A DNA stretch of 59,560 nucleotides from Opitutia bacterium (GTDB lineage Bacteria; Verrucomicrobiota; Verrucomicrobiia; Opitutales; Seribacteraceae): positions 1 to 59,560 of the forward strand of contig JABGWU010000154.1 in NCBI GenBank assembly GCA_018645475.1. The letters run 5' to 3'. The stretch's first letter is position 1. Each line of letters starts with the position of its first letter. Below the pieces are notes generated by a model that had not been told where the DNA came from, did not search any database, and saw only the letters and a list, made by a program, of their open reading frames with translations. The translations under genes were made by a program, and so were the position numbers. Below, piece after piece: positions 1-59,560 of the stretch.

Positions 1-6
1 TATTTA

Positions 7-93
7 TGGTGCCGAGAGCGAGATTTGAACTCGCACATCCATTCGGACACTAGAACCTGAATCTAGCGCGTCTACCAATTCCGCCACCTCGGC
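7..93 (-). tRNA. tRNA-Leu (anticodon CAG)
   Basis: Read on the minus strand, the sequence folds as a class II tRNA. The acceptor stem begins GCCGAGG and pairs with the 3' strand TCTCGGC. The D-arm includes GGTAGACGC, and the anticodon stem CTAGA/TCTAG encloses the loop TTCAGGT, giving anticodon CAG. A longer variable region follows, then the T-arm GCGAG-TTCAAAT-CTCGC. The discriminator base is A and the 3' CCA is encoded in the gene. CAG decodes the leucine codon CUG. The long variable region and the G(G)TAGACGC D-loop agree with the leucine family. No terminator is visible downstream. Confidence 0.97.
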
Positions 94-151
94 TTATGTT
101 TTTAATAAAACAATAAATCATATTTTGTTGCGAGAATAATATGTCCCTAGT

Positions 152-832
152 TTAAATTTTAGTCCAAGAGGGCAGCAATAAATTCTTAATTCTTTTTCCG
201 TTGGGTTGTCTTACGAGAAAGGGGTCGTTGTCGGGTGTTTCGTTTGGATCAAGTAAATCGTTTGGATCAAAAATGTGTGAGATTCTACGCGAGACGGGGC
301 ATAATATATTATCAATGGGGGGGGCTTTTGATTTCGCTAAAATGAATGTTTCCATTGGGTACCGCATGGTCTTGTATCGATCCAAGAGAGAACTCAATGC
401 CTGTGCGTTTTGATTTGTTCTATTCGAAAAGCAAAAAGCATCTGAAAAATGTGCACATCCATCTATCCAGTCTTGGAGCAAGGGATCTATTTCGTTTAAG
501 TATTCAGCATTAATGAAAGTTAGAATTCTTCCAATTTCTAATTTTTCTTGTTGGTCTATAAATTCTTTTAAAGTCTCAAATTGATCGGCTAGGTCAATTT
601 CATTAGAAAAAAATAAAAACCATTCATCAATTTTGTCAGTTTCTAAATTTTTGATTACAAATTTATTATCAGTCCACATCCAGTGAGTACCTGGTAAATC
701 AAAAAAATCTAATTTGTGGGGAAGAAGAAAAAAAGAACTAGGTTCGTCTTCAACATAGTTGATTGCATGTGCTAGCGTAGATCTACGATTAGAATTTGGG
801 GTACCGATAACAATGTGCAACACTCCTTTCAT
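152..832 (-). CDS. degenerate P-loop (CobW/G-protein-like) hypothetical protein
   Basis: A 226-residue protein that I do not recognise with certainty. Near the N-terminus, GTPNSNRRST lies where a Walker A loop would follow the first beta strand (VLHIVIG). It lacks the canonical GK[ST], so nucleotide binding may be altered or lost. Further on, RILTFINAEYLNE and a segment ending FCFSNRTN resemble the spacing of the CobW/P47K family, where the second strand ends in a VDA motif and a later strand in NKxD; the NKxD aspartate is not present. The start lies 6 nt after the aroC stop, so it is probably co-transcribed with aroC. A run of eight C residues on the coding strand (317-324) encodes part of an Ala-Pro-Pro stretch. 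The family assignment is an inference; the ORF itself is convincing from length and context. Confidence 0.7.
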   Translation of the reverse strand: MKGVLHIVIGTPNSNRRSTLAHAINYVEDEPSSFFLLPHKLDFFDLPGTHWMWTDNKFVIKNLETDKIDEWFLFFSNEIDLADQFETLKEFIDQQEKLEIGRILTFINAEYLNEIDPLLQDWIDGCAHFSDAFCFSNRTNQNAQALSSLLDRYKTMRYPMETFILAKSKAPPIDNILCPVSRRISHIFDPNDLLDPNETPDNDPFLVRQPNGKRIKNLLLPSWTKI

Positions 833-838
833 TTAACT

Positions 839-1927
839 TCAAAAAGTGAAAGACTCACATTGTGCGTGGTGTTTCATCCGATGATCAACTAAAACCAGTG
901 CACTCATTGCTTCGACAATAGGAACGGCTCGAGGTAAAACGCAGGGATCGTGCCTTCCACGCCCCATTAATTCGGTTTCCTTCCCTTTGTCATCTACTGT
1001 TTGTTGGATTTGTAAAACAGTTGCAGTTGGTTTGAACGCGACTCGAAAGTACAGTTCCTCCCCATTGGTGATCCCTCCTTGTACACCACCAGATCGATTT
1101 GATTTTGTCCTGACCATCCCATCTTTAACTTCGAATAGATCGTTGTGTTCGGATCCTTTTAAGAAAGTTCCTTGAAATCCGCTTCCAATTTCAAAACCTT
1201 TTGTTGCTGGAAGGGAAAGCATTGCCTTTCCTAAATCTGCTTCCAGACGATCAAAAACTGGCGATCCCCAACCTGCGGGCAAGCCGTTAATTCGGCATAT
1301 TATTGAACCGCCCACAGAATCTCCTTCTTTTTTCGCCTCAAGGATACATTCTTCCATTTTCATTGCGGTTTCTTGATGAGGGCAGCGGGTAGGGGAAGAT
1401 TCAACTTCATCTAATGTCGGAATTTCTTTGAGATCGGGCATTTGAATATTATGGATTCGTTCGACATAGGTTGTGATCTTAATCTGCTCTTGGTCGAGAA
1501 TTTTTTGTGCTATCGCACCTGCTGCTACTCTTGCAATTGTTTCTCTGGCTGATGATCTACCCCCACCTTCATGGTTCCTTATGCCATATTTTTGCTGATA
1601 GGTGAAATCTGCATGTGACGGGCGAAATTTTACCTTCATTTCGTCATATGCCTGGGGGCGTGCGTCCTTGTTCCTAACGAGCATCGCAATCGGTGTCCCT
1701 ATAGTTTTACCTTCGAATACTCCAGATAGAATTTCGATCTTATCCGATTCGTTTCTCGGTGTGGTCAATTTGCTTTGACCGGGGCGCCTGCGATCAAGAG
1801 CAGGTTGGATATCGTCAATAGACAGCGGGAGCCTAGGCGGGCAACCGTCTAGAACCAAACCAATTCCACCACCATGACTTTCTCCCCATGTAGAGATTTT
1901 AAATAGAGAACCAAAAGAATTACCCAT
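839..1927 (-). CDS. aroC: chorismate synthase
   Basis: Converts 5-enolpyruvylshikimate-3-phosphate to chorismate, the last shared step towards aromatic amino acids, folate and quinones, using reduced FMN. At 362 residues it has the usual length. Visible signatures are the N-terminal FG..F.I.TWGESHG block with the first active-site histidine, RRRPGQ, RPSHAD (usually RPGHAD) with the second conserved histidine, GRSSARET, the GGITNG loop, and the C-terminal [15 protein letters not shown] block. It starts with ATG and no Shine-Dalgarno motif is obvious. It is divergent from the SRP RNA gene and is followed closely by the degenerate P-loop gene. Chorismate also feeds menaquinone synthesis, for which menC and menE occur at 42-44 kb. 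Confidence 0.97.
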
Positions 1928-2019
1928 TATTACATTCCAAATTCATCAGGTGGAAAAACGCAAAACTAAAAGAGGTAATATTATGTATTACTAAAAATTT
2001 CTAAAGAGATTGTTTTGCG

Positions 2020-2050
2020 TTGCATTACGACCTCTATTTTTTTTTAATAA
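2020..2050 (+). promoter_or_regulatory. possible sigma70-type promoter of the SRP RNA gene
   Basis: TTGCAT (2020-2025) and TAATAA (2045-2050) resemble -35 and -10 boxes, with a rather long 19-nt spacer. The -10 box ends 6 nt before the first base of the SRP RNA stem (2057). The position fits the start of a stable RNA, but the match is inferred by eye only. Confidence 0.3.
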
Positions 2051-2056
2051 ATTTTA

Positions 2057-2152
<96 letters not shown>

Positions 2153-2241
2153 TTTTTTGTGCCCGATAATAGAAAAGTTATCTCTAATAATAAGTTTCGC
2201 TTGCCTGCTGCTTGGATCGTGACAAGAAAGGTCTATCAATT

Positions 2242-3726
2242 ATGACCAATAATGCTTATCAAGTAATTGCAAGAAGATGGCGTCCTAAACAGTTCTCTGA
2301 ATTGGTTGGCCAGGATCATGTTGTGCAGACTTTAGGCAATGCGATAAATATGGGAAGAATTGCCCATGCTTATCTTTTTGTTGGTCCGCGAGGGACCGGT
2401 AAGACAACATCGGCCCGATTATTTGCAAAGTCGATTAACTGGGAAGATGGTCCATCCTTAGAAGTTCCTGAAGATTCCGATATTGGAAATGCAATTATGG
2501 CAGGCAGGTGCCTAGATGTTATAGAAATTGATGGAGCGTCAAATAACTCGGTTGATCAGGTGCGTGACTTACGAGATGAATGTCAGTATGCACCCGCACA
2601 GTGTAGGTATAAAATTTATGTCATCGATGAAGTTCATATGCTTAGTCAGCAAGCATTTAATGCTTTATTGAAGACTCTTGAGGAACCGCCATCGCATGTG
2701 AAGTTCGTTTTTGCTACCACCGAATCCCATAAGGTTCTGCCCACGATAGTCTCACGGTGTCAGCGTTTTGAGTTTAGATCAATTCCTGCACCCTTGATTG
2801 TAAAAAAGTTGAAAGAAATCTGCGAGGCCGAATCAATAGAGGTCGAAACAGAGGCGATCGAAGCTATTGCTAGAATGGCAATGGGGGGGATGCGTGATGC
2901 ACAAAGTATTTTAGACCAAATGATTTCATTTTGTGGAAAAACAATTTCACAAAATGATGTACTTGAAGTTTACGGATTAGCTTCGAGGGAAAGAATAAGA
3001 AATCTTGCACAATATATAAATGATGCGAATTATGATTCTATAATTGAATGTACAGATTCATTTTCTATCGAGGGTATCGATTTTTACCGAGCTTTATTGG
3101 ATTTATCAGATACATTTAGAGAATTGTTACTTAAAGTATTACGTGATAAGGAATCAGCTTCAAGTTATTCTCCCGAGCAGTGCGTTCGTATTCTTGATGC
3201 ACTTCGCCAAGGCGAGGAATTAGTCAGAATGGGACTTTCAGAAAAGACAAATTTCGAAGTAACTTTATTTCGTGCAGTGGAAGCAGGCCGAAATCGCTCA
3301 ATTGACCAAGTGATTCGTAAGATTTCGGGAATGGTGCCCGCCGATGTTAAAAAAAAAGCTGAATTAAATTTTCCGACTAATACACCACTTGAAATTGCTC
3401 AACCTCGGGTTGAGAAGAATATAGTTTCTAAAGAGGCTGCTACTGATGAATTAAGAGAAGAATTGATCGTGGAAGAATCTACGCCTGTTGAAGTAGTTAA
3501 TGAAGCCGCACATAATACTGAATCAATTGCTGAGCCTGAAAATAATTCTGGCACAAAAATCGATGAAACCGTAGAAAATAGTGAAGAACCAAGGCAAGTT
3601 TTGGATCGAAAGAAAATTGAATCTAAAATTGCTGATTTACCCATTGGAATTCGGGGTGTATTGGAAGAGAAATTTCAGGCTGATTTCGTATCTATAGAGA
3701 AGATAGATATGAAAAAATTGATTTAA
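2242..3726 (+). CDS. dnaX: DNA polymerase III subunit gamma/tau
   Basis: AAA+ clamp-loader subunit that loads the sliding clamp and couples polymerases at the replication fork. The ATG at 2242 is preferred over an in-frame TTG at 2212: it follows AAAGG at a suitable distance and gives the family N-terminus [13 protein letters not shown]. Walker A is GPRGTGKTT, Walker B is YVIDEVHML, the SRC arginine-finger motif is VSRCQRF, and sensor 2 lies in [12 protein letters not shown]. Domain III and a low-complexity acidic linker follow, ending in a short tail. At 494 residues it is nearer a gamma/short-tau length than full E. coli tau. The four cysteines of the usual zinc module between Walker A and DxIEIDxAS are absent; the segment reads [17 protein letters not shown] and only one unrelated Cys ([10 protein letters not shown]) remains. 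Confidence 0.95.
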
Positions 3727-3746
3727 TTAAACATCCACTAATAAAT

Positions 3747-4568
3747 CTATGAATTTGGATCGATAATCCAGCCAAATTCGTCCTCCCTAATCCACCCTTT
3801 CTTTTTTCCATCGGCACTGTTTGCGAGATACCATGTTTTCCCATTCGCTATTTGGTGAGATTTACTAACTCCGTCATTTCCGAGTCGAATGATAAGGCTT
3901 TCTCCGGGAAGAATATTTGTATTTGCCGAATTCGATTCTCCTGCAAATCGTCTAAGTGGAATTGTTTTGGAATGATTATTTTCAGTTTGTGGAAAGTGCA
4001 CGATAACTTCTCGGTAGAGTTCAGATTGTTGCTGCAAGGATAGACAAGCGGCAAAACAAGATAGTAAGCAACTAATTACCCAGCAAATTGTGAAATATAA
4101 GAAGGTTTTTTTGCTCGTTTTAAAAAAGAAAATATAAAATAATATGAGTAAGCCTGTCCAAAAAATAATGGCACATATTATAATCCAAAAAGATAGAAAA
4201 TTTGCAGAAAAATAATTACTTGCAAAACTTTGCATTGGTGGAGGCATTTTCGCCATTTCATAAGCGAAATTTAAATTTGCAGAAAGTTCAGTATCTCTAG
4301 GATTAAGAAGTAGAGCTTTTCTGAAATGTAATATTGAATGTCCATATTGTTCTTTTTTGAAATAAAGATTCGCCAGGTTTCCGTGCAAATTTGCAGAATG
4401 AGAAAGAGTTGATGCTTCTAGGTAAAGATTAATTGCTTGATCTAAGTCACCAGCAGCCTCAGTCCGGACAGCATCATAAAATAAACGATCTTCCTGTCCC
4501 CCTGCACATTGTGATCTTAAAATGAAGGCACAAATGAAAATACAATACAATTTGATCGTAAGCTTCAT
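3747..4568 (-). CDS. batE: BatE-like TPR and SH3-like membrane protein
   Basis: Last gene of the bat operon, 273 residues. It has an N-terminal signal or membrane segment (KLYCIFICAFILRSQCAG). Two to three TPR-like helix pairs follow (DLDQAINLYLEASTL, ANLHGNLANLYFKKEQ, ILHFRKALLLNPRDTEL), then two closely spaced transmembrane helices and a C-terminal SH3-like segment (KTWYLANSADGKKKGWI). This order, TPR then membrane pair then SH3b, is that of BatE proteins. Its ATG overlaps the batD stop as ATGA, so translation is probably coupled. The family is tied to envelope stress and aerotolerance in Bacteroides and Leptospira, but its molecular role is unsettled. It converges on dnaX with only 20 nt between the stops and no hairpin. 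Confidence 0.85.
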   Translation of the reverse strand: MKLTIKLYCIFICAFILRSQCAGGQEDRLFYDAVRTEAAGDLDQAINLYLEASTLSHSANLHGNLANLYFKKEQYGHSILHFRKALLLNPRDTELSANLNFAYEMAKMPPPMQSFASNYFSANFLSFWIIICAIIFWTGLLILFYIFFFKTSKKTFLYFTICWVISCLLSCFAACLSLQQQSELYREVIVHFPQTENNHSKTIPLRRFAGESNSANTNILPGESLIIRLGNDGVSKSHQIANGKTWYLANSADGKKKGWIREDEFGWIIDPNS

Positions 4569-6394
4569 CTAATTTTCTTTAGTAATCCATTGATTTTTTT
4601 AAGTTGGTCATCTAAAGATTGGGAGAATTCTTCATTTTCTGCAAACTCATGACTATCACTAATGTGAAGAATTTCTTGAATTTGAGAAATTAGACTTTCT
4701 TCGTTGTTTCCATTCTTTAATAGTGAAGAAATTTCATTATTTGAAAGTGATGATGGGTTCCCGTACTTATAAAAACTTCCAATTTCCAGGCGTATCCTTT
4801 CACGGGTCGCCCGATAAAAAAGTGTGGAGTCTTTGTACTCGATTGCTTCTTTCATTTGTTTTTTTAAGGAAGTCTGTTTTTGGCGAAAGATATCTTTTCC
4901 CGTTCGCTTTCTCTTTCTTCCATAAAAAATTAATCCACAAACGCAGATAAAGGGAATGCCTTGTGCCGCCCAGAATATAGATGAATTCAAAAGGATAGTT
5001 TTTTGAATTTCATGAACCCATTTGCCAGGTTCATTTTCAGTTTGAAAAAGGTCAGCAGTTGGAATCGAATTTGATCTTTCTTCAACTTCGAGTTCACCTC
5101 TTGTCGTATCGATCCAAGTTTCACCTGGATCAACGCGCAAGGGATGTTCCGAAGAGTTTAATGTGAAGTATTTTTCTTGAATCGGATCAAAATACGAAAA
5201 ATGTATTACTGGTATTTTTAATAAACCCGGGTTGAGCGGAGTTAGAATATATTCAAATCTTTGTTTTCCCTGATGTTTGGTTAATTCATTTCCTGCAAAG
5301 GAGAATGCGGGAGGACCAATCTTAAAGTCAGAATTTGATTCAAAAATTGGTGCAGGCATTGCTGAAAAATTTCCTTGCCCTTCGATATCAAAAAAGAATC
5401 TTACCGGATCCCCTAACGAAACTCTATCATTGTCTACAGTAGATCGAGTTGAGAGTGATCCAATCGCTCCATTAAAAGATTTTGGTCGATTTATTACAGG
5501 AAGTGATTTTACCGTTATGTTTTGCAGTTCAGATGTAACCTTGAGAGATTCCTCTCTTCCGAATCCAAAAAATGGATCATTATGGAATGGGCTAGCAAAA
5601 GGAGAGTTTCCTCTAGACTTTACGCGAACGCGAATGGAGGTATTGAATGTTATACTATGTTTCCCCGCAATCGCGGCAGTCAGTCCAATCGGCCATGAGA
5701 AAACTGTATAGGATTTGTTATACTTTGATTGGTTTCTTTTTTCCTGAGGTTGACCAAGTTCAGTAAGTGAAAAAGCATCGCCATCTTTTTGAGGAGCTCT
5801 TTCTATTCTGCTCACTGGTAATCGATCCCAAATGTAAAGATTTATTGATCCGGAAACAGTCTCTCCTTCAAATAAAAATGATCTGGGTTTTGTGAATTCT
5901 ATAAAGCAGGCTTCTTTTAATTCTGACTTTTGTTTTTCTTCGGCATTTTGCCTGATTTTATCCTGTTGATTGGGGGCGAGTACTTCTATTGTAGATGAGG
6001 GGACTTGAAGGGTGTTTGAGCCAATTTTAACTGGCCATGATGGGATAGTGTGCTTCCCCATTTTTTTTGGTTTGACCTGGAAACTTATTTCTAAGCGGAC
6101 GGAAGGAACCCCATTTCTAAAACTAGCAGAACGAAATGTTTGCGGAGAATTGGAGATTATGAGACCAGGAACTTGTGGGAGTGAGCCTTGAGGGTTTTCT
6201 TGGCTTCCGTGAATAATAACCTTGTATACGCTATTATTTGAAAGCGTTATGGAGGGAGGTTGAAAACTTGATTCAACCCTAAGGTTCTGCCCCTGTGAGT
6301 GGCAGATAAAACATGGAAAATGGGATAGGACAAGAAAGGTTATGATTAACCTAACCATTGGTAATTTGAAATGGGAAAAAAATGTATTTTTCAT
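4565..6394 (-). CDS. batD: BatD-like oxygen-tolerance/envelope protein
   Basis: A 609-residue exported protein. A signal-type hydrophobic segment (LIITFLVLSHFPCFICHS) is followed by a long beta-rich periplasmic region. That region has the repeated pattern of BatD (oxygen tolerance) proteins: SVRLEISFQVKPKKMGKHTIP, LGDPVRFFFDIEGQGNFS, FEYILTPLNPGLLKIPVI. A single transmembrane helix (SIFWAAQGIPFICVCGLIF) comes next, then a basic linker and a cytosolic helical tail of roughly 100 residues that is homologous in style to other BatD tails. It begins 4 nt after the batB stop and overlaps batE. By analogy it is expected to associate with the membrane VWA proteins BatA and BatB. Family membership is clear; its biochemical activity is not known. 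Confidence 0.88.
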   Translation of the reverse strand: MKNTFFSHFKLPMVRLIITFLVLSHFPCFICHSQGQNLRVESSFQPPSITLSNNSVYKVIIHGSQENPQGSLPQVPGLIISNSPQTFRSASFRNGVPSVRLEISFQVKPKKMGKHTIPSWPVKIGSNTLQVPSSTIEVLAPNQQDKIRQNAEEKQKSELKEACFIEFTKPRSFLFEGETVSGSINLYIWDRLPVSRIERAPQKDGDAFSLTELGQPQEKRNQSKYNKSYTVFSWPIGLTAAIAGKHSITFNTSIRVRVKSRGNSPFASPFHNDPFFGFGREESLKVTSELQNITVKSLPVINRPKSFNGAIGSLSTRSTVDNDRVSLGDPVRFFFDIEGQGNFSAMPAPIFESNSDFKIGPPAFSFAGNELTKHQGKQRFEYILTPLNPGLLKIPVIHFSYFDPIQEKYFTLNSSEHPLRVDPGETWIDTTRGELEVEERSNSIPTADLFQTENEPGKWVHEIQKTILLNSSIFWAAQGIPFICVCGLIFYGRKRKRTGKDIFRQKQTSLKKQMKEAIEYKDSTLFYRATRERIRLEIGSFYKYGNPSSLSNNEISSLLKNGNNEESLISQIQEILHISDSHEFAENEEFSQSLDDQLKKINGLLKKIR

Positions 6395-6398
6395 TTCA

Positions 6399-8801
6399 TC
6401 AATAGTCTCTTCCTGAAGTTATAGATTGAACGGCTTCAACCTCTTGTTCAAGGGGTTCACTTTTCGATTCCATTTCTTGAAGAAGCCTTTCGTACAGTGC
6501 ATTAATCTCTTCAGGTAGAGGTTGTGGTTCTGCATTTTCGTTATCTTCTTGATCCTCAGGCGGATTTGGTTGAGGTTGGTTTTGTTGGCTTGAGGAATTT
6601 TGATCTTGTTGGTTGTTGTCCTGAATCCCGAAATCGAGGTTTTCAGATTTAGATTCAAAATCAGTCCATACCAAATATGCTTTATTTTCTTCTATCGGAA
6701 AGGTGATATTTGCATCTGGGTTTTGCGGTTGAATACAAACGGAGTATTGGCCCGGGGGAACAGGCTGAGCAAAAGATCCATCTTCAGCCGGTTCAAATGC
6801 TGTCTCGTTTTGATCATATTGGAAGTTCCCATTTTGATCTAAGTATAATTTTGCTGATACATATTGTTTATCTTCAGGGTCTTTTGAGCCATTACCGTTT
6901 TCATCTTTCCACACTTGACCTTTAATAATGGGAGCTGCCCTGTATGGCATTCCTATAACTTTTTCGCCTGGTTTGTTGAGGTCTAGGTAATAGTTTTTTA
7001 CAAATGAAGGGTTTTCTGGGGGTGGTGGAGGCGGCAGCATTGGCAAAAGAAACGAATTTTGGGACTGGTTAGATTCAGCAAGTTTTGTTCCGAGTCGAAT
7101 TGAGGTCGGGTACTTGTCGGATATCCATTCAAATGAAAAAATACCTTGGTCATTACTTTGAATAATGGGTTCCGAGGTTTTATTGTGTTCGCCATTTTCA
7201 TCTTTATCCCAGTACACATAACCTTGTAGGTCGGGTTCAACTTCCTGTGGTTTTCCATCGCCATTTATGTCCCGCCAAATCTTTCCCGAAATTTTACAAA
7301 TCAGGGCATTGATCCTTTCTTGAATTTGCTTATTTAGAGATTCTAAGTTTTGTTTTGCTTTAACATTGCCGTCGATGAGGGATGAAGATTCATAATATTT
7401 GATTGATTGTTCCCAAGCTTTTCTAGCCTCAGCTATATTTCTTTCATCTAAAAATTTATTTGCCCTAATATAATATATATTACCCAATCCATTTAGAGCT
7501 TTTGCTTGGATAGCCGGATCATCTAAATTGGCGTCTAGTGAGACTTCCAAAGATTCTTCGGCATTTTGTAAATTTCCAGCCTGTAAATCAGCCAACCCTG
7601 CGTTTAAAAATAATCGCGGGTCCGTCGGATTTCCAATAGATATTGTTGCATTTATCTCAGCTTTGAAAAATTCAGCGGCTTGGGCAGGATTTCCTGATTC
7701 CAATGCTTCCTCCGCTCTCTTAACATTATCCTGCTTAAGACATCCTGAAAAGTAGAACAACAGAAAGATCGTACAAACGCTTACACTATGTGACAATGTC
7801 TTTGATAATTTTGAAGTAAGCATTTCAAGGCATAAAAAAAGAAAACCAACAAATACAAAAAAACTGTATCGATCGATAGGTAATTTTGTGGATAGTTGCT
7901 CTCGCTTCTTTTGCTGTCCAATGGACTGAAGGATTCCTAAGACTTTCGCTAAGCCTTCTCCAGTGGGACCCAGCGAAAAATATTTTCCTTGAGTCGCATC
8001 TGCGATAGCTCGTAAAGAACTTTCGTCAAGTTTCGTTATTACAGTCTGACCTTGAGGGTCACGAAGAAAGTTTCTGGCTGGTTGTCCGAGCGAGTCCATT
8101 GGGATTCTTGATCCTTCTTTTGCTCCAATTCCAATGGTGTAAATTTTTACACCATCTTTGGCAGCTTCTTTTGCTTGTTTCAATCCCTTGCCCTCAAGAT
8201 CTTCCCCGTCCGAGAGAAGGATTAAAAAGCGATCTGTATCATCTTTGGAGAATGAATGAATTGCCTCTTCAATTGGCCTAGAAATATCTGTCCCTGGTTG
8301 CTTAATTATGCCAATTTGTAAATCGTTGAGAGTTTTAGTGAATGCCTGATGATCCAAGGTTAGCGGACACTGGAGGAAGGCAGACCCGGAGAAGGCAATT
8401 AAACCGAGGCGGTCTCCCTCAACTCGATCGAGCAGATTACTAATACTTAATTTTACTCTTTCTAAACGGTTTGGACGGACATCTCTTGCAAGCATACTTT
8501 TAGATACATCCAATGCTATCAGAATATCAATCCCAGATGGTTGTGCTCTCCGCCTTTCAGACCCCCATTGCGGGCGAGCAAGACCAAGAAAAAGAAAAGT
8601 TATGCCAAGTACAAATAAGCAGAGTTTTAGAATTTGCTGCTTAAACGACAAATTCGGGGTGAGCTTCGGGAGTAATTGAAATGATGTCAGTAATTGAAGT
8701 CTATTTTGTTTGATTTTTTGACTCCAATAAAAAACCGCAAACAAACCAATTATTGTGCTTAATCCAATAAGTAAAATGTTTTGATTTGCAAAAAGGTTCA
8801 T
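6399..8801 (-). CDS. batB: BatB VWA protein fused to TPR (BatC-like) and SdrD-B-like repeats
   Basis: An 800-residue fusion. Residues 1-80 hold two transmembrane helices and the LARPQWG motif common to BatA and BatB. Residues about 88-280 are a von Willebrand A domain with an intact MIDAS (ALDVSKSM, PGTD, LLSDGED). A third membrane helix (SFFVFVGFLFLCLEML) follows, then a fourth that ends in a lipobox-like FYFSGC near residue 355. About 355-500 is TPR-like, equal to a BatC. Near residues 505-560 and 625-700 are two SdrD-B-like units, each opening with a calcium-loop motif (DINGDGKPQEVE; DENGNGSKDPED). The tail is rich in Gln, Asn, Pro and Glu. The start at 8801 overlaps the batA stop as ATGA. 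An upstream in-frame start at 8876 would overlap batA by 79 nt and is less likely. Confidence 0.9.
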   Translation of the reverse strand: MNLFANQNILLIGLSTIIGLFAVFYWSQKIKQNRLQLLTSFQLLPKLTPNLSFKQQILKLCLFVLGITFLFLGLARPQWGSERRRAQPSGIDILIALDVSKSMLARDVRPNRLERVKLSISNLLDRVEGDRLGLIAFSGSAFLQCPLTLDHQAFTKTLNDLQIGIIKQPGTDISRPIEEAIHSFSKDDTDRFLILLSDGEDLEGKGLKQAKEAAKDGVKIYTIGIGAKEGSRIPMDSLGQPARNFLRDPQGQTVITKLDESSLRAIADATQGKYFSLGPTGEGLAKVLGILQSIGQQKKREQLSTKLPIDRYSFFVFVGFLFLCLEMLTSKLSKTLSHSVSVCTIFLLFYFSGCLKQDNVKRAEEALESGNPAQAAEFFKAEINATISIGNPTDPRLFLNAGLADLQAGNLQNAEESLEVSLDANLDDPAIQAKALNGLGNIYYIRANKFLDERNIAEARKAWEQSIKYYESSSLIDGNVKAKQNLESLNKQIQERINALICKISGKIWRDINGDGKPQEVEPDLQGYVYWDKDENGEHNKTSEPIIQSNDQGIFSFEWISDKYPTSIRLGTKLAESNQSQNSFLLPMLPPPPPPENPSFVKNYYLDLNKPGEKVIGMPYRAAPIIKGQVWKDENGNGSKDPEDKQYVSAKLYLDQNGNFQYDQNETAFEPAEDGSFAQPVPPGQYSVCIQPQNPDANITFPIEENKAYLVWTDFESKSENLDFGIQDNNQQDQNSSSQQNQPQPNPPEDQEDNENAEPQPLPEEINALYERLLQEMESKSEPLEQEVEAVQSITSGRDY

Positions 8802-9859
8802 GGAATCCGTAAGAATATGGTTTTGGCCAAAATAAATTCTAGAAAAATAAGAATAAGTGCCAATGCAAGAGACCATTGGAACAGTTCCTCAAAAATAATA
8901 TTCACATTTAATTCAACTTTTGTTTTTTCAAGCCGATCAATTTCATTGTAAATAGATGCGAGTTCGCTCTTATTTTTTGCCTCGTAAAAACGGGCATTGC
9001 TAGCGTTAGAAACTTTTTGAAGAATTTCTTTATCAACGGGATAGTCCGCAACTTGAACAACAGGTTTTCCATTCGCATATCGCATTAAATCTCTAGATCT
9101 TTGATCAAATAAATAAGTTCTTGTCCTGGTCGCAGTTCCTACCGCAATGGTGTAGATTTTAATATTATCACTTTTTGCTCCCTCCGCATAAATTAATGGG
9201 CTATGGGGTGGGGGAGGTTCGTCTTTTCCATCCGTAAGTAAGATGAGGATTTTCGATTTTGATTCCAATGTTCTCAATCGATTTATTCCTTCTGCTAATG
9301 CAGAACCAATGTTTGTACCTGTCTGGTGAGTCAATCCCACCCGTAGTCTATCAATATTTTTTTGTAAGTGTTCTTTATCTAATGTAAGTGCACTCACGAG
9401 GTAAGGGTCTACTGAAAATGCAACGAGTCCAATTCGGTCGTGTTTTCTTTTTGCGACAAAATCTTTGATCACTCCTTTAACCACATCTAGACGAGTAATT
9501 TCAGCTTTTGGGTCTTCACTCATATCGAGAGCCAGCATGGAAGCTGATAGGTCGATCGCTAGTACAATATCTACTCCGCTGGTAATAATCGAACTTGTAC
9601 TCCGGTCAAATTGTGGTCGTGCCAAAGTAAGAGTTAAAAAGATGAGGGAGAGGCATCTTAAGGATTTAAGAATTACTTGAGAATAATTACTATTTTTAGT
9701 AACGCTTTTTTTAATTCTTGAAAGCGTGGGAAAAAGAAGAGTTGAATCTTTCATATCCCCCTTTTTTTGAATCCATAAAATAATTGGAATAACGAGAAGT
9801 AAAAAAAGCCACAATGGTTCGGCTAAATGAATTTTTTGCCAGTCTTGCCAGTATTCCAT
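8798..9859 (-). CDS. batA: BatA von Willebrand A membrane protein
   Basis: A 353-residue partner of BatB. The N-terminal membrane helix (LWLFLLLVIPIILWIQKKGD) is followed by a second helix and LARPQFDRS. The VWA domain carries a complete MIDAS: DIVLAIDLSASMLALDM supplies DxSxS, GLTHQTGTNIG the threonine and ILLTDGKDEP the aspartate. A single helix near the C-terminus (WSLALALILIFLEFILA) anchors it. In BatA proteins the MIDAS face is thought to bind metal-dependent protein ligands across the inner membrane. It begins 6 nt after the upstream DUF4381-like stop and overlaps batB by 4 nt. Its C-terminus contains the batB start codon. Confidence 0.93.
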   Translation of the reverse strand: MEYWQDWQKIHLAEPLWLFLLLVIPIILWIQKKGDMKDSTLLFPTLSRIKKSVTKNSNYSQVILKSLRCLSLIFLTLTLARPQFDRSTSSIITSGVDIVLAIDLSASMLALDMSEDPKAEITRLDVVKGVIKDFVAKRKHDRIGLVAFSVDPYLVSALTLDKEHLQKNIDRLRVGLTHQTGTNIGSALAEGINRLRTLESKSKILILLTDGKDEPPPPHSPLIYAEGAKSDNIKIYTIAVGTATRTRTYLFDQRSRDLMRYANGKPVVQVADYPVDKEILQKVSNASNARFYEAKNKSELASIYNEIDRLEKTKVELNVNIIFEELFQWSLALALILIFLEFILAKTIFLRIP

Positions 9860-9865
9860 TATAGT

Positions 9866-10468
9866 TTATGATTGAACTTTCGAAGAAACATTTTCTGCTT
9901 CTTCAAGCTTTTCGTGGGTATCTTTTACAAAATGCAATGCAGTATCCATAAGCAGATTCATTTGACCAGAATCTGAATCTTCTTTGGAATATTTTATACG
10001 GTCACCCTGTTCAACAAACTCCTGAAGTATTTTATCATACCTATTTTGAAAAAAAGTATGGGATGCTATTTCCCTCATGAATTCTTCTCCGGTTAACTCC
10101 ATTGCGGGTACTTTGAAAACTCTTTCAACATAAATTCTTAATATTTCCGATAATCTAAAAACAAAAGGTTTAGCAGAAAGTGCAGGATTTTGGTTTTGCA
10201 ATGATTGTATATTTAACAGTGCATCCTCGTATGGGTCAGTGGGTTCAGTTTCTGGTTCATTTGATTCATCTTTTCTCTTTTTCTTCATTAATAGAATCAG
10301 AAGTAAAACAGTTATAATTATAGAAATAGTTATAACTATGAGCAATTGGTTTTCTTTGATTAATTGCGAAAAGCTTTTAAAAATTGGAATGGGTATGTCT
10401 TCTTCTCTTTTCGAATCGAGCAGGTATGCCTTGTTTGTTATGAAATCAATATTTTTCATAGTTATCAC
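9866..10468 (-). CDS. DUF4381-like single-pass membrane protein of the bat operon
   Basis: A 200-residue protein that sits where other moxR-bat operons encode a DUF4381 protein, between DUF58 and batA. The short extracytoplasmic N-terminus contains PIPIFKSF. One strong transmembrane helix (LLIVITISIIITVLLLILLM) follows, then a basic stop-transfer KKKRKDES and a cytosolic helical domain with FVFRLSEILRIYVERVFKVP and MELTGEEFMREIA, matching the helical pattern of that family. The first start, GTG at 10468, overlaps the DUF58 stop as GTGA; an ATG at 10459 is the alternative. The family name rests on position and pattern, so it is held less firmly than its neighbours. Confidence 0.75.
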   Translation of the reverse strand: MITMKNIDFITNKAYLLDSKREEDIPIPIFKSFSQLIKENQLLIVITISIIITVLLLILLMKKKRKDESNEPETEPTDPYEDALLNIQSLQNQNPALSAKPFVFRLSEILRIYVERVFKVPAMELTGEEFMREIASHTFFQNRYDKILQEFVEQGDRIKYSKEDSDSGQMNLLMDTALHFVKDTHEKLEEAENVSSKVQS

Positions 10469-11397
10469 CCTTTTCGGTTTCCTCTTAAATGGAAGAACTC
10501 TCTTAGAGTTTTGACATAATCTGAATCAGTTGAAAATTGAAAGTTATCAATGCCTCTCCTGCGAAGTCTACGAATAAAACTCTCTTGTATCTTTTCGGTA
10601 TGTTCTTTGTATTGATTTCTGAAATCTTTATTTGAAGAGTCCACAATAATAGTTTCTCCCGTTTCAGCATCCTCTAAATGAACTCTTCCCACATTTGGGA
10701 AATCCTTTTCAATCATATCATGGATTTGACAACAAACTAAGTCGTGCCTTCTTCGAGTAGTAGATAGTTCCTTTAGGAATATATTTTCAACTGTTTCTTC
10801 AACCGAATCATATTCAGGTATGATAAAATCAGATAATAGAAAAACAACCGCCCTTCTTCTCATTACGCGGTTCAAAAACCTAAGGCCTTCATTTAGATCA
10901 GTTCCTTTACTTTCGTTTTGATGAAAAAGAATATCTCTCAGAATGCGAAGGACATGCTTTTGACCCTTAGCAGGAGGTAGGTATTTTTCAATTTTGTCTG
11001 AGAAAAGAAGCAATCCAACTTTGTCACCATTTCGGTTTGCCGAGAAGGATAAAAGAGCACCTAGTTCGGCTAATCTTTCTCTTTTGGTTCTGCCTTTAGA
11101 TCCCCAAACCCCACTATTACTGATATCAATTGCGAGTAAAATGGTTAATTCTCTTTCCTCTCTGTATTGCTTTACGAAGGGGATGCCCATTTTTGCAGTA
11201 ACATTCCAGTCGATTGATCTGACTTCGTCGCCAGGTTGATATTCTCTGACTTCTTCGAAGTCGATGCCTTGTCCCTTAAATGCACTATGATAAGAACCAG
11301 CTAATGCCTCGGATACGAGTCGATTGGAGCGAATTTCAATTTGCCTTACCTTACGAAGTATCTCTCTGGTAAACTCCTGATCCAGTTCATCCATCAT
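10465..11397 (-). CDS. DUF58 domain protein (VWA-like MoxR partner)
   Basis: A 310-residue soluble protein of the DUF58 family, which contains a VWA-like fold and is almost always encoded beside MoxR AAA+ ATPases. The hallmark block is present: GSYHSAFKGQGIDFEEVREY, then DEVRSIDWNVTAKMG and VKQYREERELTILLAIDISN. The DISNS sequence stands where a MIDAS DxSxS would be. It opens 43 nt after the moxR stop and its stop overlaps the next start by 4 nt. By family precedent it acts with MoxR as a chaperone-like or metal-insertion/activation pair for the membrane VWA proteins BatA and BatB; that role here is inferred. Confidence 0.93.
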   Translation of the reverse strand: MMDELDQEFTREILRKVRQIEIRSNRLVSEALAGSYHSAFKGQGIDFEEVREYQPGDEVRSIDWNVTAKMGIPFVKQYREERELTILLAIDISNSGVWGSKGRTKRERLAELGALLSFSANRNGDKVGLLLFSDKIEKYLPPAKGQKHVLRILRDILFHQNESKGTDLNEGLRFLNRVMRRRAVVFLLSDFIIPEYDSVEETVENIFLKELSTTRRRHDLVCCQIHDMIEKDFPNVGRVHLEDAETGETIIVDSSNKDFRNQYKEHTEKIQESFIRRLRRRGIDNFQFSTDSDYVKTLREFFHLRGNRKG

Positions 11398-11440
11398 TCA
11401 AAACTAAAGTAAAATTTAATAAAAGAATTTACCTTTTAAT

Positions 11441-12460
11441 TTAAGGTACAGGAACCGTTTCAAAAATCTTTTTTATGATGTCATCACTTGAAACATTTTC
11501 TGCTTCTGCTTCGTAGCTAACGATGACCCTGTGCCTAAGAACATCTAATCCAATATCTTTGATGTCTTGAGGTGTTACAAAACTACGGCCTTGCATGTAG
11601 GCAGATGCTTTTGATGCCAGGGCTAAACTAATTGTTGCTCGAGGAGATGCTCCGAAGCGAATAAATGCACTGAGTTCAGCAGCTCCGTAACTTTCAGGGT
11701 TTCTAGTCGCAAGTACTACATCCACTAAATATCCTTTAAGTTTCTCGTCTAGATATATACGGTCAATCGATTTTCGAGAGTTAAAAATTGTTTCAGCGTC
11801 AACGACAGGGCTGACTTCATGTTTTACTGAAACATTAGCATTCGAGTCTAAAATTTTAAGTTCATCATCTCGGTCAGGGTAATCCACTAGAAGTTTCAGC
11901 ATAAAACGATCCATTTGAGCTTCTGGTAGTGGGTATGTGCCTTCTTGATCAATAGGGTTTTCTGTAGCCAGGACTAAAAACGGTTGAGGTAATATAAATG
12001 TTTCGTCTCCAATAGTTACCTGTCTTTCTTGCATTCCTTCAAGCAGAGCACTCTGAACTTTCGCCGGTGCTCTATTAATCTCATCAGCTAAAAGAAGATT
12101 TGTAAATATCGGTCCTTTTTTAGTAGTGAATTCTCCTTTATTTGGACTGTAAATTAATGTGCCAACCACATCTGCCGGCAAAAGATCCGGAGTGAACTGA
12201 ATCCTTTTAAACTCTGCTTTCATACATTGAGCTAGTGTTTTTACAGCTAATGTTTTTGCAAGTCCAGGCACACCTTCCAGGAGGACATGTCCATTTGCCA
12301 ATAGACCGATGATTAATCGGTCCACAAGATATTTTTGGCCGACAATTACTTTTCCTATTTCTTGTTTCAGTAATTCAACCCATGCGGCTTCACTTCTTAT
12401 TCTTTCTTGTTCTTCCGGTGCAGGTGGTTGGACTATTTGTTGAGTTTGATTTGAGGACAT
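11441..12460 (-). CDS. moxR: MoxR-family AAA+ ATPase
   Basis: A 339-residue AAA+ ATPase that heads the bat operon. Walker A is GVPGLAKT, Walker B with the following block is LLADEINRAPAKVQSALLEGMQE, sensor 1 lies in FLVLATENPIDQEGTYPLPEAQ, and sensor 2/lid residues are in FGASPRATISLALASKA. These are the standard MoxR signatures. The N-terminal tail (SSNQTQQIVQPPAPEEQE) is low complexity. MoxR proteins act with VWA and DUF58 partners in folding, metal insertion or stress tolerance. The ATG has no evident Shine-Dalgarno sequence. The gene is divergent from the CHASE2 cyclase across 162 nt, which must hold both promoters. Confidence 0.95.
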   Translation of the reverse strand: MSSNQTQQIVQPPAPEEQERIRSEAAWVELLKQEIGKVIVGQKYLVDRLIIGLLANGHVLLEGVPGLAKTLAVKTLAQCMKAEFKRIQFTPDLLPADVVGTLIYSPNKGEFTTKKGPIFTNLLLADEINRAPAKVQSALLEGMQERQVTIGDETFILPQPFLVLATENPIDQEGTYPLPEAQMDRFMLKLLVDYPDRDDELKILDSNANVSVKHEVSPVVDAETIFNSRKSIDRIYLDEKLKGYLVDVVLATRNPESYGAAELSAFIRFGASPRATISLALASKASAYMQGRSFVTPQDIKDIGLDVLRHRVIVSYEAEAENVSSDDIIKKIFETVPVP

Positions 12461-12473
12461 GATTTATTTAGAT

Positions 12474-12509
12474 GACAAATTAATAGCGTTAGTAGAAAGA
12501 CAATTTGTC
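12474..12509. promoter_or_regulatory. inverted repeat in the divergent moxR/cyclase control region
   Basis: GACAAATT (12474-12481) and AATTTGTC (12502-12509) form a perfect 8-bp inverted repeat with a 20-nt spacer. The right arm lies within its own 11-nt palindrome, GACAA-T-TTGTC (12499-12509). A TTGTCC box (12505-12510), then 17 nt, then AATTAA (12528-12533) could serve as a plus-strand promoter overlapping the palindrome. A role as operator is speculative; only the symmetry is seen directly. Confidence 0.35.
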
Positions 12510-12622
12510 CTTTATGAATGATATTTTAATTAAAGCTTGTATTTTTTCAGCTTGCACATTGGTCAAAAGAAAAGATTCATTTTAACTGACTAATTCAACT
12601 AATCAACAAATATTACTTTCCT

Positions 12623-15600
12623 ATGTTCAAACTAAGTAAAGAATCAAAATTAACATTTATGTGTTTACTCGTTATTCCTTTTATCTGGATGATAGTGAAT
12701 CACCGCGGCTATATAGATACTTGGAAGACTAAATCCTTGGACTTGCGATTAAGTTCAGATTTGCCGGGTGCACGTGGAGAGATTGTACATAATAATAATT
12801 CTGAAGAGAAAATTATTGTAGAGGGTAATAAATCGATACCAAAGATCCCCAAAGTCGTATATGTGAATTTTGATGCCGCTACTCTATCTATGGATGATGT
12901 TGGGGAAAGGCCTTGGGATCGTGCATTTTTTCGAGATATGTCGATGGCATTAATGGAAAAAGGTAGAGCGCGAGTAATAGCATTTGACTTCGGTTTTACG
13001 CCCAAAAGTATGTCTAAAATGGTTCCTAAAGAAAATTCCTATCGCAGTGATTCCGCAATGGGAGAGTTAATAAGGGCATATCCAAATCAAGTCGTTCTTG
13101 GTTGTCTGTATTCGGGAGTCCCGACTCCATTTGTAAAGGCAACAGGGGCAAGTGCTTTTCCCCCACTATTTAAAGATGGTTATTCTATTGAAGCTGCAAG
13201 AAATAGTGGGTCATATAATTACCCTGAATCACCGACTTACCCTCTTCAAAATTATCTTGATGGTCAGTATCTTGGGCGAACAGGATCCTTTACCGTTCCT
13301 CCATATCGTTACGGTTTTCCGGGCGAGGGTAAACCTGCAGTGGACAATGTTCCTCGATGGGTTCCTTTATGGTTTCCGGGAGGAGGTAAAGCTCACGCTT
13401 ACAATTTGTTGGGAGGCAAGCAAAGCAAATTACCTTTTGAAATGCTGTTAGAAAATTTAGATGAGCACGCTGTGCTTGTTGTGAATCTTAAAAACTTTAC
13501 TGATCAAAAAGAAAAACTTATCGAGGAAATTACTTCGATTAAAGCTCAGATTCTCGAGTATAGTCGAAGAAAAAGTAAGGTTGAAAATTTATATAACAGC
13601 CTTTTGAAGGAAAATTCTGATTATAAGGAGATCGAAGTAGGTATTAAGAATTTTATCGCTACTTTAGAGGCAAACCCATCATTAGGTGCAATTATAACTC
13701 CTCAATTAGAAGCAAGAAAAAAGGACATGAATAAATTCCTTAATGGCTTGTTTGCCAAATCTAAAAAAAGGCCAGGCGGAACCAATGATTCGAATCTGCT
13801 CAAGAAGAATTTAAAAGAATTAGAAAGTATTGTTTCAAATTTAAAGGTGACGCTTTCTGCAAATCCATCCCTTTCAGCTGTTATTAAACCGCAAATTGAA
13901 TCAAAAGAAAAAGATATTTTGGTAATTAAGGAGAAATTAGAAGCTGCCACTTTTAATATCGAAAAATTTGAAGCAGATTTAAAGGAATTAGAAAGCACAG
14001 TATCAAATTTAAGAACCGCGTTAGCTTCAAATCCAGCAATTGCAGGAGTTATTCAACCCCAAATTTCCGCAAAGGAAGAACAAATTAAAGCTGCTCAAAC
14101 AAAAATACAAAAATTTAAAGATCAAGAAGATTTTACATTATCCTCAACGCAGGAAAACGCTCTTATCGAGAACTTGTTAAAAAATGTTCAAATCCAAAAG
14201 AAGGTTCTTGATGAAATTAATAATGATTTACTTGTTTTTACAAATGAGGAAGAAAAACTTAGTAAAGTGTTAAAAAAAATAACATCAGACTTGTCGCTCA
14301 CATCAGAACGAATCGCTCAACTTGAAGGAAAGTCTCCCACTGAGTTAGTTGAAACGAACAGTACCCTGCGTTTAGTCTACAAGCGCGATGCAGGAGATGA
14401 GGGTGAGGGTAGGTTAGTTGATTCTTTTCCTAATGAAGTTCCTTTATTTCGGGACCGTGCGGTTTACACTTTAGGAGTTGAGTCGTTGTTAGCTTACTAT
14501 GGATTGGATGAAAAGAATGTAAGAGTTTCCGAGGACAACTTACGCTTTTTGATTTCGGATAATGCTGGAGAAACTTTAATCGAAGCACCTCTGGAAGAAA
14601 AGCAATTCTTAGAGGTCAACTGGTTTTCTAGTTGGTCTGAAAAATCGCCCGAAAAGATTTTAGTTATGGAAGCCAAAAGAGCTTATGGGGAAGAAGATTT
14701 CAATTTATATATTTCTTTAGTACCCCAAATCTTTGAAAAGTTTCTAGCAAAAGTAAAAAATTATGAACTACCCAAAAGTATCGATGATTATCCATCATCA
14801 ATGCAAAATTTAGGTTTGGATAATAAGGTCGTTGAAATTGCTAGAAAACTATTGTCGGAAAGATTACCAAGAGAAGAAATCCCCTCATTCGATCAGTTAA
14901 TGTCTGTGATTGAAGCTATTTCCTATTATTTTATACCATCCTCGCTTGATTCTAATTTTAATCCAATGTGTGGAATGCGTGATGTGATTCAAAATAGTCG
15001 TTTCTTGGATCAAGTAGAATCAACAATCACCTCGATAACAAAACAAATTGAAAAATTGGAGGGACCCACTGTATTAGGAGCGATTAATAACGCCTTATTG
15101 CAAAATCCGGAGAACGGCAAGTTGCTTGCTCAAAAAAAGCAAGTTGAGGATGCCATTTTAACCAATAAAAATAACCTAGCAGTCCAAGAAGATGAGCTTT
15201 TTAGAATAAACGAGTTCTTCTCCCGTTTTGAAAATGCAATTATACTTGTAGGTCCAGAGGAAGCGACTTTTCAGGATTTAGCTCCCACACCTTTTGATAA
15301 ATCTGCGTCCCCTAAAGTTGGGGTACATGGTAATTTAATAAAAACATTAACTTCAGGTTTTTATATCAAGCGCCTAAGTATCGAGGTTGACCATGCAGCA
15401 ACTTTAGGCGTCGGGGTAATTATGGCATTACTTGCTGTTTATCAGGGGGCTCGATCGAGCTGGGTCCAGGCAGGTGGCATTATCTTACTTTTAGGATATG
15501 TATTCTTTGGCTTTATTACATTTTCAAATACACATGTTGTTTGGCCCATTACTGCACCTGCATGTGCTGGTATAAGTACTTCTTTTATAGGCCTCGCGGT

Positions 15601-16570
15601 TATGGTTGTTATCGAGCAAAAAGCAAAGGGTCGCTTGAAAGGCATGTTTGGTAGTTATGTTTCTTCGGAATTAGTGGAGCAGATGGTTGAATCTGGTGAA
15701 GAGCCTTCGCTGGGTGGGCAGGAAACTGCAATCACAGCCTTCTTTAGTGATGTTCAGGCATTTTCAAGCTTTTCCGAGCTTCTTAGTCCGACCGGTCTAG
15801 TTGATCTAATGAATGAGTATTTAACTGCAATGACTAATATCTTGCAGGAAGAACGGGGGACTTTGGATAAGTATATTGGTGATGCAATTGTTGCCATGTA
15901 CGGTGCTCCGATACCCATGGATGACCACGCTTATCAATCCGTTAGGACCGCTATTTTGATGCAGCAGGAACAAATTAAATTGAGGGAGAAATGGTCCCGT
16001 GAAGAAGAAAAATGGGGGAAGTGCCATGGATTAGTATCGAAAATGCAAACTCGTATAGGTTGCAATACTGGTACAGCAACAGTCGGAAATATGGGTGCAC
16101 TAGATCGGTTTAATTACACCATGATGGGAGATATGGTCAACTTGGCTGCTCGTTGTGAGAGTGGAGCAAAAGCATATGGAGCTTATATAATGATCACCGA
16201 AGAAACTATGTTGGCATCAAAGCAAACTCAGGATGACATTGCATTTCGCTACTTGGATAGAATCGTCGTGAAAGGTCGTAAGCAACCAGTTGCAATGTTT
16301 GAACCTACTGGCTTTATGTCAGAGTTAACACAGGAAACGCAAGATTGCCTTGATTGTTTTAAGCAAGGAATTGACAATTATTTAAAGCAGGACTGGGACG
16401 GTGCTTTGGGAATGTTTGAAAAATCAAAAGGGTTTGAGCCAAACAAACCCGGAATTACCCCTGGAGTAGTTGATAATCCATCCATTATTCTCATCGACCG
16501 ATGTAAAATAATGAAAGAAAACCCTCCTGGCAAAGATTGGGACGGTGTTTATGTTATGACATCAAAGTAG
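12623..16570 (+). CDS. CHASE2-sensor class III adenylate/guanylate cyclase with coiled-coil insertions
   Basis: A 1315-residue membrane cyclase, about twice the usual CHASE2-cyclase length. One N-terminal membrane helix (FMCLLVIPFIWMIVNH) leads into a CHASE2 domain (PKVVYVNFDAATLS, RPWDRAFFRDMSMAL). This is interrupted by a coiled-coil region, about residues 290-560, and by a second helical insert, about 655-865, before the CHASE2 end (AIILVGPEEATFQDLAPTPFD). Three membrane helices follow, then the catalytic domain. AFFSDVQAF and LDKYIGDAIVAMYGAP supply the metal aspartates and the purine-specifying lysine, while FNYTMMGDMVNLAARCE gives the second specificity position and the transition-state Asn and Arg. 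The residues favour ATP as substrate, hence cAMP. A TPR-like tail follows. It is divergent from moxR and ends 3 nt from the convergent redoxin stop. Confidence 0.93.
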   Translation: MFKLSKESKLTFMCLLVIPFIWMIVNHRGYIDTWKTKSLDLRLSSDLPGARGEIVHNNNSEEKIIVEGNKSIPKIPKVVYVNFDAATLSMDDVGERPWDRAFFRDMSMALMEKGRARVIAFDFGFTPKSMSKMVPKENSYRSDSAMGELIRAYPNQVVLGCLYSGVPTPFVKATGASAFPPLFKDGYSIEAARNSGSYNYPESPTYPLQNYLDGQYLGRTGSFTVPPYRYGFPGEGKPAVDNVPRWVPLWFPGGGKAHAYNLLGGKQSKLPFEMLLENLDEHAVLVVNLKNFTDQKEKLIEEITSIKAQILEYSRRKSKVENLYNSLLKENSDYKEIEVGIKNFIATLEANPSLGAIITPQLEARKKDMNKFLNGLFAKSKKRPGGTNDSNLLKKNLKELESIVSNLKVTLSANPSLSAVIKPQIESKEKDILVIKEKLEAATFNIEKFEADLKELESTVSNLRTALASNPAIAGVIQPQISAKEEQIKAAQTKIQKFKDQEDFTLSSTQENALIENLLKNVQIQKKVLDEINNDLLVFTNEEEKLSKVLKKITSDLSLTSERIAQLEGKSPTELVETNSTLRLVYKRDAGDEGEGRLVDSFPNEVPLFRDRAVYTLGVESLLAYYGLDEKNVRVSEDNLRFLISDNAGETLIEAPLEEKQFLEVNWFSSWSEKSPEKILVMEAKRAYGEEDFNLYISLVPQIFEKFLAKVKNYELPKSIDDYPSSMQNLGLDNKVVEIARKLLSERLPREEIPSFDQLMSVIEAISYYFIPSSLDSNFNPMCGMRDVIQNSRFLDQVESTITSITKQIEKLEGPTVLGAINNALLQNPENGKLLAQKKQVEDAILTNKNNLAVQEDELFRINEFFSRFENAIILVGPEEATFQDLAPTPFDKSASPKVGVHGNLIKTLTSGFYIKRLSIEVDHAATLGVGVIMALLAVYQGARSSWVQAGGIILLLGYVFFGFITFSNTHVVWPITAPACAGISTSFIGLAVMVVIEQKAKGRLKGMFGSYVSSELVEQMVESGEEPSLGGQETAITAFFSDVQAFSSFSELLSPTGLVDLMNEYLTAMTNILQEERGTLDKYIGDAIVAMYGAPIPMDDHAYQSVRTAILMQQEQIKLREKWSREEEKWGKCHGLVSKMQTRIGCNTGTATVGNMGALDRFNYTMMGDMVNLAARCESGAKAYGAYIMITEETMLASKQTQDDIAFRYLDRIVVKGRKQPVAMFEPTGFMSELTQETQDCLDCFKQGIDNYLKQDWDGALGMFEKSKGFEPNKPGITPGVVDNPSIILIDRCKIMKENPPGKDWDGVYVMTSK
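13640..14110 (+). repeat. heptad-phased coiled-coil repeats inside the cyclase CHASE2 domain
   Basis: Three related units share the pattern ANPSLxxVIxPQIExKEK: residue 350 onward (EANPSLGAIITPQLEARKKD), residue 413 (ANPSLSAVIKPQIESKEK) and residue 469 (SNPAIAGVIQPQISAKEE). Units two and three also share LKELES(I/T)VSNL upstream, at 13811 and 13979. The spacing is 63 and then 56 residues, exactly nine and eight heptads, so the coiled-coil phase is kept. A weaker relative, QNPENGKLLAQKKQVEDA, occurs near residue 827 in the second insertion. The Asn-Pro step probably marks a turn between antiparallel helices. Confidence 0.75.
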
Positions 16571-16573
16571 CAT

Positions 16574-17128
16574 TTACTTCCATTTTATGTTACAGCCAAT
16601 ACTTGGTGTTTGTGATTTAGGTGCATCTTCACCTTGAAGTAAGAGGTTAACTGCATTGCTTATGTCAAAACCCGTGATTTCAATATTATTGTTTGGTCTC
16701 GAATCATCATACTGACCCCGATAAAAAAGTTCTTTATTTTGATCAAAGAGAAAAAAGTCTGGTGTGCATGCAGCTTTGTATGATTTTGCAACTTCCTGAT
16801 TCTCATCAAAAAGATAAGGGAAATCAAAATTAAGTTTTTTAGCTTCTATTGCCATCTTTTCAGGTGAATCATCAGGAAATTTATCCTTATCATTTGCTGA
16901 AATTGCATAGATTCTTAATCCCTGTTTCCCAAAATTATTAAATAAGGCAGGAAGGTGATTGTTTAAGTGTACAACATATGGGCAGTGATTGCATATAAAA
17001 GCCATTAGAAACCCTTTTCCTTCTGTTTTATTCGTAAAAGAGCAGAGATTTTTACTGACAGAATCTTGAAGATTGAAGGGGGGGGCTTGTGTTCCTAGGG
17101 CGAGCATATTTGATTCTGTAGCAACCAT
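16574..17128 (-). CDS. thioredoxin-like/AhpC-TSA family redoxin
   Basis: A 184-residue thioredoxin-fold protein of the family with a CNHCPYV active-site motif (here MAFICNHCPYVVHLNNHLPA). LRIYAISANDKDKFPDDSPE and the cis-proline region CTPDFFLFD, both standard for TlpA/redoxin-like proteins, are present. The tail includes SIGCNIKWK, which this family also keeps. There is no clear signal peptide, so a cytosolic location is likely. Its exact redox partner is not known. It starts 10 nt after the mrdA stop, so it is probably co-transcribed with the mre genes. A C8 tract on the coding strand (17078-17085) lies in its Gln-Ala-Pro-Pro-Phe segment. Confidence 0.85.
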   Translation of the reverse strand: MVATESNMLALGTQAPPFNLQDSVSKNLCSFTNKTEGKGFLMAFICNHCPYVVHLNNHLPALFNNFGKQGLRIYAISANDKDKFPDDSPEKMAIEAKKLNFDFPYLFDENQEVAKSYKAACTPDFFLFDQNKELFYRGQYDDSRPNNNIEITGFDISNAVNLLLQGEDAPKSQTPSIGCNIKWK

Positions 17129-17138
17129 AATTTTTTAT

Positions 17139-19724
17139 TTAATTAAATTCAGTGCGATTTTGTTTTTGTTTATTAAAATAGGCTTGAAGAATATCTCTTG
17201 CAACAGGAGTCGCCGTTAAGCCTCCTTGAATATGATCTTGGGGTATCACTCCCTCAACGAGTACAGCAATTGCAACTTGTGGGTTTTTTGCAGGAGCAAA
17301 ACCAATAAACCAAGCGAGTGACAATTTCATGTTGTGATTTCGCCATTGGGCTGTGCCAGTTTTACCTGCAATAGCAATGCCTTCAATTTTACATCTCCTT
17401 GCTGTGCCTCTAACCGTGGCATCGAGCATACCATCAACAATTGCTGTGTAATCCTTATCCGTAAGTCCAATTGGTGTTTGGGGACTAGTTGATAATTTAT
17501 TTCTAACTAATGTAGGTTTGAATATCTTTTGTCTGTTGGCCAGAGCAGCAGCAAAACAAGCCATCTGTAGAGGACTTTGTCTCAGCCCTCCTTGCCCAAT
17601 AGCCATATTAAAAGTGTCTTCAAGTGCCCATTTTTCCCCAACATTCTTTTTTTTCCATTCAGGGTCAGGCACATTAGGAGAGTTTCTTAATCTTGGAAGT
17701 TCAATTTTAGGTGTCACATTCATTCCGAATGTCTTTGCTTCATCAATGAGACGATTTTGGCCCAGTCTTTCAGCTAATTGAAAAAAATAAACATTACAGC
17801 TTTGTGCTTCAGCTTTACGTAAATCCATTTCACCATGGCGTCCTGGATAACAATGGCAAATCATGCCTTTGTAAATCCCGTCGCATATAAATATTTCTTC
17901 AGGCTCTACCACCTTTGCTTTTAACGCTGCTACAGCAGTAATCAATTTAAAAGGGGAGGCAGGTGAGTATCCAGGGTGCCAAGCCCTTGGCAACCACGCT
18001 TCTTGTCTCTCAATTTGATCGTAGGTTGTTTGTGAAATCCTTGGGGATAAATCTTCAAGGTTGTAATTAGGAATACTAGCTAAGGCTAATATTTCACTAG
18101 TTTTTATATCTAGTAAAACTGCAGCACCCGGAGGGGCAGGAGGAGGAGCAATGAAATATCTTGGATCAGTGTTGATATCTTTATCAAGAACTCCTTTTGA
18201 GTATAAAATTCTAAGAAGATTTTTTGCATCATTCTCAGTACCGTTAAATCCAGCAACGGTTGATGCTTCTTTTCCGTTTAAAGGAAAAGGTGCATCCTTA
18301 AATGCAGAAAGTAATAATTCAGGTCGAAGGTCATTTTCGTTCGTATTAATTAATTCTTTTAGCGTTCTTTTTTCTATGGTTTGTTTCCAGTTTTTATCCG
18401 GTAGAATTCTATGAGCAGTTACTCTCTTAGACATCTCTTTAAGTGAGTTTTCAGCAGTTTTTTGAAGATCGATATCTATAGATAATTGAATCGAAGTACC
18501 TTTTTTAGATAAATTTTTTTCAATTTGTTCAAACCTTAGTCCTATTGGACTAATTCTCCAAATATCTCCTCCATCTTTTCCTCTTAAAAGGGTGTCAAAA
18601 AATTTTTCGATTCCTGCCTTCCCTTTTTTGCCTTTAATTTCAAAAGTAGATAGGTCGCTTCCTGATAAATTTTGTCCATTAGACTCGTAGCCACTTCCTA
18701 CATACCCAAGCACATGTGATGCTAGTGATTTTTGTGGGTAATGACGAATTGATGAAGATTGAATTTGAACAGGAGATTTAGGGGGTAACCCTTCTATCAA
18801 TAGCGCATATTCTAAGGAGTTTAGATTTGAAACTAGTTCCATTGGGAGAACTAGTCGTTTATTCCAATGTATTTTTAACTTTGCAAAATCCAGCTTTACA
18901 TTTTTGCCTAGTAATAAATTTATTTGATCAAGATAATTCTTAACTACAGCATATCGTGCTTCCCAGTTCAAACTGAATAAACTAGTATTAAATGTAGGTT
19001 TTTTTTGTTCATGTTTTTGACCTAGATTGAAGAAATTATCAAATTTTGACAATGAATCATCATTTGATAAATGAGGTGATTGTTTAGCATAGTATTGATT
19101 ATCCTTATGCAAATAAAAACTTGTCTCAAACAAACCAGCAACATTAGCACTGATTTTAGTTCCAAAATTTATACTTGTAAAAGTTGTATCATTTATAGTT
19201 TTTGTTAAGTGAAGTTCAGATTTCCATGTGTTATTCTCATATTCACTTACTGTTAATCTGGTATTTCCCAAAAATAATTTACAGCGAATTTTGTTGTCCT
19301 CTATTTTTCCACTTAGTTGAACTGACTTATTTTGTAAATGAGGTTGGTTAAGGCAATAATTAAGAAATTGATTAATCGATAAATTTGTAATTGATAAATC
19401 ATCACGCATTTTAAATGCTAGTTTTTTAAGCAATACTTTTTTCTCCCAGATCTCGTTTTTCAATGCATCTAAATGTATGACTGCGGAGAATTGTGCTTTA
19501 TTGCCAATTAAAAGTTTACCCTCTCGATCGAAGACATCTCCTCTTGCACCCGGTCTAAGTATTCTTCTTTGCCCTTGTAATCTTTCCTTTTCATCAAATT
19601 CTTGTTTTTCCAAAATCTGAAGGTTAAGGAGGAAAATTAATAGTATTAAAAAAAGAATTGAGTATGTAATTCTGAAAATATGAAATCTTCTGTTTTCGGA
19701 ATGAAAACTTTTATTTAATTTCAT
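17139..19724 (-). CDS. mrdA: penicillin-binding protein 2, elongation-specific transpeptidase
   Basis: Class B PBP that cross-links peptidoglycan during lateral wall growth with RodA and MreBCD. One N-terminal membrane helix (ITYSILFLILLIFLLNLQIL) precedes RILRPGARGDVFDREGKLL, the start of the class B pedestal. The catalytic motifs are SPFK (SPASPFKLITAVAAL, usually STFK in this subfamily), SCN and KTG (IAGKTGTAQW). At 861 residues it is over 200 longer than typical PBP2. Extra sequence lies in the pedestal, about residues 105-245, and within the transpeptidase domain between the ENSLKEM helix and GAAVLLDIKTSEILA. It overlaps mreD by 14 nt, forming mreB-mreC-mreD-mrdA; rodA is not in the window. 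Confidence 0.93.
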   Translation of the reverse strand: MKLNKSFHSENRRFHIFRITYSILFLILLIFLLNLQILEKQEFDEKERLQGQRRILRPGARGDVFDREGKLLIGNKAQFSAVIHLDALKNEIWEKKVLLKKLAFKMRDDLSITNLSINQFLNYCLNQPHLQNKSVQLSGKIEDNKIRCKLFLGNTRLTVSEYENNTWKSELHLTKTINDTTFTSINFGTKISANVAGLFETSFYLHKDNQYYAKQSPHLSNDDSLSKFDNFFNLGQKHEQKKPTFNTSLFSLNWEARYAVVKNYLDQINLLLGKNVKLDFAKLKIHWNKRLVLPMELVSNLNSLEYALLIEGLPPKSPVQIQSSSIRHYPQKSLASHVLGYVGSGYESNGQNLSGSDLSTFEIKGKKGKAGIEKFFDTLLRGKDGGDIWRISPIGLRFEQIEKNLSKKGTSIQLSIDIDLQKTAENSLKEMSKRVTAHRILPDKNWKQTIEKRTLKELINTNENDLRPELLLSAFKDAPFPLNGKEASTVAGFNGTENDAKNLLRILYSKGVLDKDINTDPRYFIAPPPAPPGAAVLLDIKTSEILALASIPNYNLEDLSPRISQTTYDQIERQEAWLPRAWHPGYSPASPFKLITAVAALKAKVVEPEEIFICDGIYKGMICHCYPGRHGEMDLRKAEAQSCNVYFFQLAERLGQNRLIDEAKTFGMNVTPKIELPRLRNSPNVPDPEWKKKNVGEKWALEDTFNMAIGQGGLRQSPLQMACFAAALANRQKIFKPTLVRNKLSTSPQTPIGLTDKDYTAIVDGMLDATVRGTARRCKIEGIAIAGKTGTAQWRNHNMKLSLAWFIGFAPAKNPQVAIAVLVEGVIPQDHIQGGLTATPVARDILQAYFNKQKQNRTEFN

Positions 19725-20253
19725 TTATTTGTTCTGTTTTTATGATTTTAGTAGAAATATAATCAATAATCACAGTATTTATTTCTGTTTTCCAAAAGGC
19801 AATTGGTATAAAGATTAATGAAGAAATTATCAAATCAGTAATAAATCTAGATATTGACCAATCTATGCTTAACTCATGTCTGAATTTAAAGGTTACCAAT
19901 AATATGAAATTAAACATTATATTTATAGAAAGTTGAAAAATTATGCAGCGCCATGGTTTTGTATTTAAATTCTGTAGCATCCAATTCTTACCTAAAAGAA
20001 AACAAAAGGATAGTAGGATTGCATGAAATCCGAATGGTGTTGTGAGAATTACATCTATAAAAAGCCCCGTGAATATACTTACGATTATTCCGTGTATATT
20101 ATTTAAATATAAGCTTGCGTTAATGAAAAATAGTCCCGGTAGATAAAGAAAAACTCCGTAATTTGAAATATCAGAATTTAATATTGTTATTAAGATTATT
20201 ATAACAATATTAATTAATAGAATAATAGTAGAAATTATGTATTCATTTTTCAT
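19711..20253 (-). CDS. mreD: MreD-like rod-shape membrane protein
   Basis: A 180-residue, very hydrophobic protein with five or six predicted transmembrane helices. MreD proteins diverge quickly, so the call leans on position between mreC and mrdA. It is supported by the family-like stretch GIIVSIFTGLFIDVILTTPFG, where a Gly-Leu-Xaa-Asp pattern is typical, and by a following HAILLSFCFLLG. Composition is strongly Ile, Asn and Leu rich, reflecting local AT richness. The start is directly next to the mreC stop, and the end overlaps the mrdA start. It is expected to bridge MreC and the elongation PBP/RodA complex in the inner membrane. Confidence 0.82.
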   Translation of the reverse strand: MKNEYIISTIILLINIVIIILITILNSDISNYGVFLYLPGLFFINASLYLNNIHGIIVSIFTGLFIDVILTTPFGFHAILLSFCFLLGKNWMLQNLNTKPWRCIIFQLSINIMFNFILLVTFKFRHELSIDWSISRFITDLIISSLIFIPIAFWKTEINTVIIDYISTKIIKTEQINEIK

Positions 20254-21111
20254 TTATTCTAAATTCTTTAATATCGTTACTTCAAGTATTTCATTTAATT
20301 TTTCATTTAATAAAACTTTACCTGTCTTGAATAATCCATTTCCACCTTCTTCGAGTTTATATACTTTTCCTATATGGATTCCATGGGGAAAAGTTCCTCC
20401 TAAATGAGATGTAACAAGTTGTAACGGTTCTTGATTTGTTGGTGTAATATCGTGAGGGACATCCGTTACTAATCCATGCGGTTTCCCTCCAAATTCTATC
20501 CCATTTCCTTGAAATGTTACAGGTCTGTTATCATTAAGAAAATGAGCAACAATTCGAAAATTTGGATTTGTTATTACTTCCACTTCAGAAGACTTTGAAT
20601 CAACTTCTTTTATTCTACCGACAACTCCCCCATCAAAAATAACACCACAGCCTGTTTGAATACTTTTGTCTTTTCCTTTTCTTAAACTTAACTGCTGCCA
20701 CCATCCCGTCATTTTACGGATCGAGACTCTTGCAATAATTGATTCGTATTTTTGAGTAGAGTCTATGTTAATTAAATTATTTAAATTTGAAATTGATCGT
20801 TTTAAACTTTTAAGTCGATTTATGTCACTAAGTAGTATGCTTTCTCTCTCTTTTTGAATTTTGATGTCTTTTTCCAAGTAAGATAATTCTTTCCCTTTTT
20901 CAATCAATGTCTGTTTTGAATCTGATAAATGACCCCAGTAATTAGATAAATCTTCAATTCTTGAACTTAATTCCCATATAGGTGCCTGGAATTCTCGAAA
21001 TCCTGATTTAGTCATTAATTTCCAACTTGAAGGAATACCCCACCAACATAAGGCAAAGATACCTAAGTAAAAAAATGGTTTATTTTTTCTTCTGTCTGAT
21101 TGATTTAACAA
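20254..21111 (-). CDS. mreC: rod shape-determining protein MreC
   Basis: Periplasmic scaffold of the elongasome. A membrane helix (FFYLGIFALCWWGIPSSW) is followed by a coiled coil (SYLEKDIKIQKERESILLSD). The beta-barrel domain has the characteristic VSIRKMTGWWQQLSLRKGKD, GCGVIFDGGVVGRIKEVDSKSS and FQGNGIEFGGKPHGLV stretches. The start is uncertain. The only in-frame ATG (21207) would overlap mreB by 88 nt, whereas TTG at 21111 lies just past the mreB stop and leaves a short cytosolic N-terminus (LLNQSDRRKNKP) before the helix, as usual for MreC, so I chose TTG. It is followed without a gap by mreD. Confidence 0.9.
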   Translation of the reverse strand: MLNQSDRRKNKPFFYLGIFALCWWGIPSSWKLMTKSGFREFQAPIWELSSRIEDLSNYWGHLSDSKQTLIEKGKELSYLEKDIKIQKERESILLSDINRLKSLKRSISNLNNLINIDSTQKYESIIARVSIRKMTGWWQQLSLRKGKDKSIQTGCGVIFDGGVVGRIKEVDSKSSEVEVITNPNFRIVAHFLNDNRPVTFQGNGIEFGGKPHGLVTDVPHDITPTNQEPLQLVTSHLGGTFPHGIHIGKVYKLEEGGNGLFKTGKVLLNEKLNEILEVTILKNLE

Positions 21112-21119
21112 TACAGCAA

Positions 21120-22160
21120 TTATTGAGTTACCAGTCGATCGACCTGATCTCGAGTAAGGGTGCCTAGAAGATTTAAAAATTTCCCAGTCCCATTTGCTAC
21201 ACAGCAAAGTGGGTCTTCTGCTTGTATTACTGTAAGTCCAGTTGCATCGCTGATTACTTGATCTAATCCTCGTATTAATGCTCCACCACCAGCTAAGACA
21301 ATTCCTCTGTCAATCAGGTCTGCTGAATGCTCAGGTTGGCATCGATCCAAAGCGTTTTTTACTAAGTCAACTATCTGAGTAACAACCTCTTTTAACGCTT
21401 CTTCTCTGATTTCCTGCGAGGTGATATGTTTTGTCACGGGAAGTCCTGCAGCTGCATCTCTTCCTCTTACATCCATACTGATCTCTCCATTTACTAGGGG
21501 ACCCGCTGATCCAACATTAAACTTAATCTCTTCTGCTGTTCTTTCGCCGATGAGAAGACCATAAGCCTTTTTCATATATGCAATGATAGCTTCGTCGAGT
21601 TCATCTCCACCAACTCTTATACTTCTTTGAAAGGATACTCCAGATATTGATATAATTGCGACTTCTGTGGTACCTCCACCAATATCAACAATCATATTTG
21701 CATATTCTTCATCAATCGGTAGACCAGCACCAATTGAAGCAGCCATGGGTTCTCCCAATAAAAGAACTTCCCGTGCTCCTGCTCTGATAGCCGAGTCTTT
21801 AACTGCACGCTTTTCCACTGCGGTTATTCCAGAAGGAACAGCAATGACAACTCGAGGGGGCACTAATTTATGTTTGTCTACTTTCTCTATAAAATATCTA
21901 AGCATTGCTTCTGATATTTCGAAGTCTGCGATAACTCCATCTTTCATTGGTCGTAGTGCTTCGATTGTACCGGGCGTTCGACCGAGCATTCTTTTTGCAT
22001 CAGCTCCAACTGCACATACCTTCTTACTCGTCTTATATCTCGCAACAACGCTAGGTTCACGTAATACGATGCCCCGATCCTTTACAAAAACCAAAGTGTT
22101 TGCAGTCCCAAGATCAATTCCAATGTCGTTGGATAAAAAACCAAATAAATTACCTATCAT
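21120..22160 (-). CDS. mreB: rod shape-determining actin-like protein MreB
   Basis: Actin-like filament protein that steers lateral peptidoglycan synthesis. It has 346 residues, the family length. The N-terminal amphipathic segment MIGNLFGFLSND precedes phosphate loop 1 (IGIDLGTANTLVF). IVDIGGGTTEVAIIS is the second phosphate loop, and GGDELDEAIIAY, AGGGALIRGLDQ and LGEPMAASIGAGLPI are standard MreB blocks. First gene of an mreB-mreC-mreD-mrdA-redoxin run. Upstream on the minus strand a perfect TTGACA (22204-22209) could be a -35 element, but no convincing -10 stands at 16-18 nt. No Shine-Dalgarno sequence precedes the ATG. Confidence 0.97.
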   Translation of the reverse strand: MIGNLFGFLSNDIGIDLGTANTLVFVKDRGIVLREPSVVARYKTSKKVCAVGADAKRMLGRTPGTIEALRPMKDGVIADFEISEAMLRYFIEKVDKHKLVPPRVVIAVPSGITAVEKRAVKDSAIRAGAREVLLLGEPMAASIGAGLPIDEEYANMIVDIGGGTTEVAIISISGVSFQRSIRVGGDELDEAIIAYMKKAYGLLIGERTAEEIKFNVGSAGPLVNGEISMDVRGRDAAAGLPVTKHITSQEIREEALKEVVTQIVDLVKNALDRCQPEHSADLIDRGIVLAGGGALIRGLDQVISDATGLTVIQAEDPLCCVANGTGKFLNLLGTLTRDQVDRLVTQ

Positions 22161-22275
22161 GAAAAATATTTTATTACATTAGTTGTCTTTCTTTTCTCTC
22201 AACTGTCAAAGATAATTATCACTGATTTGAAAATAACTAAAACTAAATTATGAAAAAACATGTATTATTTTATTC

Positions 22276-23118
22276 TTAAAATGGTTGAATCGCTCTTTTT
22301 CTAGCCAGTAATATCAACCAAATTCCCCCTAGTATTAGAAAGAAAGAATAAAATTGTCCCCTTGACATTCCTACAATTAATGATGCGTCCGGTTCTCTGA
22401 AAAATTCATTAAGGATTCTTGATAACGAATAAAGAATTAAAAACTCTCCTGTTAATTGTCCTGGTTTTTTTATTATTAAATCCGTTTTCCAAAATCTCCA
22501 CTGAATGTAAATAAATGGAATTAATCCTTCAAGAACTGCAGCGTAAATCTGAGACGGGTGCCTAGCTATACCGTAAGCGAAATCTGGTGCTTTGGGAAAG
22601 AGGATTCCCCATGAAACCTCAGTTGTTTTCCCCCAAAGTTCCCCGTTAATAAAATTTGCGATTCTGCCAAAAAAAAGTCCTGGAGGAACTATAGTTACAA
22701 TTAAATCGCCAATCGGAAAGGGGGATTGCTTGGATTGTCTCGCGTACCAAAGAGTGGCAATGCAGACGCCAATAAAACCGCCATGACTAGCCATTCCTCC
22801 TTCCCAAACTCTAAATATTATTAATGGGTCATCTAAGAATTTTGAGCCTTGGTAGAGCAACGCGTATCCAATTCTACCTCCCATTAATACCCCTAATATT
22901 TGAAATGTCATGAGATTCATAACTTGTTCGGGGTCATAAGGACTTTTTTCTCTCTTCCACGCAATGCGGAGCAGGAATGCTGCAGTTAAAAATCCAAGTA
23001 AGTAGGCAATGCCATACCATCTGATTCCACCTGGACCCCAAGTGTCGTAAGGCTCGGGGAATTGCCATAAGAATGGACTTAGGTCATGGGTCCAATATTC
23101 TGTCAGACTTATTTTCAA
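22276..23118 (-). CDS. lgt: prolipoprotein diacylglyceryl transferase
   Basis: Inner-membrane enzyme that transfers diacylglycerol from phosphatidylglycerol to the lipobox cysteine of prolipoproteins, the first step of lipoprotein maturation. It has 280 residues with seven or so hydrophobic segments. The catalytic-region motif GGMASHGGFIGV is present, as are the family signature GRIANFINGELWG and the RHPSQIYAAVLEG block. The TTG start overlaps the stop of the upstream CNNM gene as TTGA, so translation is likely coupled. Likely substrates in this window are the two small lipobox proteins at 49.7 and 58.6 kb. Confidence 0.96.
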   Translation of the reverse strand: MKISLTEYWTHDLSPFLWQFPEPYDTWGPGGIRWYGIAYLLGFLTAAFLLRIAWKREKSPYDPEQVMNLMTFQILGVLMGGRIGYALLYQGSKFLDDPLIIFRVWEGGMASHGGFIGVCIATLWYARQSKQSPFPIGDLIVTIVPPGLFFGRIANFINGELWGKTTEVSWGILFPKAPDFAYGIARHPSQIYAAVLEGLIPFIYIQWRFWKTDLIIKKPGQLTGEFLILYSLSRILNEFFREPDASLIVGMSRGQFYSFFLILGGIWLILLARKRAIQPF

Positions 23119-24191
23119 TTATTTTCTTGGTTATTTCCTGCAGGTGCTTTTTCTTCTAGGGTACGTACTTCATGTTTTCTTTTTGCCAATTCTCTCATGT
23201 CTACAGCAAGGTCATCAGGTTCAAAAATTTCTTGTCCGATAATACTTTCAATAATATCTTCCATCGCAAGTACGCCAACAACTGAGCCAAATTCATCAAC
23301 TATCATGCTCAATTGACAATGTTCAGAGAGTAGTTGTCTAAGAGCTTTATCCGCGGTGGCATTTTCAGGTAGAAAAAGAGCCTCTTTTGCCAATGTGTGG
23401 AGCTTTGTGTTTTCCTTTTTTTTGACCACCGCATTATGTAAATCTCTTCTTCTTACTATTCCTGTAATTGTATCTATACTATCTTTGAAAATAGGAAGCC
23501 TCGCAAAGGGTACATTCGGGTGAAGATTGAATACTTCCTTTACGGTTAGATTTTCATCCAATGAAGTAACAACTGTTCTTGGCGTCATGATATCCCGAAC
23601 AACCAATTTATCTAGCTTTAGGGCATTCGTAACGAGGTCACTTTCTTCATTTGTAAGAGTACCTGCTTTTGCTCCCTTTTTAGCTAAAAGAATAATTTCT
23701 TCTTCGTCAGTGTTTTCTTTTTTGGTTTTGGTCGGTACAACTGCTTTTACAGTAGCTTTACAAATTTTAGAAAAGGGAGTCATTATAACTCTGACAAATA
23801 AAAGTGGATATATAAAATGACCTAAAATTTCGGATCTAAACGAAAAGGCAAGGTTTTTGGGGAGGATTTCAGCAAAAAATAAAATCCCGATTGTCATACC
23901 ACATGCAAAAATTAATAAACTATTGGACCCTCCTCCCAAGGCATTTTCTGCTAGTCCACCTACCAGAGTAGCCCCAAGAGTGTTAGCAATAGTATTGAGA
24001 CTAAGAATTGCCGAGCTTGTTTCTTCAATTTCTTTATGAAATTTTTCTAATAATTGTCCTCTTTTGGGAGATTCTAATTTCAAACTTTCTATCTCTGCAC
24101 TTGTGACACTAAGAATTAGCGCTTCCAGGGTTGAGCAAAGAGCAGAAATTCCAATTGTTAGCACAATGGCAATGACCAGTTCGTTAATCAC
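23115..24191 (-). CDS. CNNM/CorC-type membrane protein (DUF21 plus CBS pair)
   Basis: A 358-residue protein with an N-terminal DUF21 transmembrane domain (LVIAIVLTIGISALCSTLEA; LNTIANTLGATLVGGLAENA). A linker leads to the conserved DIMTPRTVVTSLDE entry into two CBS domains (VNFARLP-like PFARLPIFKD; MIVDEFGSVVGVLAMEDIIE). It ends soon after the second CBS domain and lacks the C-terminal CorC_HlyC transporter-associated domain of full-length relatives. Family members are linked to magnesium or other cation efflux, with CBS domains sensing adenosine nucleotides. The start codon is GTG. It is translationally coupled to lgt and divergent from the gcvT-like gene. Confidence 0.9.
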   Translation of the reverse strand: MINELVIAIVLTIGISALCSTLEALILSVTSAEIESLKLESPKRGQLLEKFHKEIEETSSAILSLNTIANTLGATLVGGLAENALGGGSNSLLIFACGMTIGILFFAEILPKNLAFSFRSEILGHFIYPLLFVRVIMTPFSKICKATVKAVVPTKTKKENTDEEEIILLAKKGAKAGTLTNEESDLVTNALKLDKLVVRDIMTPRTVVTSLDENLTVKEVFNLHPNVPFARLPIFKDSIDTITGIVRRRDLHNAVVKKKENTKLHTLAKEALFLPENATADKALRQLLSEHCQLSMIVDEFGSVVGVLAMEDIIESIIGQEIFEPDDLAVDMRELAKRKHEVRTLEEKAPAGNNQENN

Positions 24192-24311
24192 GGAATAAAA
24201 TAATTGAAAGCAGGTTAGATGTGATGCGAATGATGGATGATTTATGGTTGTGAAAACAATCGAAGAAATGTTAATCTAAATCATTCTTTCATCCAAGAGC
24301 AAGGTAACGTT

Positions 24312-25433
24312 TTGAATCATCAGACTAGCAAGAGCAAAAAACTTCATTTACACAATTTCCACTTAAAGCAATCCGCGAAATTTACTGCATTCGCCGGCTG
24401 GGAAATGCCTGTATCTTATGGTTCTGCGATGGAAGAGCATCTTCATACGAGAAAGAAAGCGTCGCTTTTTGATGTTAGTCATATGGGTGAATTACGCGTT
24501 TCGGGTACGGGTGCAATTGCTTTTTTAGACCATGTTTTAACAAATAAAATATCTCATATTGAAGCTGGTAAAGCCGTTTATTCTCCATTTTGTCATGAGA
24601 ACGGAGGTACGGTGGATGACCTCATTGTTTACAAGAAAAATCATTCTGATTTTCTTCTTTGTGTGAATGCATCCAATATTGAAAAAGACTTCGATCATTT
24701 TTTGAGTCACTCTGTTGGTTTTGACTGTGAAATTGAAAATGTATCGAATTCATACGGGCAATTAGCATTACAAGGTCCGTTAAGTCAGAAAATTTTATCC
24801 AATGTTACAAATTTTGATTTTTCTAATCTTAAGAAAATGTTTTTTATTGAAGATGATTTTAAAATAAGTTCTGCACTAATTTCACGGACAGGTTACACTG
24901 GTGAAGATGGATTTGAAATATATTGTTCGATAAACGATATTGAGCGTTGGGTACACGCCTTTAATATTTATTTAGAAAAAAGTGACATTATGTGGTGTGG
25001 ATTGGCCGCCCGGGATAGCCTAAGGTTGGAGGCTGGTTTTCCTTTGTATGGGCATGAACTGACCTCGTTTATTAGTCCAGTGCAGGCCAGATTATCATGG
25101 GCAATTAATTGGAATAAAGGCGATTTTATTGGTCGAGCTTCTTTACTCGAAGAAAAGAACTGCAATGGACCGGGTAGGGTATGTTTTTACGAAGTCGCTG
25201 ATAGGCGCATTCCCAGAGAGGGGTGTGATATATTCTTTAAGGATAAGAAAATGGGAAGAGTCTTATCCGGAGGTTTCTCTCCGACTTTGCAATGCCCCAT
25301 AGGGAGTGCTTGGATTGCCACAGAAGGGCTAGGTTACCTCAAGAATATGGAGTGGGTGGCAAAACTCAGATCATCTCATGTAGGGATAAAATTTGAAAAA
25401 GCAGTATTAAGGAAGAATAAACTTTCTTCCTAA
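24312..25433 (+). CDS. gcvT: aminomethyltransferase GcvT (glycine cleavage T protein)
   Basis: Tetrahydrofolate-dependent aminomethyltransferase fold. FTAFAGWEMPVSYGSAMEEH, SLFDVSHMGELRVSG, GQLALQGPLSQKIL, SRTGYTGEDGFEIYC, GLAARDSLRLEAGFPLYGHE and GGFSPTLQCPIGSAW match the GcvT core and C-terminal domain. TTG at 24312 is preferred over ATG at 24237, since it follows AAGG at 7-8 nt and gives the usual distance to the FAGWEMP motif; the ATG form would add 25 residues. gcvH and gcvP are not in the window, and no glycine riboswitch is visible upstream. If they are elsewhere it is the T protein; otherwise it could be a related folate-dependent enzyme. It ends with a 4-nt antiparallel stop overlap. 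Confidence 0.93.
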   Translation: MNHQTSKSKKLHLHNFHLKQSAKFTAFAGWEMPVSYGSAMEEHLHTRKKASLFDVSHMGELRVSGTGAIAFLDHVLTNKISHIEAGKAVYSPFCHENGGTVDDLIVYKKNHSDFLLCVNASNIEKDFDHFLSHSVGFDCEIENVSNSYGQLALQGPLSQKILSNVTNFDFSNLKKMFFIEDDFKISSALISRTGYTGEDGFEIYCSINDIERWVHAFNIYLEKSDIMWCGLAARDSLRLEAGFPLYGHELTSFISPVQARLSWAINWNKGDFIGRASLLEEKNCNGPGRVCFYEVADRRIPREGCDIFFKDKKMGRVLSGGFSPTLQCPIGSAWIATEGLGYLKNMEWVAKLRSSHVGIKFEKAVLRKNKLSS

Positions 25434-25861
25434 TCGTGGAAACCTTTAATAATAATATCAAGTCCTTGGAAATTGGTAAACGAAAGGTTTTCAATCATTG
25501 TTGATTCAATTATATTTTGAAGCGCTTTTCTTGTTTCCTTTATGTTACAATCTTTTTTGATCTGAATTTTAATATTTAATCGAAAGAATTTACCTTTTCT
25601 TTTGATTTCTGTAGTCGGACTATTAACTCCAGTTATTTGATCGCATGATTTTTTTACTATTTCATGGAGGGCATTGGGGGTAATTTGAACATTACCTTCT
25701 TCGTCAGCAAAAACCACTATTAATTCTCTGCGTAGTTTTCTTAATACAACAAAACATAATACCAAAATTAATAGTAGCAAAATTGCATACCAATAAATAG
25801 GTTTTTGTAATGCTTCTACAAAAGTTAACTTGTGGAAACCGGCCCAATATAAGTCAAGCAT
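25430..25861 (-). CDS. AmaP-like membrane anchor of an Asp23-family protein
   Basis: A 143-residue protein with one strong membrane helix (YWYAILLLLILVLCFVVL) followed by KLRRELIVVFADEEGNVQIT. The soluble tail then runs in the Asp23-like pattern (ALHEIVKKSCDQITGV, FFRLNIKIQIKKDCNI, TRKALQNIIESTM). AmaP proteins of Firmicutes pair a membrane hairpin with an Asp23-like tail and tether Asp23 to the membrane. Here it follows an Asp23-family gene by 11 nt, supporting the same pairing. Only one helix is clear, against two in Firmicute AmaP. Its stop codon overlaps the gcvT stop on the other strand by 4 nt (CTAA). Confidence 0.78.
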   Translation of the reverse strand: MLDLYWAGFHKLTFVEALQKPIYWYAILLLLILVLCFVVLRKLRRELIVVFADEEGNVQITPNALHEIVKKSCDQITGVNSPTTEIKRKGKFFRLNIKIQIKKDCNIKETRKALQNIIESTMIENLSFTNFQGLDIIIKGFHD

Positions 25862-25872
25862 TAAAAAATCAA

Positions 25873-26334
25873 TTAACTCGTTGAATCACTTGGCCATTGA
25901 TCATCATCTTCATCTTTATCAGGTGAGTCCATTTTGATGTCGTCAATGATTACATCAATTGACCGGGCGTGGTTGCCAGTCATTGACAAAATTTGATCTC
26001 TTATAGTTTCTTGTATAGCAACGCCTGTTTTTGCAAGGTCTACTCCAAATTCTAAAACAACTCTTACTTCTATTTCGTAACCTCCATCCGATGATTCTGT
26101 TACTTTAACTCCTCTCTCGGATTCTTTTTTTGAAAAGAAGTCAGTAAGTCCCTCCACAACACCTGCCGTGCCGACATTCACTACTCCTTTAACAGACTGA
26201 GTTGCGAGTCTAACAATCCCAGCTACTACGCTATGATTTATTCTTATTGTGCCTAATTCGCTTGACTCTTCAGACAAAGTGGGAATTGAAGTTTCCTCTA
26301 CTGATATCGGTTCTTCTTTCGTTTTCTTGCTCAT
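25873..26334 (-). CDS. Asp23/Gls24-family envelope stress protein
   Basis: A 153-residue Asp23-family protein. [51 protein letters not shown] and [16 protein letters not shown] are the signature stretches of this fold. The termini are acidic and low complexity. Its ATG overlaps the accC stop (ATGA), so it is coupled to acetyl-CoA carboxylase. Bacillus subtilis keeps the same order with the paralogue YqhY after accB-accC, where YqhY has been linked genetically to carboxylase activity. A similar link here is an inference from synteny. The downstream AmaP-like protein would place it at the membrane. Confidence 0.9.
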
Positions 26335-27719
26335 TTTTTGGATTCTTTGACTGGTTTATCTAAAAAGTCTTTTGGTGCCCGTGAGAGAAATTCCTCAATG
26401 TAAGAAGTTGTGGCCTCTCCTTGTCGAAAGGCGGGATCCAAAATAACGGCCTTTAAAAATTCGATGTTTGTATCTATACCGCGAATAATATATTCACTTA
26501 ATGCACGATACATCCGATCTAGTGCAATCTTGCGAGTTCTTCCGTAAGAAACCAATTTACAGATCATGCTGTCATAATGTGGGGACACTACATAACCCCC
26601 ATATGCATGTGAATCCACTCGGACTCCGTGACCTCCAGGGGCATAATAAAGATCAATAGTACCAGGTGAAGGCACAAAACCTTTTGAGGGATTTTCTGCA
26701 CAAATTCTACATTCAATAGCATGCTTATCCAAGCAAATATCTTTTTGGGAAAACTTAAGTCTCTGACCTGATGCAATTTGAATTTGTTCTTTAATGAGAT
26801 CAATTCCAGTAGCTTCCTCGGTCACAGCATGCTCTACCTGTATTCGAGTATTCATCTCAATGAAATAGAAGTTCCCTTTCGCATCAACTAGAAATTCAAT
26901 TGTACCCGCATTTACATAATTTGCCGCAGCGGCAGCCTTAAGTGCGGCTTTTCCCATTCTTGTCCTTAAGCTTTTATCAAGGAAAGGGGAGGGGGCTTCT
27001 TCAATAACTTTTTGATGTCTTCTTTGTACCGAGCAATCTCTTTCACCTAAGTGAACCATGTTACCGTGTTTATCTGCGAGAATTTGAAATTCAATATGTC
27101 GAGGATTTTCTAAATATTTTTCAACATAGAGTGAACCATCACCAAACGCTTTTTCTGCTTCCATTTTTGCGGAAAGAAATTCTTTAGCAAAAGAAACTGC
27201 ATTGTGTGCAATTCGCATTCCTCTTCCTCCTCCACCTGAGACAGCTTTAATTATGACAGGAAAGCCAATTTTTTGTGCAACTTTTGTGGCTTCTATTTCA
27301 TTGGCAAGAGGACCGTCACTGCCAGGGATTATAGGAACTCCAGCTTTTGCCACAGTCTCTCTTGCCACTGCCTTATCGCCCATCTTTTTAATAGTTTCTG
27401 AACGGGGACCAATAAACTCTATGTTACAAGATTCGCATTGTTCAGCAAATTCCGCATTTTCAGATAAAAATCCGTACCCCGGATGAATTGCATCAATATC
27501 ACCTATTTCTGCTGCACTAAGAATCCTGTCAGCCCTTAAGTAACTTTCTGATCCGATTGCGGGTCCAATACAAATAGCTTCATCTGCAAGTTGAACATGA
27601 AGAGATTGTTCATCCGCTTCAGAATAAACTGCAAGAGTATGAATTCCTAGTTCTCTACAGGCACGGACAATTCGAAGTGCTATCTCCCCCCTGTTTGCAA
27701 TGAGAATCTTTTTTATCAT
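26331..27719 (-). CDS. accC: acetyl-CoA carboxylase, biotin carboxylase subunit
   Basis: ATP-grasp enzyme that carboxylates biotin carried by AccB, the first half-reaction of malonyl-CoA formation for fatty acid synthesis. The 462 residues begin [52 protein letters not shown] (glycine-rich ATP loop), [36 protein letters not shown] and the C-terminal [20 protein letters not shown] are all conserved. ATG start, 11 nt after accB, and coupled to the Asp23 gene. The carboxyltransferase genes accA and accD are not in the window. birA, needed to biotinylate AccB, lies upstream in the same unidirectional run. Confidence 0.97.
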
Positions 27720-27730
27720 GGGTCAATCGT

Positions 27731-28177
27731 TTACTTGCGAATTTTAAACAATGGTTGTCCGTATTCTATGCTTACACTGTCCTCAACCAAAATTTCTAAA
27801 ATTTCTCCTCCAAGATCCGATTGAACTTCGTTCATAACTTTCATTGCCTCAACTATACATAATACATCCCCCTTTTTGATGATGTCTCCGACGGAAACGA
27901 AAGAAGGATCGTCTGGAGAAGGTTTTCTGTAAAATGTGCCCACCATAGGAGACTTAAAGGTGTAAGCACCGTCTTCGGTTGAACCTTCGGGCTTTTTAGG
28001 CAGATTTGGGGTAGGATGGGAGGGGGCCGTATTTTGTTCGTATTGGTGAACCTGTATTCCATTAGACTCACTTGGTCTACCTAAGCGTAGTTTTAAATCC
28101 TGAGTTTCAATTTCTAGATCGGTTAGATCAGATTTTTGCATAAGAGATATGATGCCTTTTAATTCGCTTAAGTCCAA
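27731..28177 (-). CDS. accB: acetyl-CoA carboxylase biotin carboxyl carrier protein
   Basis: A 148-residue biotin carrier subunit. A short N-terminal helical region (LKGIISLMQKSDLTDLEIE) and a proline-rich linker (APSHPTPNLPKKPEG) precede the biotinyl domain. That domain begins YTFKSPMVGTFYRKPSPDDP and holds the biotinylation motif VEAMKVMNEV, where the lysine is modified by BirA. No ATG lies at the expected place: the start is TTG at 28177 (8 nt after GGAGG) or the ATT just before it (28180). accC follows after 11 nt. Confidence 0.95.
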   Translation of the reverse strand: MDLSELKGIISLMQKSDLTDLEIETQDLKLRLGRPSESNGIQVHQYEQNTAPSHPTPNLPKKPEGSTEDGAYTFKSPMVGTFYRKPSPDDPSFVSVGDIIKKGDVLCIVEAMKVMNEVQSDLGGEILEILVEDSVSIEYGQPLFKIRK

Positions 28178-28185
28178 AATGAATT

Positions 28186-28194
28186 CCTCCTTTT
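28186..28194 (-). promoter_or_regulatory. accB: strong Shine-Dalgarno site of accB
   Basis: The minus strand reads AAAAGGAGG, a near-perfect anti-anti-Shine-Dalgarno match, 8 nt before TTG and 5 nt before ATT. It decides the accB start and contrasts with most genes in the window, which show no such site. Confidence 0.75.
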
Positions 28195-28270
28195 AATTAT
28201 TAAAGTTATGTTTCCATCAAAATCTATTTTGAAAATCATGCAACGATAGATTTTATTTCAAAATAAAGGT

Positions 28271-30862
28271 TTATTCTAATTGTCTAATTAAAATTTTCCA
28301 TTCTGGATTCATCCATGGACCAGTTATCTTTATTTCAGCAAGTGAGGAAAATGGATCTGCAAATTGGGCCAATTGCTTTATGAGTGGAATGGGTAAGTTG
28401 CCGATTAACTGTATTTTTGAAATGATGTTTAATTCCCCATTAATGAAGTTAAAAGTGCCTCTGTTTTCAATTTTTGAAAGAAGACCTGATAATATTATCT
28501 TATCAAATTGTATTTTATCATTTTCTAGTTCAAATAAACCGTCTATTTTGTTGAAATTTAATGTTCCAGTTGGAAAAGGAATAGGAATTTCAGATAATCC
28601 CTTGGACAGAAAACCCAATAATTGAAGTTTACTTAGTTCTTTGTCATATGCAGTGATTTTTCCAGTTCCTTTATATCCAGTAAAGTCACTTGAATAACCA
28701 CTTGCATTTAATTGAAAATCGATGACACCTTTTTCTGAAATAAAATTAAAATCATTTGCGTTTATAATTTCCAAGTTGTTCGCATTCTGAAAGTTTAAAA
28801 AAGAAGTGTAAACTTTCATGATATTTGCCTTAATCAATTCAAAATTTACAGAGATTAAGTTTTCGGGTTTATTAATTGATAAGTTAAATGAAAGAACTCC
28901 GTCTGAAAAACCTATGGATGGAAATTTAAGTTTAGTCTTATTAAAATCAGACGAAATCTGCCCTTTAAATCCAGTGAATTTGACATCATTCCATGTACCA
29001 TTTTGTTCAGTGAATAAATCGATTTTAAAGTTACCACCTGTTTGAGTAGCGTTATAATCGTTGTCAATTATTGGAATATTCCCGTTCGAATTAATAGAGA
29101 CAGCTGATAAGTTGAAATCGTTTAAGTAACTTTCTATCGTAGGACCAAATGCTAGTTTGCAATCGTTAAGTGGTAAAGTTCCTTTTAAAAAGTAGTCTAA
29201 ATATTTGCTATCATCTTCTGAGTTTTCATGAATAGATATTGCACCACTGAGTCTTCCTGACGAATGATCAAGGTTGTAAGTGTCAAGGGAAGTTGTGTTA
29301 TTGCCTACAGATAGTAATACATCTGTATTATCTATAAAAAAACCTTTATAATGAAAATTAATTCCGTTTATGATTCCAACAGTTATGTTTTCTGAATTTT
29401 GTTTCCAGTTTCCCGATATAACAAAATCTCCATGAGGTATATTGTTTTTATTAAATTTGAAATCATGCCATATTCGACTCCACCAATTACCAAACCAATT
29501 ATTAATGTTGGTGGGCATTAAATCTCCATTAAGAATAAATTCATAATTATATGGGTTCCAATCTTGGCTGTAAGTTCCATGAACTCTACTATCACCCATA
29601 ATGCAATCTATGTTATTCAGATTAAGAGAAAGATCTTGGTTGATATATCCTGTTGCATTGTAATCCCCGGACGGAGATTCTAAAATTGATAAATTAATTG
29701 CTTTTAATTTAATATAACTCACATGGGGAGAAGAGTTATCGACTTTATTAAAAAAATTGATATTAAAAGAATCACCATTTGCAAAATTATACTCTGAATT
29801 GTGTGCATTAATCTTTAGATTGAGGAATTTCGGGATTATTAAATTTTTTCCTGTAATTTCAGTAATTTTATTATTTTGTATGACGATATGATTAGAAATT
29901 TTCGTGCTATTAGAATTAGAAAAAAGATTGCAGTGACGAATCCCTGAATTGGAGAATGAATTAAAGCTTAAATTTGGTATTGTACCATAAAATTTTGATG
30001 TACTAATAATCTTTTGGATATCAATTTTTATAATATCGCTTAATTTAGACTGGTACTGAATGAAATTTTTAAGATAAGAAAATTTAAGATCTTGAATTTC
30101 AGGCAGTCCTTTGTAGTGTGGGAATTTAATACTCTCAGTCTTGAAGTTTAATTCGGCAAAATTTAGATTGAAATCATTGAATTTGCCATAACCTGACAAA
30201 CCATTGATATTGTTTCCTGTCGAGTCTTTCCTTAATTGTTTAAAATTAATCTGACCACCAATCTTTAATAAAATAGTTGCTAAAATTGTCGGTTTTAGTC
30301 GATTGAAATTGATTGGAATATTATTAGATATTTTCTCAATAAATCCAGAGAGTGAACTTTGTAATAATTGATTAGAGCTTTTCGAAAAATGATCCAAAAT
30401 ATCATATTCATTTACAATACCAGATACTATGAAATTACATAATCCAGATGATAAATGAAAATTTGTTATGATGTCATTGTGCTTCCGATAGCAATTTAAG
30501 TCATTAATTTCAAAATTATTAAATTTAACCTTATCAATGGTTAGTTTGTCTATTGATAATCTATTGAAAAGTGAGTTAATTGTAAAACTTGCATCGTGAA
30601 AAATGATAGTTTCTTTTTTGTGGTGATATGTTCCTTCATTAATAAAGATTGTATTTGGAAATTGATACTGTACTTTATTTAAGTTTAGGTTTTTAGATTT
30701 TAATACTAAATTTAGAGAATAATTTATTATTGATTTGGGAACATTGATTTTTAATGTTGATATAAAGAGAGTAAATGATTGTAAAAAAAGAGTAAGTAAT
30801 AAAAATACAATTAATTTATTTTTCTTCGAATAAGAGAGATTAAATGCTTTAGTTGGTTTCAA
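28271..30862 (-). CDS. AsmA-like envelope protein
   Basis: An 863-residue protein with one N-terminal membrane helix (LIVFLLLTLFLQSFTLFIST) and a long beta-strand-rich periplasmic part dominated by Asn, Ile, Ser, Phe and Lys. The C-terminal section resembles AsmA/YhdP-type repeats: GTLNFNKIDGLFELENDKIQ, LLSKIENRGTFNFINGELNI, GPWMNPEWKI. Such proteins form beta-groove bridges that move lipids between membranes. The role here is inferred from fold-like patterns, as overall similarity is low. TTG start overlapping the DUF4340 stop (TTGA). It closes the ABC-transporter module and is followed after 93 nt by accB. Confidence 0.72.
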   Translation of the reverse strand: MKPTKAFNLSYSKKNKLIVFLLLTLFLQSFTLFISTLKINVPKSIINYSLNLVLKSKNLNLNKVQYQFPNTIFINEGTYHHKKETIIFHDASFTINSLFNRLSIDKLTIDKVKFNNFEINDLNCYRKHNDIITNFHLSSGLCNFIVSGIVNEYDILDHFSKSSNQLLQSSLSGFIEKISNNIPINFNRLKPTILATILLKIGGQINFKQLRKDSTGNNINGLSGYGKFNDFNLNFAELNFKTESIKFPHYKGLPEIQDLKFSYLKNFIQYQSKLSDIIKIDIQKIISTSKFYGTIPNLSFNSFSNSGIRHCNLFSNSNSTKISNHIVIQNNKITEITGKNLIIPKFLNLKINAHNSEYNFANGDSFNINFFNKVDNSSPHVSYIKLKAINLSILESPSGDYNATGYINQDLSLNLNNIDCIMGDSRVHGTYSQDWNPYNYEFILNGDLMPTNINNWFGNWWSRIWHDFKFNKNNIPHGDFVISGNWKQNSENITVGIINGINFHYKGFFIDNTDVLLSVGNNTTSLDTYNLDHSSGRLSGAISIHENSEDDSKYLDYFLKGTLPLNDCKLAFGPTIESYLNDFNLSAVSINSNGNIPIIDNDYNATQTGGNFKIDLFTEQNGTWNDVKFTGFKGQISSDFNKTKLKFPSIGFSDGVLSFNLSINKPENLISVNFELIKANIMKVYTSFLNFQNANNLEIINANDFNFISEKGVIDFQLNASGYSSDFTGYKGTGKITAYDKELSKLQLLGFLSKGLSEIPIPFPTGTLNFNKIDGLFELENDKIQFDKIILSGLLSKIENRGTFNFINGELNIISKIQLIGNLPIPLIKQLAQFADPFSSLAEIKITGPWMNPEWKILIRQLE

Positions 30863-32625
30863 TTACTAGTGCTATTAGAATTCTTTTTAAGTGACAAAAT
30901 TCGATTTATTAAGTTAATTGGTAAATTAAATGTTAAATTACTATCTGTAAATTTACCAACTAACTTATTTGCTCCAAGTACATCGCTAGTCATGATTGTG
31001 AGTTCATTCCTTGTTCTGTTATTATCTTGTTGGTTTAGAAGGATTTTATAACGCCATGGTACCCAATCTCCGTCATTCCAAGTTCCATCTTCTTTACCTT
31101 CGTTACTCAAAAACGATTGTACTTTTAAATTTTTAAATTCCTTGTGAAGTGAGTCGTCAATATCTGAGCGAGTATTTTTTATGGTTCGATTTGACTCTAA
31201 GTCAATTATTTCAATGTTATTAATTTTTTTGTTATTAATGACATTTCGATCCTTTAATTCATAGATCATTAATTCTAAGACTTTATTAAGTTCATCATCA
31301 ACAAGACAAAGAAGAGAGTTTTCGACGCTAAATATCTTCCAGAGTGATGCATTTAATTTGTTTTTGTTAATCAATACTGTTCGTATAGATGTATCATTAC
31401 AGTGTGCTTGTATAACATAGTTATCTTCAAATTTATTAATCGACTTCAGTTCATTTTGAGATGGATTAAAAGAAAGGAATTCTTTGATTTCAATAGAATT
31501 CAAGTTTTGTAACAATGTAATTATATTTGCATAATCTCCATTATAAATTGAACCTGGTTCTGTTTTAATGATCCAATTATCTTTGGTAATTTTAACTAAC
31601 TCGAAATTGTTGTATTTGTTTATAATTTTTAATTTACTTAATTTTTCTGTGTTTAATTGGAAGATACTTCTTTCTCTCAATTTTGTGCTCCAATTCGAAA
31701 AGTTCGTTAGGAAATTCTCACTTATTTTGAAAAGATGTGGTGAATAACTTGATTTACATAAGCGAAATGGTGTGGAATCAGTATTATATTCTTTGCTAAC
31801 ATTAAACTCATGTTTTTTTCCAGAGTTATTGATTGTAAAGTTTAAAGTCCATCGGTCTTGAATATTATCATGTGTTATATTGTTTTCATCTTTTACAAAT
31901 TCTGAAATTTGTTCTGAAAGTATATTATTTATCAAAAATCTGACTTGATCATCGTTTGCTTTTGCTTTGAAGGGTTCTCTGAAGTGCCAACCATTTTGAT
32001 GTTTAACTATCGAAGTTGTTGTTGTGGAATTATTATTTGATTTAAATGACACAGTAATATCGTCTATTTCGTATAATCCGCATCTTATTAAATTCGTATC
32101 AGCCCAACCTTTTAATGGTATATTAACTAACTCTTTAATTTGTTCCGATACTCTCCATATTTTAGCACTCTCTTTATTTGCATAATCAATAATACAATAG
32201 ATGAACTTTTTGTCTCTTGTGGATTTTCCTAGTTGAATCGTTGTCGTATTTTTTGCTCTATGCAAAACTATTCTTGGCGAATGTTCATTTATCCCATAAT
32301 CATTTATAATTTCGCCTCTTTCAGAAATTTCCTGAACGGTGAAAATTTCTGAAAAACTAAGATGAGAAAATATTGTTTTGAAATTTGAGATTGAGTAATT
32401 ATCGACTTTCCAAGCGAATGGTGATGTAATATCCCATGTAAAATCTTTTTTAACAACTGTAACTTTTTTATCATTATTTGAAATATCGATTCGATAAACT
32501 TTACTTAGGTCTGTTATTTCATGCTGTAATTTGTATTTATCTATCGTGCTATTATCGATTTTATAATATATGAATAATATAAAAATTATGTTCAAAACAA
32601 TAAGTGTTGTTTTAATATTTCTCAT
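30859..32625 (-). CDS. DUF4340 domain membrane-anchored protein
   Basis: A 588-residue protein: one N-terminal membrane helix (TTLIVLNIIFILFIYYKID) and repeated DUF4340-like modules. Examples are VYRIDISNNDKKVTVVKKDF followed by W.I..P, a segment near VSFKSNNNSTTTTSIVKHQN then GWHFREPFKAKANDDQVRF, and KLKIINKYNNFELVKITKDN. The pattern 'residue run, W.I..P...AD...v..li..l' is diagnostic of this domain. In many PVC and related genomes DUF4340 proteins follow GldF/GldG-like genes, as here. Function is unknown; a periplasmic partner of the transporter is the natural inference. It directly abuts the upstream GldG-like stop and overlaps the AsmA-like gene. Confidence 0.82.
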   Translation of the reverse strand: MRNIKTTLIVLNIIFILFIYYKIDNSTIDKYKLQHEITDLSKVYRIDISNNDKKVTVVKKDFTWDITSPFAWKVDNYSISNFKTIFSHLSFSEIFTVQEISERGEIINDYGINEHSPRIVLHRAKNTTTIQLGKSTRDKKFIYCIIDYANKESAKIWRVSEQIKELVNIPLKGWADTNLIRCGLYEIDDITVSFKSNNNSTTTTSIVKHQNGWHFREPFKAKANDDQVRFLINNILSEQISEFVKDENNITHDNIQDRWTLNFTINNSGKKHEFNVSKEYNTDSTPFRLCKSSYSPHLFKISENFLTNFSNWSTKLRERSIFQLNTEKLSKLKIINKYNNFELVKITKDNWIIKTEPGSIYNGDYANIITLLQNLNSIEIKEFLSFNPSQNELKSINKFEDNYVIQAHCNDTSIRTVLINKNKLNASLWKIFSVENSLLCLVDDELNKVLELMIYELKDRNVINNKKINNIEIIDLESNRTIKNTRSDIDDSLHKEFKNLKVQSFLSNEGKEDGTWNDGDWVPWRYKILLNQQDNNRTRNELTIMTSDVLGANKLVGKFTDSNLTFNLPINLINRILSLKKNSNSTSN

Positions 32626-34227
32626 TTATAGTTCTTTTCTTAACCAACTTACAAAGGCACCTAGAATGGCTATGCATAAAGGTATTATCCCCAGACTGTA
32701 TAATAATTTTGTGAACTCATTTTCATTCATATTTAAGCTATACAGGTTTAACTTTTGTGGTTTTATGTCTAACAGGTTGGTTTCGTCTAACATCCAATTA
32801 AATATATTTTTGCACAATATTCTATTACCGCTGTTTTCTTTTAATCTTCTATTTGTGAATATTTTCGAACTTCCGACAACTACGAGTTTTCCTCGAGATG
32901 AATATTCATTATGATTGTTTTTGTATTCTGAGGTCGCGACTACTGGTACTGGTCCCTCCATATCCAAAATATCATTTTTAATAGGAGGGGATTTCCTATT
33001 TGTCCATGACGACAATGCCCACGAACTTTTCGATGAATATAGCACTTCTTGAGTTATGAAATTTATATTATCATTTGACGCTAATTCAACTGGTCTCATC
33101 CTTGTACTAAGTATTGAAAATCTACCTTCCTTGAGTTTGTCTGTTATTTTATGGGATTGATCTTTCGCATAAGTTTTTAATGAATAATCACCCGTGAAGA
33201 TATCGAAATTATTTTGATCAGGATCATGGATTAACATGTCGTGGCAACGAATACCCCATTCTTTAAAAACGCCTCTTAGACCAAATGCTGGTCTGTCGAT
33301 CATTGATATTTCTTCGATCGGGTCAAGGGCCACTAATAGTCTTCCTTTTTCCAAATTAATAAAATCTCTTAAAAGTGAAATTTCCTTATCTTGAAAAGTT
33401 CCTTTAGGACCTGTTATGATAATTAATTTTGCATCATCAGGAATTGTGCTAGTGGTCGATAAATCTAAAGACGAAACTTTAATATTTTTATCTTCAATCA
33501 AACTTCTCATCTCTGAAAATCCATTATGTGGGTTAATGTCTGATGGACTACCTTCTCCATGCCCTCTTGTAAAGTATGCCGTGTTTCTTTTTTCTTTTCT
33601 TGCCGCAACATCCAAAATCGAATTAAGAATAATCTGTTCACCCCGAAATTCACTAGGTTCAAGTATTCCATTATTTGTTTCCTTCCAGTTTTTATAAAAT
33701 CCTGATTCCCATATGGACTCTCTTGCTAGTGAATCTTTAGATCTGAAAATATTACTTGAATCTAAAACATTTGTCCCATCCACATCACGGTATTTATATA
33801 TAACTTTTTTAGCACCTGTTGGTGTCATAATTATTATTTGATTTCTTTCTGTGATTTGGTACCTTTGGATTAACTCTGAGGATGGAATTGCTGTGTCTAT
33901 GTTTATTCTATGAATTCTAATTGGATACTTAGATTTTGCGTTTTCAAATGATGTAAATAGGAGATTAAAATCTAGGATTAACTTTTGTACTATTTTAGGC
34001 AGTTCGTTATTTTCTGGAATTGTAATTACTATATCAACCGGTGTTATAATTTTACTTAGTCGACTAATTGTTTCTGGTGAAAGTGAATATCTTGAATCTT
34101 TAGTAATATCTAGATTTAATTTTATATTAGAAATTAAAAAATTAACGCACAATAAAAGTGAAATTAACAGGATGATCGATACCCAAATATCAATCTTTTT
34201 ATTTCTTTTAGCTTCCTTGAAATCCAC
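32626..34227 (-). CDS. GldG-like ABC transporter auxiliary protein
   Basis: A 533-residue protein with an N-terminal helix (IWVSIILLISLLLCVNFLIS) followed by LNLDITKDSRYSLSPETISR, the hallmark entry of the GldG/ABC_transp_aux family. VDIVITIPENNELP, GRLLVALDPIEE and GKLVVVGSSKIFTNR come later, and a C-terminal membrane helix (LGIIPLCIAILGAFVSWL) closes it. The GTG start shares one base with the upstream permease stop (TAGTG). GldG with GldA and GldF forms an ABC transporter required for gliding in Flavobacterium; outside Bacteroidota its substrate is unknown. Gliding itself should not be assumed here. Confidence 0.85.
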   Translation of the reverse strand: MDFKEAKRNKKIDIWVSIILLISLLLCVNFLISNIKLNLDITKDSRYSLSPETISRLSKIITPVDIVITIPENNELPKIVQKLILDFNLLFTSFENAKSKYPIRIHRINIDTAIPSSELIQRYQITERNQIIIMTPTGAKKVIYKYRDVDGTNVLDSSNIFRSKDSLARESIWESGFYKNWKETNNGILEPSEFRGEQIILNSILDVAARKEKRNTAYFTRGHGEGSPSDINPHNGFSEMRSLIEDKNIKVSSLDLSTTSTIPDDAKLIIITGPKGTFQDKEISLLRDFINLEKGRLLVALDPIEEISMIDRPAFGLRGVFKEWGIRCHDMLIHDPDQNNFDIFTGDYSLKTYAKDQSHKITDKLKEGRFSILSTRMRPVELASNDNINFITQEVLYSSKSSWALSSWTNRKSPPIKNDILDMEGPVPVVATSEYKNNHNEYSSRGKLVVVGSSKIFTNRRLKENSGNRILCKNIFNWMLDETNLLDIKPQKLNLYSLNMNENEFTKLLYSLGIIPLCIAILGAFVSWLRKEL

Positions 34228-35003
34228 TATCTATGAATTCTGTTAATTTGAATTGTGGTTAAAACAATGCAAAATATTGTTATAGTGAACTGATGTAATA
34301 CTGTTGGAATGTCAATTAATCCAACTGCAAATTGTTCAAGTTTATTTAAACCATTCATTGTTGAATTTATTGAAAGGTATAATATATCAAGTAAATCATT
34401 CTTATCATAACTGAAATTTCTACCGAATAAATAGGCCATACATGAAATATATAATGTTAAAATTGTAAATGTTAACATACCCGCTACCATTTGATTTTTT
34501 GTTAATGAACTAGCGAAAATTCCAATTGAAGTAAAACTCGCTCCGAACATTGATATGAATAATGCATTTCCTAGCCAAATCTCCTTTTCGTTAAATCCTA
34601 AATTTTGTCCTTGTACAGGAAATAAAATTGATAGGATGAATGGATAACCAAATGCTAATAGAACTATCAACAAAAAAAATAAATAGCATGCACACCATTT
34701 ACCTACTACAACCATTGAATTACTAATTGGAGTTGAAATGAGTGTTTCTAATGTTCCTAATCTTCTCTCCTCCGAGAAAGACCTCATAGTTATGAACGGA
34801 ATTAATGCAGGCGATCCGAACAATAGTCCAACTACGAGTGAAGATAATGGTGGCAATATCCAATCTGTATATACAAAACTCTCAATGAAAAACCTAAAAC
34901 CAATTGCAAGTAATGATAAAAAGTAAAATGTCGCTACATAGGTACCAGAGGATATGAAAAGTGAAAAAAGTTCATATCTTAATATTATCCAGAATTGTCT
35001 CAT
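34227..35003 (-). CDS. GldF-like ABC-2 type permease
   Basis: A 258-residue integral membrane protein with six predicted helices, typical of ABC-2 permeases. Signature elements are the N-terminal FWIILRYELFSLFISSGTYV, the loop ALIPFITMRSFSEERRLGTL with ETLISTPISNSMVVVGKW, and GASFTSIGIFASSLTKNQ. The SEER..GTLE.L...P motif is shared by GldF and related permeases. It lies 19 nt after the ATPase gene and shares one base with the GldG-like gene. It should form the membrane channel of the complex with the adjacent ATPase. Confidence 0.9.
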   Translation of the reverse strand: MRQFWIILRYELFSLFISSGTYVATFYFLSLLAIGFRFFIESFVYTDWILPPLSSLVVGLLFGSPALIPFITMRSFSEERRLGTLETLISTPISNSMVVVGKWCACYLFFLLIVLLAFGYPFILSILFPVQGQNLGFNEKEIWLGNALFISMFGASFTSIGIFASSLTKNQMVAGMLTFTILTLYISCMAYLFGRNFSYDKNDLLDILYLSINSTMNGLNKLEQFAVGLIDIPTVLHQFTITIFCIVLTTIQINRIHR

Positions 35004-35022
35004 TCTTTTTGTAAAAGTTTCA

Positions 35023-36033
35023 TTAGGTTAACATATTTCTATTCTTACTTTCCGATCTTTCCCAATTTTCCTTGGTTGCTCTCAGGAATATAGTTTCAAG
35101 ATCAGGTCTCGTAATTTGAAATTCGTAAATTCTCAAATTTGGTTCTTCAACAAGTGATTTTACAATATCTTCCGCTTTATTATCTCTGTTGCTTGTTGCA
35201 AAAATAAATCTTCTTTTTCCAGATGTTTCAACTGGGTCGTCATGTAATAATTCGCAAGATGAATCAATTTGTCTAACCTTTTTTTGAATATTAATTTTAT
35301 CACCTAAGGCGACAATTTCAAAAATAGTTTTGTCAACAAATCTTTCCTGTAAATTATATAAGGAACCTTCTGCTACAATCTGACCATGACTTAAAATAAT
35401 CATGCGGTCACAGCATGCTTCAACCTCGGATAAAATATGACTAGAAAGTAAAAATGAGACTTCCCCTCTAAGCCTTTCCATCATTTTCCTTGTAATTGCA
35501 GATTGTTGTGGATCCAATCCGATTGTTGGTTCGTCTAATATAACCAGTCTTGGTTCATTTAATAGTGCATCTGCAATTCCTACTCTTTGGCGGAAGCCTT
35601 TCGATAAATTTCCAATTTTTCTTTCCGAAATTTTTCTTTCTAAATCACAAATTTCTAATACTACCTTGGTTCTTTCTCTTAGTCTGCTGCCTTCAAGACC
35701 TTTTAGCAAAGCTCTAAACTTAAGATATTCAATAACTCTTAGGTCTTCAGGTAGTGGGTTGTTTTCGGCTAAATAACCTATGTGGTTTCTAACTTGCCCT
35801 TCTTCTTCTGCTAGATCTACTCCACATACTTTCGCTTCTCCTGAATCTGCCGGTATGAGACCTGAAAGAATTTTTAATGTAGTACTTTTACCAGCACCGT
35901 TTGGACCTAGAAAGCCAACTATTTCCCCTTTTCCTATTGAGAAACTAATACCATTGAGTGCATTGATACTTCCATACTTTTTTTTGAGGTTTAATACCTC
36001 AATTATGGGCAATGGTTTGTTCTCTGCACTCAT
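35023..36033 (-). CDS. GldA-like ABC transporter ATP-binding protein
   Basis: A 336-residue ABC ATPase. Walker A is GPNGAGKST, the Q-loop is in HIGYLAENNPLPEDLRV, the signature motif is LSKGFRQRVGIADALL, Walker B is RLVILDEPTIGLDP and the H-loop is LLSSHILSEVE. A C-terminal accessory domain ends near LRIYEFQITRPDLETIFLRA, as in GldA/NatA-like exporters. It follows coaX by only 3 nt, so the transporter genes are likely transcribed with the cofactor genes guaB-purA-nadC-birA-coaX. The substrate is unknown. Confidence 0.92.
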   Translation of the reverse strand: MSAENKPLPIIEVLNLKKKYGSINALNGISFSIGKGEIVGFLGPNGAGKSTTLKILSGLIPADSGEAKVCGVDLAEEEGQVRNHIGYLAENNPLPEDLRVIEYLKFRALLKGLEGSRLRERTKVVLEICDLERKISERKIGNLSKGFRQRVGIADALLNEPRLVILDEPTIGLDPQQSAITRKMMERLRGEVSFLLSSHILSEVEACCDRMIILSHGQIVAEGSLYNLQERFVDKTIFEIVALGDKINIQKKVRQIDSSCELLHDDPVETSGKRRFIFATSNRDNKAEDIVKSLVEEPNLRIYEFQITRPDLETIFLRATKENWERSESKNRNMLT

Positions 36034-36036
36034 TGA

Positions 36037-36813
36037 TTATGTGTTGGATTTATTGTATTGAAACGCAAGTGCAAGACCAAAGATTGTTAAGGATGGGCAA
36101 TATTCAATGTCGGATAAATTAGACTTTGTACAAGCACCACCTGTAAGTATAACCTTCGGGCTTTGTAAGAATCGATTTTCTATTTCCATAATCAATTTAG
36201 TTATGATTCCTTCTTTCATTGCAATATGACCAAATTTTGCACCTATAAGCATTGCTTGTTTAGTTTCTTTTCCAATGAGTGACTCTGGTATATAATCTTT
36301 GATGTTAACTTGTGGCAGTAGTGCTGTATTTTGGCTTAGGAAGTCTAAGAACCCTTGTGGACCTGGTGCAATTACTCCACCTTCGTAGCCACCAGTTTTC
36401 GTAACAATATCAAATGTTGTTGCTGTACCTACATCTACGACAATACATGGAGAATCTGTAGAATGAAAGACAGCAAAAGAATTTGCGAGTCTGTCTTGAC
36501 CAATTTCTTCTGGATGGGGGTAGGTTATTGGGAAATTTCCTATGGTTGTATGGTTGAGGTTAAAAGCCTCAACCATTTTAAAGCTTAGGTATTTGAGTAA
36601 TGAATTTTCAGCTTGGGGTAATACTGAACAATATGATAACGGAAATTTAGAAAAATCGTACTTATCGAAAATTTGATTTGGGTTATTGACCAAAGAAGAT
36701 GAAGCTATGCGATCTTCATTAATTAATTCACCATCTTTATAAATTCCCAAATGAGATGTTGAATTTCCAATATCTAGGCAAGTTACTGAATCATGTAGAG
36801 TCACCATTTGCAT
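36037..36813 (-). CDS. coaX: type III pantothenate kinase
   Basis: Phosphorylates pantothenate, the first step of coenzyme A synthesis, without feedback inhibition by CoA. The 258 residues fit the family. It shows the ASKHA-type phosphate loop CLDIGNSTSHLGIY, the GQDRLANSFA substrate block, the second phosphate motif CIVVDVGTATTFDIV, and GGVIAPGPQGFLDFLSQNTA. The ATG at 36813 lies inside the end of birA (13-nt overlap); a second Met two codons on (36807) could be used instead. birA and coaX are commonly linked or even fused in bacteria. Confidence 0.95.
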   Translation of the reverse strand: MQMVTLHDSVTCLDIGNSTSHLGIYKDGELINEDRIASSSLVNNPNQIFDKYDFSKFPLSYCSVLPQAENSLLKYLSFKMVEAFNLNHTTIGNFPITYPHPEEIGQDRLANSFAVFHSTDSPCIVVDVGTATTFDIVTKTGGYEGGVIAPGPQGFLDFLSQNTALLPQVNIKDYIPESLIGKETKQAMLIGAKFGHIAMKEGIITKLIMEIENRFLQSPKVILTGGACTKSNLSDIEYCPSLTIFGLALAFQYNKSNT

Positions 36814-37853
36814 ACTGAGACTTCTCCACTTTGAACCAGTCGAATTCGACCATTACGAGATTTGATTTTTAAACTCCCGTCATTGTCGATACCAACGGCC
36901 TTGCCTTTGATGATTTCTTTACCGTTCGAAACCTCAATATTCCTTTGACTAAGAGCGTCTAATTTTCCCCATTTTACAAATAGTTCTTTATTATTATTGT
37001 CCGCACACTGTTTGTATGATGATAAAATAGTTTTAATTAATTGTGCGGATAATTCGTGAGTTCTCTGTTTGTGACCTGTTAAATCTTTTAAGGATGTTGA
37101 GTTATCAGATAATGATTTTGGAAAATGTTTACTTGAAGAGTTTAGGTTAATCCCAATCCCAAAAATCAGTGTTCTAACTTCTTCGGAATTAATTGAAGCT
37201 TCTGTTAACATTCCAGCTATTTTTTTTTCATTAACTACTAAATCATTTGGCCATTTTAAGGAAATTGATTTGTTTGCCGAAAATGACCGAAGTAATTCTG
37301 CTATACAAACACCTTGCCAAAGCGTAAATGTTCTTAATTTAATTAAATTAACATTGGGTCTAAAACCTACGGAGATATGTATGTTGCCAGATGTCGGACT
37401 ATACCATTTGCGTCCTAATCTACCACGTCCATTCGATTGTTGATTTGAAATTACCGCAAATGGTCCCGCTTCTCCATTGGCTAGTAGTCTTTCAACTTCA
37501 GAATTAGTACTATCAATTGTATCATGGACAAAAATTTTACATTTGGCTTGTACTTGGTGAATCCAAGCTTCCATTAACGGTCGATTATATTTACTTGGTT
37601 CTGCAGATAGTCGATAACCTCGGTTTTGGGATGCTTCTATTAATAATCCATCTTTACGGAGTTTTGAAATTCTCGCCCATACTCCTACCCTGGACATTTT
37701 AAGTCTGTCTGCCAGAACACTTCCGGATACATAGTATGGTGATGCGGATAACAATAATCTTAAAAGAAGACTGCTAGGATTCTCTAATGTGTTACCTTTA
37801 GTTTTTAGCCGTGGATTAACACTTTTCCTTAGACCTGGAGGGTATTTTGTCAC
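36801..37853 (-). CDS. birA: bifunctional biotin-protein ligase/repressor-type BirA
   Basis: Activates biotin as biotinyl-AMP and attaches it to the AccB lysine. The 350 residues include an N-terminal winged-helix region (LLLSASPYYVSGSVLADRLK, MSRVGVWARISKLRKDG), suggesting that it may also act as a biotin-responsive repressor. The catalytic domain has DSTNSE, the adenylate-binding loop NGRGRLGRKW, KWPNDLVVNEKKIAGMLTE and a small C-terminal SH3-like domain (KGKAVGIDNDGSLKI). The GTG start is 4 nt past the nadC stop, with about 25 extra residues before the HTH. Its substrate gene accB lies about 9 kb downstream in the same direction. Confidence 0.95.
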   Translation of the reverse strand: MTKYPPGLRKSVNPRLKTKGNTLENPSSLLLRLLLSASPYYVSGSVLADRLKMSRVGVWARISKLRKDGLLIEASQNRGYRLSAEPSKYNRPLMEAWIHQVQAKCKIFVHDTIDSTNSEVERLLANGEAGPFAVISNQQSNGRGRLGRKWYSPTSGNIHISVGFRPNVNLIKLRTFTLWQGVCIAELLRSFSANKSISLKWPNDLVVNEKKIAGMLTEASINSEEVRTLIFGIGINLNSSSKHFPKSLSDNSTSLKDLTGHKQRTHELSAQLIKTILSSYKQCADNNNKELFVKWGKLDALSQRNIEVSNGKEIIKGKAVGIDNDGSLKIKSRNGRIRLVQSGEVSVCKW

Positions 37854-37857
37854 CTAA

Positions 37858-38763
37858 TTAAATCCAATCTAAACCTATATCAATCCAACGACTTCTGTGT
37901 ATAGGAGCACCTGATGAAATAAAGTGAGGTTTTGACTTTGCAAATATTTCCAACGTGTTCAGATTGATTCCTCCACTTGCTTCAAGGACTACTCTATTAT
38001 TATTTATCAATACTGCTTTTTCTACATCTGAAGCTGTGAAATTATCTAGAAGTATGGCATCTACTCCTGCCTCTATTGCTGGCTCTAAGTAGCTTATTTG
38101 ATCAATTTCAACTTCTAAAATTGCATGATCTGCATTTTGTATAATTTCTTTCAAAAAGCTTGATAAACATTTTGAAGAATTAATTTTTTGGGATGCAAGA
38201 TGATTATCTTTTATTAAAATTCGATCAGATAAATTCATGCGATGATTATAGCCACCCCCACAACTGGTTGCATATTTTTCTAATATCCTGTGGCCTGGAG
38301 TTGTTTTACGTGTATCGAGTAAACCGACCTCATATTTATCTAAAATTGAACTGAATTGATTTGTTAATGTTGCAATCCCTGAAAGTCTTTGAACAAAATT
38401 TAAAATAGTTCGTTCGACTAATAAAATGTCTTTTTGTTTGCCATGTAAGTAGGCAATGGTTGTTTTTTCCGGAATTTTTTCCCCATCAAGCTTAATGTTT
38501 TCTACATGAATTGATGTTTCATGGAACTCTTCAATAATCAAAGGGATTAGGGGTAATCCACAGACTACCATTTCCTCGCGAGACACTAATGCGGCAACTC
38601 CAGTATTTTTAATTTTGCAGACTTCTGAAGTAACATCTCCTTTGTTTTCAATGTCCTCCGAGACACAGATTTTCAACAATGGTGAAATTTTCGAAAAGTC
38701 AATCTCTGCCCAAGACAATCTTCTCTTGAATTCATTTAATGCAGCAGGCTGAACGATCAACAT
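37858..38763 (-). CDS. nadC: nicotinate-nucleotide pyrophosphorylase (carboxylating)
   Basis: Quinolinate phosphoribosyltransferase of de novo NAD synthesis; it forms nicotinate mononucleotide from quinolinate and PRPP. The 301 residues carry ERTILNFVQRLSGIATLTNQ, DTRKTTPGHRILEKYAT, GGGYNHRMNLSDRILIKDNH, the EVEIDQ segment and ILLDNFTASDVEKAV with LEASGGINLNTLEIFA, all family signatures. It starts with ATG 6 nt after the purA stop. nadA and nadB are not in this window. Confidence 0.96.
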   Translation of the reverse strand: MLIVQPAALNEFKRRLSWAEIDFSKISPLLKICVSEDIENKGDVTSEVCKIKNTGVAALVSREEMVVCGLPLIPLIIEEFHETSIHVENIKLDGEKIPEKTTIAYLHGKQKDILLVERTILNFVQRLSGIATLTNQFSSILDKYEVGLLDTRKTTPGHRILEKYATSCGGGYNHRMNLSDRILIKDNHLASQKINSSKCLSSFLKEIIQNADHAILEVEIDQISYLEPAIEAGVDAILLDNFTASDVEKAVLINNNRVVLEASGGINLNTLEIFAKSKPHFISSGAPIHRSRWIDIGLDWI

Positions 38764-38769
38764 ATAAAC

Positions 38770-40317
38770 TTAAAATTTACTTATCAAATCAGGAGTATTT
38801 GGAATATCGGAGATAATTTGACTTGGGTCTGGACCCACCCCGACAAAACGGATTCTAGGTAAATTAATATCTTTAAAGCCATCAGGGTAAGCTGATTCGA
38901 TAATGCTGTTAACCATCCTAGCTAAATAATGTTTTGCTTCACAGGGTAAGTCAGAAAATGAGTCTATTTTACTCAAATCATCCTTCCAGCCTGGCATCGT
39001 TTCGTATACGGGGGAAATTTGTTTACGAATTGACTCTTGCCGAGGTACACTTTTGGTAATTTCTCCACATGCTTTTTTGTATGCAACACAGATTTTTAAT
39101 TCTGCTGGTGACTTCTCATCATAAGAAAGTGCGTCTAGTTTATTAATAACCAGCTCATCAAATCCTCCATACCTCAAGGCATTTCCCTTTTCTACACCGT
39201 CAAACCAACCAACCATTCGTTGTCTCCCAGTAGATGTACCAAATTCTAGTTTTGCTAATTTATTTCCCAGTGGGTGATTTTCGTGGTCAATTTGTGTTAA
39301 AAAAAGATGTGTTCCAACTTTTGTATCATATGCCTTGCAGCATCCAATAGTTAAAGTTGGTTGGATGGGGATTCCTGCGGATGCAAATAATTCTGATGTT
39401 GTGGTATGTGAAGCAGTGACATTTGGAGTAAAACCATGTCTCTTGTCTAGCCAGTAAGCCTGACCAAATTCTGCAACCATGACGCTAGATTCTGATTTAG
39501 TTTTTAATAGCTCATTTCTGGTATCTCTAATGCAACTAACTAGCTTCTGTCCAGCACCCCAATATATTTCTTCTAAATTATCAAAGTTGAGGGTATAGGG
39601 ATCTTCACCTTTAAAAATGGAGAAATCGAATTCTTCCGATTTGAAAATACCTTCATCCTTAGCTTGCTGATTTGCTCTGGTTTCTGCTTCAGTAAGAATC
39701 GAGAAAAAATTGTCCCAGTCTTCTTCGTCAACTTTACAAACATAACGTATTGTATCCATAGCTCTTTGAACCCTAGACTGGAGCAAAGATTTAAAGTTAA
39801 TTCTATCTTCTAGAAATTGTTGGTAAAAAATTTGCCACTGACTGGTTTCATCACAGTATGCAGGGCTGATACCACGGCCGGTAGAACCCCTGTTTTCCAT
39901 TCCTAATTGTTTTACACGATAATTTTCCCAAGCAAGGTCAAGTAGGCGATGCGTGAGATCACTCATTTGAGTTTTTTCGTCAATAAGTAATCTTTTGAAT
40001 ACAGAGATGCCTCGCTTCTCAAGTGGTTTAGCTTCCCACAAAAATTTTCTAGGGTCAGCAACAACTCCACTTCCTATAATCAAATTTTGGACTTCAGGGT
40101 TACCGACACCAGATGGTAGGAGGTTTAGTTTTAAGCCAGCAGCGGTATGACCTGCATTGGCTCCTCCATTTACTTTTATTACCCCTGCAGGAGGAATTCC
40201 ACTTTCAACTTGAATTTGATCAAGAATTTCATGGACAACTCGTCCCTTTCCTTCATCTCCCATGCTTATTCCAATAACAGAATATAGATTGGGGGAAAAC
40301 TCGTCTGAAGATGTCAT
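38770..40317 (-). CDS. purA: adenylosuccinate synthetase, long divergent form
   Basis: Belongs to the family that couples GTP hydrolysis to joining IMP and aspartate, the first step from IMP to AMP. The 515 residues exceed the usual 420-430. The core motifs survive: SMGDEGKGRVV (catalytic Asp), VNGGANAGHT (catalytic His), LLPSGV, IGSGVVADP, GSTGRGISPAY, INKLDALS and KICVAYK. Others drift: the GAQG-L-D-GTYPFVTSS stretch reads AEFGQAYWLDKRHGFTPNVT and the IMP-binding arginine loop is TGRQRMVGWFDG. Extra sequence lies between residues about 165 and 270. The catalytic Asp, which phage PurZ enzymes replace, is kept. Adjacent guaB handles the other IMP branch, supporting purA. Confidence 0.88.
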   Translation of the reverse strand: MTSSDEFSPNLYSVIGISMGDEGKGRVVHEILDQIQVESGIPPAGVIKVNGGANAGHTAAGLKLNLLPSGVGNPEVQNLIIGSGVVADPRKFLWEAKPLEKRGISVFKRLLIDEKTQMSDLTHRLLDLAWENYRVKQLGMENRGSTGRGISPAYCDETSQWQIFYQQFLEDRINFKSLLQSRVQRAMDTIRYVCKVDEEDWDNFFSILTEAETRANQQAKDEGIFKSEEFDFSIFKGEDPYTLNFDNLEEIYWGAGQKLVSCIRDTRNELLKTKSESSVMVAEFGQAYWLDKRHGFTPNVTASHTTTSELFASAGIPIQPTLTIGCCKAYDTKVGTHLFLTQIDHENHPLGNKLAKLEFGTSTGRQRMVGWFDGVEKGNALRYGGFDELVINKLDALSYDEKSPAELKICVAYKKACGEITKSVPRQESIRKQISPVYETMPGWKDDLSKIDSFSDLPCEAKHYLARMVNSIIESAYPDGFKDINLPRIRFVGVGPDPSQIISDIPNTPDLISKF

Positions 40318-40329
40318 TTTTATTAAAAA

Positions 40330-41883
40330 TTAAGATCGTGTGAAATCATTCCGCTTGATCTCGATTACATCGTGCGTACCAGATTCTTTTTGCCCCGCAG
40401 AGCTTACTTGAATGTATCGAGCATTACTCTTGAGTTGTTCAAGGTTGCTTGCTCCTAGATAGCCCAAGCCCGCTCTAATTCCCCCTGCTAAGCCTTCAAT
40501 GGTCTCTTTTACGGAACCTGCAACCTCCTTCAGGGCCTCAATCCCTTCGGGAGTACTTTTTGAAAGTAGATCTTCCTTTTTATGACCATATCTAGACGCA
40601 GAGCCTTCTTTCATGGCTTCTAGGCTACCCATGCCACGGTATTGTTTGTAATATTTTCCTTCAATCTCAATAATGCGTCCCGGAGCCTCTCTACAACCTG
40701 CCAATAATCCTCCGCAAATGACTGCTTTTGATAAAGTTAAAGCTTTCACAATATCACCGGATTTGGAAATGCCACCATCTGCAATAATGGCGGTGCCTTT
40801 TTTTAATGCTCCTTGTGACGCTGCATATAAAGCAGTCATTTGTGGTACACCAACCCCAGCAACAACTCGAGTCGTGCATATAGACCCGGGACCTTGCCCT
40901 ACCTTTACTGCGTTTGCTCCTGCATTTGCAAGGAATTCGACGCCTTCACCTGAGGTTACATTTCCGGCTATAATTGTTAGATCTGGAAATGTTTGTCTAA
41001 TGAATTTCGTTGCTTGACCAACTCCTATGGTATGACCGTGGGCAGTAGAAACTGCAACTGCATCAAGTCCTTGTTCAACCATCTCAGAAACATGCAGACC
41101 CAGAGACTCTTTGTCTAATTCTCCGTCTTTTTTTCGAGGAGTAGACACTGCAGCTCCGCAGAGCAGACGAAATTTTGAATCTCTTGCGGGTTTTAGGTGG
41201 TCTCGATTTTCCTCCATAATTCTTTCAATGTCGCTTAAGGTGTAAAGTCCTCGTAGTCTGTCTTCCTTGTCGACGACTAGAAGTTTATGAATTCCCATAT
41301 GTTCACTAAAAAATTTATCAGCTGTTGCTATCGGATCATGATCTACTTCATTTTCCTTGATGGTGTAAACTTCGTCGCGTGCGAGCATGCCTTCCGTAAC
41401 TTTCCTGTTTTTGTAACGCTCTTTCACAACTCGACCAGGCAGAAGACCGAGTAATTTTTCTTGATTATCGACTATTGGGAATGTCCGAAATTGAAAACTC
41501 TTTTCCTCAATTAACGAAAGTACATCACCGACCAGTTTATCTGCTGTAATAGTAATAGGGTCCTGAATAAGACCATGAACATGGTACTTTACCCTTGCAA
41601 CTTCCTTTACTTGATTACGATTTGACATGTTGTAGTGAATTAGACCAATTCCTCCGCAAAGAGCCATGGCGATTGCCATATCTGATTCGGTGACCGTGTC
41701 CATGTCCGATGATAATATGGGAATACTTAAGGTGATTGCCTCAGAAAGACTGGTTTCCAATTTTACATGATTCGGAAGAACTTCTGAATAGCGTGTAGCT
41801 AGAGATATATCATCAAAAGTTAAGGCATTAGGAATGCTCTTTTTGAAGAAATCGCTTGAGTTTAAATAAAAATCTTCGTCCAT
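40330..41883 (-). CDS. guaB: inosine-5'-monophosphate dehydrogenase
   Basis: NAD-dependent oxidation of IMP to XMP, the committed step of guanine nucleotide synthesis. The 517 residues include the N-terminal [18 protein letters not shown], two CBS domains (about residues 100-230; [35 protein letters not shown]), the catalytic loop [15 protein letters not shown] with the active cysteine, [13 protein letters not shown] and [11 protein letters not shown]. The flap region is longer than in many relatives and runs [20 protein letters not shown]. Head of a long run with purA, nadC, birA and coaX. It is divergent from menC across 71 nt; no clear purine-riboswitch aptamer is seen there. Confidence 0.97.
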
Positions 41884-41954
41884 AATTCGTTCTTACGACA
41901 TTGCATATATAAGATGTATATGATCGAAAGAGAGTATGGTCTCAAGATTATTTA

Positions 41955-42908
41955 ATGAATCATTTTAGACAGTCCAAAATTTACAGGCACAAATTTCGAA
42001 CTCATCTTCAAACTGCTCACGGAATATGGAGTGAACGAGAAAGTATTGTTTTACGACAGGAGGATGAACAAGGTGTAGTATCATTTGGCGAATTATGTCC
42101 TACGCCGGGGTTTGTGTCCTATCACTTGGATGATTTAATTCCAATGGTGAAGGATTGGGAAAAGGGAAATAGTTGTATTAATCATAATTTTTTATCAAGT
42201 GCAGTATCTTGCATAGGAAGTGAAATTTGGAATTCTATGAGGCCCCAAGAGGATTTTAAAGAAGTTTTTACTGCTGAATTATTTTTATCGAATCCATCTT
42301 TCAAAAGTAAGGCTCGAGTTTACAAGAAGAAGATTGGGGTACAAGATATAGATCTAGAAATTGAAAATGTTTTTGAATTGTTTGATTCAATTTCCTTAAA
42401 ATCCAAGGTGAGGCTCGATGCAAACGAGTCTCTTACAATGGAAGAAGTTTTTAGATGGAACGAAGCATTTAGAAATGAATCAAGACTTCAGTTCTTAGAG
42501 CAACCCCTGCCCAGAAATGATCTTCCTCGACTCTTCGAATTGGATGGCAGGTTAGACATCAGTCTGGCACTTGACGAATCTCTAGTATGGAAGAACGACT
42601 TGGACTTCTTTACAAAGTCTGGCTGGAATGGTTTTTATGTTATTAAACCGACTCTTTTTTCTGACTGGGAGCGAACCATTAAATTTATTAAAGACAATTC
42701 CTACCGGACAATTGTATCGACGGTTTTTGAGAGCCCGTTTGGGTTTGAAGCAGTATGTAGGTGTGCCCTTTTTTCTAATCTTACAGCAGGTCTGGATCGT
42801 AATTTGTTTAATTTAGACGAATTAGAACTTTCAGGTCATCATAGCCAACCTATTGAGGTAGGAAAAATTTCAATTTCTTTGCTCGATGAATTGTGGGAAA
42901 GATTATGA
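41955..42908 (+). CDS. menC: o-succinylbenzoate synthase (enolase superfamily)
   Basis: Dehydrates SHCHC to o-succinylbenzoate in menaquinone synthesis. The 317 residues fit short MenC proteins. Catalytic and metal-binding positions are visible in order: the KxK-type base in RVYKKKIG, the metal Asp in VRLDANESL, the Glu in FLEQPLP, the Asp in ALDESLVW and the C-terminal base in VIKPTLFSDW. The N-terminal capping domain includes GVVSFGELCPTPGF. Without context it could be another enolase-superfamily dehydratase/epimerase, but the next gene is menE, coupled by ATGA. No other men genes are in the window. Confidence 0.92.
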   Translation: MNHFRQSKIYRHKFRTHLQTAHGIWSERESIVLRQEDEQGVVSFGELCPTPGFVSYHLDDLIPMVKDWEKGNSCINHNFLSSAVSCIGSEIWNSMRPQEDFKEVFTAELFLSNPSFKSKARVYKKKIGVQDIDLEIENVFELFDSISLKSKVRLDANESLTMEEVFRWNEAFRNESRLQFLEQPLPRNDLPRLFELDGRLDISLALDESLVWKNDLDFFTKSGWNGFYVIKPTLFSDWERTIKFIKDNSYRTIVSTVFESPFGFEAVCRCALFSNLTAGLDRNLFNLDELELSGHHSQPIEVGKISISLLDELWERL

Positions 42909-44020
42909 GCTTAAACTTTAGAAACTTGAATACTTGCTGGATTCATAAAAACAATAATCCGATTGATGGAAATCTACTTTTTGTAAAAAAAGTTTTCCAA
43001 TATTTACAAAACGGTGAGTCGGTTTGGTTGGAGAGCGATCGAAGAATTTTCAAACATGAAATTCTAAAAGGCAAAAAAAACTATCCATCTCTTTTTTTTC
43101 GCTCAGGTGGGACTTCGGGTAAAAAGAAATGGGTAGAGCATAATGAAAATTCTATAGGATCAAGTATAGAAAGTATTTCCATCACTTTGAATGCAGATGA
43201 TATTTCATCATGGTGCTGTTTACCCGTTTATCATGTTGGGGGAATGATGCAAGTTTTTCGCGCAATTTACTCGGGTGGGAAGATTCTTTTCAATGATTAT
43301 CGAAACCTGCTTGAAGAGCTGCCATTAAATTTAATTAAGAATCAATGGGTTTCATTAGTTCCTACGCAATTGCATACCCTTCTTGGTAGTGCTAATGGAT
43401 GTCATAATTTAAGGAGTTTTAGAGGAATATTTGTGGGGGGGGCAGCACTTTCTGAAAAAATTGCGCTTAAATGCCAAGATCAAAATATTCCAGTTTATCC
43501 AACTTATGGAATGAGTGAAACTGCAGGTATGATTTCTCTCCTCAATACAGAGGCTTTTCACAACGGTATGCGAGGAGTGGGCAAGGTACTACCTCATGCT
43601 CAGATAGCAAGAGAGTCTTCTAGTAAGATTATTTCAGTTAAGTCAGATAGTATGTGTTTAAATCTAGTTGATAATAACCAATGGCTTCAGACTCCCGACT
43701 ATGGACATCAGGATCACGATGGAAACTGGTTTATAAGTGGACGCCTAGATCGATTTATAATAACTGGTGGTGAAAAAGTTGACCCTTTAATAATTGAAAC
43801 AATTTTGAATCTATTTGAATCAATAGATGAATGTTTAGTTATAGGGGAAGATGACGAAAAGTGGGGGCAACGAGTAGTTGCTTATATCACTCCTACAGAC
43901 ATTCATCTTGAGGATTTAAAACAGTTTGCACGCGAGAAACTAGAACCGCGTTTGGTACCTAAAGAATGGAAAATGGTAAACTGTCTTCCTCTGAATAAAA
44001 TGGGCAAACCAACAATCTAG
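42905..44020 (+). CDS. menE: o-succinylbenzoate-CoA ligase, compact form
   Basis: Acyl-adenylate-forming enzyme that activates o-succinylbenzoate with CoA. The ATG at 42905 overlaps the menC stop as ATGA; an ATG at 42893 is in frame but lies inside menC. The 371 residues make it some 80-100 shorter than usual. It starts close to the P-loop SGGTSGKKKWVEH, then has CCLPVYHVGGMMQVFRAIY, the A5 motif YPTYGMSETAG, SGRLDRFIITGGEKVDP and a final PLNKMGKP with the adenylation lysine. Most of the usual N-terminal subdomain is lacking. A G8 tract (43435-43442) codes for a Val-Gly-Gly-Ala stretch. Its stop overlaps clpP's stop by 4 nt. Confidence 0.92.
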   Translation: MSLNFRNLNTCWIHKNNNPIDGNLLFVKKVFQYLQNGESVWLESDRRIFKHEILKGKKNYPSLFFRSGGTSGKKKWVEHNENSIGSSIESISITLNADDISSWCCLPVYHVGGMMQVFRAIYSGGKILFNDYRNLLEELPLNLIKNQWVSLVPTQLHTLLGSANGCHNLRSFRGIFVGGAALSEKIALKCQDQNIPVYPTYGMSETAGMISLLNTEAFHNGMRGVGKVLPHAQIARESSSKIISVKSDSMCLNLVDNNQWLQTPDYGHQDHDGNWFISGRLDRFIITGGEKVDPLIIETILNLFESIDECLVIGEDDEKWGQRVVAYITPTDIHLEDLKQFAREKLEPRLVPKEWKMVNCLPLNKMGKPTI

Positions 44021-44592
44021 ATCTTATCAACAATTTTGTCAGCAAGTCCATAATCTATAGCTTCTTCTGCGTTTAGATAGAAGTCTCTGTCAGTGTCTTG
44101 TTGAATTTTGTCAAGAGGTTGCCCGGAGGTCTTAGCTAAAATGCCGTTCAACTCTTCTCTTAATTTTTCCATTTCCTGCGCTTGTATGTTTATATCCACA
44201 GCCGCAGCAACCATTCTTCCAGTAATGAGTGGTTGGTGAATTAGGACACGAGAGTGGGGGTATAAAAAGCGTTTTCCTTTGGATGCCCCGCAAAGTAAAA
44301 TGGATCCCATACTTGCTGCCATTCCTGTCACGACAACAGCAATGGGTGAGCTAATCAATTGCATCGTATCAAAAATGGCCATGCCTGCTGTTATCGAGCC
44401 ACCCGGGGAATTTAGATAAAATGTAATCTCTTCCCCTGGACCTTTGGACTCTAAAAACAAAAGTTTTTCAGTTAAATCTCTGGCAGATCGATCACTCACT
44501 TCTCCCCATAAAAATATTTTCCTCTCTTCGAGGAATTTGCTTTGAATCGCATCTGTGACTGAATCACGTTTTTTTTCTTTTTCTTCGGACAT
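44017..44592 (-). CDS. clpP: ATP-dependent Clp protease proteolytic subunit
   Basis: Serine peptidase that forms double heptameric barrels with ClpX or ClpA. The 191 residues match the family. Catalytic Ser is in GMAASMGSILLCGA, His in YPHSRVLIHQPL and Asp in the DTDRDFYLNAEEAIDYGLAD block. SPGGSITAGMAIFDTM forms the oxyanion/substrate strand. It lies 28 nt after rpiB, at the end of the suf run. Neither clpX nor clpA is nearby. Its stop (TAG) overlaps the menE stop on the other strand in the palindrome CTAG. Confidence 0.97.
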   Translation of the reverse strand: MSEEKEKKRDSVTDAIQSKFLEERKIFLWGEVSDRSARDLTEKLLFLESKGPGEEITFYLNSPGGSITAGMAIFDTMQLISSPIAVVVTGMAASMGSILLCGASKGKRFLYPHSRVLIHQPLITGRMVAAAVDINIQAQEMEKLREELNGILAKTSGQPLDKIQQDTDRDFYLNAEEAIDYGLADKIVDKI

Positions 44593-44620
44593 TTGAATTT
44601 ATTTATACAAAATTAAAAAG

Positions 44621-45061
44621 TTAGTCGAGCTTCTGTATTCGCTGTTGATGTCTGCCACCCTCAAATTCAGCTTGCAGCCATGTTGTAACGATAGAGAGAG
44701 CTAGTTCTTTAGAGATTTGCCTTTGTCCAATCGATATAACATTAGCATTATTATGCTCCTTGGCCAATCGGGCAGTCTCTTCTGACCAGCATAGGGCACA
44801 ACGCACACCCTTTACCTTATTCGCTGCCATGGCTTCGCCGTTACCGCTTCCTCCAAGAACTATACCGAAGTCACACAACCCCTCTGCAACAGCTTCAGCG
44901 GCAGGTTGAATGAAATCTGGATAATCTACGGATTTTTCGGAAAAGGTACCGAAATCCTTAGTTTCGAAGCCTTTATTCTGTAAAAGTTCTTTGATTGCTT
45001 CCTTGTAACTGAAACCAGCATGATCACAACCCAACGAAATTTTTAAAATCTTATCGATCAT
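44621..45061 (-). CDS. rpiB: ribose-5-phosphate isomerase B
   Basis: Interconverts ribose 5-phosphate and ribulose 5-phosphate in the pentose phosphate pathway. The 146 residues begin ISLGCDHAGFSYKEAI. The active-site region is GGSGNGEAMAANKVKGVRCA, of the GGSGNG type common in actinobacterial RpiB rather than the CGTGIG type with catalytic Cys of E. coli. CDFGIVLGG and NNANVISIGQRQIS complete the LacAB/RpiB fold. A lactose-type isomerase is less likely without sugar genes nearby. It follows sufT after about 58 nt. Confidence 0.94.
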   Translation of the reverse strand: MIDKILKISLGCDHAGFSYKEAIKELLQNKGFETKDFGTFSEKSVDYPDFIQPAAEAVAEGLCDFGIVLGGSGNGEAMAANKVKGVRCALCWSEETARLAKEHNNANVISIGQRQISKELALSIVTTWLQAEFEGGRHQQRIQKLD

Positions 45062-45119
45062 ATTACATTCATTTTGATGGGGCAGGGGGCATGAGCAAGA
45101 AATAAAATAAAAAGAATTT

Positions 45120-45671
45120 CTAAATTAATCCTAACTCCATTTTTCCTTCTTCAGACATCATATCCTGATTCCATGGAGGGTCCCAAACAATTTCAACTTC
45201 TGCATCATCAATCCCAGGAAGTTCGAGAACTTTACCTTTTACATCCTCGGCAATTACGGGTCCCATGCCACATCCAGGTGCGGTTAATGTGAGATCAATA
45301 AATGCGATTCTCCCTCGATCTGCTATTTTTTCAATTACAACTTTATAAATGAGACCCAGATCAACAACATTTACAGGAATTTCTGGATCAAATACTGATT
45401 TGAGATTTTCTCTAACATTCTCTTCTGTAGCAGGTTCTGTATTTTCGTGTGAGGTATTCGAGTCTATATTTGCGTTGGCTTTCCCAAGAGCATCAGAATC
45501 TTTGGCTGCAATTCTGTACATTCCATTTAAGGTCATCACAGTAAAATTACCACCTAATTTATGGGTAATAGTTATTTTTTCACCCTTAGATAAAAGAAAT
45601 TCTTCTCCATGAGGTATTAGTGTAGCGTTTACATCTCTTAAGAGTTCTATTTCTTCTTGTTGGTTGTTCAT
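45120..45671 (-). CDS. sufT: SufT-type DUF59/MIP18 iron-sulfur maturation protein
   Basis: A 183-residue SufT-like protein. The N-terminal half (ELLRDVNATLIPHGEEFLLS, ITITHKLGGNFTVMT) is the SufT-specific beta domain. The C-terminal half is the DUF59/MIP18 domain with VFDPEIPVNVVDLGLIYKV, LTLTAPGCGMGPVIAEDVKG and VEIVWDPPWNQDMMSEEGK. The reactive Cys of APGCGMG is present. SufT assists maturation of iron-sulfur enzymes such as lipoyl synthase and aconitase. It sits directly after sufD, giving fur-sufC-sufB-sufD-sufT. A cysteine desulfurase (sufS) and SufU/SufE are not in the window. Confidence 0.93.
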   Translation of the reverse strand: MNNQQEEIELLRDVNATLIPHGEEFLLSKGEKITITHKLGGNFTVMTLNGMYRIAAKDSDALGKANANIDSNTSHENTEPATEENVRENLKSVFDPEIPVNVVDLGLIYKVVIEKIADRGRIAFIDLTLTAPGCGMGPVIAEDVKGKVLELPGIDDAEVEIVWDPPWNQDMMSEEGKMELGLI

Positions 45672-45689
45672 GACATTAAGTTCGAGTAC

Positions 45690-46937
45690 TTATGAATTAA
45701 AGAAATTAGAGACTTCATTTCTCAGTTCCTGAATAATTGTATCAGATTTAATTTGTCCTATGATTTCTTCAAAAAATCCGAGAACAATTAATTTTTCAGA
45801 TAATTTCTTGGTTATTCCACGGCTTTGTAGATAAAATAACTCTTGATCATCAATTTTACTGGTGGTTGCCCCATGACTACATTTCACTTCATTTGCTAGG
45901 ATTTCTAAGCCTGGTAGCGAATCAGCTTCTGCATCATTGCTAAGAAGCAAATTACGGTTGGTTTGAAATGAGTCAGTGTTTTGAGCACCTGGTTCTACTT
46001 TAATTAGACCTGAAAATACTGATTTTGACTTGTCTAATAATGCATTTTTGAAGAGTAAATTACTTCTTCCGTTGGGTGCAATGTGGTGTTGGATTGTACG
46101 CTGGTCAAATAATTGTTCATTATGTCCAAGACTGAGTGAGAAATTATTGAAATGAGCACCATTACCTAAAATAACCCCATTAGATTCAACACGACTCTGT
46201 CGGCTGCCTAAGTGAAGTGAAATACTATTAAATTGTGCATCTTTTTGGAGTTCAATTTTTTCAAGATGCTTGAAGGTTGAATTATTGTTTAATCTTTGAA
46301 TGAGTACTCGATTTAATTTAGCACCTTCATTCAGAATTATATGATTCAAATTTGATAACATGCCCGGTGATATTTTATCATTTGAATCAAAATACTCGAT
46401 AATGGTAAGTTCAGAAAATGGTTCAATAAATAGTACATTCGTCTGAAAGAGTGACTCATTATTACTTGGAGCAATGTGATTACAGATAAGAGAATTTTGG
46501 GCTTTTACTCCTTTCTCCGTTTTTAATACAAAACCAGATTCTGATAAGCAACGACACAGGAGGAATGTTTCTTCAGAACCCAAATCGGGACCAGTAAGAC
46601 TTTGAAAATCTTTAAGCAAATCTGGGTTATTTAAAATAGTATGCTCAAGAGTTTCGAAATAAAGTTCTTCGGAAAACTCATTATTGAGCGTTAATTTATT
46701 TTTGGATTCTGCCATTAAACCGAATTTTGAATGACCTAATCTAGAACGGGGTGAAAAACGCCATCGTTCATCTTTAGTTTTATTTTCGGGTAATTTTTTG
46801 AATTTATTCCAAGCGTCTTTTCTTAGATCAACTAACCACCCCGGTTCAAAAGATCTTTTGTTTAAGAAGGAATTGAAAAATTTTGGAGATGTGAATTGTG
46901 CGTTCAATTTTAAATCTGAAGGAATGATTGAGTTCAT
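45690..46937 (-). CDS. sufD: Fe-S cluster assembly protein SufD
   Basis: A 415-residue beta-helix scaffold partner of SufB in the SufBC2D complex. The N-terminal helical part (RSFEPGWLVDLRKDAWNKFK, FSPRSRLG) leads to a long beta-helix (NHIILNEGAKLNRVLIQRLN; FNSISLHLGSRQSRVESNGV). The C-terminal signature follows: SGLIKVEPGAQNTDSFQTNR, NEVKCSHGATTSKIDDQELF and YLQSRGITKKLSEKLIVLGF. The conserved histidine of CSHGATTS is present. It begins 14 nt after sufB. The N-terminal half is more divergent than the C-terminal half, as usual for SufD. Confidence 0.95.
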   Translation of the reverse strand: MNSIIPSDLKLNAQFTSPKFFNSFLNKRSFEPGWLVDLRKDAWNKFKKLPENKTKDERWRFSPRSRLGHSKFGLMAESKNKLTLNNEFSEELYFETLEHTILNNPDLLKDFQSLTGPDLGSEETFLLCRCLSESGFVLKTEKGVKAQNSLICNHIAPSNNESLFQTNVLFIEPFSELTIIEYFDSNDKISPGMLSNLNHIILNEGAKLNRVLIQRLNNNSTFKHLEKIELQKDAQFNSISLHLGSRQSRVESNGVILGNGAHFNNFSLSLGHNEQLFDQRTIQHHIAPNGRSNLLFKNALLDKSKSVFSGLIKVEPGAQNTDSFQTNRNLLLSNDAEADSLPGLEILANEVKCSHGATTSKIDDQELFYLQSRGITKKLSEKLIVLGFFEEIIGQIKSDTIIQELRNEVSNFFNS

Positions 46938-46951
46938 CGCAAGTGGTTTAA

Positions 46952-48361
46952 TTATCCTACCGAACCCTCCATTTCCAAATCAATTAATCTTTTTAATTCT
47001 ACGCTATATTCCATAGGGAATTCTCGAATTAGATCGTTTACAAATCCATTCACATATAGGCTCATTGCTTCGGATTGATTTAGTCCCCGTTGTTGCATGT
47101 AAAAAATTTGCTCTGCACTGACCTTGGAAACACTTGCCTCATGTTGCACAGAGTTGTCATCCCCTTGGATAGAAATTGCAGGGTAGGTATCCGTTTGGCT
47201 ATCATTGTTGATTAGTAGTGCATCGCACTCAGTATTATTTTTACAATGCTTTAAGTGACCTGGAATTTGAACCAACCCACGGTACGAGGATCTGCCTTGT
47301 CCAATTGAAACCGATTTTGCAATCACATTACTTGATGTTTCACTTGCTGCATGAACCATTTTTGCTCCAGTGTCTTGGTGCTGACCTTCATTTGCAAGGG
47401 CGATTGATAATACTTCTCCCCTCGCTTTTCTTCCGCGGAGAACAACTCCGGGGTATTTCATCGTTAACCGGGAACCAATATTGCAATCAATCCATCTAAC
47501 TTCTGCTTCCTCTTCTGCCATTGCTCTTTTGGTCACGAGATTGAATACATTATTAGACCAGTTTTGTACGGTTATATATTGAATTTTAGCTCCTTTAAGG
47601 GCGACAAGTTCAACTACGGCACTATGCAAAGTAGAAGTTTCAAATTTTGGTGCGGTACAACCTTCCATGTAAGTTATTTCAGAACCTTCATCGGCTATAA
47701 TTAGTGTTCTTTCAAATTGACCAAAGTTTTCTGCATTTATTCGAAAATATGCTTGAAGGGGTTGTGCCAGTTTTACACCTGGGGGGACATAAATGAAACT
47801 CCCACCGCTAAAAACAGCACTGTTCAAGGCTGAAAATTTATTATCCGAGCTTGGGATAACTTTACCAAACCACTTTTTAAAAATTTCAGGATAATCCCTT
47901 AGTCCTTCTGTAGAACCAACAAAGATAACTCCTTCTTTTTCTAAATCTTCTTTCATCCGGGAATACGCTGCTTCGCTATCAAACTGAGCCTCGACTCCAG
48001 CAAGAAATTTTCTTTCTTGTTCAGGTATTCCGAGCCTTTCGAATGTATTTTTGATATCGTCTGGTACATCATCCCATGTTCTGCTAGGTTGCTGTCCTTG
48101 AGCTAGGTAGTATCTAATTACATCAAAATTAATATTGTGTAAGTCTTTGGAAGCCCAATGGGTTGGCATTGGCTTTTTTTGAAATATGGAATGTGCCTTT
48201 AATCTAAAATCTAAAATCCAATCCTGTTCTTTTTTGACATCAGAAATGTATTTAATCACATCATCCGACAGACCTACTCCCGCATCAAAAGCGTATTTGG
48301 AAGTAGGGTAATGGAAATTACCTTTTTCTCTGTCAACTTCTATGTTAGATGGTTGTATCAT
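46952..48361 (-). CDS. sufB: Fe-S cluster assembly protein SufB
   Basis: A 469-residue scaffold on which Fe-S clusters form. Typical SufB stretches include [79 protein letters not shown] and [20 protein letters not shown]. Cluster-region residues are also present: [20 protein letters not shown] with the conserved Cys, and [20 protein letters not shown] with the conserved His. It follows sufC by 18 nt and precedes sufD by 14 nt. The C-B-D order differs from the B-C-D order of many other bacteria. Confidence 0.97.
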
Positions 48362-48379
48362 AATTAAATTCTTTAAAAG

Positions 48380-49135
48380 TTAAGCTGTTGCAACTTCCTC
48401 CTTGATCCAGTCATAACCTTTTTCCTCGAGTTCGAGTGCCAATTCCTTGTTTCCTGTGCGAACTATTCGGCCTTCCCACATTACATGGACTTTATCTGGG
48501 ACTATATAGTCAAGAAGTCTCTGATAGTGAGTAATTACAAGAATTCCCCGATTGCTCCCTCTCATCCGGTTTACCCCTTCTGAAACGATTCTAAGTGCAT
48601 CAATATCAAGTCCACTATCAGTTTCGTCTAATATACAGTACTTTGGATTAAGCATCGACATTTGGAGAATCTCACATCTTTTCTTTTCTCCTCCCGAAAA
48701 ACCTTCATTCATGGATCTAGAGGTAAATGCACGATCCATCTTTAGTTCATCCATCTTTTGATATAATTCTTTGTAGAAATCAACTGCTTTGAAATTTTCT
48801 CCTTCTGGTAATCTGGACTGAAGGGCCGCTCGAATGAAATTTGCGATACTTACTCCTGGCACCTCAATCGGGTACTGGAAAGCTAGAAATAGGCCAAGAC
48901 GTGATATTTCATCAGGAGTTAAGCCGAGTAGCTCAGTATCATCCAATTGGGCACTACCTCCCGAAATTTGATAATCTGGATGACCGGCTAATACCTTAGA
49001 TAATGTACTTTTACCACTTCCATTTGGTCCCATTATCGCATGGACTTCGCCTTTGGGTAGGTTGAAATTTAAGTTATTGAGAATATTGTCATCTCCAACT
49101 GATGCAGAGAGATTTTCAATTTTAAGAGAACTCAT
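48380..49135 (-). CDS. sufC: Fe-S cluster assembly ATPase SufC
   Basis: A 251-residue ABC-type ATPase of the SufBC2D complex; it is soluble and has no permease partner. Walker A is GPNGSGKST, the Q-loop is in [20 protein letters not shown], the SufC-specific signature loop is [20 protein letters not shown], Walker B is [14 protein letters not shown] and the H-loop is [14 protein letters not shown]. First structural gene after the Fur-type regulator, 24 nt from it. ATG start without a visible Shine-Dalgarno sequence. Confidence 0.97.
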
Positions 49136-49159
49136 AAAGTATGTGCCCGAATATTAGAA

Positions 49160-49597
49160 TTAGTGTAGATTATGGTTTACTGAACCCGAAAAGGAGAGTT
49201 CGAAGTTGAGTGCCTTGAAACCTTGAGGAAGTATTTTTTGAAGGCTTTTAACAGATTCATCGTCAAGTGAAAGGTCATAGATTTTGCCTGAATCACTGCA
49301 TTTGAAGTGAGCATGAGGGGAAAGGTTGGGGCAGAATCGAGTGGAAGATCGGTCAAAGTGGACTTGCCTGACAAGTCCACAATCAACTAATGTCTCAAGG
49401 CAATTATAAACAGTGGCAAGTGATATTGTGGGTAGGATTTTGCGAACCCTTAAAAGGATATCATCAGCAGTTGGGTGATCTTTTTTGTTAAGAATTGAGC
49501 TAAAGACACTGGCCCGTTGCTTCGTCGAACGAAGACCCTTTTTAAGCAAGGCGGCAGAAAGCAACTTTTGATCTTTGGTACTCAGTAGCGATGACAT
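49160..49597 (-). CDS. Fur/PerR-family regulator, cysteine-poor, heading the suf operon
   Basis: A winged-helix Fur-family protein of about 145 residues. The HTH (RSTKQRASVFSSILNKKDHP, ISLATVYNCLETLVDCGLVR) and the metal-sensing PHAHFKC segment are clear. The structural zinc site is eroded: the usual CxxC after the HxH reads CSDSG, and the C-terminal pair is replaced (ELSFSGSVNHNLH). The ATG at 49597 is chosen; a GTG at 49621 would add eight residues. Encoded 24 nt upstream of sufC, it probably controls Fe-S assembly in response to iron or oxidative stress and itself through the palindrome at 49651-49671. Whether it is Fur, PerR or Irr-like cannot be told by eye. Confidence 0.88.
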   Translation of the reverse strand: MSSLLSTKDQKLLSAALLKKGLRSTKQRASVFSSILNKKDHPTADDILLRVRKILPTISLATVYNCLETLVDCGLVRQVHFDRSSTRFCPNLSPHAHFKCSDSGKIYDLSLDDESVKSLQKILPQGFKALNFELSFSGSVNHNLH

Positions 49598-49650
49598 AGG
49601 AATAAATATCCTATTGACCACAGCTATTCTATCAAGCCTTAAATGGAATT

Positions 49651-49671
49651 ATTCTAATTATTGTTTAGAAT
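49651..49671. promoter_or_regulatory. inverted repeat upstream of the fur-suf operon, possible operator
   Basis: ATTCTAA (49651-49657) and TTAGAAT (49665-49671) form a perfect 7-bp inverted repeat with a 7-nt AT-rich spacer, about 55 nt upstream of the regulator start and just downstream of the lipoprotein gene. Its AT-rich dyad form resembles Fur/PerR boxes but with a wider spacer. A lone copy of ATTCTAAT also occurs just upstream of sufC (49153-49160, minus strand). Confidence 0.4.
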
Positions 49672-49690
49672 TTAATTAGCCTGTGAAAAT

Positions 49691-49969
49691 TTAATAATCA
49701 GTAAATGTAAATAGCCCCCAAAGGAAAGTTGTTTTGTTGCCACTGAAATCACGACGGTACCAAACTTCTTCGGATTGAAGGCGAATAGTACCAGCCTCAA
49801 CAGGAGAAAAAGAGTTAGGAGTGTGCGTCAGTGCACCAGCCACATTTATGTCCGATGAAATATACTTTTTGAAGCCTGGAAAAATTTTACATCCAGATGT
49901 AAAAAAACATGATGTAAAAAGTAAGGTAAAAAGAAAAATTTTCATATGAGAATGTCTACGCTTATGCAT
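49691..49969 (-). CDS. small predicted lipoprotein
   Basis: A protein of up to 92 residues with a lipoprotein signal peptide: charged start, hydrophobic FLFTLLFTSCFFTS and lipobox TSGC followed by Lys. The mature part of about 60 residues ends TTFLWGLFTFTDY and includes GTIRLQSEEVWYRRDF. The start may be ATG at 49969 or, giving a more usual signal peptide, the ATG at 49945 (MKIFLFTLL). I do not recognise the family. It is alone between the fur-suf promoter region and the divergent glyQS gene. It would be modified by Lgt. Confidence 0.75.
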   Translation of the reverse strand: MHKRRHSHMKIFLFTLLFTSCFFTSGCKIFPGFKKYISSDINVAGALTHTPNSFSPVEAGTIRLQSEEVWYRRDFSGNKTTFLWGLFTFTDY

Positions 49970-50040
49970 TTATAAATACAATTATTCAACACAGTACAAG
50001 TCAACTTACAATTCATGTCTTTGTGAATCCCAATTATTAG

Positions 50041-50069
50041 TTGTCGAATGATCTGATTGTTTGTATTAA
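50041..50069 (+). promoter_or_regulatory. glyQS: possible promoter of glyQS
   Basis: TTGTCG (50041-50046), a 17-nt spacer and TATTAA (50064-50069) give a reasonable sigma70-type match. The expected transcription start, about 50076, coincides with the first codons of glyQS (ATG at 50074 and 50080), which suggests a leaderless or nearly leaderless mRNA. No Shine-Dalgarno motif is present. Confidence 0.35.
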
Positions 50070-50073
50070 ATAA

Positions 50074-51585
50074 ATGGACATGGCAAATGGAACTAGCTTA
50101 ATCGAAGAAATTGTATCTCTTTGCAAACGCAGAGGTTTTGTATTTCAATCTTCAGAAATTTATGGTGGAATCAATGGTTTTTTTGACTACGGTCCCCTCG
50201 GTGTGGAATTACGCCGAAATATCAAAGACGCCTGGTGGGAAGATATGGTTCGTAGAAGAGACGATATGGTCGGCTTAGATTCAGGCATTATAATGAACCC
50301 AAAAGTTTGGCATGCATCCGGACATGTTGATGGGTTCTCTGATCCCATGGTTGACTGTAGAGAGTCCAAGATGCGTTATCGGGCAGATCAACTGTTCGCA
50401 GGAGATGTCCGCGTTGATGGACAATCCTTGGGATGGGTTTGTCTGCTTGAGTCTGTTTGCATGCAGGATGATGCTGAAAAAAAGGCAGAGTCTATGAAGC
50501 GAAAGGCATCAAGACAGGGTACTCTTGAAGCAATTGAACTTCGTCCGTTTGACGAACTTTCATCTGAAGAGCAAAGTTTAGTTCCTTCACCGGCAACTGG
50601 AACTGTTGGGTCCTTAACAGAGCCTCGGGATTTTAACATGATGTTTGAAACCAATGTAGGAGCTCTACGTGATGCATCGTCTGTAGCCTATCTACGTCCC
50701 GAGACTGCTCAAGGGATTTTTGCAAACTTCAAAAATATAGTGGATACTGGTCGAGTTAAAGTTCCATTTGGTATCGCTCAAATTGGAAAAGCTTTTCGAA
50801 ATGAAATAACTCCACGAAACTTTATTTTTAGGTCCAGAGAATTCGAACAAATGGAGATTGAATATTTCATTCCCCCTGACGAGGATGCATGGCCCAAATA
50901 TCACAGAGAATGGATTGATACCAGAATGTCATGGTTTAGTAGTATTGGGCTAACAAAGGATTTTCTTGGCGAAGAGGTTCATCCTAGCGAAAAACTTGCT
51001 CATTATGCAAAAGCTTGTACTGATATTACCTTTAAATTTCCGTTTGGAGAGCACGAACTTGAGGGAATTGCGGCGAGGGGCAATTTCGATCTTACGCAGC
51101 ATCAGCAGCATTCTGGTAAAAACCTTGAGTTTTTTGATGAAACAAGAAAAGAGAAGTATTTACCTCATGTCATTGAGCCCAGTCTGGGTGTAGACCGTAC
51201 TTTTCTTGCAGTTATTTGTTCAGCTTATCAGATTGATGAAATTGAAGGTGAGAAAAGAACAGTATTACGATTTCATCCTAGAGTTGCTCCTATAAAAGTA
51301 GGAGTATTTCCCCTCGTTAAAAATAAACCTGAACTTGTTGATCGAGCCCGTAAACTTTACCAAAGATTGCAAAGAAAATGGAATGTGATCTTTGATCAAA
51401 CTGGGGCGATTGGTCGTCGGTACAGACGCATTGATGAAGTCGGTGTACCTTTTGGTGTAACTGTTGATTTTGAGACTATCGAAGGAGATGGCTCTATTAC
51501 TGTTCGAGATCGTGATTCTACTGAACAGCAGCGACTTTCAGAAGATGAATTAGTTTCATTCTTGGACAAACAAATCAACCCTTAG
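50074..51585 (+). CDS. glyQS: glycyl-tRNA synthetase (dimeric, class II)
   Basis: Single-chain glycyl-tRNA synthetase of the alpha2 type. The 503 residues begin [20 protein letters not shown], then [20 protein letters not shown] (motif 1 region), [15 protein letters not shown] and [17 protein letters not shown]. Motif 2 is [20 protein letters not shown], and motif 3 lies in [17 protein letters not shown]. The C-terminal anticodon-binding domain starts near [15 protein letters not shown]. An insertion of roughly 40-60 residues after [11 protein letters not shown] carries no zinc-ribbon cysteine set. ATG at 50074; a second at 50080 is also possible. It is convergent with recJ, and their stops overlap by 4 nt (TTAG). 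Confidence 0.96.
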
Positions 51586-53300
51586 TCACTTTTTCGCCAA
51601 TCTACTAAGATCATCTGCAGGGTTTTACGCCCATTCCACAAATTCCATTTTAGCTTAATTGCTAGGTCAATCTTACTTTGAACGGGTGGCATTCTATCGG
51701 CCATATTCCACGCTATGCCAGAAATTGTACTTTTGCCATTATTTACGGAAAATTGAAAGTGGTCACCAGATCCTACTTTTTTGGGTTCTGTAGTGAGCTG
51801 AATGTTTTTGAGTGCTAATATTGGTTCTGGGTTTGCTTGGCCAAAAGGTCCTAGCTTGTTCAAGTCCTCTAACAACTTTGCTCGTAGTTCTTCCTCTTTA
51901 ATTGAGACCGCAATTCGAATGGTTGGGGCAGGGAATATACCTCCTGTTTCTTGTACGATTGCTTTTACGAATTCGACTTTAAATTCTTTTATTTTTTCAA
52001 CGCTTACGCTGAGTCCAACCGCCGCAGGGTGTCCACCCCAATGAGTAAGTATTTCTTTACAATAATCAAGAGCATGAACTAGATTTACGCCGTTTACTCC
52101 TCTCCCCGAGCCTTTATACTCGTCTCCAGATTTTGCTAAGACAATACATGGTTTGCCCAATAAATTTGCTAGTTTGCCCGCTACGATTCCAACCACTCCC
52201 GGGTTCCAATGATCTCCCTCTCCACAGACCACTACTGCTGGGCTACTATTGAAAAATTCTTCCGCCTGTATTAACGCGTCTTTGGTCAAATCCGATTCAA
52301 TACCTTTCCTTGCCTCGTTATAGTCATTCATCTTTTTCGCAAGGCTTTTACTTTCCGATTCGCTAGAGTTAAGTAAAAGGGAAATGGCAACTTCTGGATC
52401 ATCTAAGCGGCCACAAGCGTTGATACGAGGTGCTAGTTTGAAGGCAATATCTTCACTTTCCACAACAGTATCAACGGGAATATTTGATTGATTCAAAAGT
52501 GCATGAAGCCCTGGTGCAGGGTCAGTGTGCATCAATTTTAGGCCAAAGCTCGCTAATATTCTATTTTCATTTCGCAAAGGAACCAAGTCTGCAATGGTGC
52601 CTAACCCGGCCAGTGATAAATAATCCTTAGGGTTTATTTCGAATGCTTTTTTTATTCCTGCTTTCCTTAATTTTTTTAGGATTCCATGGACGGTTTTAAA
52701 GGCTAGTCCAGCAGTGCATAAAAATCGCCAAGGTTCATCGTTATCATCGTGTAAATGTGGATTTACTTGAATTGCATCACATGGCTTTCCGTCTTTTGAT
52801 TGATGATGATCGATAATAATTAAATCAATTTTTTGGTCTTTTAAAAAGACAGCTTCTTCATGTGAATTGGTTCCGCAATCTAAGGCGATAACCAAGTTAA
52901 TCTTTCCAAGTTTAAGTCCTCGGTTCAGCACTTTTTTTGTTAAACCATAACCCTCTGTTTTTCTTTTGGGAGTAACATGAAATGGTGCGAGACCAAGTGC
53001 AATTAGGATCTTTTTGATTATTACCGTAGAAGTAATACCATCTACATCGTAATCTCCAATAACGAGAACATTTTCCTTGTTTTGAATTGCATTGCAGATT
53101 CTTTTAACTGCATCAACCATTCCCGGAATATCAAACGGGTCAGCAAAGTGAGCAAGTTTTGGATTTAAAAAGTTCTTTGCCTCTTCCAGATCTTCAATGT
53201 CAGCAGAAATCAGGAATTTTGATAAGGTCTTAGTGATTGATGAGTCACGACTCAACGTCTCAACGAGATCTATATCATGCTGATCTTCTATCCAAAGCAT
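51582..53300 (-). CDS. recJ: single-stranded-DNA-specific exonuclease RecJ
   Basis: 5'-3' exonuclease of the DHH family used in recombination and mismatch/base-excision repair. The 572 residues hold motif I ([15 protein letters not shown]), motif II (ALDCGTN), motif III ([11 protein letters not shown]), [15 protein letters not shown], and the DHHA1-type [12 protein letters not shown] plus [13 protein letters not shown]-terminal OB-like domain ends near [19 protein letters not shown] at 53300 is chosen over an in-frame TTG two codons earlier. No Shine-Dalgarno motif is seen. It lies 38 nt after the secDF stop. Confidence 0.95.
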
Positions 53301-53338
53301 CAGCAATTTTTATTAATGTAATTGAATATTCGAAGGCT

Positions 53339-56026
53339 TTATTTTTTGTCTGAAGAAGTTTGCCAATCATACTTAGGTAGAATTTCACCTTCTTCAACAT
53401 GTCTACGGTCTCCTTTGTGCCAAAGAAAGAATATTGGACTTGCAATAAATATCGAAGAGAAAGTACCAGTTAGGATTCCAATAACAAACACAAAGGCAAA
53501 ATCGTTTATTACGCCAGCTCCAAAAATCCAAAGTGATACTGCGGCTAAAAGTGTGGTAAAACTCGTTAAAATGGATCTCGATAATACACGATTGATTGCA
53601 ATCATTATAATCTTTTTCAAGTTAGTGACTGGATTCATTTCGAGCTCTTCTCGGATCCTGTCGAACACAACGATGGTATCATTAATCGAGTAGCCCACGA
53701 TCATTAGAATAGAAGCAAGCATAGGTGCTGTGAATTGGCCGGAACAGAGAATTCCATTGGACAATGTGCCCAAGAGAACAAATAAGCCAATTGTCATTAA
53801 TACATCATGAACTGTCGCAACAACTGCACCAATCGCATATCCCATCTCAAACCTTACCGCCACATAGAGCAATATACCAAGGAGTGCGATCACTACAGAG
53901 AATATCGCATCCTCTTTAATCTGACTACTCACAGATGCACCAATAATACTAGACCCTTCTTCTTTAAGACCTGCATCCGGGTAAGCATTTTCAAGGACAT
54001 CAAGAACGGATCTAGACTTCCCACTTTCTGTTTGGAGGACGAGGCGAGATGAATTATCTCCAGTTCCTATTTCTGATCGGTAAACATGCTGGACTTCTCC
54101 TAGGTCAACACTTTGTTCCAGTGCTTCGTCAATTTTTGAAGGTTCTAACTCTTGATCAAAAGAAGCAATTAATTCCTCTCCACCCTTGAAATCGATTCCA
54201 AGAATTTTATCCTTATTGGAATAAACTGAAAGTGACCCTATTATGACAATTATCCATGAGACAAAAAATGCGGGAACTCGATATTTTTGAAAATCAATTT
54301 CTGTACGGTGACCACTTTTTTCGATTTTTTGTAGGCTTATCAAGTTTTTAACTCCAAGCTGTAATAAAACATTCATTAGTAATCTGCTTACAAATAATGC
54401 ACAGAAAACTGAGGTCACAATACCGATTGCTAAAGTAATACCGAAGCCTTTTACAGGGCCCGTGCCTAGCCATATAAGGATAGATGCAGTTATTAAAGTG
54501 GTAAAGTTTGCATCGATAATTGTTGAAAATGCTTTGGCATAACCACCTTCAAGGGCATTCTCGGAATTTTTACCTGCTTTAAGCTCTTCTCTAATTCGTT
54601 CAAAAATTAGAATATTTGCATCAACTGCCATACCAATTGTTAAAATCAGAGCCGCCATGCCGGGTAGTGTAAATGTTGCCTGAAAAATTCCAGCAAGTAC
54701 AGCAATAACCAAAAGGATATTCGTACCAACGGAAATAACTGCAACAATACCACCTCCTTTGTACCATAAAATCATGAACGCGATAACCAGAATTGCACCT
54801 AATAAACTAGCGTTCAAACTGCTAGATAGCGCACCCGCAGCGAGGGTAGGGGAAACTTCATACTTTTCGCCAATTTTTAATGAAACTTTTAGTGGGTTAT
54901 TTAGTATGTCCGAAAGCATTTTAGCTTCCCTGTAACTAAAGTTACCGCTTATCACCGCACTTCCACCATCAATTCGTTGCTTAACTGTTGGTGCACTTTC
55001 CAGTTGTCCATCGAGCACAATGGCAAGGCTACCCAATGCCCCTGTTGCTGGGTCATTCAGATTGGCGATATCTCCGGTCAGGTCTGCAAAGATTTTACCA
55101 CCTTCAGGGGTAAAGTCTAATCCTACTTCCCATCCTCCCATCTGGTCTTGTCGCGGATTGGCTTCTTCAATTATTTCCCCGTCAGCTGACCATAAAAGGC
55201 GTACCCAAATAGGTCTTTCGTTGGCAATAGCATCACTTCTAATCATTGATACATAGGGAATTCCCTCATCATCAGTCCATTCTTCTCCTTCTTGTAATGC
55301 AACAGGAGCTTGTGAATTTACATTCACAATTCGAAATTCTAATTTAGCAGGTTTTTGTAGTTCTTCTATGATTCCCGGATCTTGTTTTGTGGTTCGATCA
55401 GGAATTTGAATCTCGATGGCGTTCTCTCCTTTTTTGCGAACTAGAGTTTCGGCAACACCAAACGCATTCAGACGTTCGCTCATGATTTCGATAACCTTAT
55501 CCATCGCACTTGTACCTGATGATGAGGTATTTATCTCGCTTTCATTTACATCGGTAATTTCCATCGTAAATGCGATCCCCCCCCTGAGATCAAGCCCTTT
55601 TTTAATTGCAGCTTGGGAGTTTTTTAAAAGAGAACGTAAAACTAAATCATTTCGTTTATCCCGGTCTTTTACATGGTTTGATCTAATTCCAGGTTTGATC
55701 CAAAATGGTAAAATTCTAGAACCCACTGTTTTAAGCACACCCACAGGAGGGCTAAAATAGGCAGCATAGTCCAATCGGTTTCTTTTTCCATAAGCTCTTA
55801 GGGAACCATAATCAATGGGTTGCTCTTCTGGAAGTTGATTACGCAAGTTTTCAATTACTTCAGAAAAGTTTTCGTGCCCCGTGTGATTGGATGCATTAGC
55901 CTCTGAACTAACTTGGCCGAGTGCATAATCACCTAACTCTTGGTCTTCAAAAGGGGTGATGAGGGAAAAACTAATTATGATAATGAGGAAGGTAAAAAGA
56001 AGCTTCCATGTGGTTGTCTTGTTCAT
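53339..56026 (-). CDS. secDF: fused protein-export membrane protein SecDF
   Basis: Proton-motive-force-driven helper of SecYEG translocation, made as one 895-residue chain. The SecD half starts with a membrane helix, then DLRGGIAFTMEI and the large periplasmic domain (MSERLNAFGVAETLVRKKGE; LDGQLESAPTVKQRIDGGSA), followed by five helices including GMAALILTIGMAVDANILIF with the proton-path Asp. The SecF half contains GIDFKGGEELIASF, LASILMIVGYSINDTIVVFD and the final helices (AFVFVIGILTGTFSSIFIAS). Fusion occurs in several phyla. yajC is immediately upstream. A G8 tract on the coding strand encodes the Gly-Gly of the DLRGG motif. Confidence 0.96.
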   Translation of the reverse strand: MNKTTTWKLLFTFLIIIISFSLITPFEDQELGDYALGQVSSEANASNHTGHENFSEVIENLRNQLPEEQPIDYGSLRAYGKRNRLDYAAYFSPPVGVLKTVGSRILPFWIKPGIRSNHVKDRDKRNDLVLRSLLKNSQAAIKKGLDLRGGIAFTMEITDVNESEINTSSSGTSAMDKVIEIMSERLNAFGVAETLVRKKGENAIEIQIPDRTTKQDPGIIEELQKPAKLEFRIVNVNSQAPVALQEGEEWTDDEGIPYVSMIRSDAIANERPIWVRLLWSADGEIIEEANPRQDQMGGWEVGLDFTPEGGKIFADLTGDIANLNDPATGALGSLAIVLDGQLESAPTVKQRIDGGSAVISGNFSYREAKMLSDILNNPLKVSLKIGEKYEVSPTLAAGALSSSLNASLLGAILVIAFMILWYKGGGIVAVISVGTNILLVIAVLAGIFQATFTLPGMAALILTIGMAVDANILIFERIREELKAGKNSENALEGGYAKAFSTIIDANFTTLITASILIWLGTGPVKGFGITLAIGIVTSVFCALFVSRLLMNVLLQLGVKNLISLQKIEKSGHRTEIDFQKYRVPAFFVSWIIVIIGSLSVYSNKDKILGIDFKGGEELIASFDQELEPSKIDEALEQSVDLGEVQHVYRSEIGTGDNSSRLVLQTESGKSRSVLDVLENAYPDAGLKEEGSSIIGASVSSQIKEDAIFSVVIALLGILLYVAVRFEMGYAIGAVVATVHDVLMTIGLFVLLGTLSNGILCSGQFTAPMLASILMIVGYSINDTIVVFDRIREELEMNPVTNLKKIIMIAINRVLSRSILTSFTTLLAAVSLWIFGAGVINDFAFVFVIGILTGTFSSIFIASPIFFLWHKGDRRHVEEGEILPKYDWQTSSDKK

Positions 56027-56073
56027 AACTGGACAGGGTTTATAAAAAAAGTCCGAACATTCGGAACGAAAAA

Positions 56074-56400
56074 TTAATCAATTTTGGCTGAAATGGCTTC
56101 CTTAGAAATCTCAACTTTAACATTTTCAGCAATCCGAATGACAAAGCAATCATCTTTAACACCGGTGATGGTACCAAACATGCCACCGACAGTTTTAATC
56201 TTGGCACCTTTTTCGAGAGACTGAATCATCTTCTCATGTTTCTTTTGCTTTTTTCGTTGAGGGGCAATCAACAAAAAGTAAAAGGCAACGAAGATAAGAA
56301 TCATCGGAAGGAAACTCATCAAGCCTCCTTCGCCGGGTTGACCACTTGGTGGTGCCATGGCGATAATCTCGCCAATAGATATGAATTCAGTAGTAGGCAT
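56074..56400 (-). CDS. yajC: preprotein translocase subunit YajC
   Basis: Small inner-membrane partner of SecDF. The 108 residues contain a single helix (FLPMILIFVAFYFLLIAP) followed directly by the conserved QRKKQKKHEKMIQSLEKGAK. The cytosolic SH3-like domain continues KTVGGMFGTITGVKDDCFVI. ATG at 56400 is preferred over an in-frame TTG four codons earlier. It lies 47 nt upstream of secDF, forming the usual yajC-secDF pair. Confidence 0.95.
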   Translation of the reverse strand: MPTTEFISIGEIIAMAPPSGQPGEGGLMSFLPMILIFVAFYFLLIAPQRKKQKKHEKMIQSLEKGAKIKTVGGMFGTITGVKDDCFVIRIAENVKVEISKEAISAKID

Positions 56401-56463
56401 AAATTTAAGCAAATGAATTATAAAAACGAGATAAGACTAGTTTGGCAAGCATTGATGGTTAAA

Positions 56464-57786
56464 TTAACTTGGATTAGAATCGCTTGTATCTACTTCTTTT
56501 TTTAATTCGGATAGCATACTGGGTGAAAAGCCTGAAATATGTACATCTCGCTGGGGAAATGGAATGTCAATATTTGCGTCCTTAAATCGATCCCAAACTG
56601 CAAGCATCACTTCACTTCTAACATTTCCAACTCCATTTGATGGGTCATCAATCCAAAACCGTAACTCTAAATCAATTGAATTATCACCAAATCCAATCAT
56701 TAAACATTTAGGTTCTGGGTTTTGTAGGGCTCTATTTGTGGACCGAGCTGCATCTAGGCATAGTTTAATCGCTTCCCGTGGATCTGCATCATATGAAATT
56801 CCGATAGGCAGGCGAACGCGTACATTCCGGTCGCTAAAAGACCAATTAATAACACGGTTTGTAATTAAGTCTTCATTGGGAATTAGGTGTTCTTTACCAT
56901 CACGGGTAATAACCGACGCATACCTAGCTCGCAAAGAATTGATCCATCCATAAGTACCCTCAATTTCGATAACATCTCCCGGTTTTATTGAGCGATCTAA
57001 AAGCAGGATTAATCCACTAACCAAGTTGGAAACAACTTTTTGGAGTCCAAATCCAATACCAACGCCGATAGCACCCCCAAGAATCGCGAATGAGGAAAGA
57101 TCGAGCCCAATCGTGGAAAGGGCAATTGCAAAGCTAATAAAAACTAGAATAACCCGAAGGATTTTTGCGAGTAGAACTTGTAAAGACGGGGGCAGGTGTG
57201 GAAGCTTTCGAATCTTCTTTTCACCCGATGATCCAAGTAAAGAACTTACCCACAGGAGAACGAGTAAAATGACTCCCCCATTCATGATATCAAGAATAGA
57301 AATCCTTCGGTTTCCCACATTAAAGGCTAGCAAGTTGAGCAATTCGATAGTTGTTTCCAATAATCCAAAACTGTGCAAAGCAGCTAGACTAAAAGCAAGG
57401 ATGGCAACCAAACGAAGCCAAGCCCTACTTTTTATAAAACCTGATATTAATCTGTATGCTGCCCATGCCCCAGCTGCACTGGTGAAGGGACGTATTAATT
57501 CCTGTGATGAAATTGCAAATCTTTCCACTACCGCAACTGCAAGTAGACAGGAAGTCAGCAAATAAAGGGGGGCAACCATTCTGGATATATTATTCCAGAC
57601 TAATTTTTTTAATGCATTATTTTCATTATCTCCTGAGAGGGAAATAAATAGTGGCTTGGTTATCTTTGTAAGAGCAAAAACAAAAAAGATTAGACCAATT
57701 AAAATACTGAATTGTAATTGAATGGAAGGATCTTTCCATATTTCTTTCCAATTGTTCCAATTTAAATTTGCTAATACAACATTCAT
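56464..57786 (-). CDS. MscS-family mechanosensitive ion channel
   Basis: A membrane channel of about 440 residues that relieves osmotic stress. Several N-terminal helices precede the MscS core. The pore helix is FAILGGAIGVGIGFGLQKVV followed by SNLVSGLILLLDRSIKPGDV, with VIEIEGTYGWINSLRARYAS and HLIPNEDLITNRVINWSFSD in the beta domain. RDVHISGFSP closes the cytosolic vestibule. The Gly-Ala pore pattern and NLxSGxxLLxDRxIxPGD are diagnostic. It is larger than E. coli MscS (286 residues) because of extra N-terminal helices. ATG at 57786 is chosen; an in-frame TTG at 57828 would add 14 residues. Confidence 0.94.
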   Translation of the reverse strand: MNVVLANLNWNNWKEIWKDPSIQLQFSILIGLIFFVFALTKITKPLFISLSGDNENNALKKLVWNNISRMVAPLYLLTSCLLAVAVVERFAISSQELIRPFTSAAGAWAAYRLISGFIKSRAWLRLVAILAFSLAALHSFGLLETTIELLNLLAFNVGNRRISILDIMNGGVILLVLLWVSSLLGSSGEKKIRKLPHLPPSLQVLLAKILRVILVFISFAIALSTIGLDLSSFAILGGAIGVGIGFGLQKVVSNLVSGLILLLDRSIKPGDVIEIEGTYGWINSLRARYASVITRDGKEHLIPNEDLITNRVINWSFSDRNVRVRLPIGISYDADPREAIKLCLDAARSTNRALQNPEPKCLMIGFGDNSIDLELRFWIDDPSNGVGNVRSEVMLAVWDRFKDANIDIPFPQRDVHISGFSPSMLSELKKEVDTSDSNPS

Positions 57787-57861
57787 CAAAGCATATCCGA
57801 TCAAGAAGGTATCGTTAATCAAGGGCAAGAAGTAATTGCGTATTCAAATCTTGAACTGAAT

Positions 57862-58464
57862 TCACGAAATCATTGTCAGTGCACCTTGAACACAACCAAT
57901 AAAAAAGCCCAATATTGCACCAATCAATTCAATGAACCGAAATTCTTTACTCATAATTGAAAAAAGTATGTGTTCTAATTTATCAGAAGAAAAGGCTTCC
58001 ACTTTATCGCGGACTAATTCCTTAACATCAAGACTGTCTTCAAGTTTTTTAGCCAAGTCTTGGGCTGATTCACCGAGGAAATCTTGAAGCTCAGATTTGA
58101 AAAGATTAGTAACTTTCTCTACCATTTCATCTGTTAGAAACATAGTTAGCATTGGAAAGCTTTTAACTAATTTTTCTCTTATTGTTTTCTCAATCCTTTT
58201 ACCCACTAGTTCCATAGATTCTTGGCTTGTCGCAAGCTCTTTTAACTTTTCTGCGACATCTTTTATCGAGAATAATTCATCTGCTACAAGCGAACCCAGT
58301 TTATCGGCTAATTGTTTTTGTCTTTTAGGAAAAACTCCTTGGATTGAAACCCCAAGAATTTTGACTGGTAATCTTGGGTGAAACAGCATTTTAACAGCTA
58401 GATAATTAGTAAACCATCCGATTAATGCAGCGATTATTGGAAGTAATAAGAGTATTGGAGACAT
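57862..58464 (-). CDS. DUF445 family membrane protein
   Basis: A 200-residue protein of the DUF445 family. The N-terminal helix LLLLPIIAALIGWFTNYLAV continues into VKMLFHPRLP, the family hallmark (GW.TN.lA.kMLF.P). A short segment IQGVFPKRQKQLADKLGSLV follows, then a long helical region and a C-terminal membrane helix (LIGAILGFFIGCVQGALTMI). Function is unknown; relatives are inner-membrane proteins in widely varied bacteria. It precedes the MscS gene by 75 nt on the same strand. Confidence 0.88.
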   Translation of the reverse strand: MSPILLLLPIIAALIGWFTNYLAVKMLFHPRLPVKILGVSIQGVFPKRQKQLADKLGSLVADELFSIKDVAEKLKELATSQESMELVGKRIEKTIREKLVKSFPMLTMFLTDEMVEKVTNLFKSELQDFLGESAQDLAKKLEDSLDVKELVRDKVEAFSSDKLEHILFSIMSKEFRFIELIGAILGFFIGCVQGALTMIS

Positions 58465-58493
58465 TTTACTTTTTGATTTTTATATATGAAGTT

Positions 58494-58521
58494 TTGGCAA
58501 CATCCTGATTCTCGTTACATT
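58494..58521 (+). promoter_or_regulatory. possible promoter of the small lipoprotein ORF
   Basis: TTGGCA (58494-58499), 16 nt, then TACATT (58516-58521) resemble -35 and -10 boxes. A start near 58528 would give a leader of about 30-45 nt that contains GGAGGGG (58546-58552) upstream of an ATG at 58559. Seen by eye only. Confidence 0.3.
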
Positions 58522-58571
58522 AAATCAAATTCTTAGTTGCGAATCGGAGGGGTTTACTATGTTAAAGGATT

Positions 58572-58745
58572 GTGAGCAAGTTCGTTTTAACAATATTATC
58601 TCTTATAATAATCTTTTCTTTTTCCTGCACCCGTGTGGTTACAATACCTGTAAGAACGGTTGTAGATTGGACCGAAGAGACAAAATTGTCATCTAACCCT
58701 GTTTTTGATCTTACGAACACAGAACCAGAGGAAAAGGCAAATTGA
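58572..58745 (+). CDS. tiny predicted lipoprotein (57 residues)
   Basis: The plus strand encodes, from GTG at 58572, a 57-residue protein with a clear lipoprotein signal peptide: SKFVLTILSLIIIFSFSC, where FSFSC is the lipobox, then TRVVTIPVRTVVDWTEE and an acidic tail to a TGA at 58743. The nearest strong Shine-Dalgarno site, GGAGGGG (58546-58552), instead serves an ATG at 58559 in another frame, which encodes only 45 unremarkable residues. Either the GTG is used with the weak AAAGGA just before it, or one base has been lost or gained and the original N-terminus read MLK... into the signal peptide. The overlapping minus-strand ORF lacks any family-like feature. Confidence 0.55.
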   Translation: MSKFVLTILSLIIIFSFSCTRVVTIPVRTVVDWTEETKLSSNPVFDLTNTEPEEKAN

Positions 58746-58772
58746 TTTTGCTTTGGCATTTTCATTTAGACA

Positions 58773-58794
58773 CAAAAAAACCGCCTAAGCGGTT
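58773..58794 (-). terminator. intrinsic terminator downstream of msrB
   Basis: On the minus strand AACCGC-TTAG-GCGGTT (58794-58779) forms a 6-bp stem with a 4-nt loop, followed directly by a run of T residues (58778-58774). It lies 23 nt after the msrB stop. On the plus strand the same hairpin follows the small lipoprotein ORF but lacks a good T-run. Confidence 0.85.
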
Positions 58795-58816
58795 AAAGTA
58801 AAAAGTTTTGAAAATG

Positions 58817-59218
58817 TTAAATAACGTCAGTTAATTTTAAGGAAGCAGAATTTATACAATATCTTAAACCCGTTGGTGCGGGACCATCTGGAAAGCGATG
58901 ACCTAAGTGAGAACTACATTTCGAACAGATAGTTTCTTCTCTGACCATTCCATGGCTTCGATCTTCTATTATGGTTATGGCCTTGGGATCAATGGGATCA
59001 TAGAAACTTGGCCATCCAGAACCAGAATCATATTTAGTTTTGGAGGAAAAAAGTGCTAGTTTACATACTGCACATTCGTATATTCCTGCTTCTTTACAAT
59101 CCCAATATTTTCCTGTGAACGCCCTCTCTGTTCCACCCCCACAACAAATTATTTTTTGCTCCGGGTTTAGGTGATCCGTGTCAAATTCTTCTGATACTTT
59201 GCTGTTAGCAATATTCAT
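58817..59218 (-). CDS. msrB: peptide-methionine (R)-S-oxide reductase
   Basis: Repairs oxidised methionine (R-sulfoxide) in proteins. The 133 residues contain both zinc CxxC pairs (YECAVCKLALF and ICSKCSSHLGHRF), the substrate block YDSGSGWPSFYDP, and the catalytic cysteine in GLRYCINSASLKL. An N-terminal ICCGGGTERAFTGKYW is also family-like. It starts 11 nt after the upstream helicase stop and is followed by an intrinsic terminator. No signal peptide is seen, so it is cytosolic. Confidence 0.96.
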   Translation of the reverse strand: MNIANSKVSEEFDTDHLNPEQKIICCGGGTERAFTGKYWDCKEAGIYECAVCKLALFSSKTKYDSGSGWPSFYDPIDPKAITIIEDRSHGMVREETICSKCSSHLGHRFPDGPAPTGLRYCINSASLKLTDVI

Positions 59219-59229
59219 AGAATATAATT

Positions 59230-59560
59230 CTATCGCCTTCTTCTAGAACCAAAAGAAACTTGCTTTCCAAAACCTCGATTTCTTTTCTTGGAAACTACTG
59301 CTCCGGTCGGAACTAAGCTTTCAGGTGCTTCCCTGTAAGCGAAATCATCAACAAACTTTCTGGGTAATGGATTGCCCAGTAACTTTTCAATCGATTCTAC
59401 CATTGGTAATTCTTCAGGCTTGCAAAGAGTGAAGGCTTCGCCCTCTGTTTTTGCTCGTCCAGTTCTTCCAATTCGATGAACATAATCCTCAGAATGTTGT
59501 GGGACATCGTAATTTATAACATGAGTTACATTCGATATATCTAACCCCCTCGATGCCACA
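59230..59560 (-). CDS. DEAD-box RNA helicase, C-terminal part (truncated by window edge)
   Basis: The last 109 or so codons of a DEAD-box helicase that continues beyond the window. [20 protein letters not shown] and [11 protein letters not shown] are helicase motifs V and VI. The tail is basic ([20 protein letters not shown]), as in RhlE-type RNA helicases. The 5' part is outside, so no start can be given. Likely role is RNA or ribosome remodelling. Confidence 0.93.

Follow-up and report, generated by a model that had tools for sequence, protein, structure and literature searches.

The open reading frame at positions 6399–8801 of the window, that is, of the whole 59,560-nucleotide stretch of DNA analysed here, is a batB–batC fusion gene within a complete, standard MoxR/Bat operon of an Opitutales genome. 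The BatC part of the fusion carries two SdrD_B-type units, and the segment joining it to BatB ends in an internal lipobox. A batB–batC fusion as such is ordinary, being common in Opitutales and already known in Leptospira biflexa, whereas an SdrD_B insertion in a Bat locus and an internal lipobox are, as far as the searches go, undescribed. The family-wide sequence pattern suggests that the fused chain is likely to yield BatB and a BatC that would become lipid-anchored after lipidation of Cys354 and a cut by signal peptidase II, with the SdrD_B pair serving as a calcium-binding spacer.

The MoxR/Bat operon and the fusion gene

The operon lies on one strand in the following order.

11441–12460, minus strand: MoxR AAA+ ATPase (AAA_3 match, 2.9e-65)
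10465–11397, minus strand: DUF58 protein (domain match, 8.8e-68)
9866–10468, minus strand: 200-aa protein with a single transmembrane (TM) helix, without any Pfam family
8798–9859, minus strand: batA (open reading frame list and domain searches)
6399–8801, minus strand: batB–batC fusion, 800 aa plus stop codon
4565–6394, minus strand: batD (Pfam BatD, 8.3e-16)
3747–4568, minus strand: batE-like TPR protein with two TM helices and an SH3-like tail (named by inference)

The 200-aa protein between DUF58 and batA is probably a subunit belonging to the Bat operon. The fusion gene starts with the ATG at 8801, overlapping batA by 4 bases, and stops at 6399–6401; the single intact frame of 800 codons reported in the preliminary description is thus present. 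A longer reading of 825 aa, whose start falls inside batA, is unnecessary. On the plus strand, positions 12623–16570 of the window encode a 1,315-aa open reading frame that resembles a CHASE2-type adenylate cyclase and has a long repetitive coiled-coil-like insert in its sensor part.

Residues 1–328 of the product correspond to BatB and contain a complete MIDAS motif. The following elements are recognised in this part.

8727–8777, minus strand: TM1, residues 9–25 (hydrophobic stretch, predicted from sequence)
8577–8633, minus strand: TM2, residues 57–75 (hydrophobic stretch), followed by a conserved ARPQ
8115–8528, minus strand: VWA domain, residues 92–229 (Pfam VWA_2, 1.6e-15)
7818–7862, minus strand: TM3, residues 314–328 (hydrophobic stretch)

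The MIDAS elements of the VWA domain are DVSKS at residues 98–102, GTDIS at 170–174 and LSDGED at 196–201. The NCBIfam model BatB_Lepto matches residues 17–326 at 1.4e-39, and its score of 136 bits lies below the Leptospira-specific cut-off of 350 bits, a shortfall expected in another phylum. The two N-terminal TM helices, the VWA domain with MIDAS, the C-terminal TM helix and the adjoining batA in a moxR operon are all those of a BatB protein. The VWA domain of a Borrelia Bat protein has been shown to be periplasmic (PMC5700661), which fits the periplasmic topology proposed here for the VWA domain.

The BatC part consists of a TPR domain, the SdrD_B-type units described below, a linker and a C-terminal motif.

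7317–7739, minus strand: TPR domain, residues 355–495 (NCBIfam BatC_Lepto, 4.5e-8)
6507–6617, minus strand: Gln/Asn/Pro/Glu-rich linker, residues 729–765, like the linkers of fused and unfused BatC
6402–6512, minus strand: BatC-type C-terminal motif EEINALYERLLQEMESKSEPL...SGRDY, residues 764–800 (family alignment)

The BatC_Lepto match covers residues 392–495, and the Pfam TPR match is weak. The TPR part is modelled by AF2 with pLDDT values mostly of 75–92 and matches folds of three TPR repeats with Z scores of about 15–16, suggesting that it resembles three-repeat co-chaperone TPRs. BatC is otherwise an exported TPR protein with a low-complexity linker encoded after batB; here it is fused to BatB. 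The VWA, BatB_Lepto and BatC_Lepto matches agree with the BatB and BatC identities first proposed from the sequence. The C-terminal end has equivalents (...DW, ...NW or ...KDY) in fused and unfused BatC. In other Opitutales families, the linker of fused BatC is disordered and rich in Gln, Lys and Glu and ends in ...DW, and the same is true of unfused BatC. The Gln/Pro/Glu-rich tail singled out in the preliminary description is present and is ordinary for BatC. The short C-terminus of BatC (...DW, NW or DY) and an upstream helix of the EEAxxLLxxLxxxE type are kept, although the linker is not.

A search with the BatC part was positive in 38 of the 42 genomes of the window's family, and the four negative genomes are drafts with an estimated completeness of 60–91%. 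Each of the four genera of the family has the same architecture, at 42–85% identity and nearly always as a single open frame of 800–880 aa with no internal stops. The source genome is a fragmented draft, and so batB, batC and an adhesin fragment might have been joined by an assembly or sequencing error. The probability of such an artefact is negligible; the same joins occur in dozens of independent genomes of the four genera and in two separately deposited records (L032 and L033), and the family survey rules it out. Two draft genomes have two copies each of the fused gene (C8 and C3 in G016; C28 and C38 in G035), reflecting either duplication or a mixed draft.

The junction between BatB and BatC

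A fourth hydrophobic segment (TM4) connects TM3 of BatB with the TPR domain of BatC.

7740–7817, minus strand: internal lipoprotein-type signal peptide, residues 329–354, with the n-region TSKLSKTLSHS, a hydrophobic core and a lipobox extending to Cys354

The codon of Cys354 is located at 7740–7742, at the end of the lipobox-like peptide FYFSGC already pointed out in the preliminary description. Cys354 is invariant in the 38 distinct family sequences and is preceded by Gly in 36 of them and by Ser in the other two, whereas the 20 positions preceding it have a mean identity of 36%. Conservation is lower at the other cysteines (34/35 at position 145, 30/37 at 689 and fewer elsewhere). The constancy of Cys354 amid drifting neighbours makes it probable that the lipobox still functions as a signal and is not a relic. 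A basic n-region, an h-region, an invariant Cys and a small residue at position −1 are all found at residues 329–354. The residue at −3 is often Phe (FSGC), and the window sequence departs from the strict rule of Leu, Val or Ile at this position; a protein with an atypical −3 residue, Ycf48, is lipidated in another bacterium (PMC8038367). A simple-pattern scan of the open reading frames of the window for other lipoproteins gave none by which the local preference at −3 might be calibrated. The genome encodes lspA and lgt, the latter at 22309–23037 of the window. In E. coli, Asp next to the lipoprotein cysteine causes retention in the inner membrane. The residue after Cys354 is never Asp, and so this rule, which may not apply in this phylum, predicts no inner-membrane retention of the lipoprotein.

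Unlike in standard lipoproteins, this signal is internal rather than N-terminal. In one genome (G033; L060:1460-1640), the same segment is N-terminal: batB stops just after TM3, and batC is a separate open reading frame with a GTG start and the lipoprotein signal peptide VNTKLVSRSFFIFLILSGC. The split between the two genes lies exactly between TM3 and TM4 and hinges on a single additional A in a homopolymer A run, and so it may be either real or an assembly error. In many sequences of the family, an in-frame codon ATG, GTG or TTG lies close to the n-region, where G033 has its GTG, raising the idea that BatC arises additionally, or even mainly, from initiation inside the fused gene, with the fusion being only partly translated through. 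This is very unlikely because such a codon is missing from 8 of the 38 sequences and its position is unconserved, and neither a conserved internal start nor a Shine–Dalgarno-like site for a separate BatC is seen in the fused genes of the family.

In sister families with unfused genes, batC starts at or near the stop codon of batB and opens with a signal peptide ending in an AxA-type site, such as LSA, ATA, GEA, ASA or AIA, and the C-terminus of the unfused BatC matches that of fused BatC. In the fused genes of other families, TM4 is preceded by basic residues and has an AxA-type end in 52 of 52 cases under a loose rule; 50 of the 52 combine Ala at −1 with a −3 residue that is small or aliphatic, compared with 37.3 expected from shuffled windows. 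The junctions of batB–batC fusions across the phylum look alike. These features are suggestive of processing by type I signal peptidase in the other families. The argument stays at this level since a coarse weight matrix for signal peptidase I did not distinguish the ends of TM4 from those of TM2 in the same proteins; the TM2 ends carry a conserved ALARPQ, which itself fits AxA and accounts for this result. As to the view that a separate lipoprotein gene once encoded the TPR part, the signal peptides of unfused batC and the separate open reading frame of G033 agree with an origin as a separate exported protein, but the lipobox is probably not the remnant that this view implies.

TM4 could also be a plain anchor in an uncut polypeptide, in which BatC and the SdrD_B units stay attached to BatB and form a rigid arm in the periplasm; lipidation of Cys354 without cleavage is conceivable in this case. 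The single open frame in nearly all of the 38 carrier genomes, the length fixed near 800 aa and a consistent topology are in line with an uncut chain, but neither the invariance of Cys354 and the preceding Gly or Ser within a drifting segment nor the Ala kept at the matching place in other families is explained by it, and an uncut chain is considered rather unlikely. Cleavage at the internal signal peptide is therefore the preferred reading of the junction.

The SdrD_B-type units and their origin

Residues 503–728 make up a pair of SdrD_B-type units that are homologous to each other and together have four conserved acidic loops.

6933–7295, minus strand: SdrD_B-like unit 1, residues 503–623, with two acidic loops and a Pro-rich strand (profile–profile match to unit 2)
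6618–6932, minus strand: SdrD_B-like unit 2, residues 624–728, with two acidic loops (PF17210 in family members)
7236–7271, minus strand: acidic loop 1, DINGDGKPQEVE, residues 511–522; D511 and E522 in 31/31
7170–7208, minus strand: acidic loop 2, DKDENGEHNKTSE, residues 532–544; D532, N540 and E544 in 31/31
6870–6905, minus strand: acidic loop 3, DENGNGSKDPED, residues 633–644; D633 in 31/31, E or D at position 12 in 31/31
6804–6839, minus strand: acidic loop 4, DQNGNFQYDQNE, residues 655–666; D655, G658 and E666 in 31/31

No Pfam family matches unit 1 directly, and profile–profile comparison relates it to unit 2 with an E value of 2.7e-11. The window protein matches PF17210 (SdrD_B) over residues 629–692 with 22–23.5 bits (E=2e-4), below the Pfam gathering cut-off of 29.7, and a PF17210 search of its own genome at E 0.001 gave no match. 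PF17210 is matched by each of the 31 full-length sequences of the family at E<=0.01, the best at 1.8e-12, and the sole match of the family profile in the PDB is Staphylococcus aureus SdrD (3.6e-6). The matches across the family agree with the SdrD_B-like units announced in the preliminary description, and the two EF-hand-style peptides named there are found, but the loops number four rather than two. Asp at position 1 is invariant in all four loops, and the closing residue is Glu throughout in three of them and Glu or Asp in loop 3; loop 2 has 13 positions rather than 12. The units share with the B domains of S. aureus SdrD (PF17210; PDB 10ps, 8vdk) the WxDxNxDGxxxxxE opening loop, the second acidic loop and the PGxY ending. 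The similarity is remote, and in contrast to SdrD, the window protein has two units only and is a Bat protein with no LPXTG or SD repeats, not a cell-wall adhesin. AlphaFold with a three-sequence input, run on residues 355–800 and 496–738, gave a good TPR part and a mean pLDDT of 32 for the SdrD_B units alone, too low for these models to be of use.

Three bound calcium ions stabilise Sdr B domains and set their stiffness (PMC6232131), and hence it is plausible that the two units here bind calcium and form a stiff spacer. The units could instead be decayed Ig-like spacers kept for their length, with no calcium role and interchangeable with InlB-type repeats. In agreement with this, divergent InlB-B repeats (PF18998) occupy the same linker slot in three sister families (L037, L039 and L040), with four copies each in L039 and L040 (f8 and f21) and at least one in L037 (f7), and most families have just a disordered linker, so that no specific calcium role applies across families. 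However, the ligand-type residues of the four acidic loops are kept in essentially 31 of 31 family members, down to 39% identity, which speaks against a role in length only, and a spacer without calcium is unlikely. These comparisons indicate that the slot between the TPR domain and the C-terminal motif has taken up beta-rich repeats on more than one occasion.

Elsewhere in the order, matches to the SdrD_B module are almost all in open reading frames of 1,100–4,250 aa away from the Bat locus, and no other Bat locus with the module was seen among 335 genomes of the phylum. The likeliest origin of the module is therefore an adhesin-type protein, from which an ancestor of the window's family captured it. 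A scan of viral contigs found no further SdrD_B relatives, and a search of plasmid records gave VWA matches only, covering about half of the query. Adhesin-type B repeats in a Bat complex, which had appeared unfamiliar at the outset, are indeed confined to the window's family in the genomes searched. The fusions of other Opitutales and Verrucomicrobiota (for example L036, L039 and L040) are alike in BatB, the junction, the TPR part and the C-terminal DW motif, but their TM4 has an AxA-type end rather than a lipobox, and in the genomes searched their linker is disordered or InlB-B (PF18998), never SdrD_B.

A model for maturation and its significance

The fused gene would have arisen by loss of the stop between batB and batC, with BatC's own signal peptide being retained as TM4. 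On insertion of the chain, its VWA and BatC parts would come to lie in the periplasm; Lgt would lipidate Cys354, and signal peptidase II would cut before it, giving equal amounts of BatB, the inner-membrane VWA partner of MoxR, and lipid-anchored BatC. Calcium is abundant in seawater. The two SdrD_B units, placed in the usually disordered linker of BatC, would bind periplasmic calcium and become a stiff spacer from the TPR domain to the flexible C-terminal tail. This tail, whose conserved end is likely a docking motif, would probably dock on a partner. The calcium-stiffened arm on the Bat complex envisaged in the preliminary description is consistent with SdrD_B units having conserved acidic loops, but it would more likely project from the released, lipid-anchored BatC than from a continuous BatB. 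The balance of the evidence leans towards a wider picture, in which Verrucomicrobiota BatB–BatC fusions would be polyproteins that mature through a cut at an internal signal peptide. Signal peptidase I would act in most families, and in the marine family of the window, lipidation and signal peptidase II would give a lipid-anchored BatC with the SdrD_B pair as a calcium-set spacer.

The cytochrome b/c1 precursor encoded by Bradyrhizobium japonicum fbcH is cut at an internal signal peptide. Likewise, it combines a membrane protein and an exported protein in one chain split by a signal peptidase, but the proteins are unrelated and the enzyme is type I, whereas the lipobox here would require signal peptidase II. 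A bacterial polyprotein with an internal lipobox was not found in the literature searched, which is not evidence of absence. The L. biflexa fusion similarly joins the BatB VWA membrane protein to the BatC TPR part in a Bat locus, but adhesin-type domains are not reported there, and no phenotype was found for L. biflexa Bat (PMC3557215). The MoxR/VWA pairs NorQ/NorD (PMC9976466) and RavA/ViaA (PMC3893208) are described as chaperones or cofactor-insertion machines. The stress-linked Bat membrane complex may be an envelope chaperone or assembly factor driven by MoxR; such a role has been put forward before for Bat and other MoxR/VWA systems.

The existence of the fusions points to a joint requirement for BatB and BatC at equal levels, and the invariant internal lipobox suggests a membrane-anchored BatC in the window's family. 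If the model is true, an internal signal peptidase II site would be an unusual means of obtaining two proteins from a single gene. Beta-rich repeats have come to occupy the BatC linker repeatedly, as SdrD_B in one family and as InlB-B in three, which suggests that the reach from the TPR domain to the C-terminal motif matters, and this reach is a testable clue to how the Bat complex spans the periplasm.
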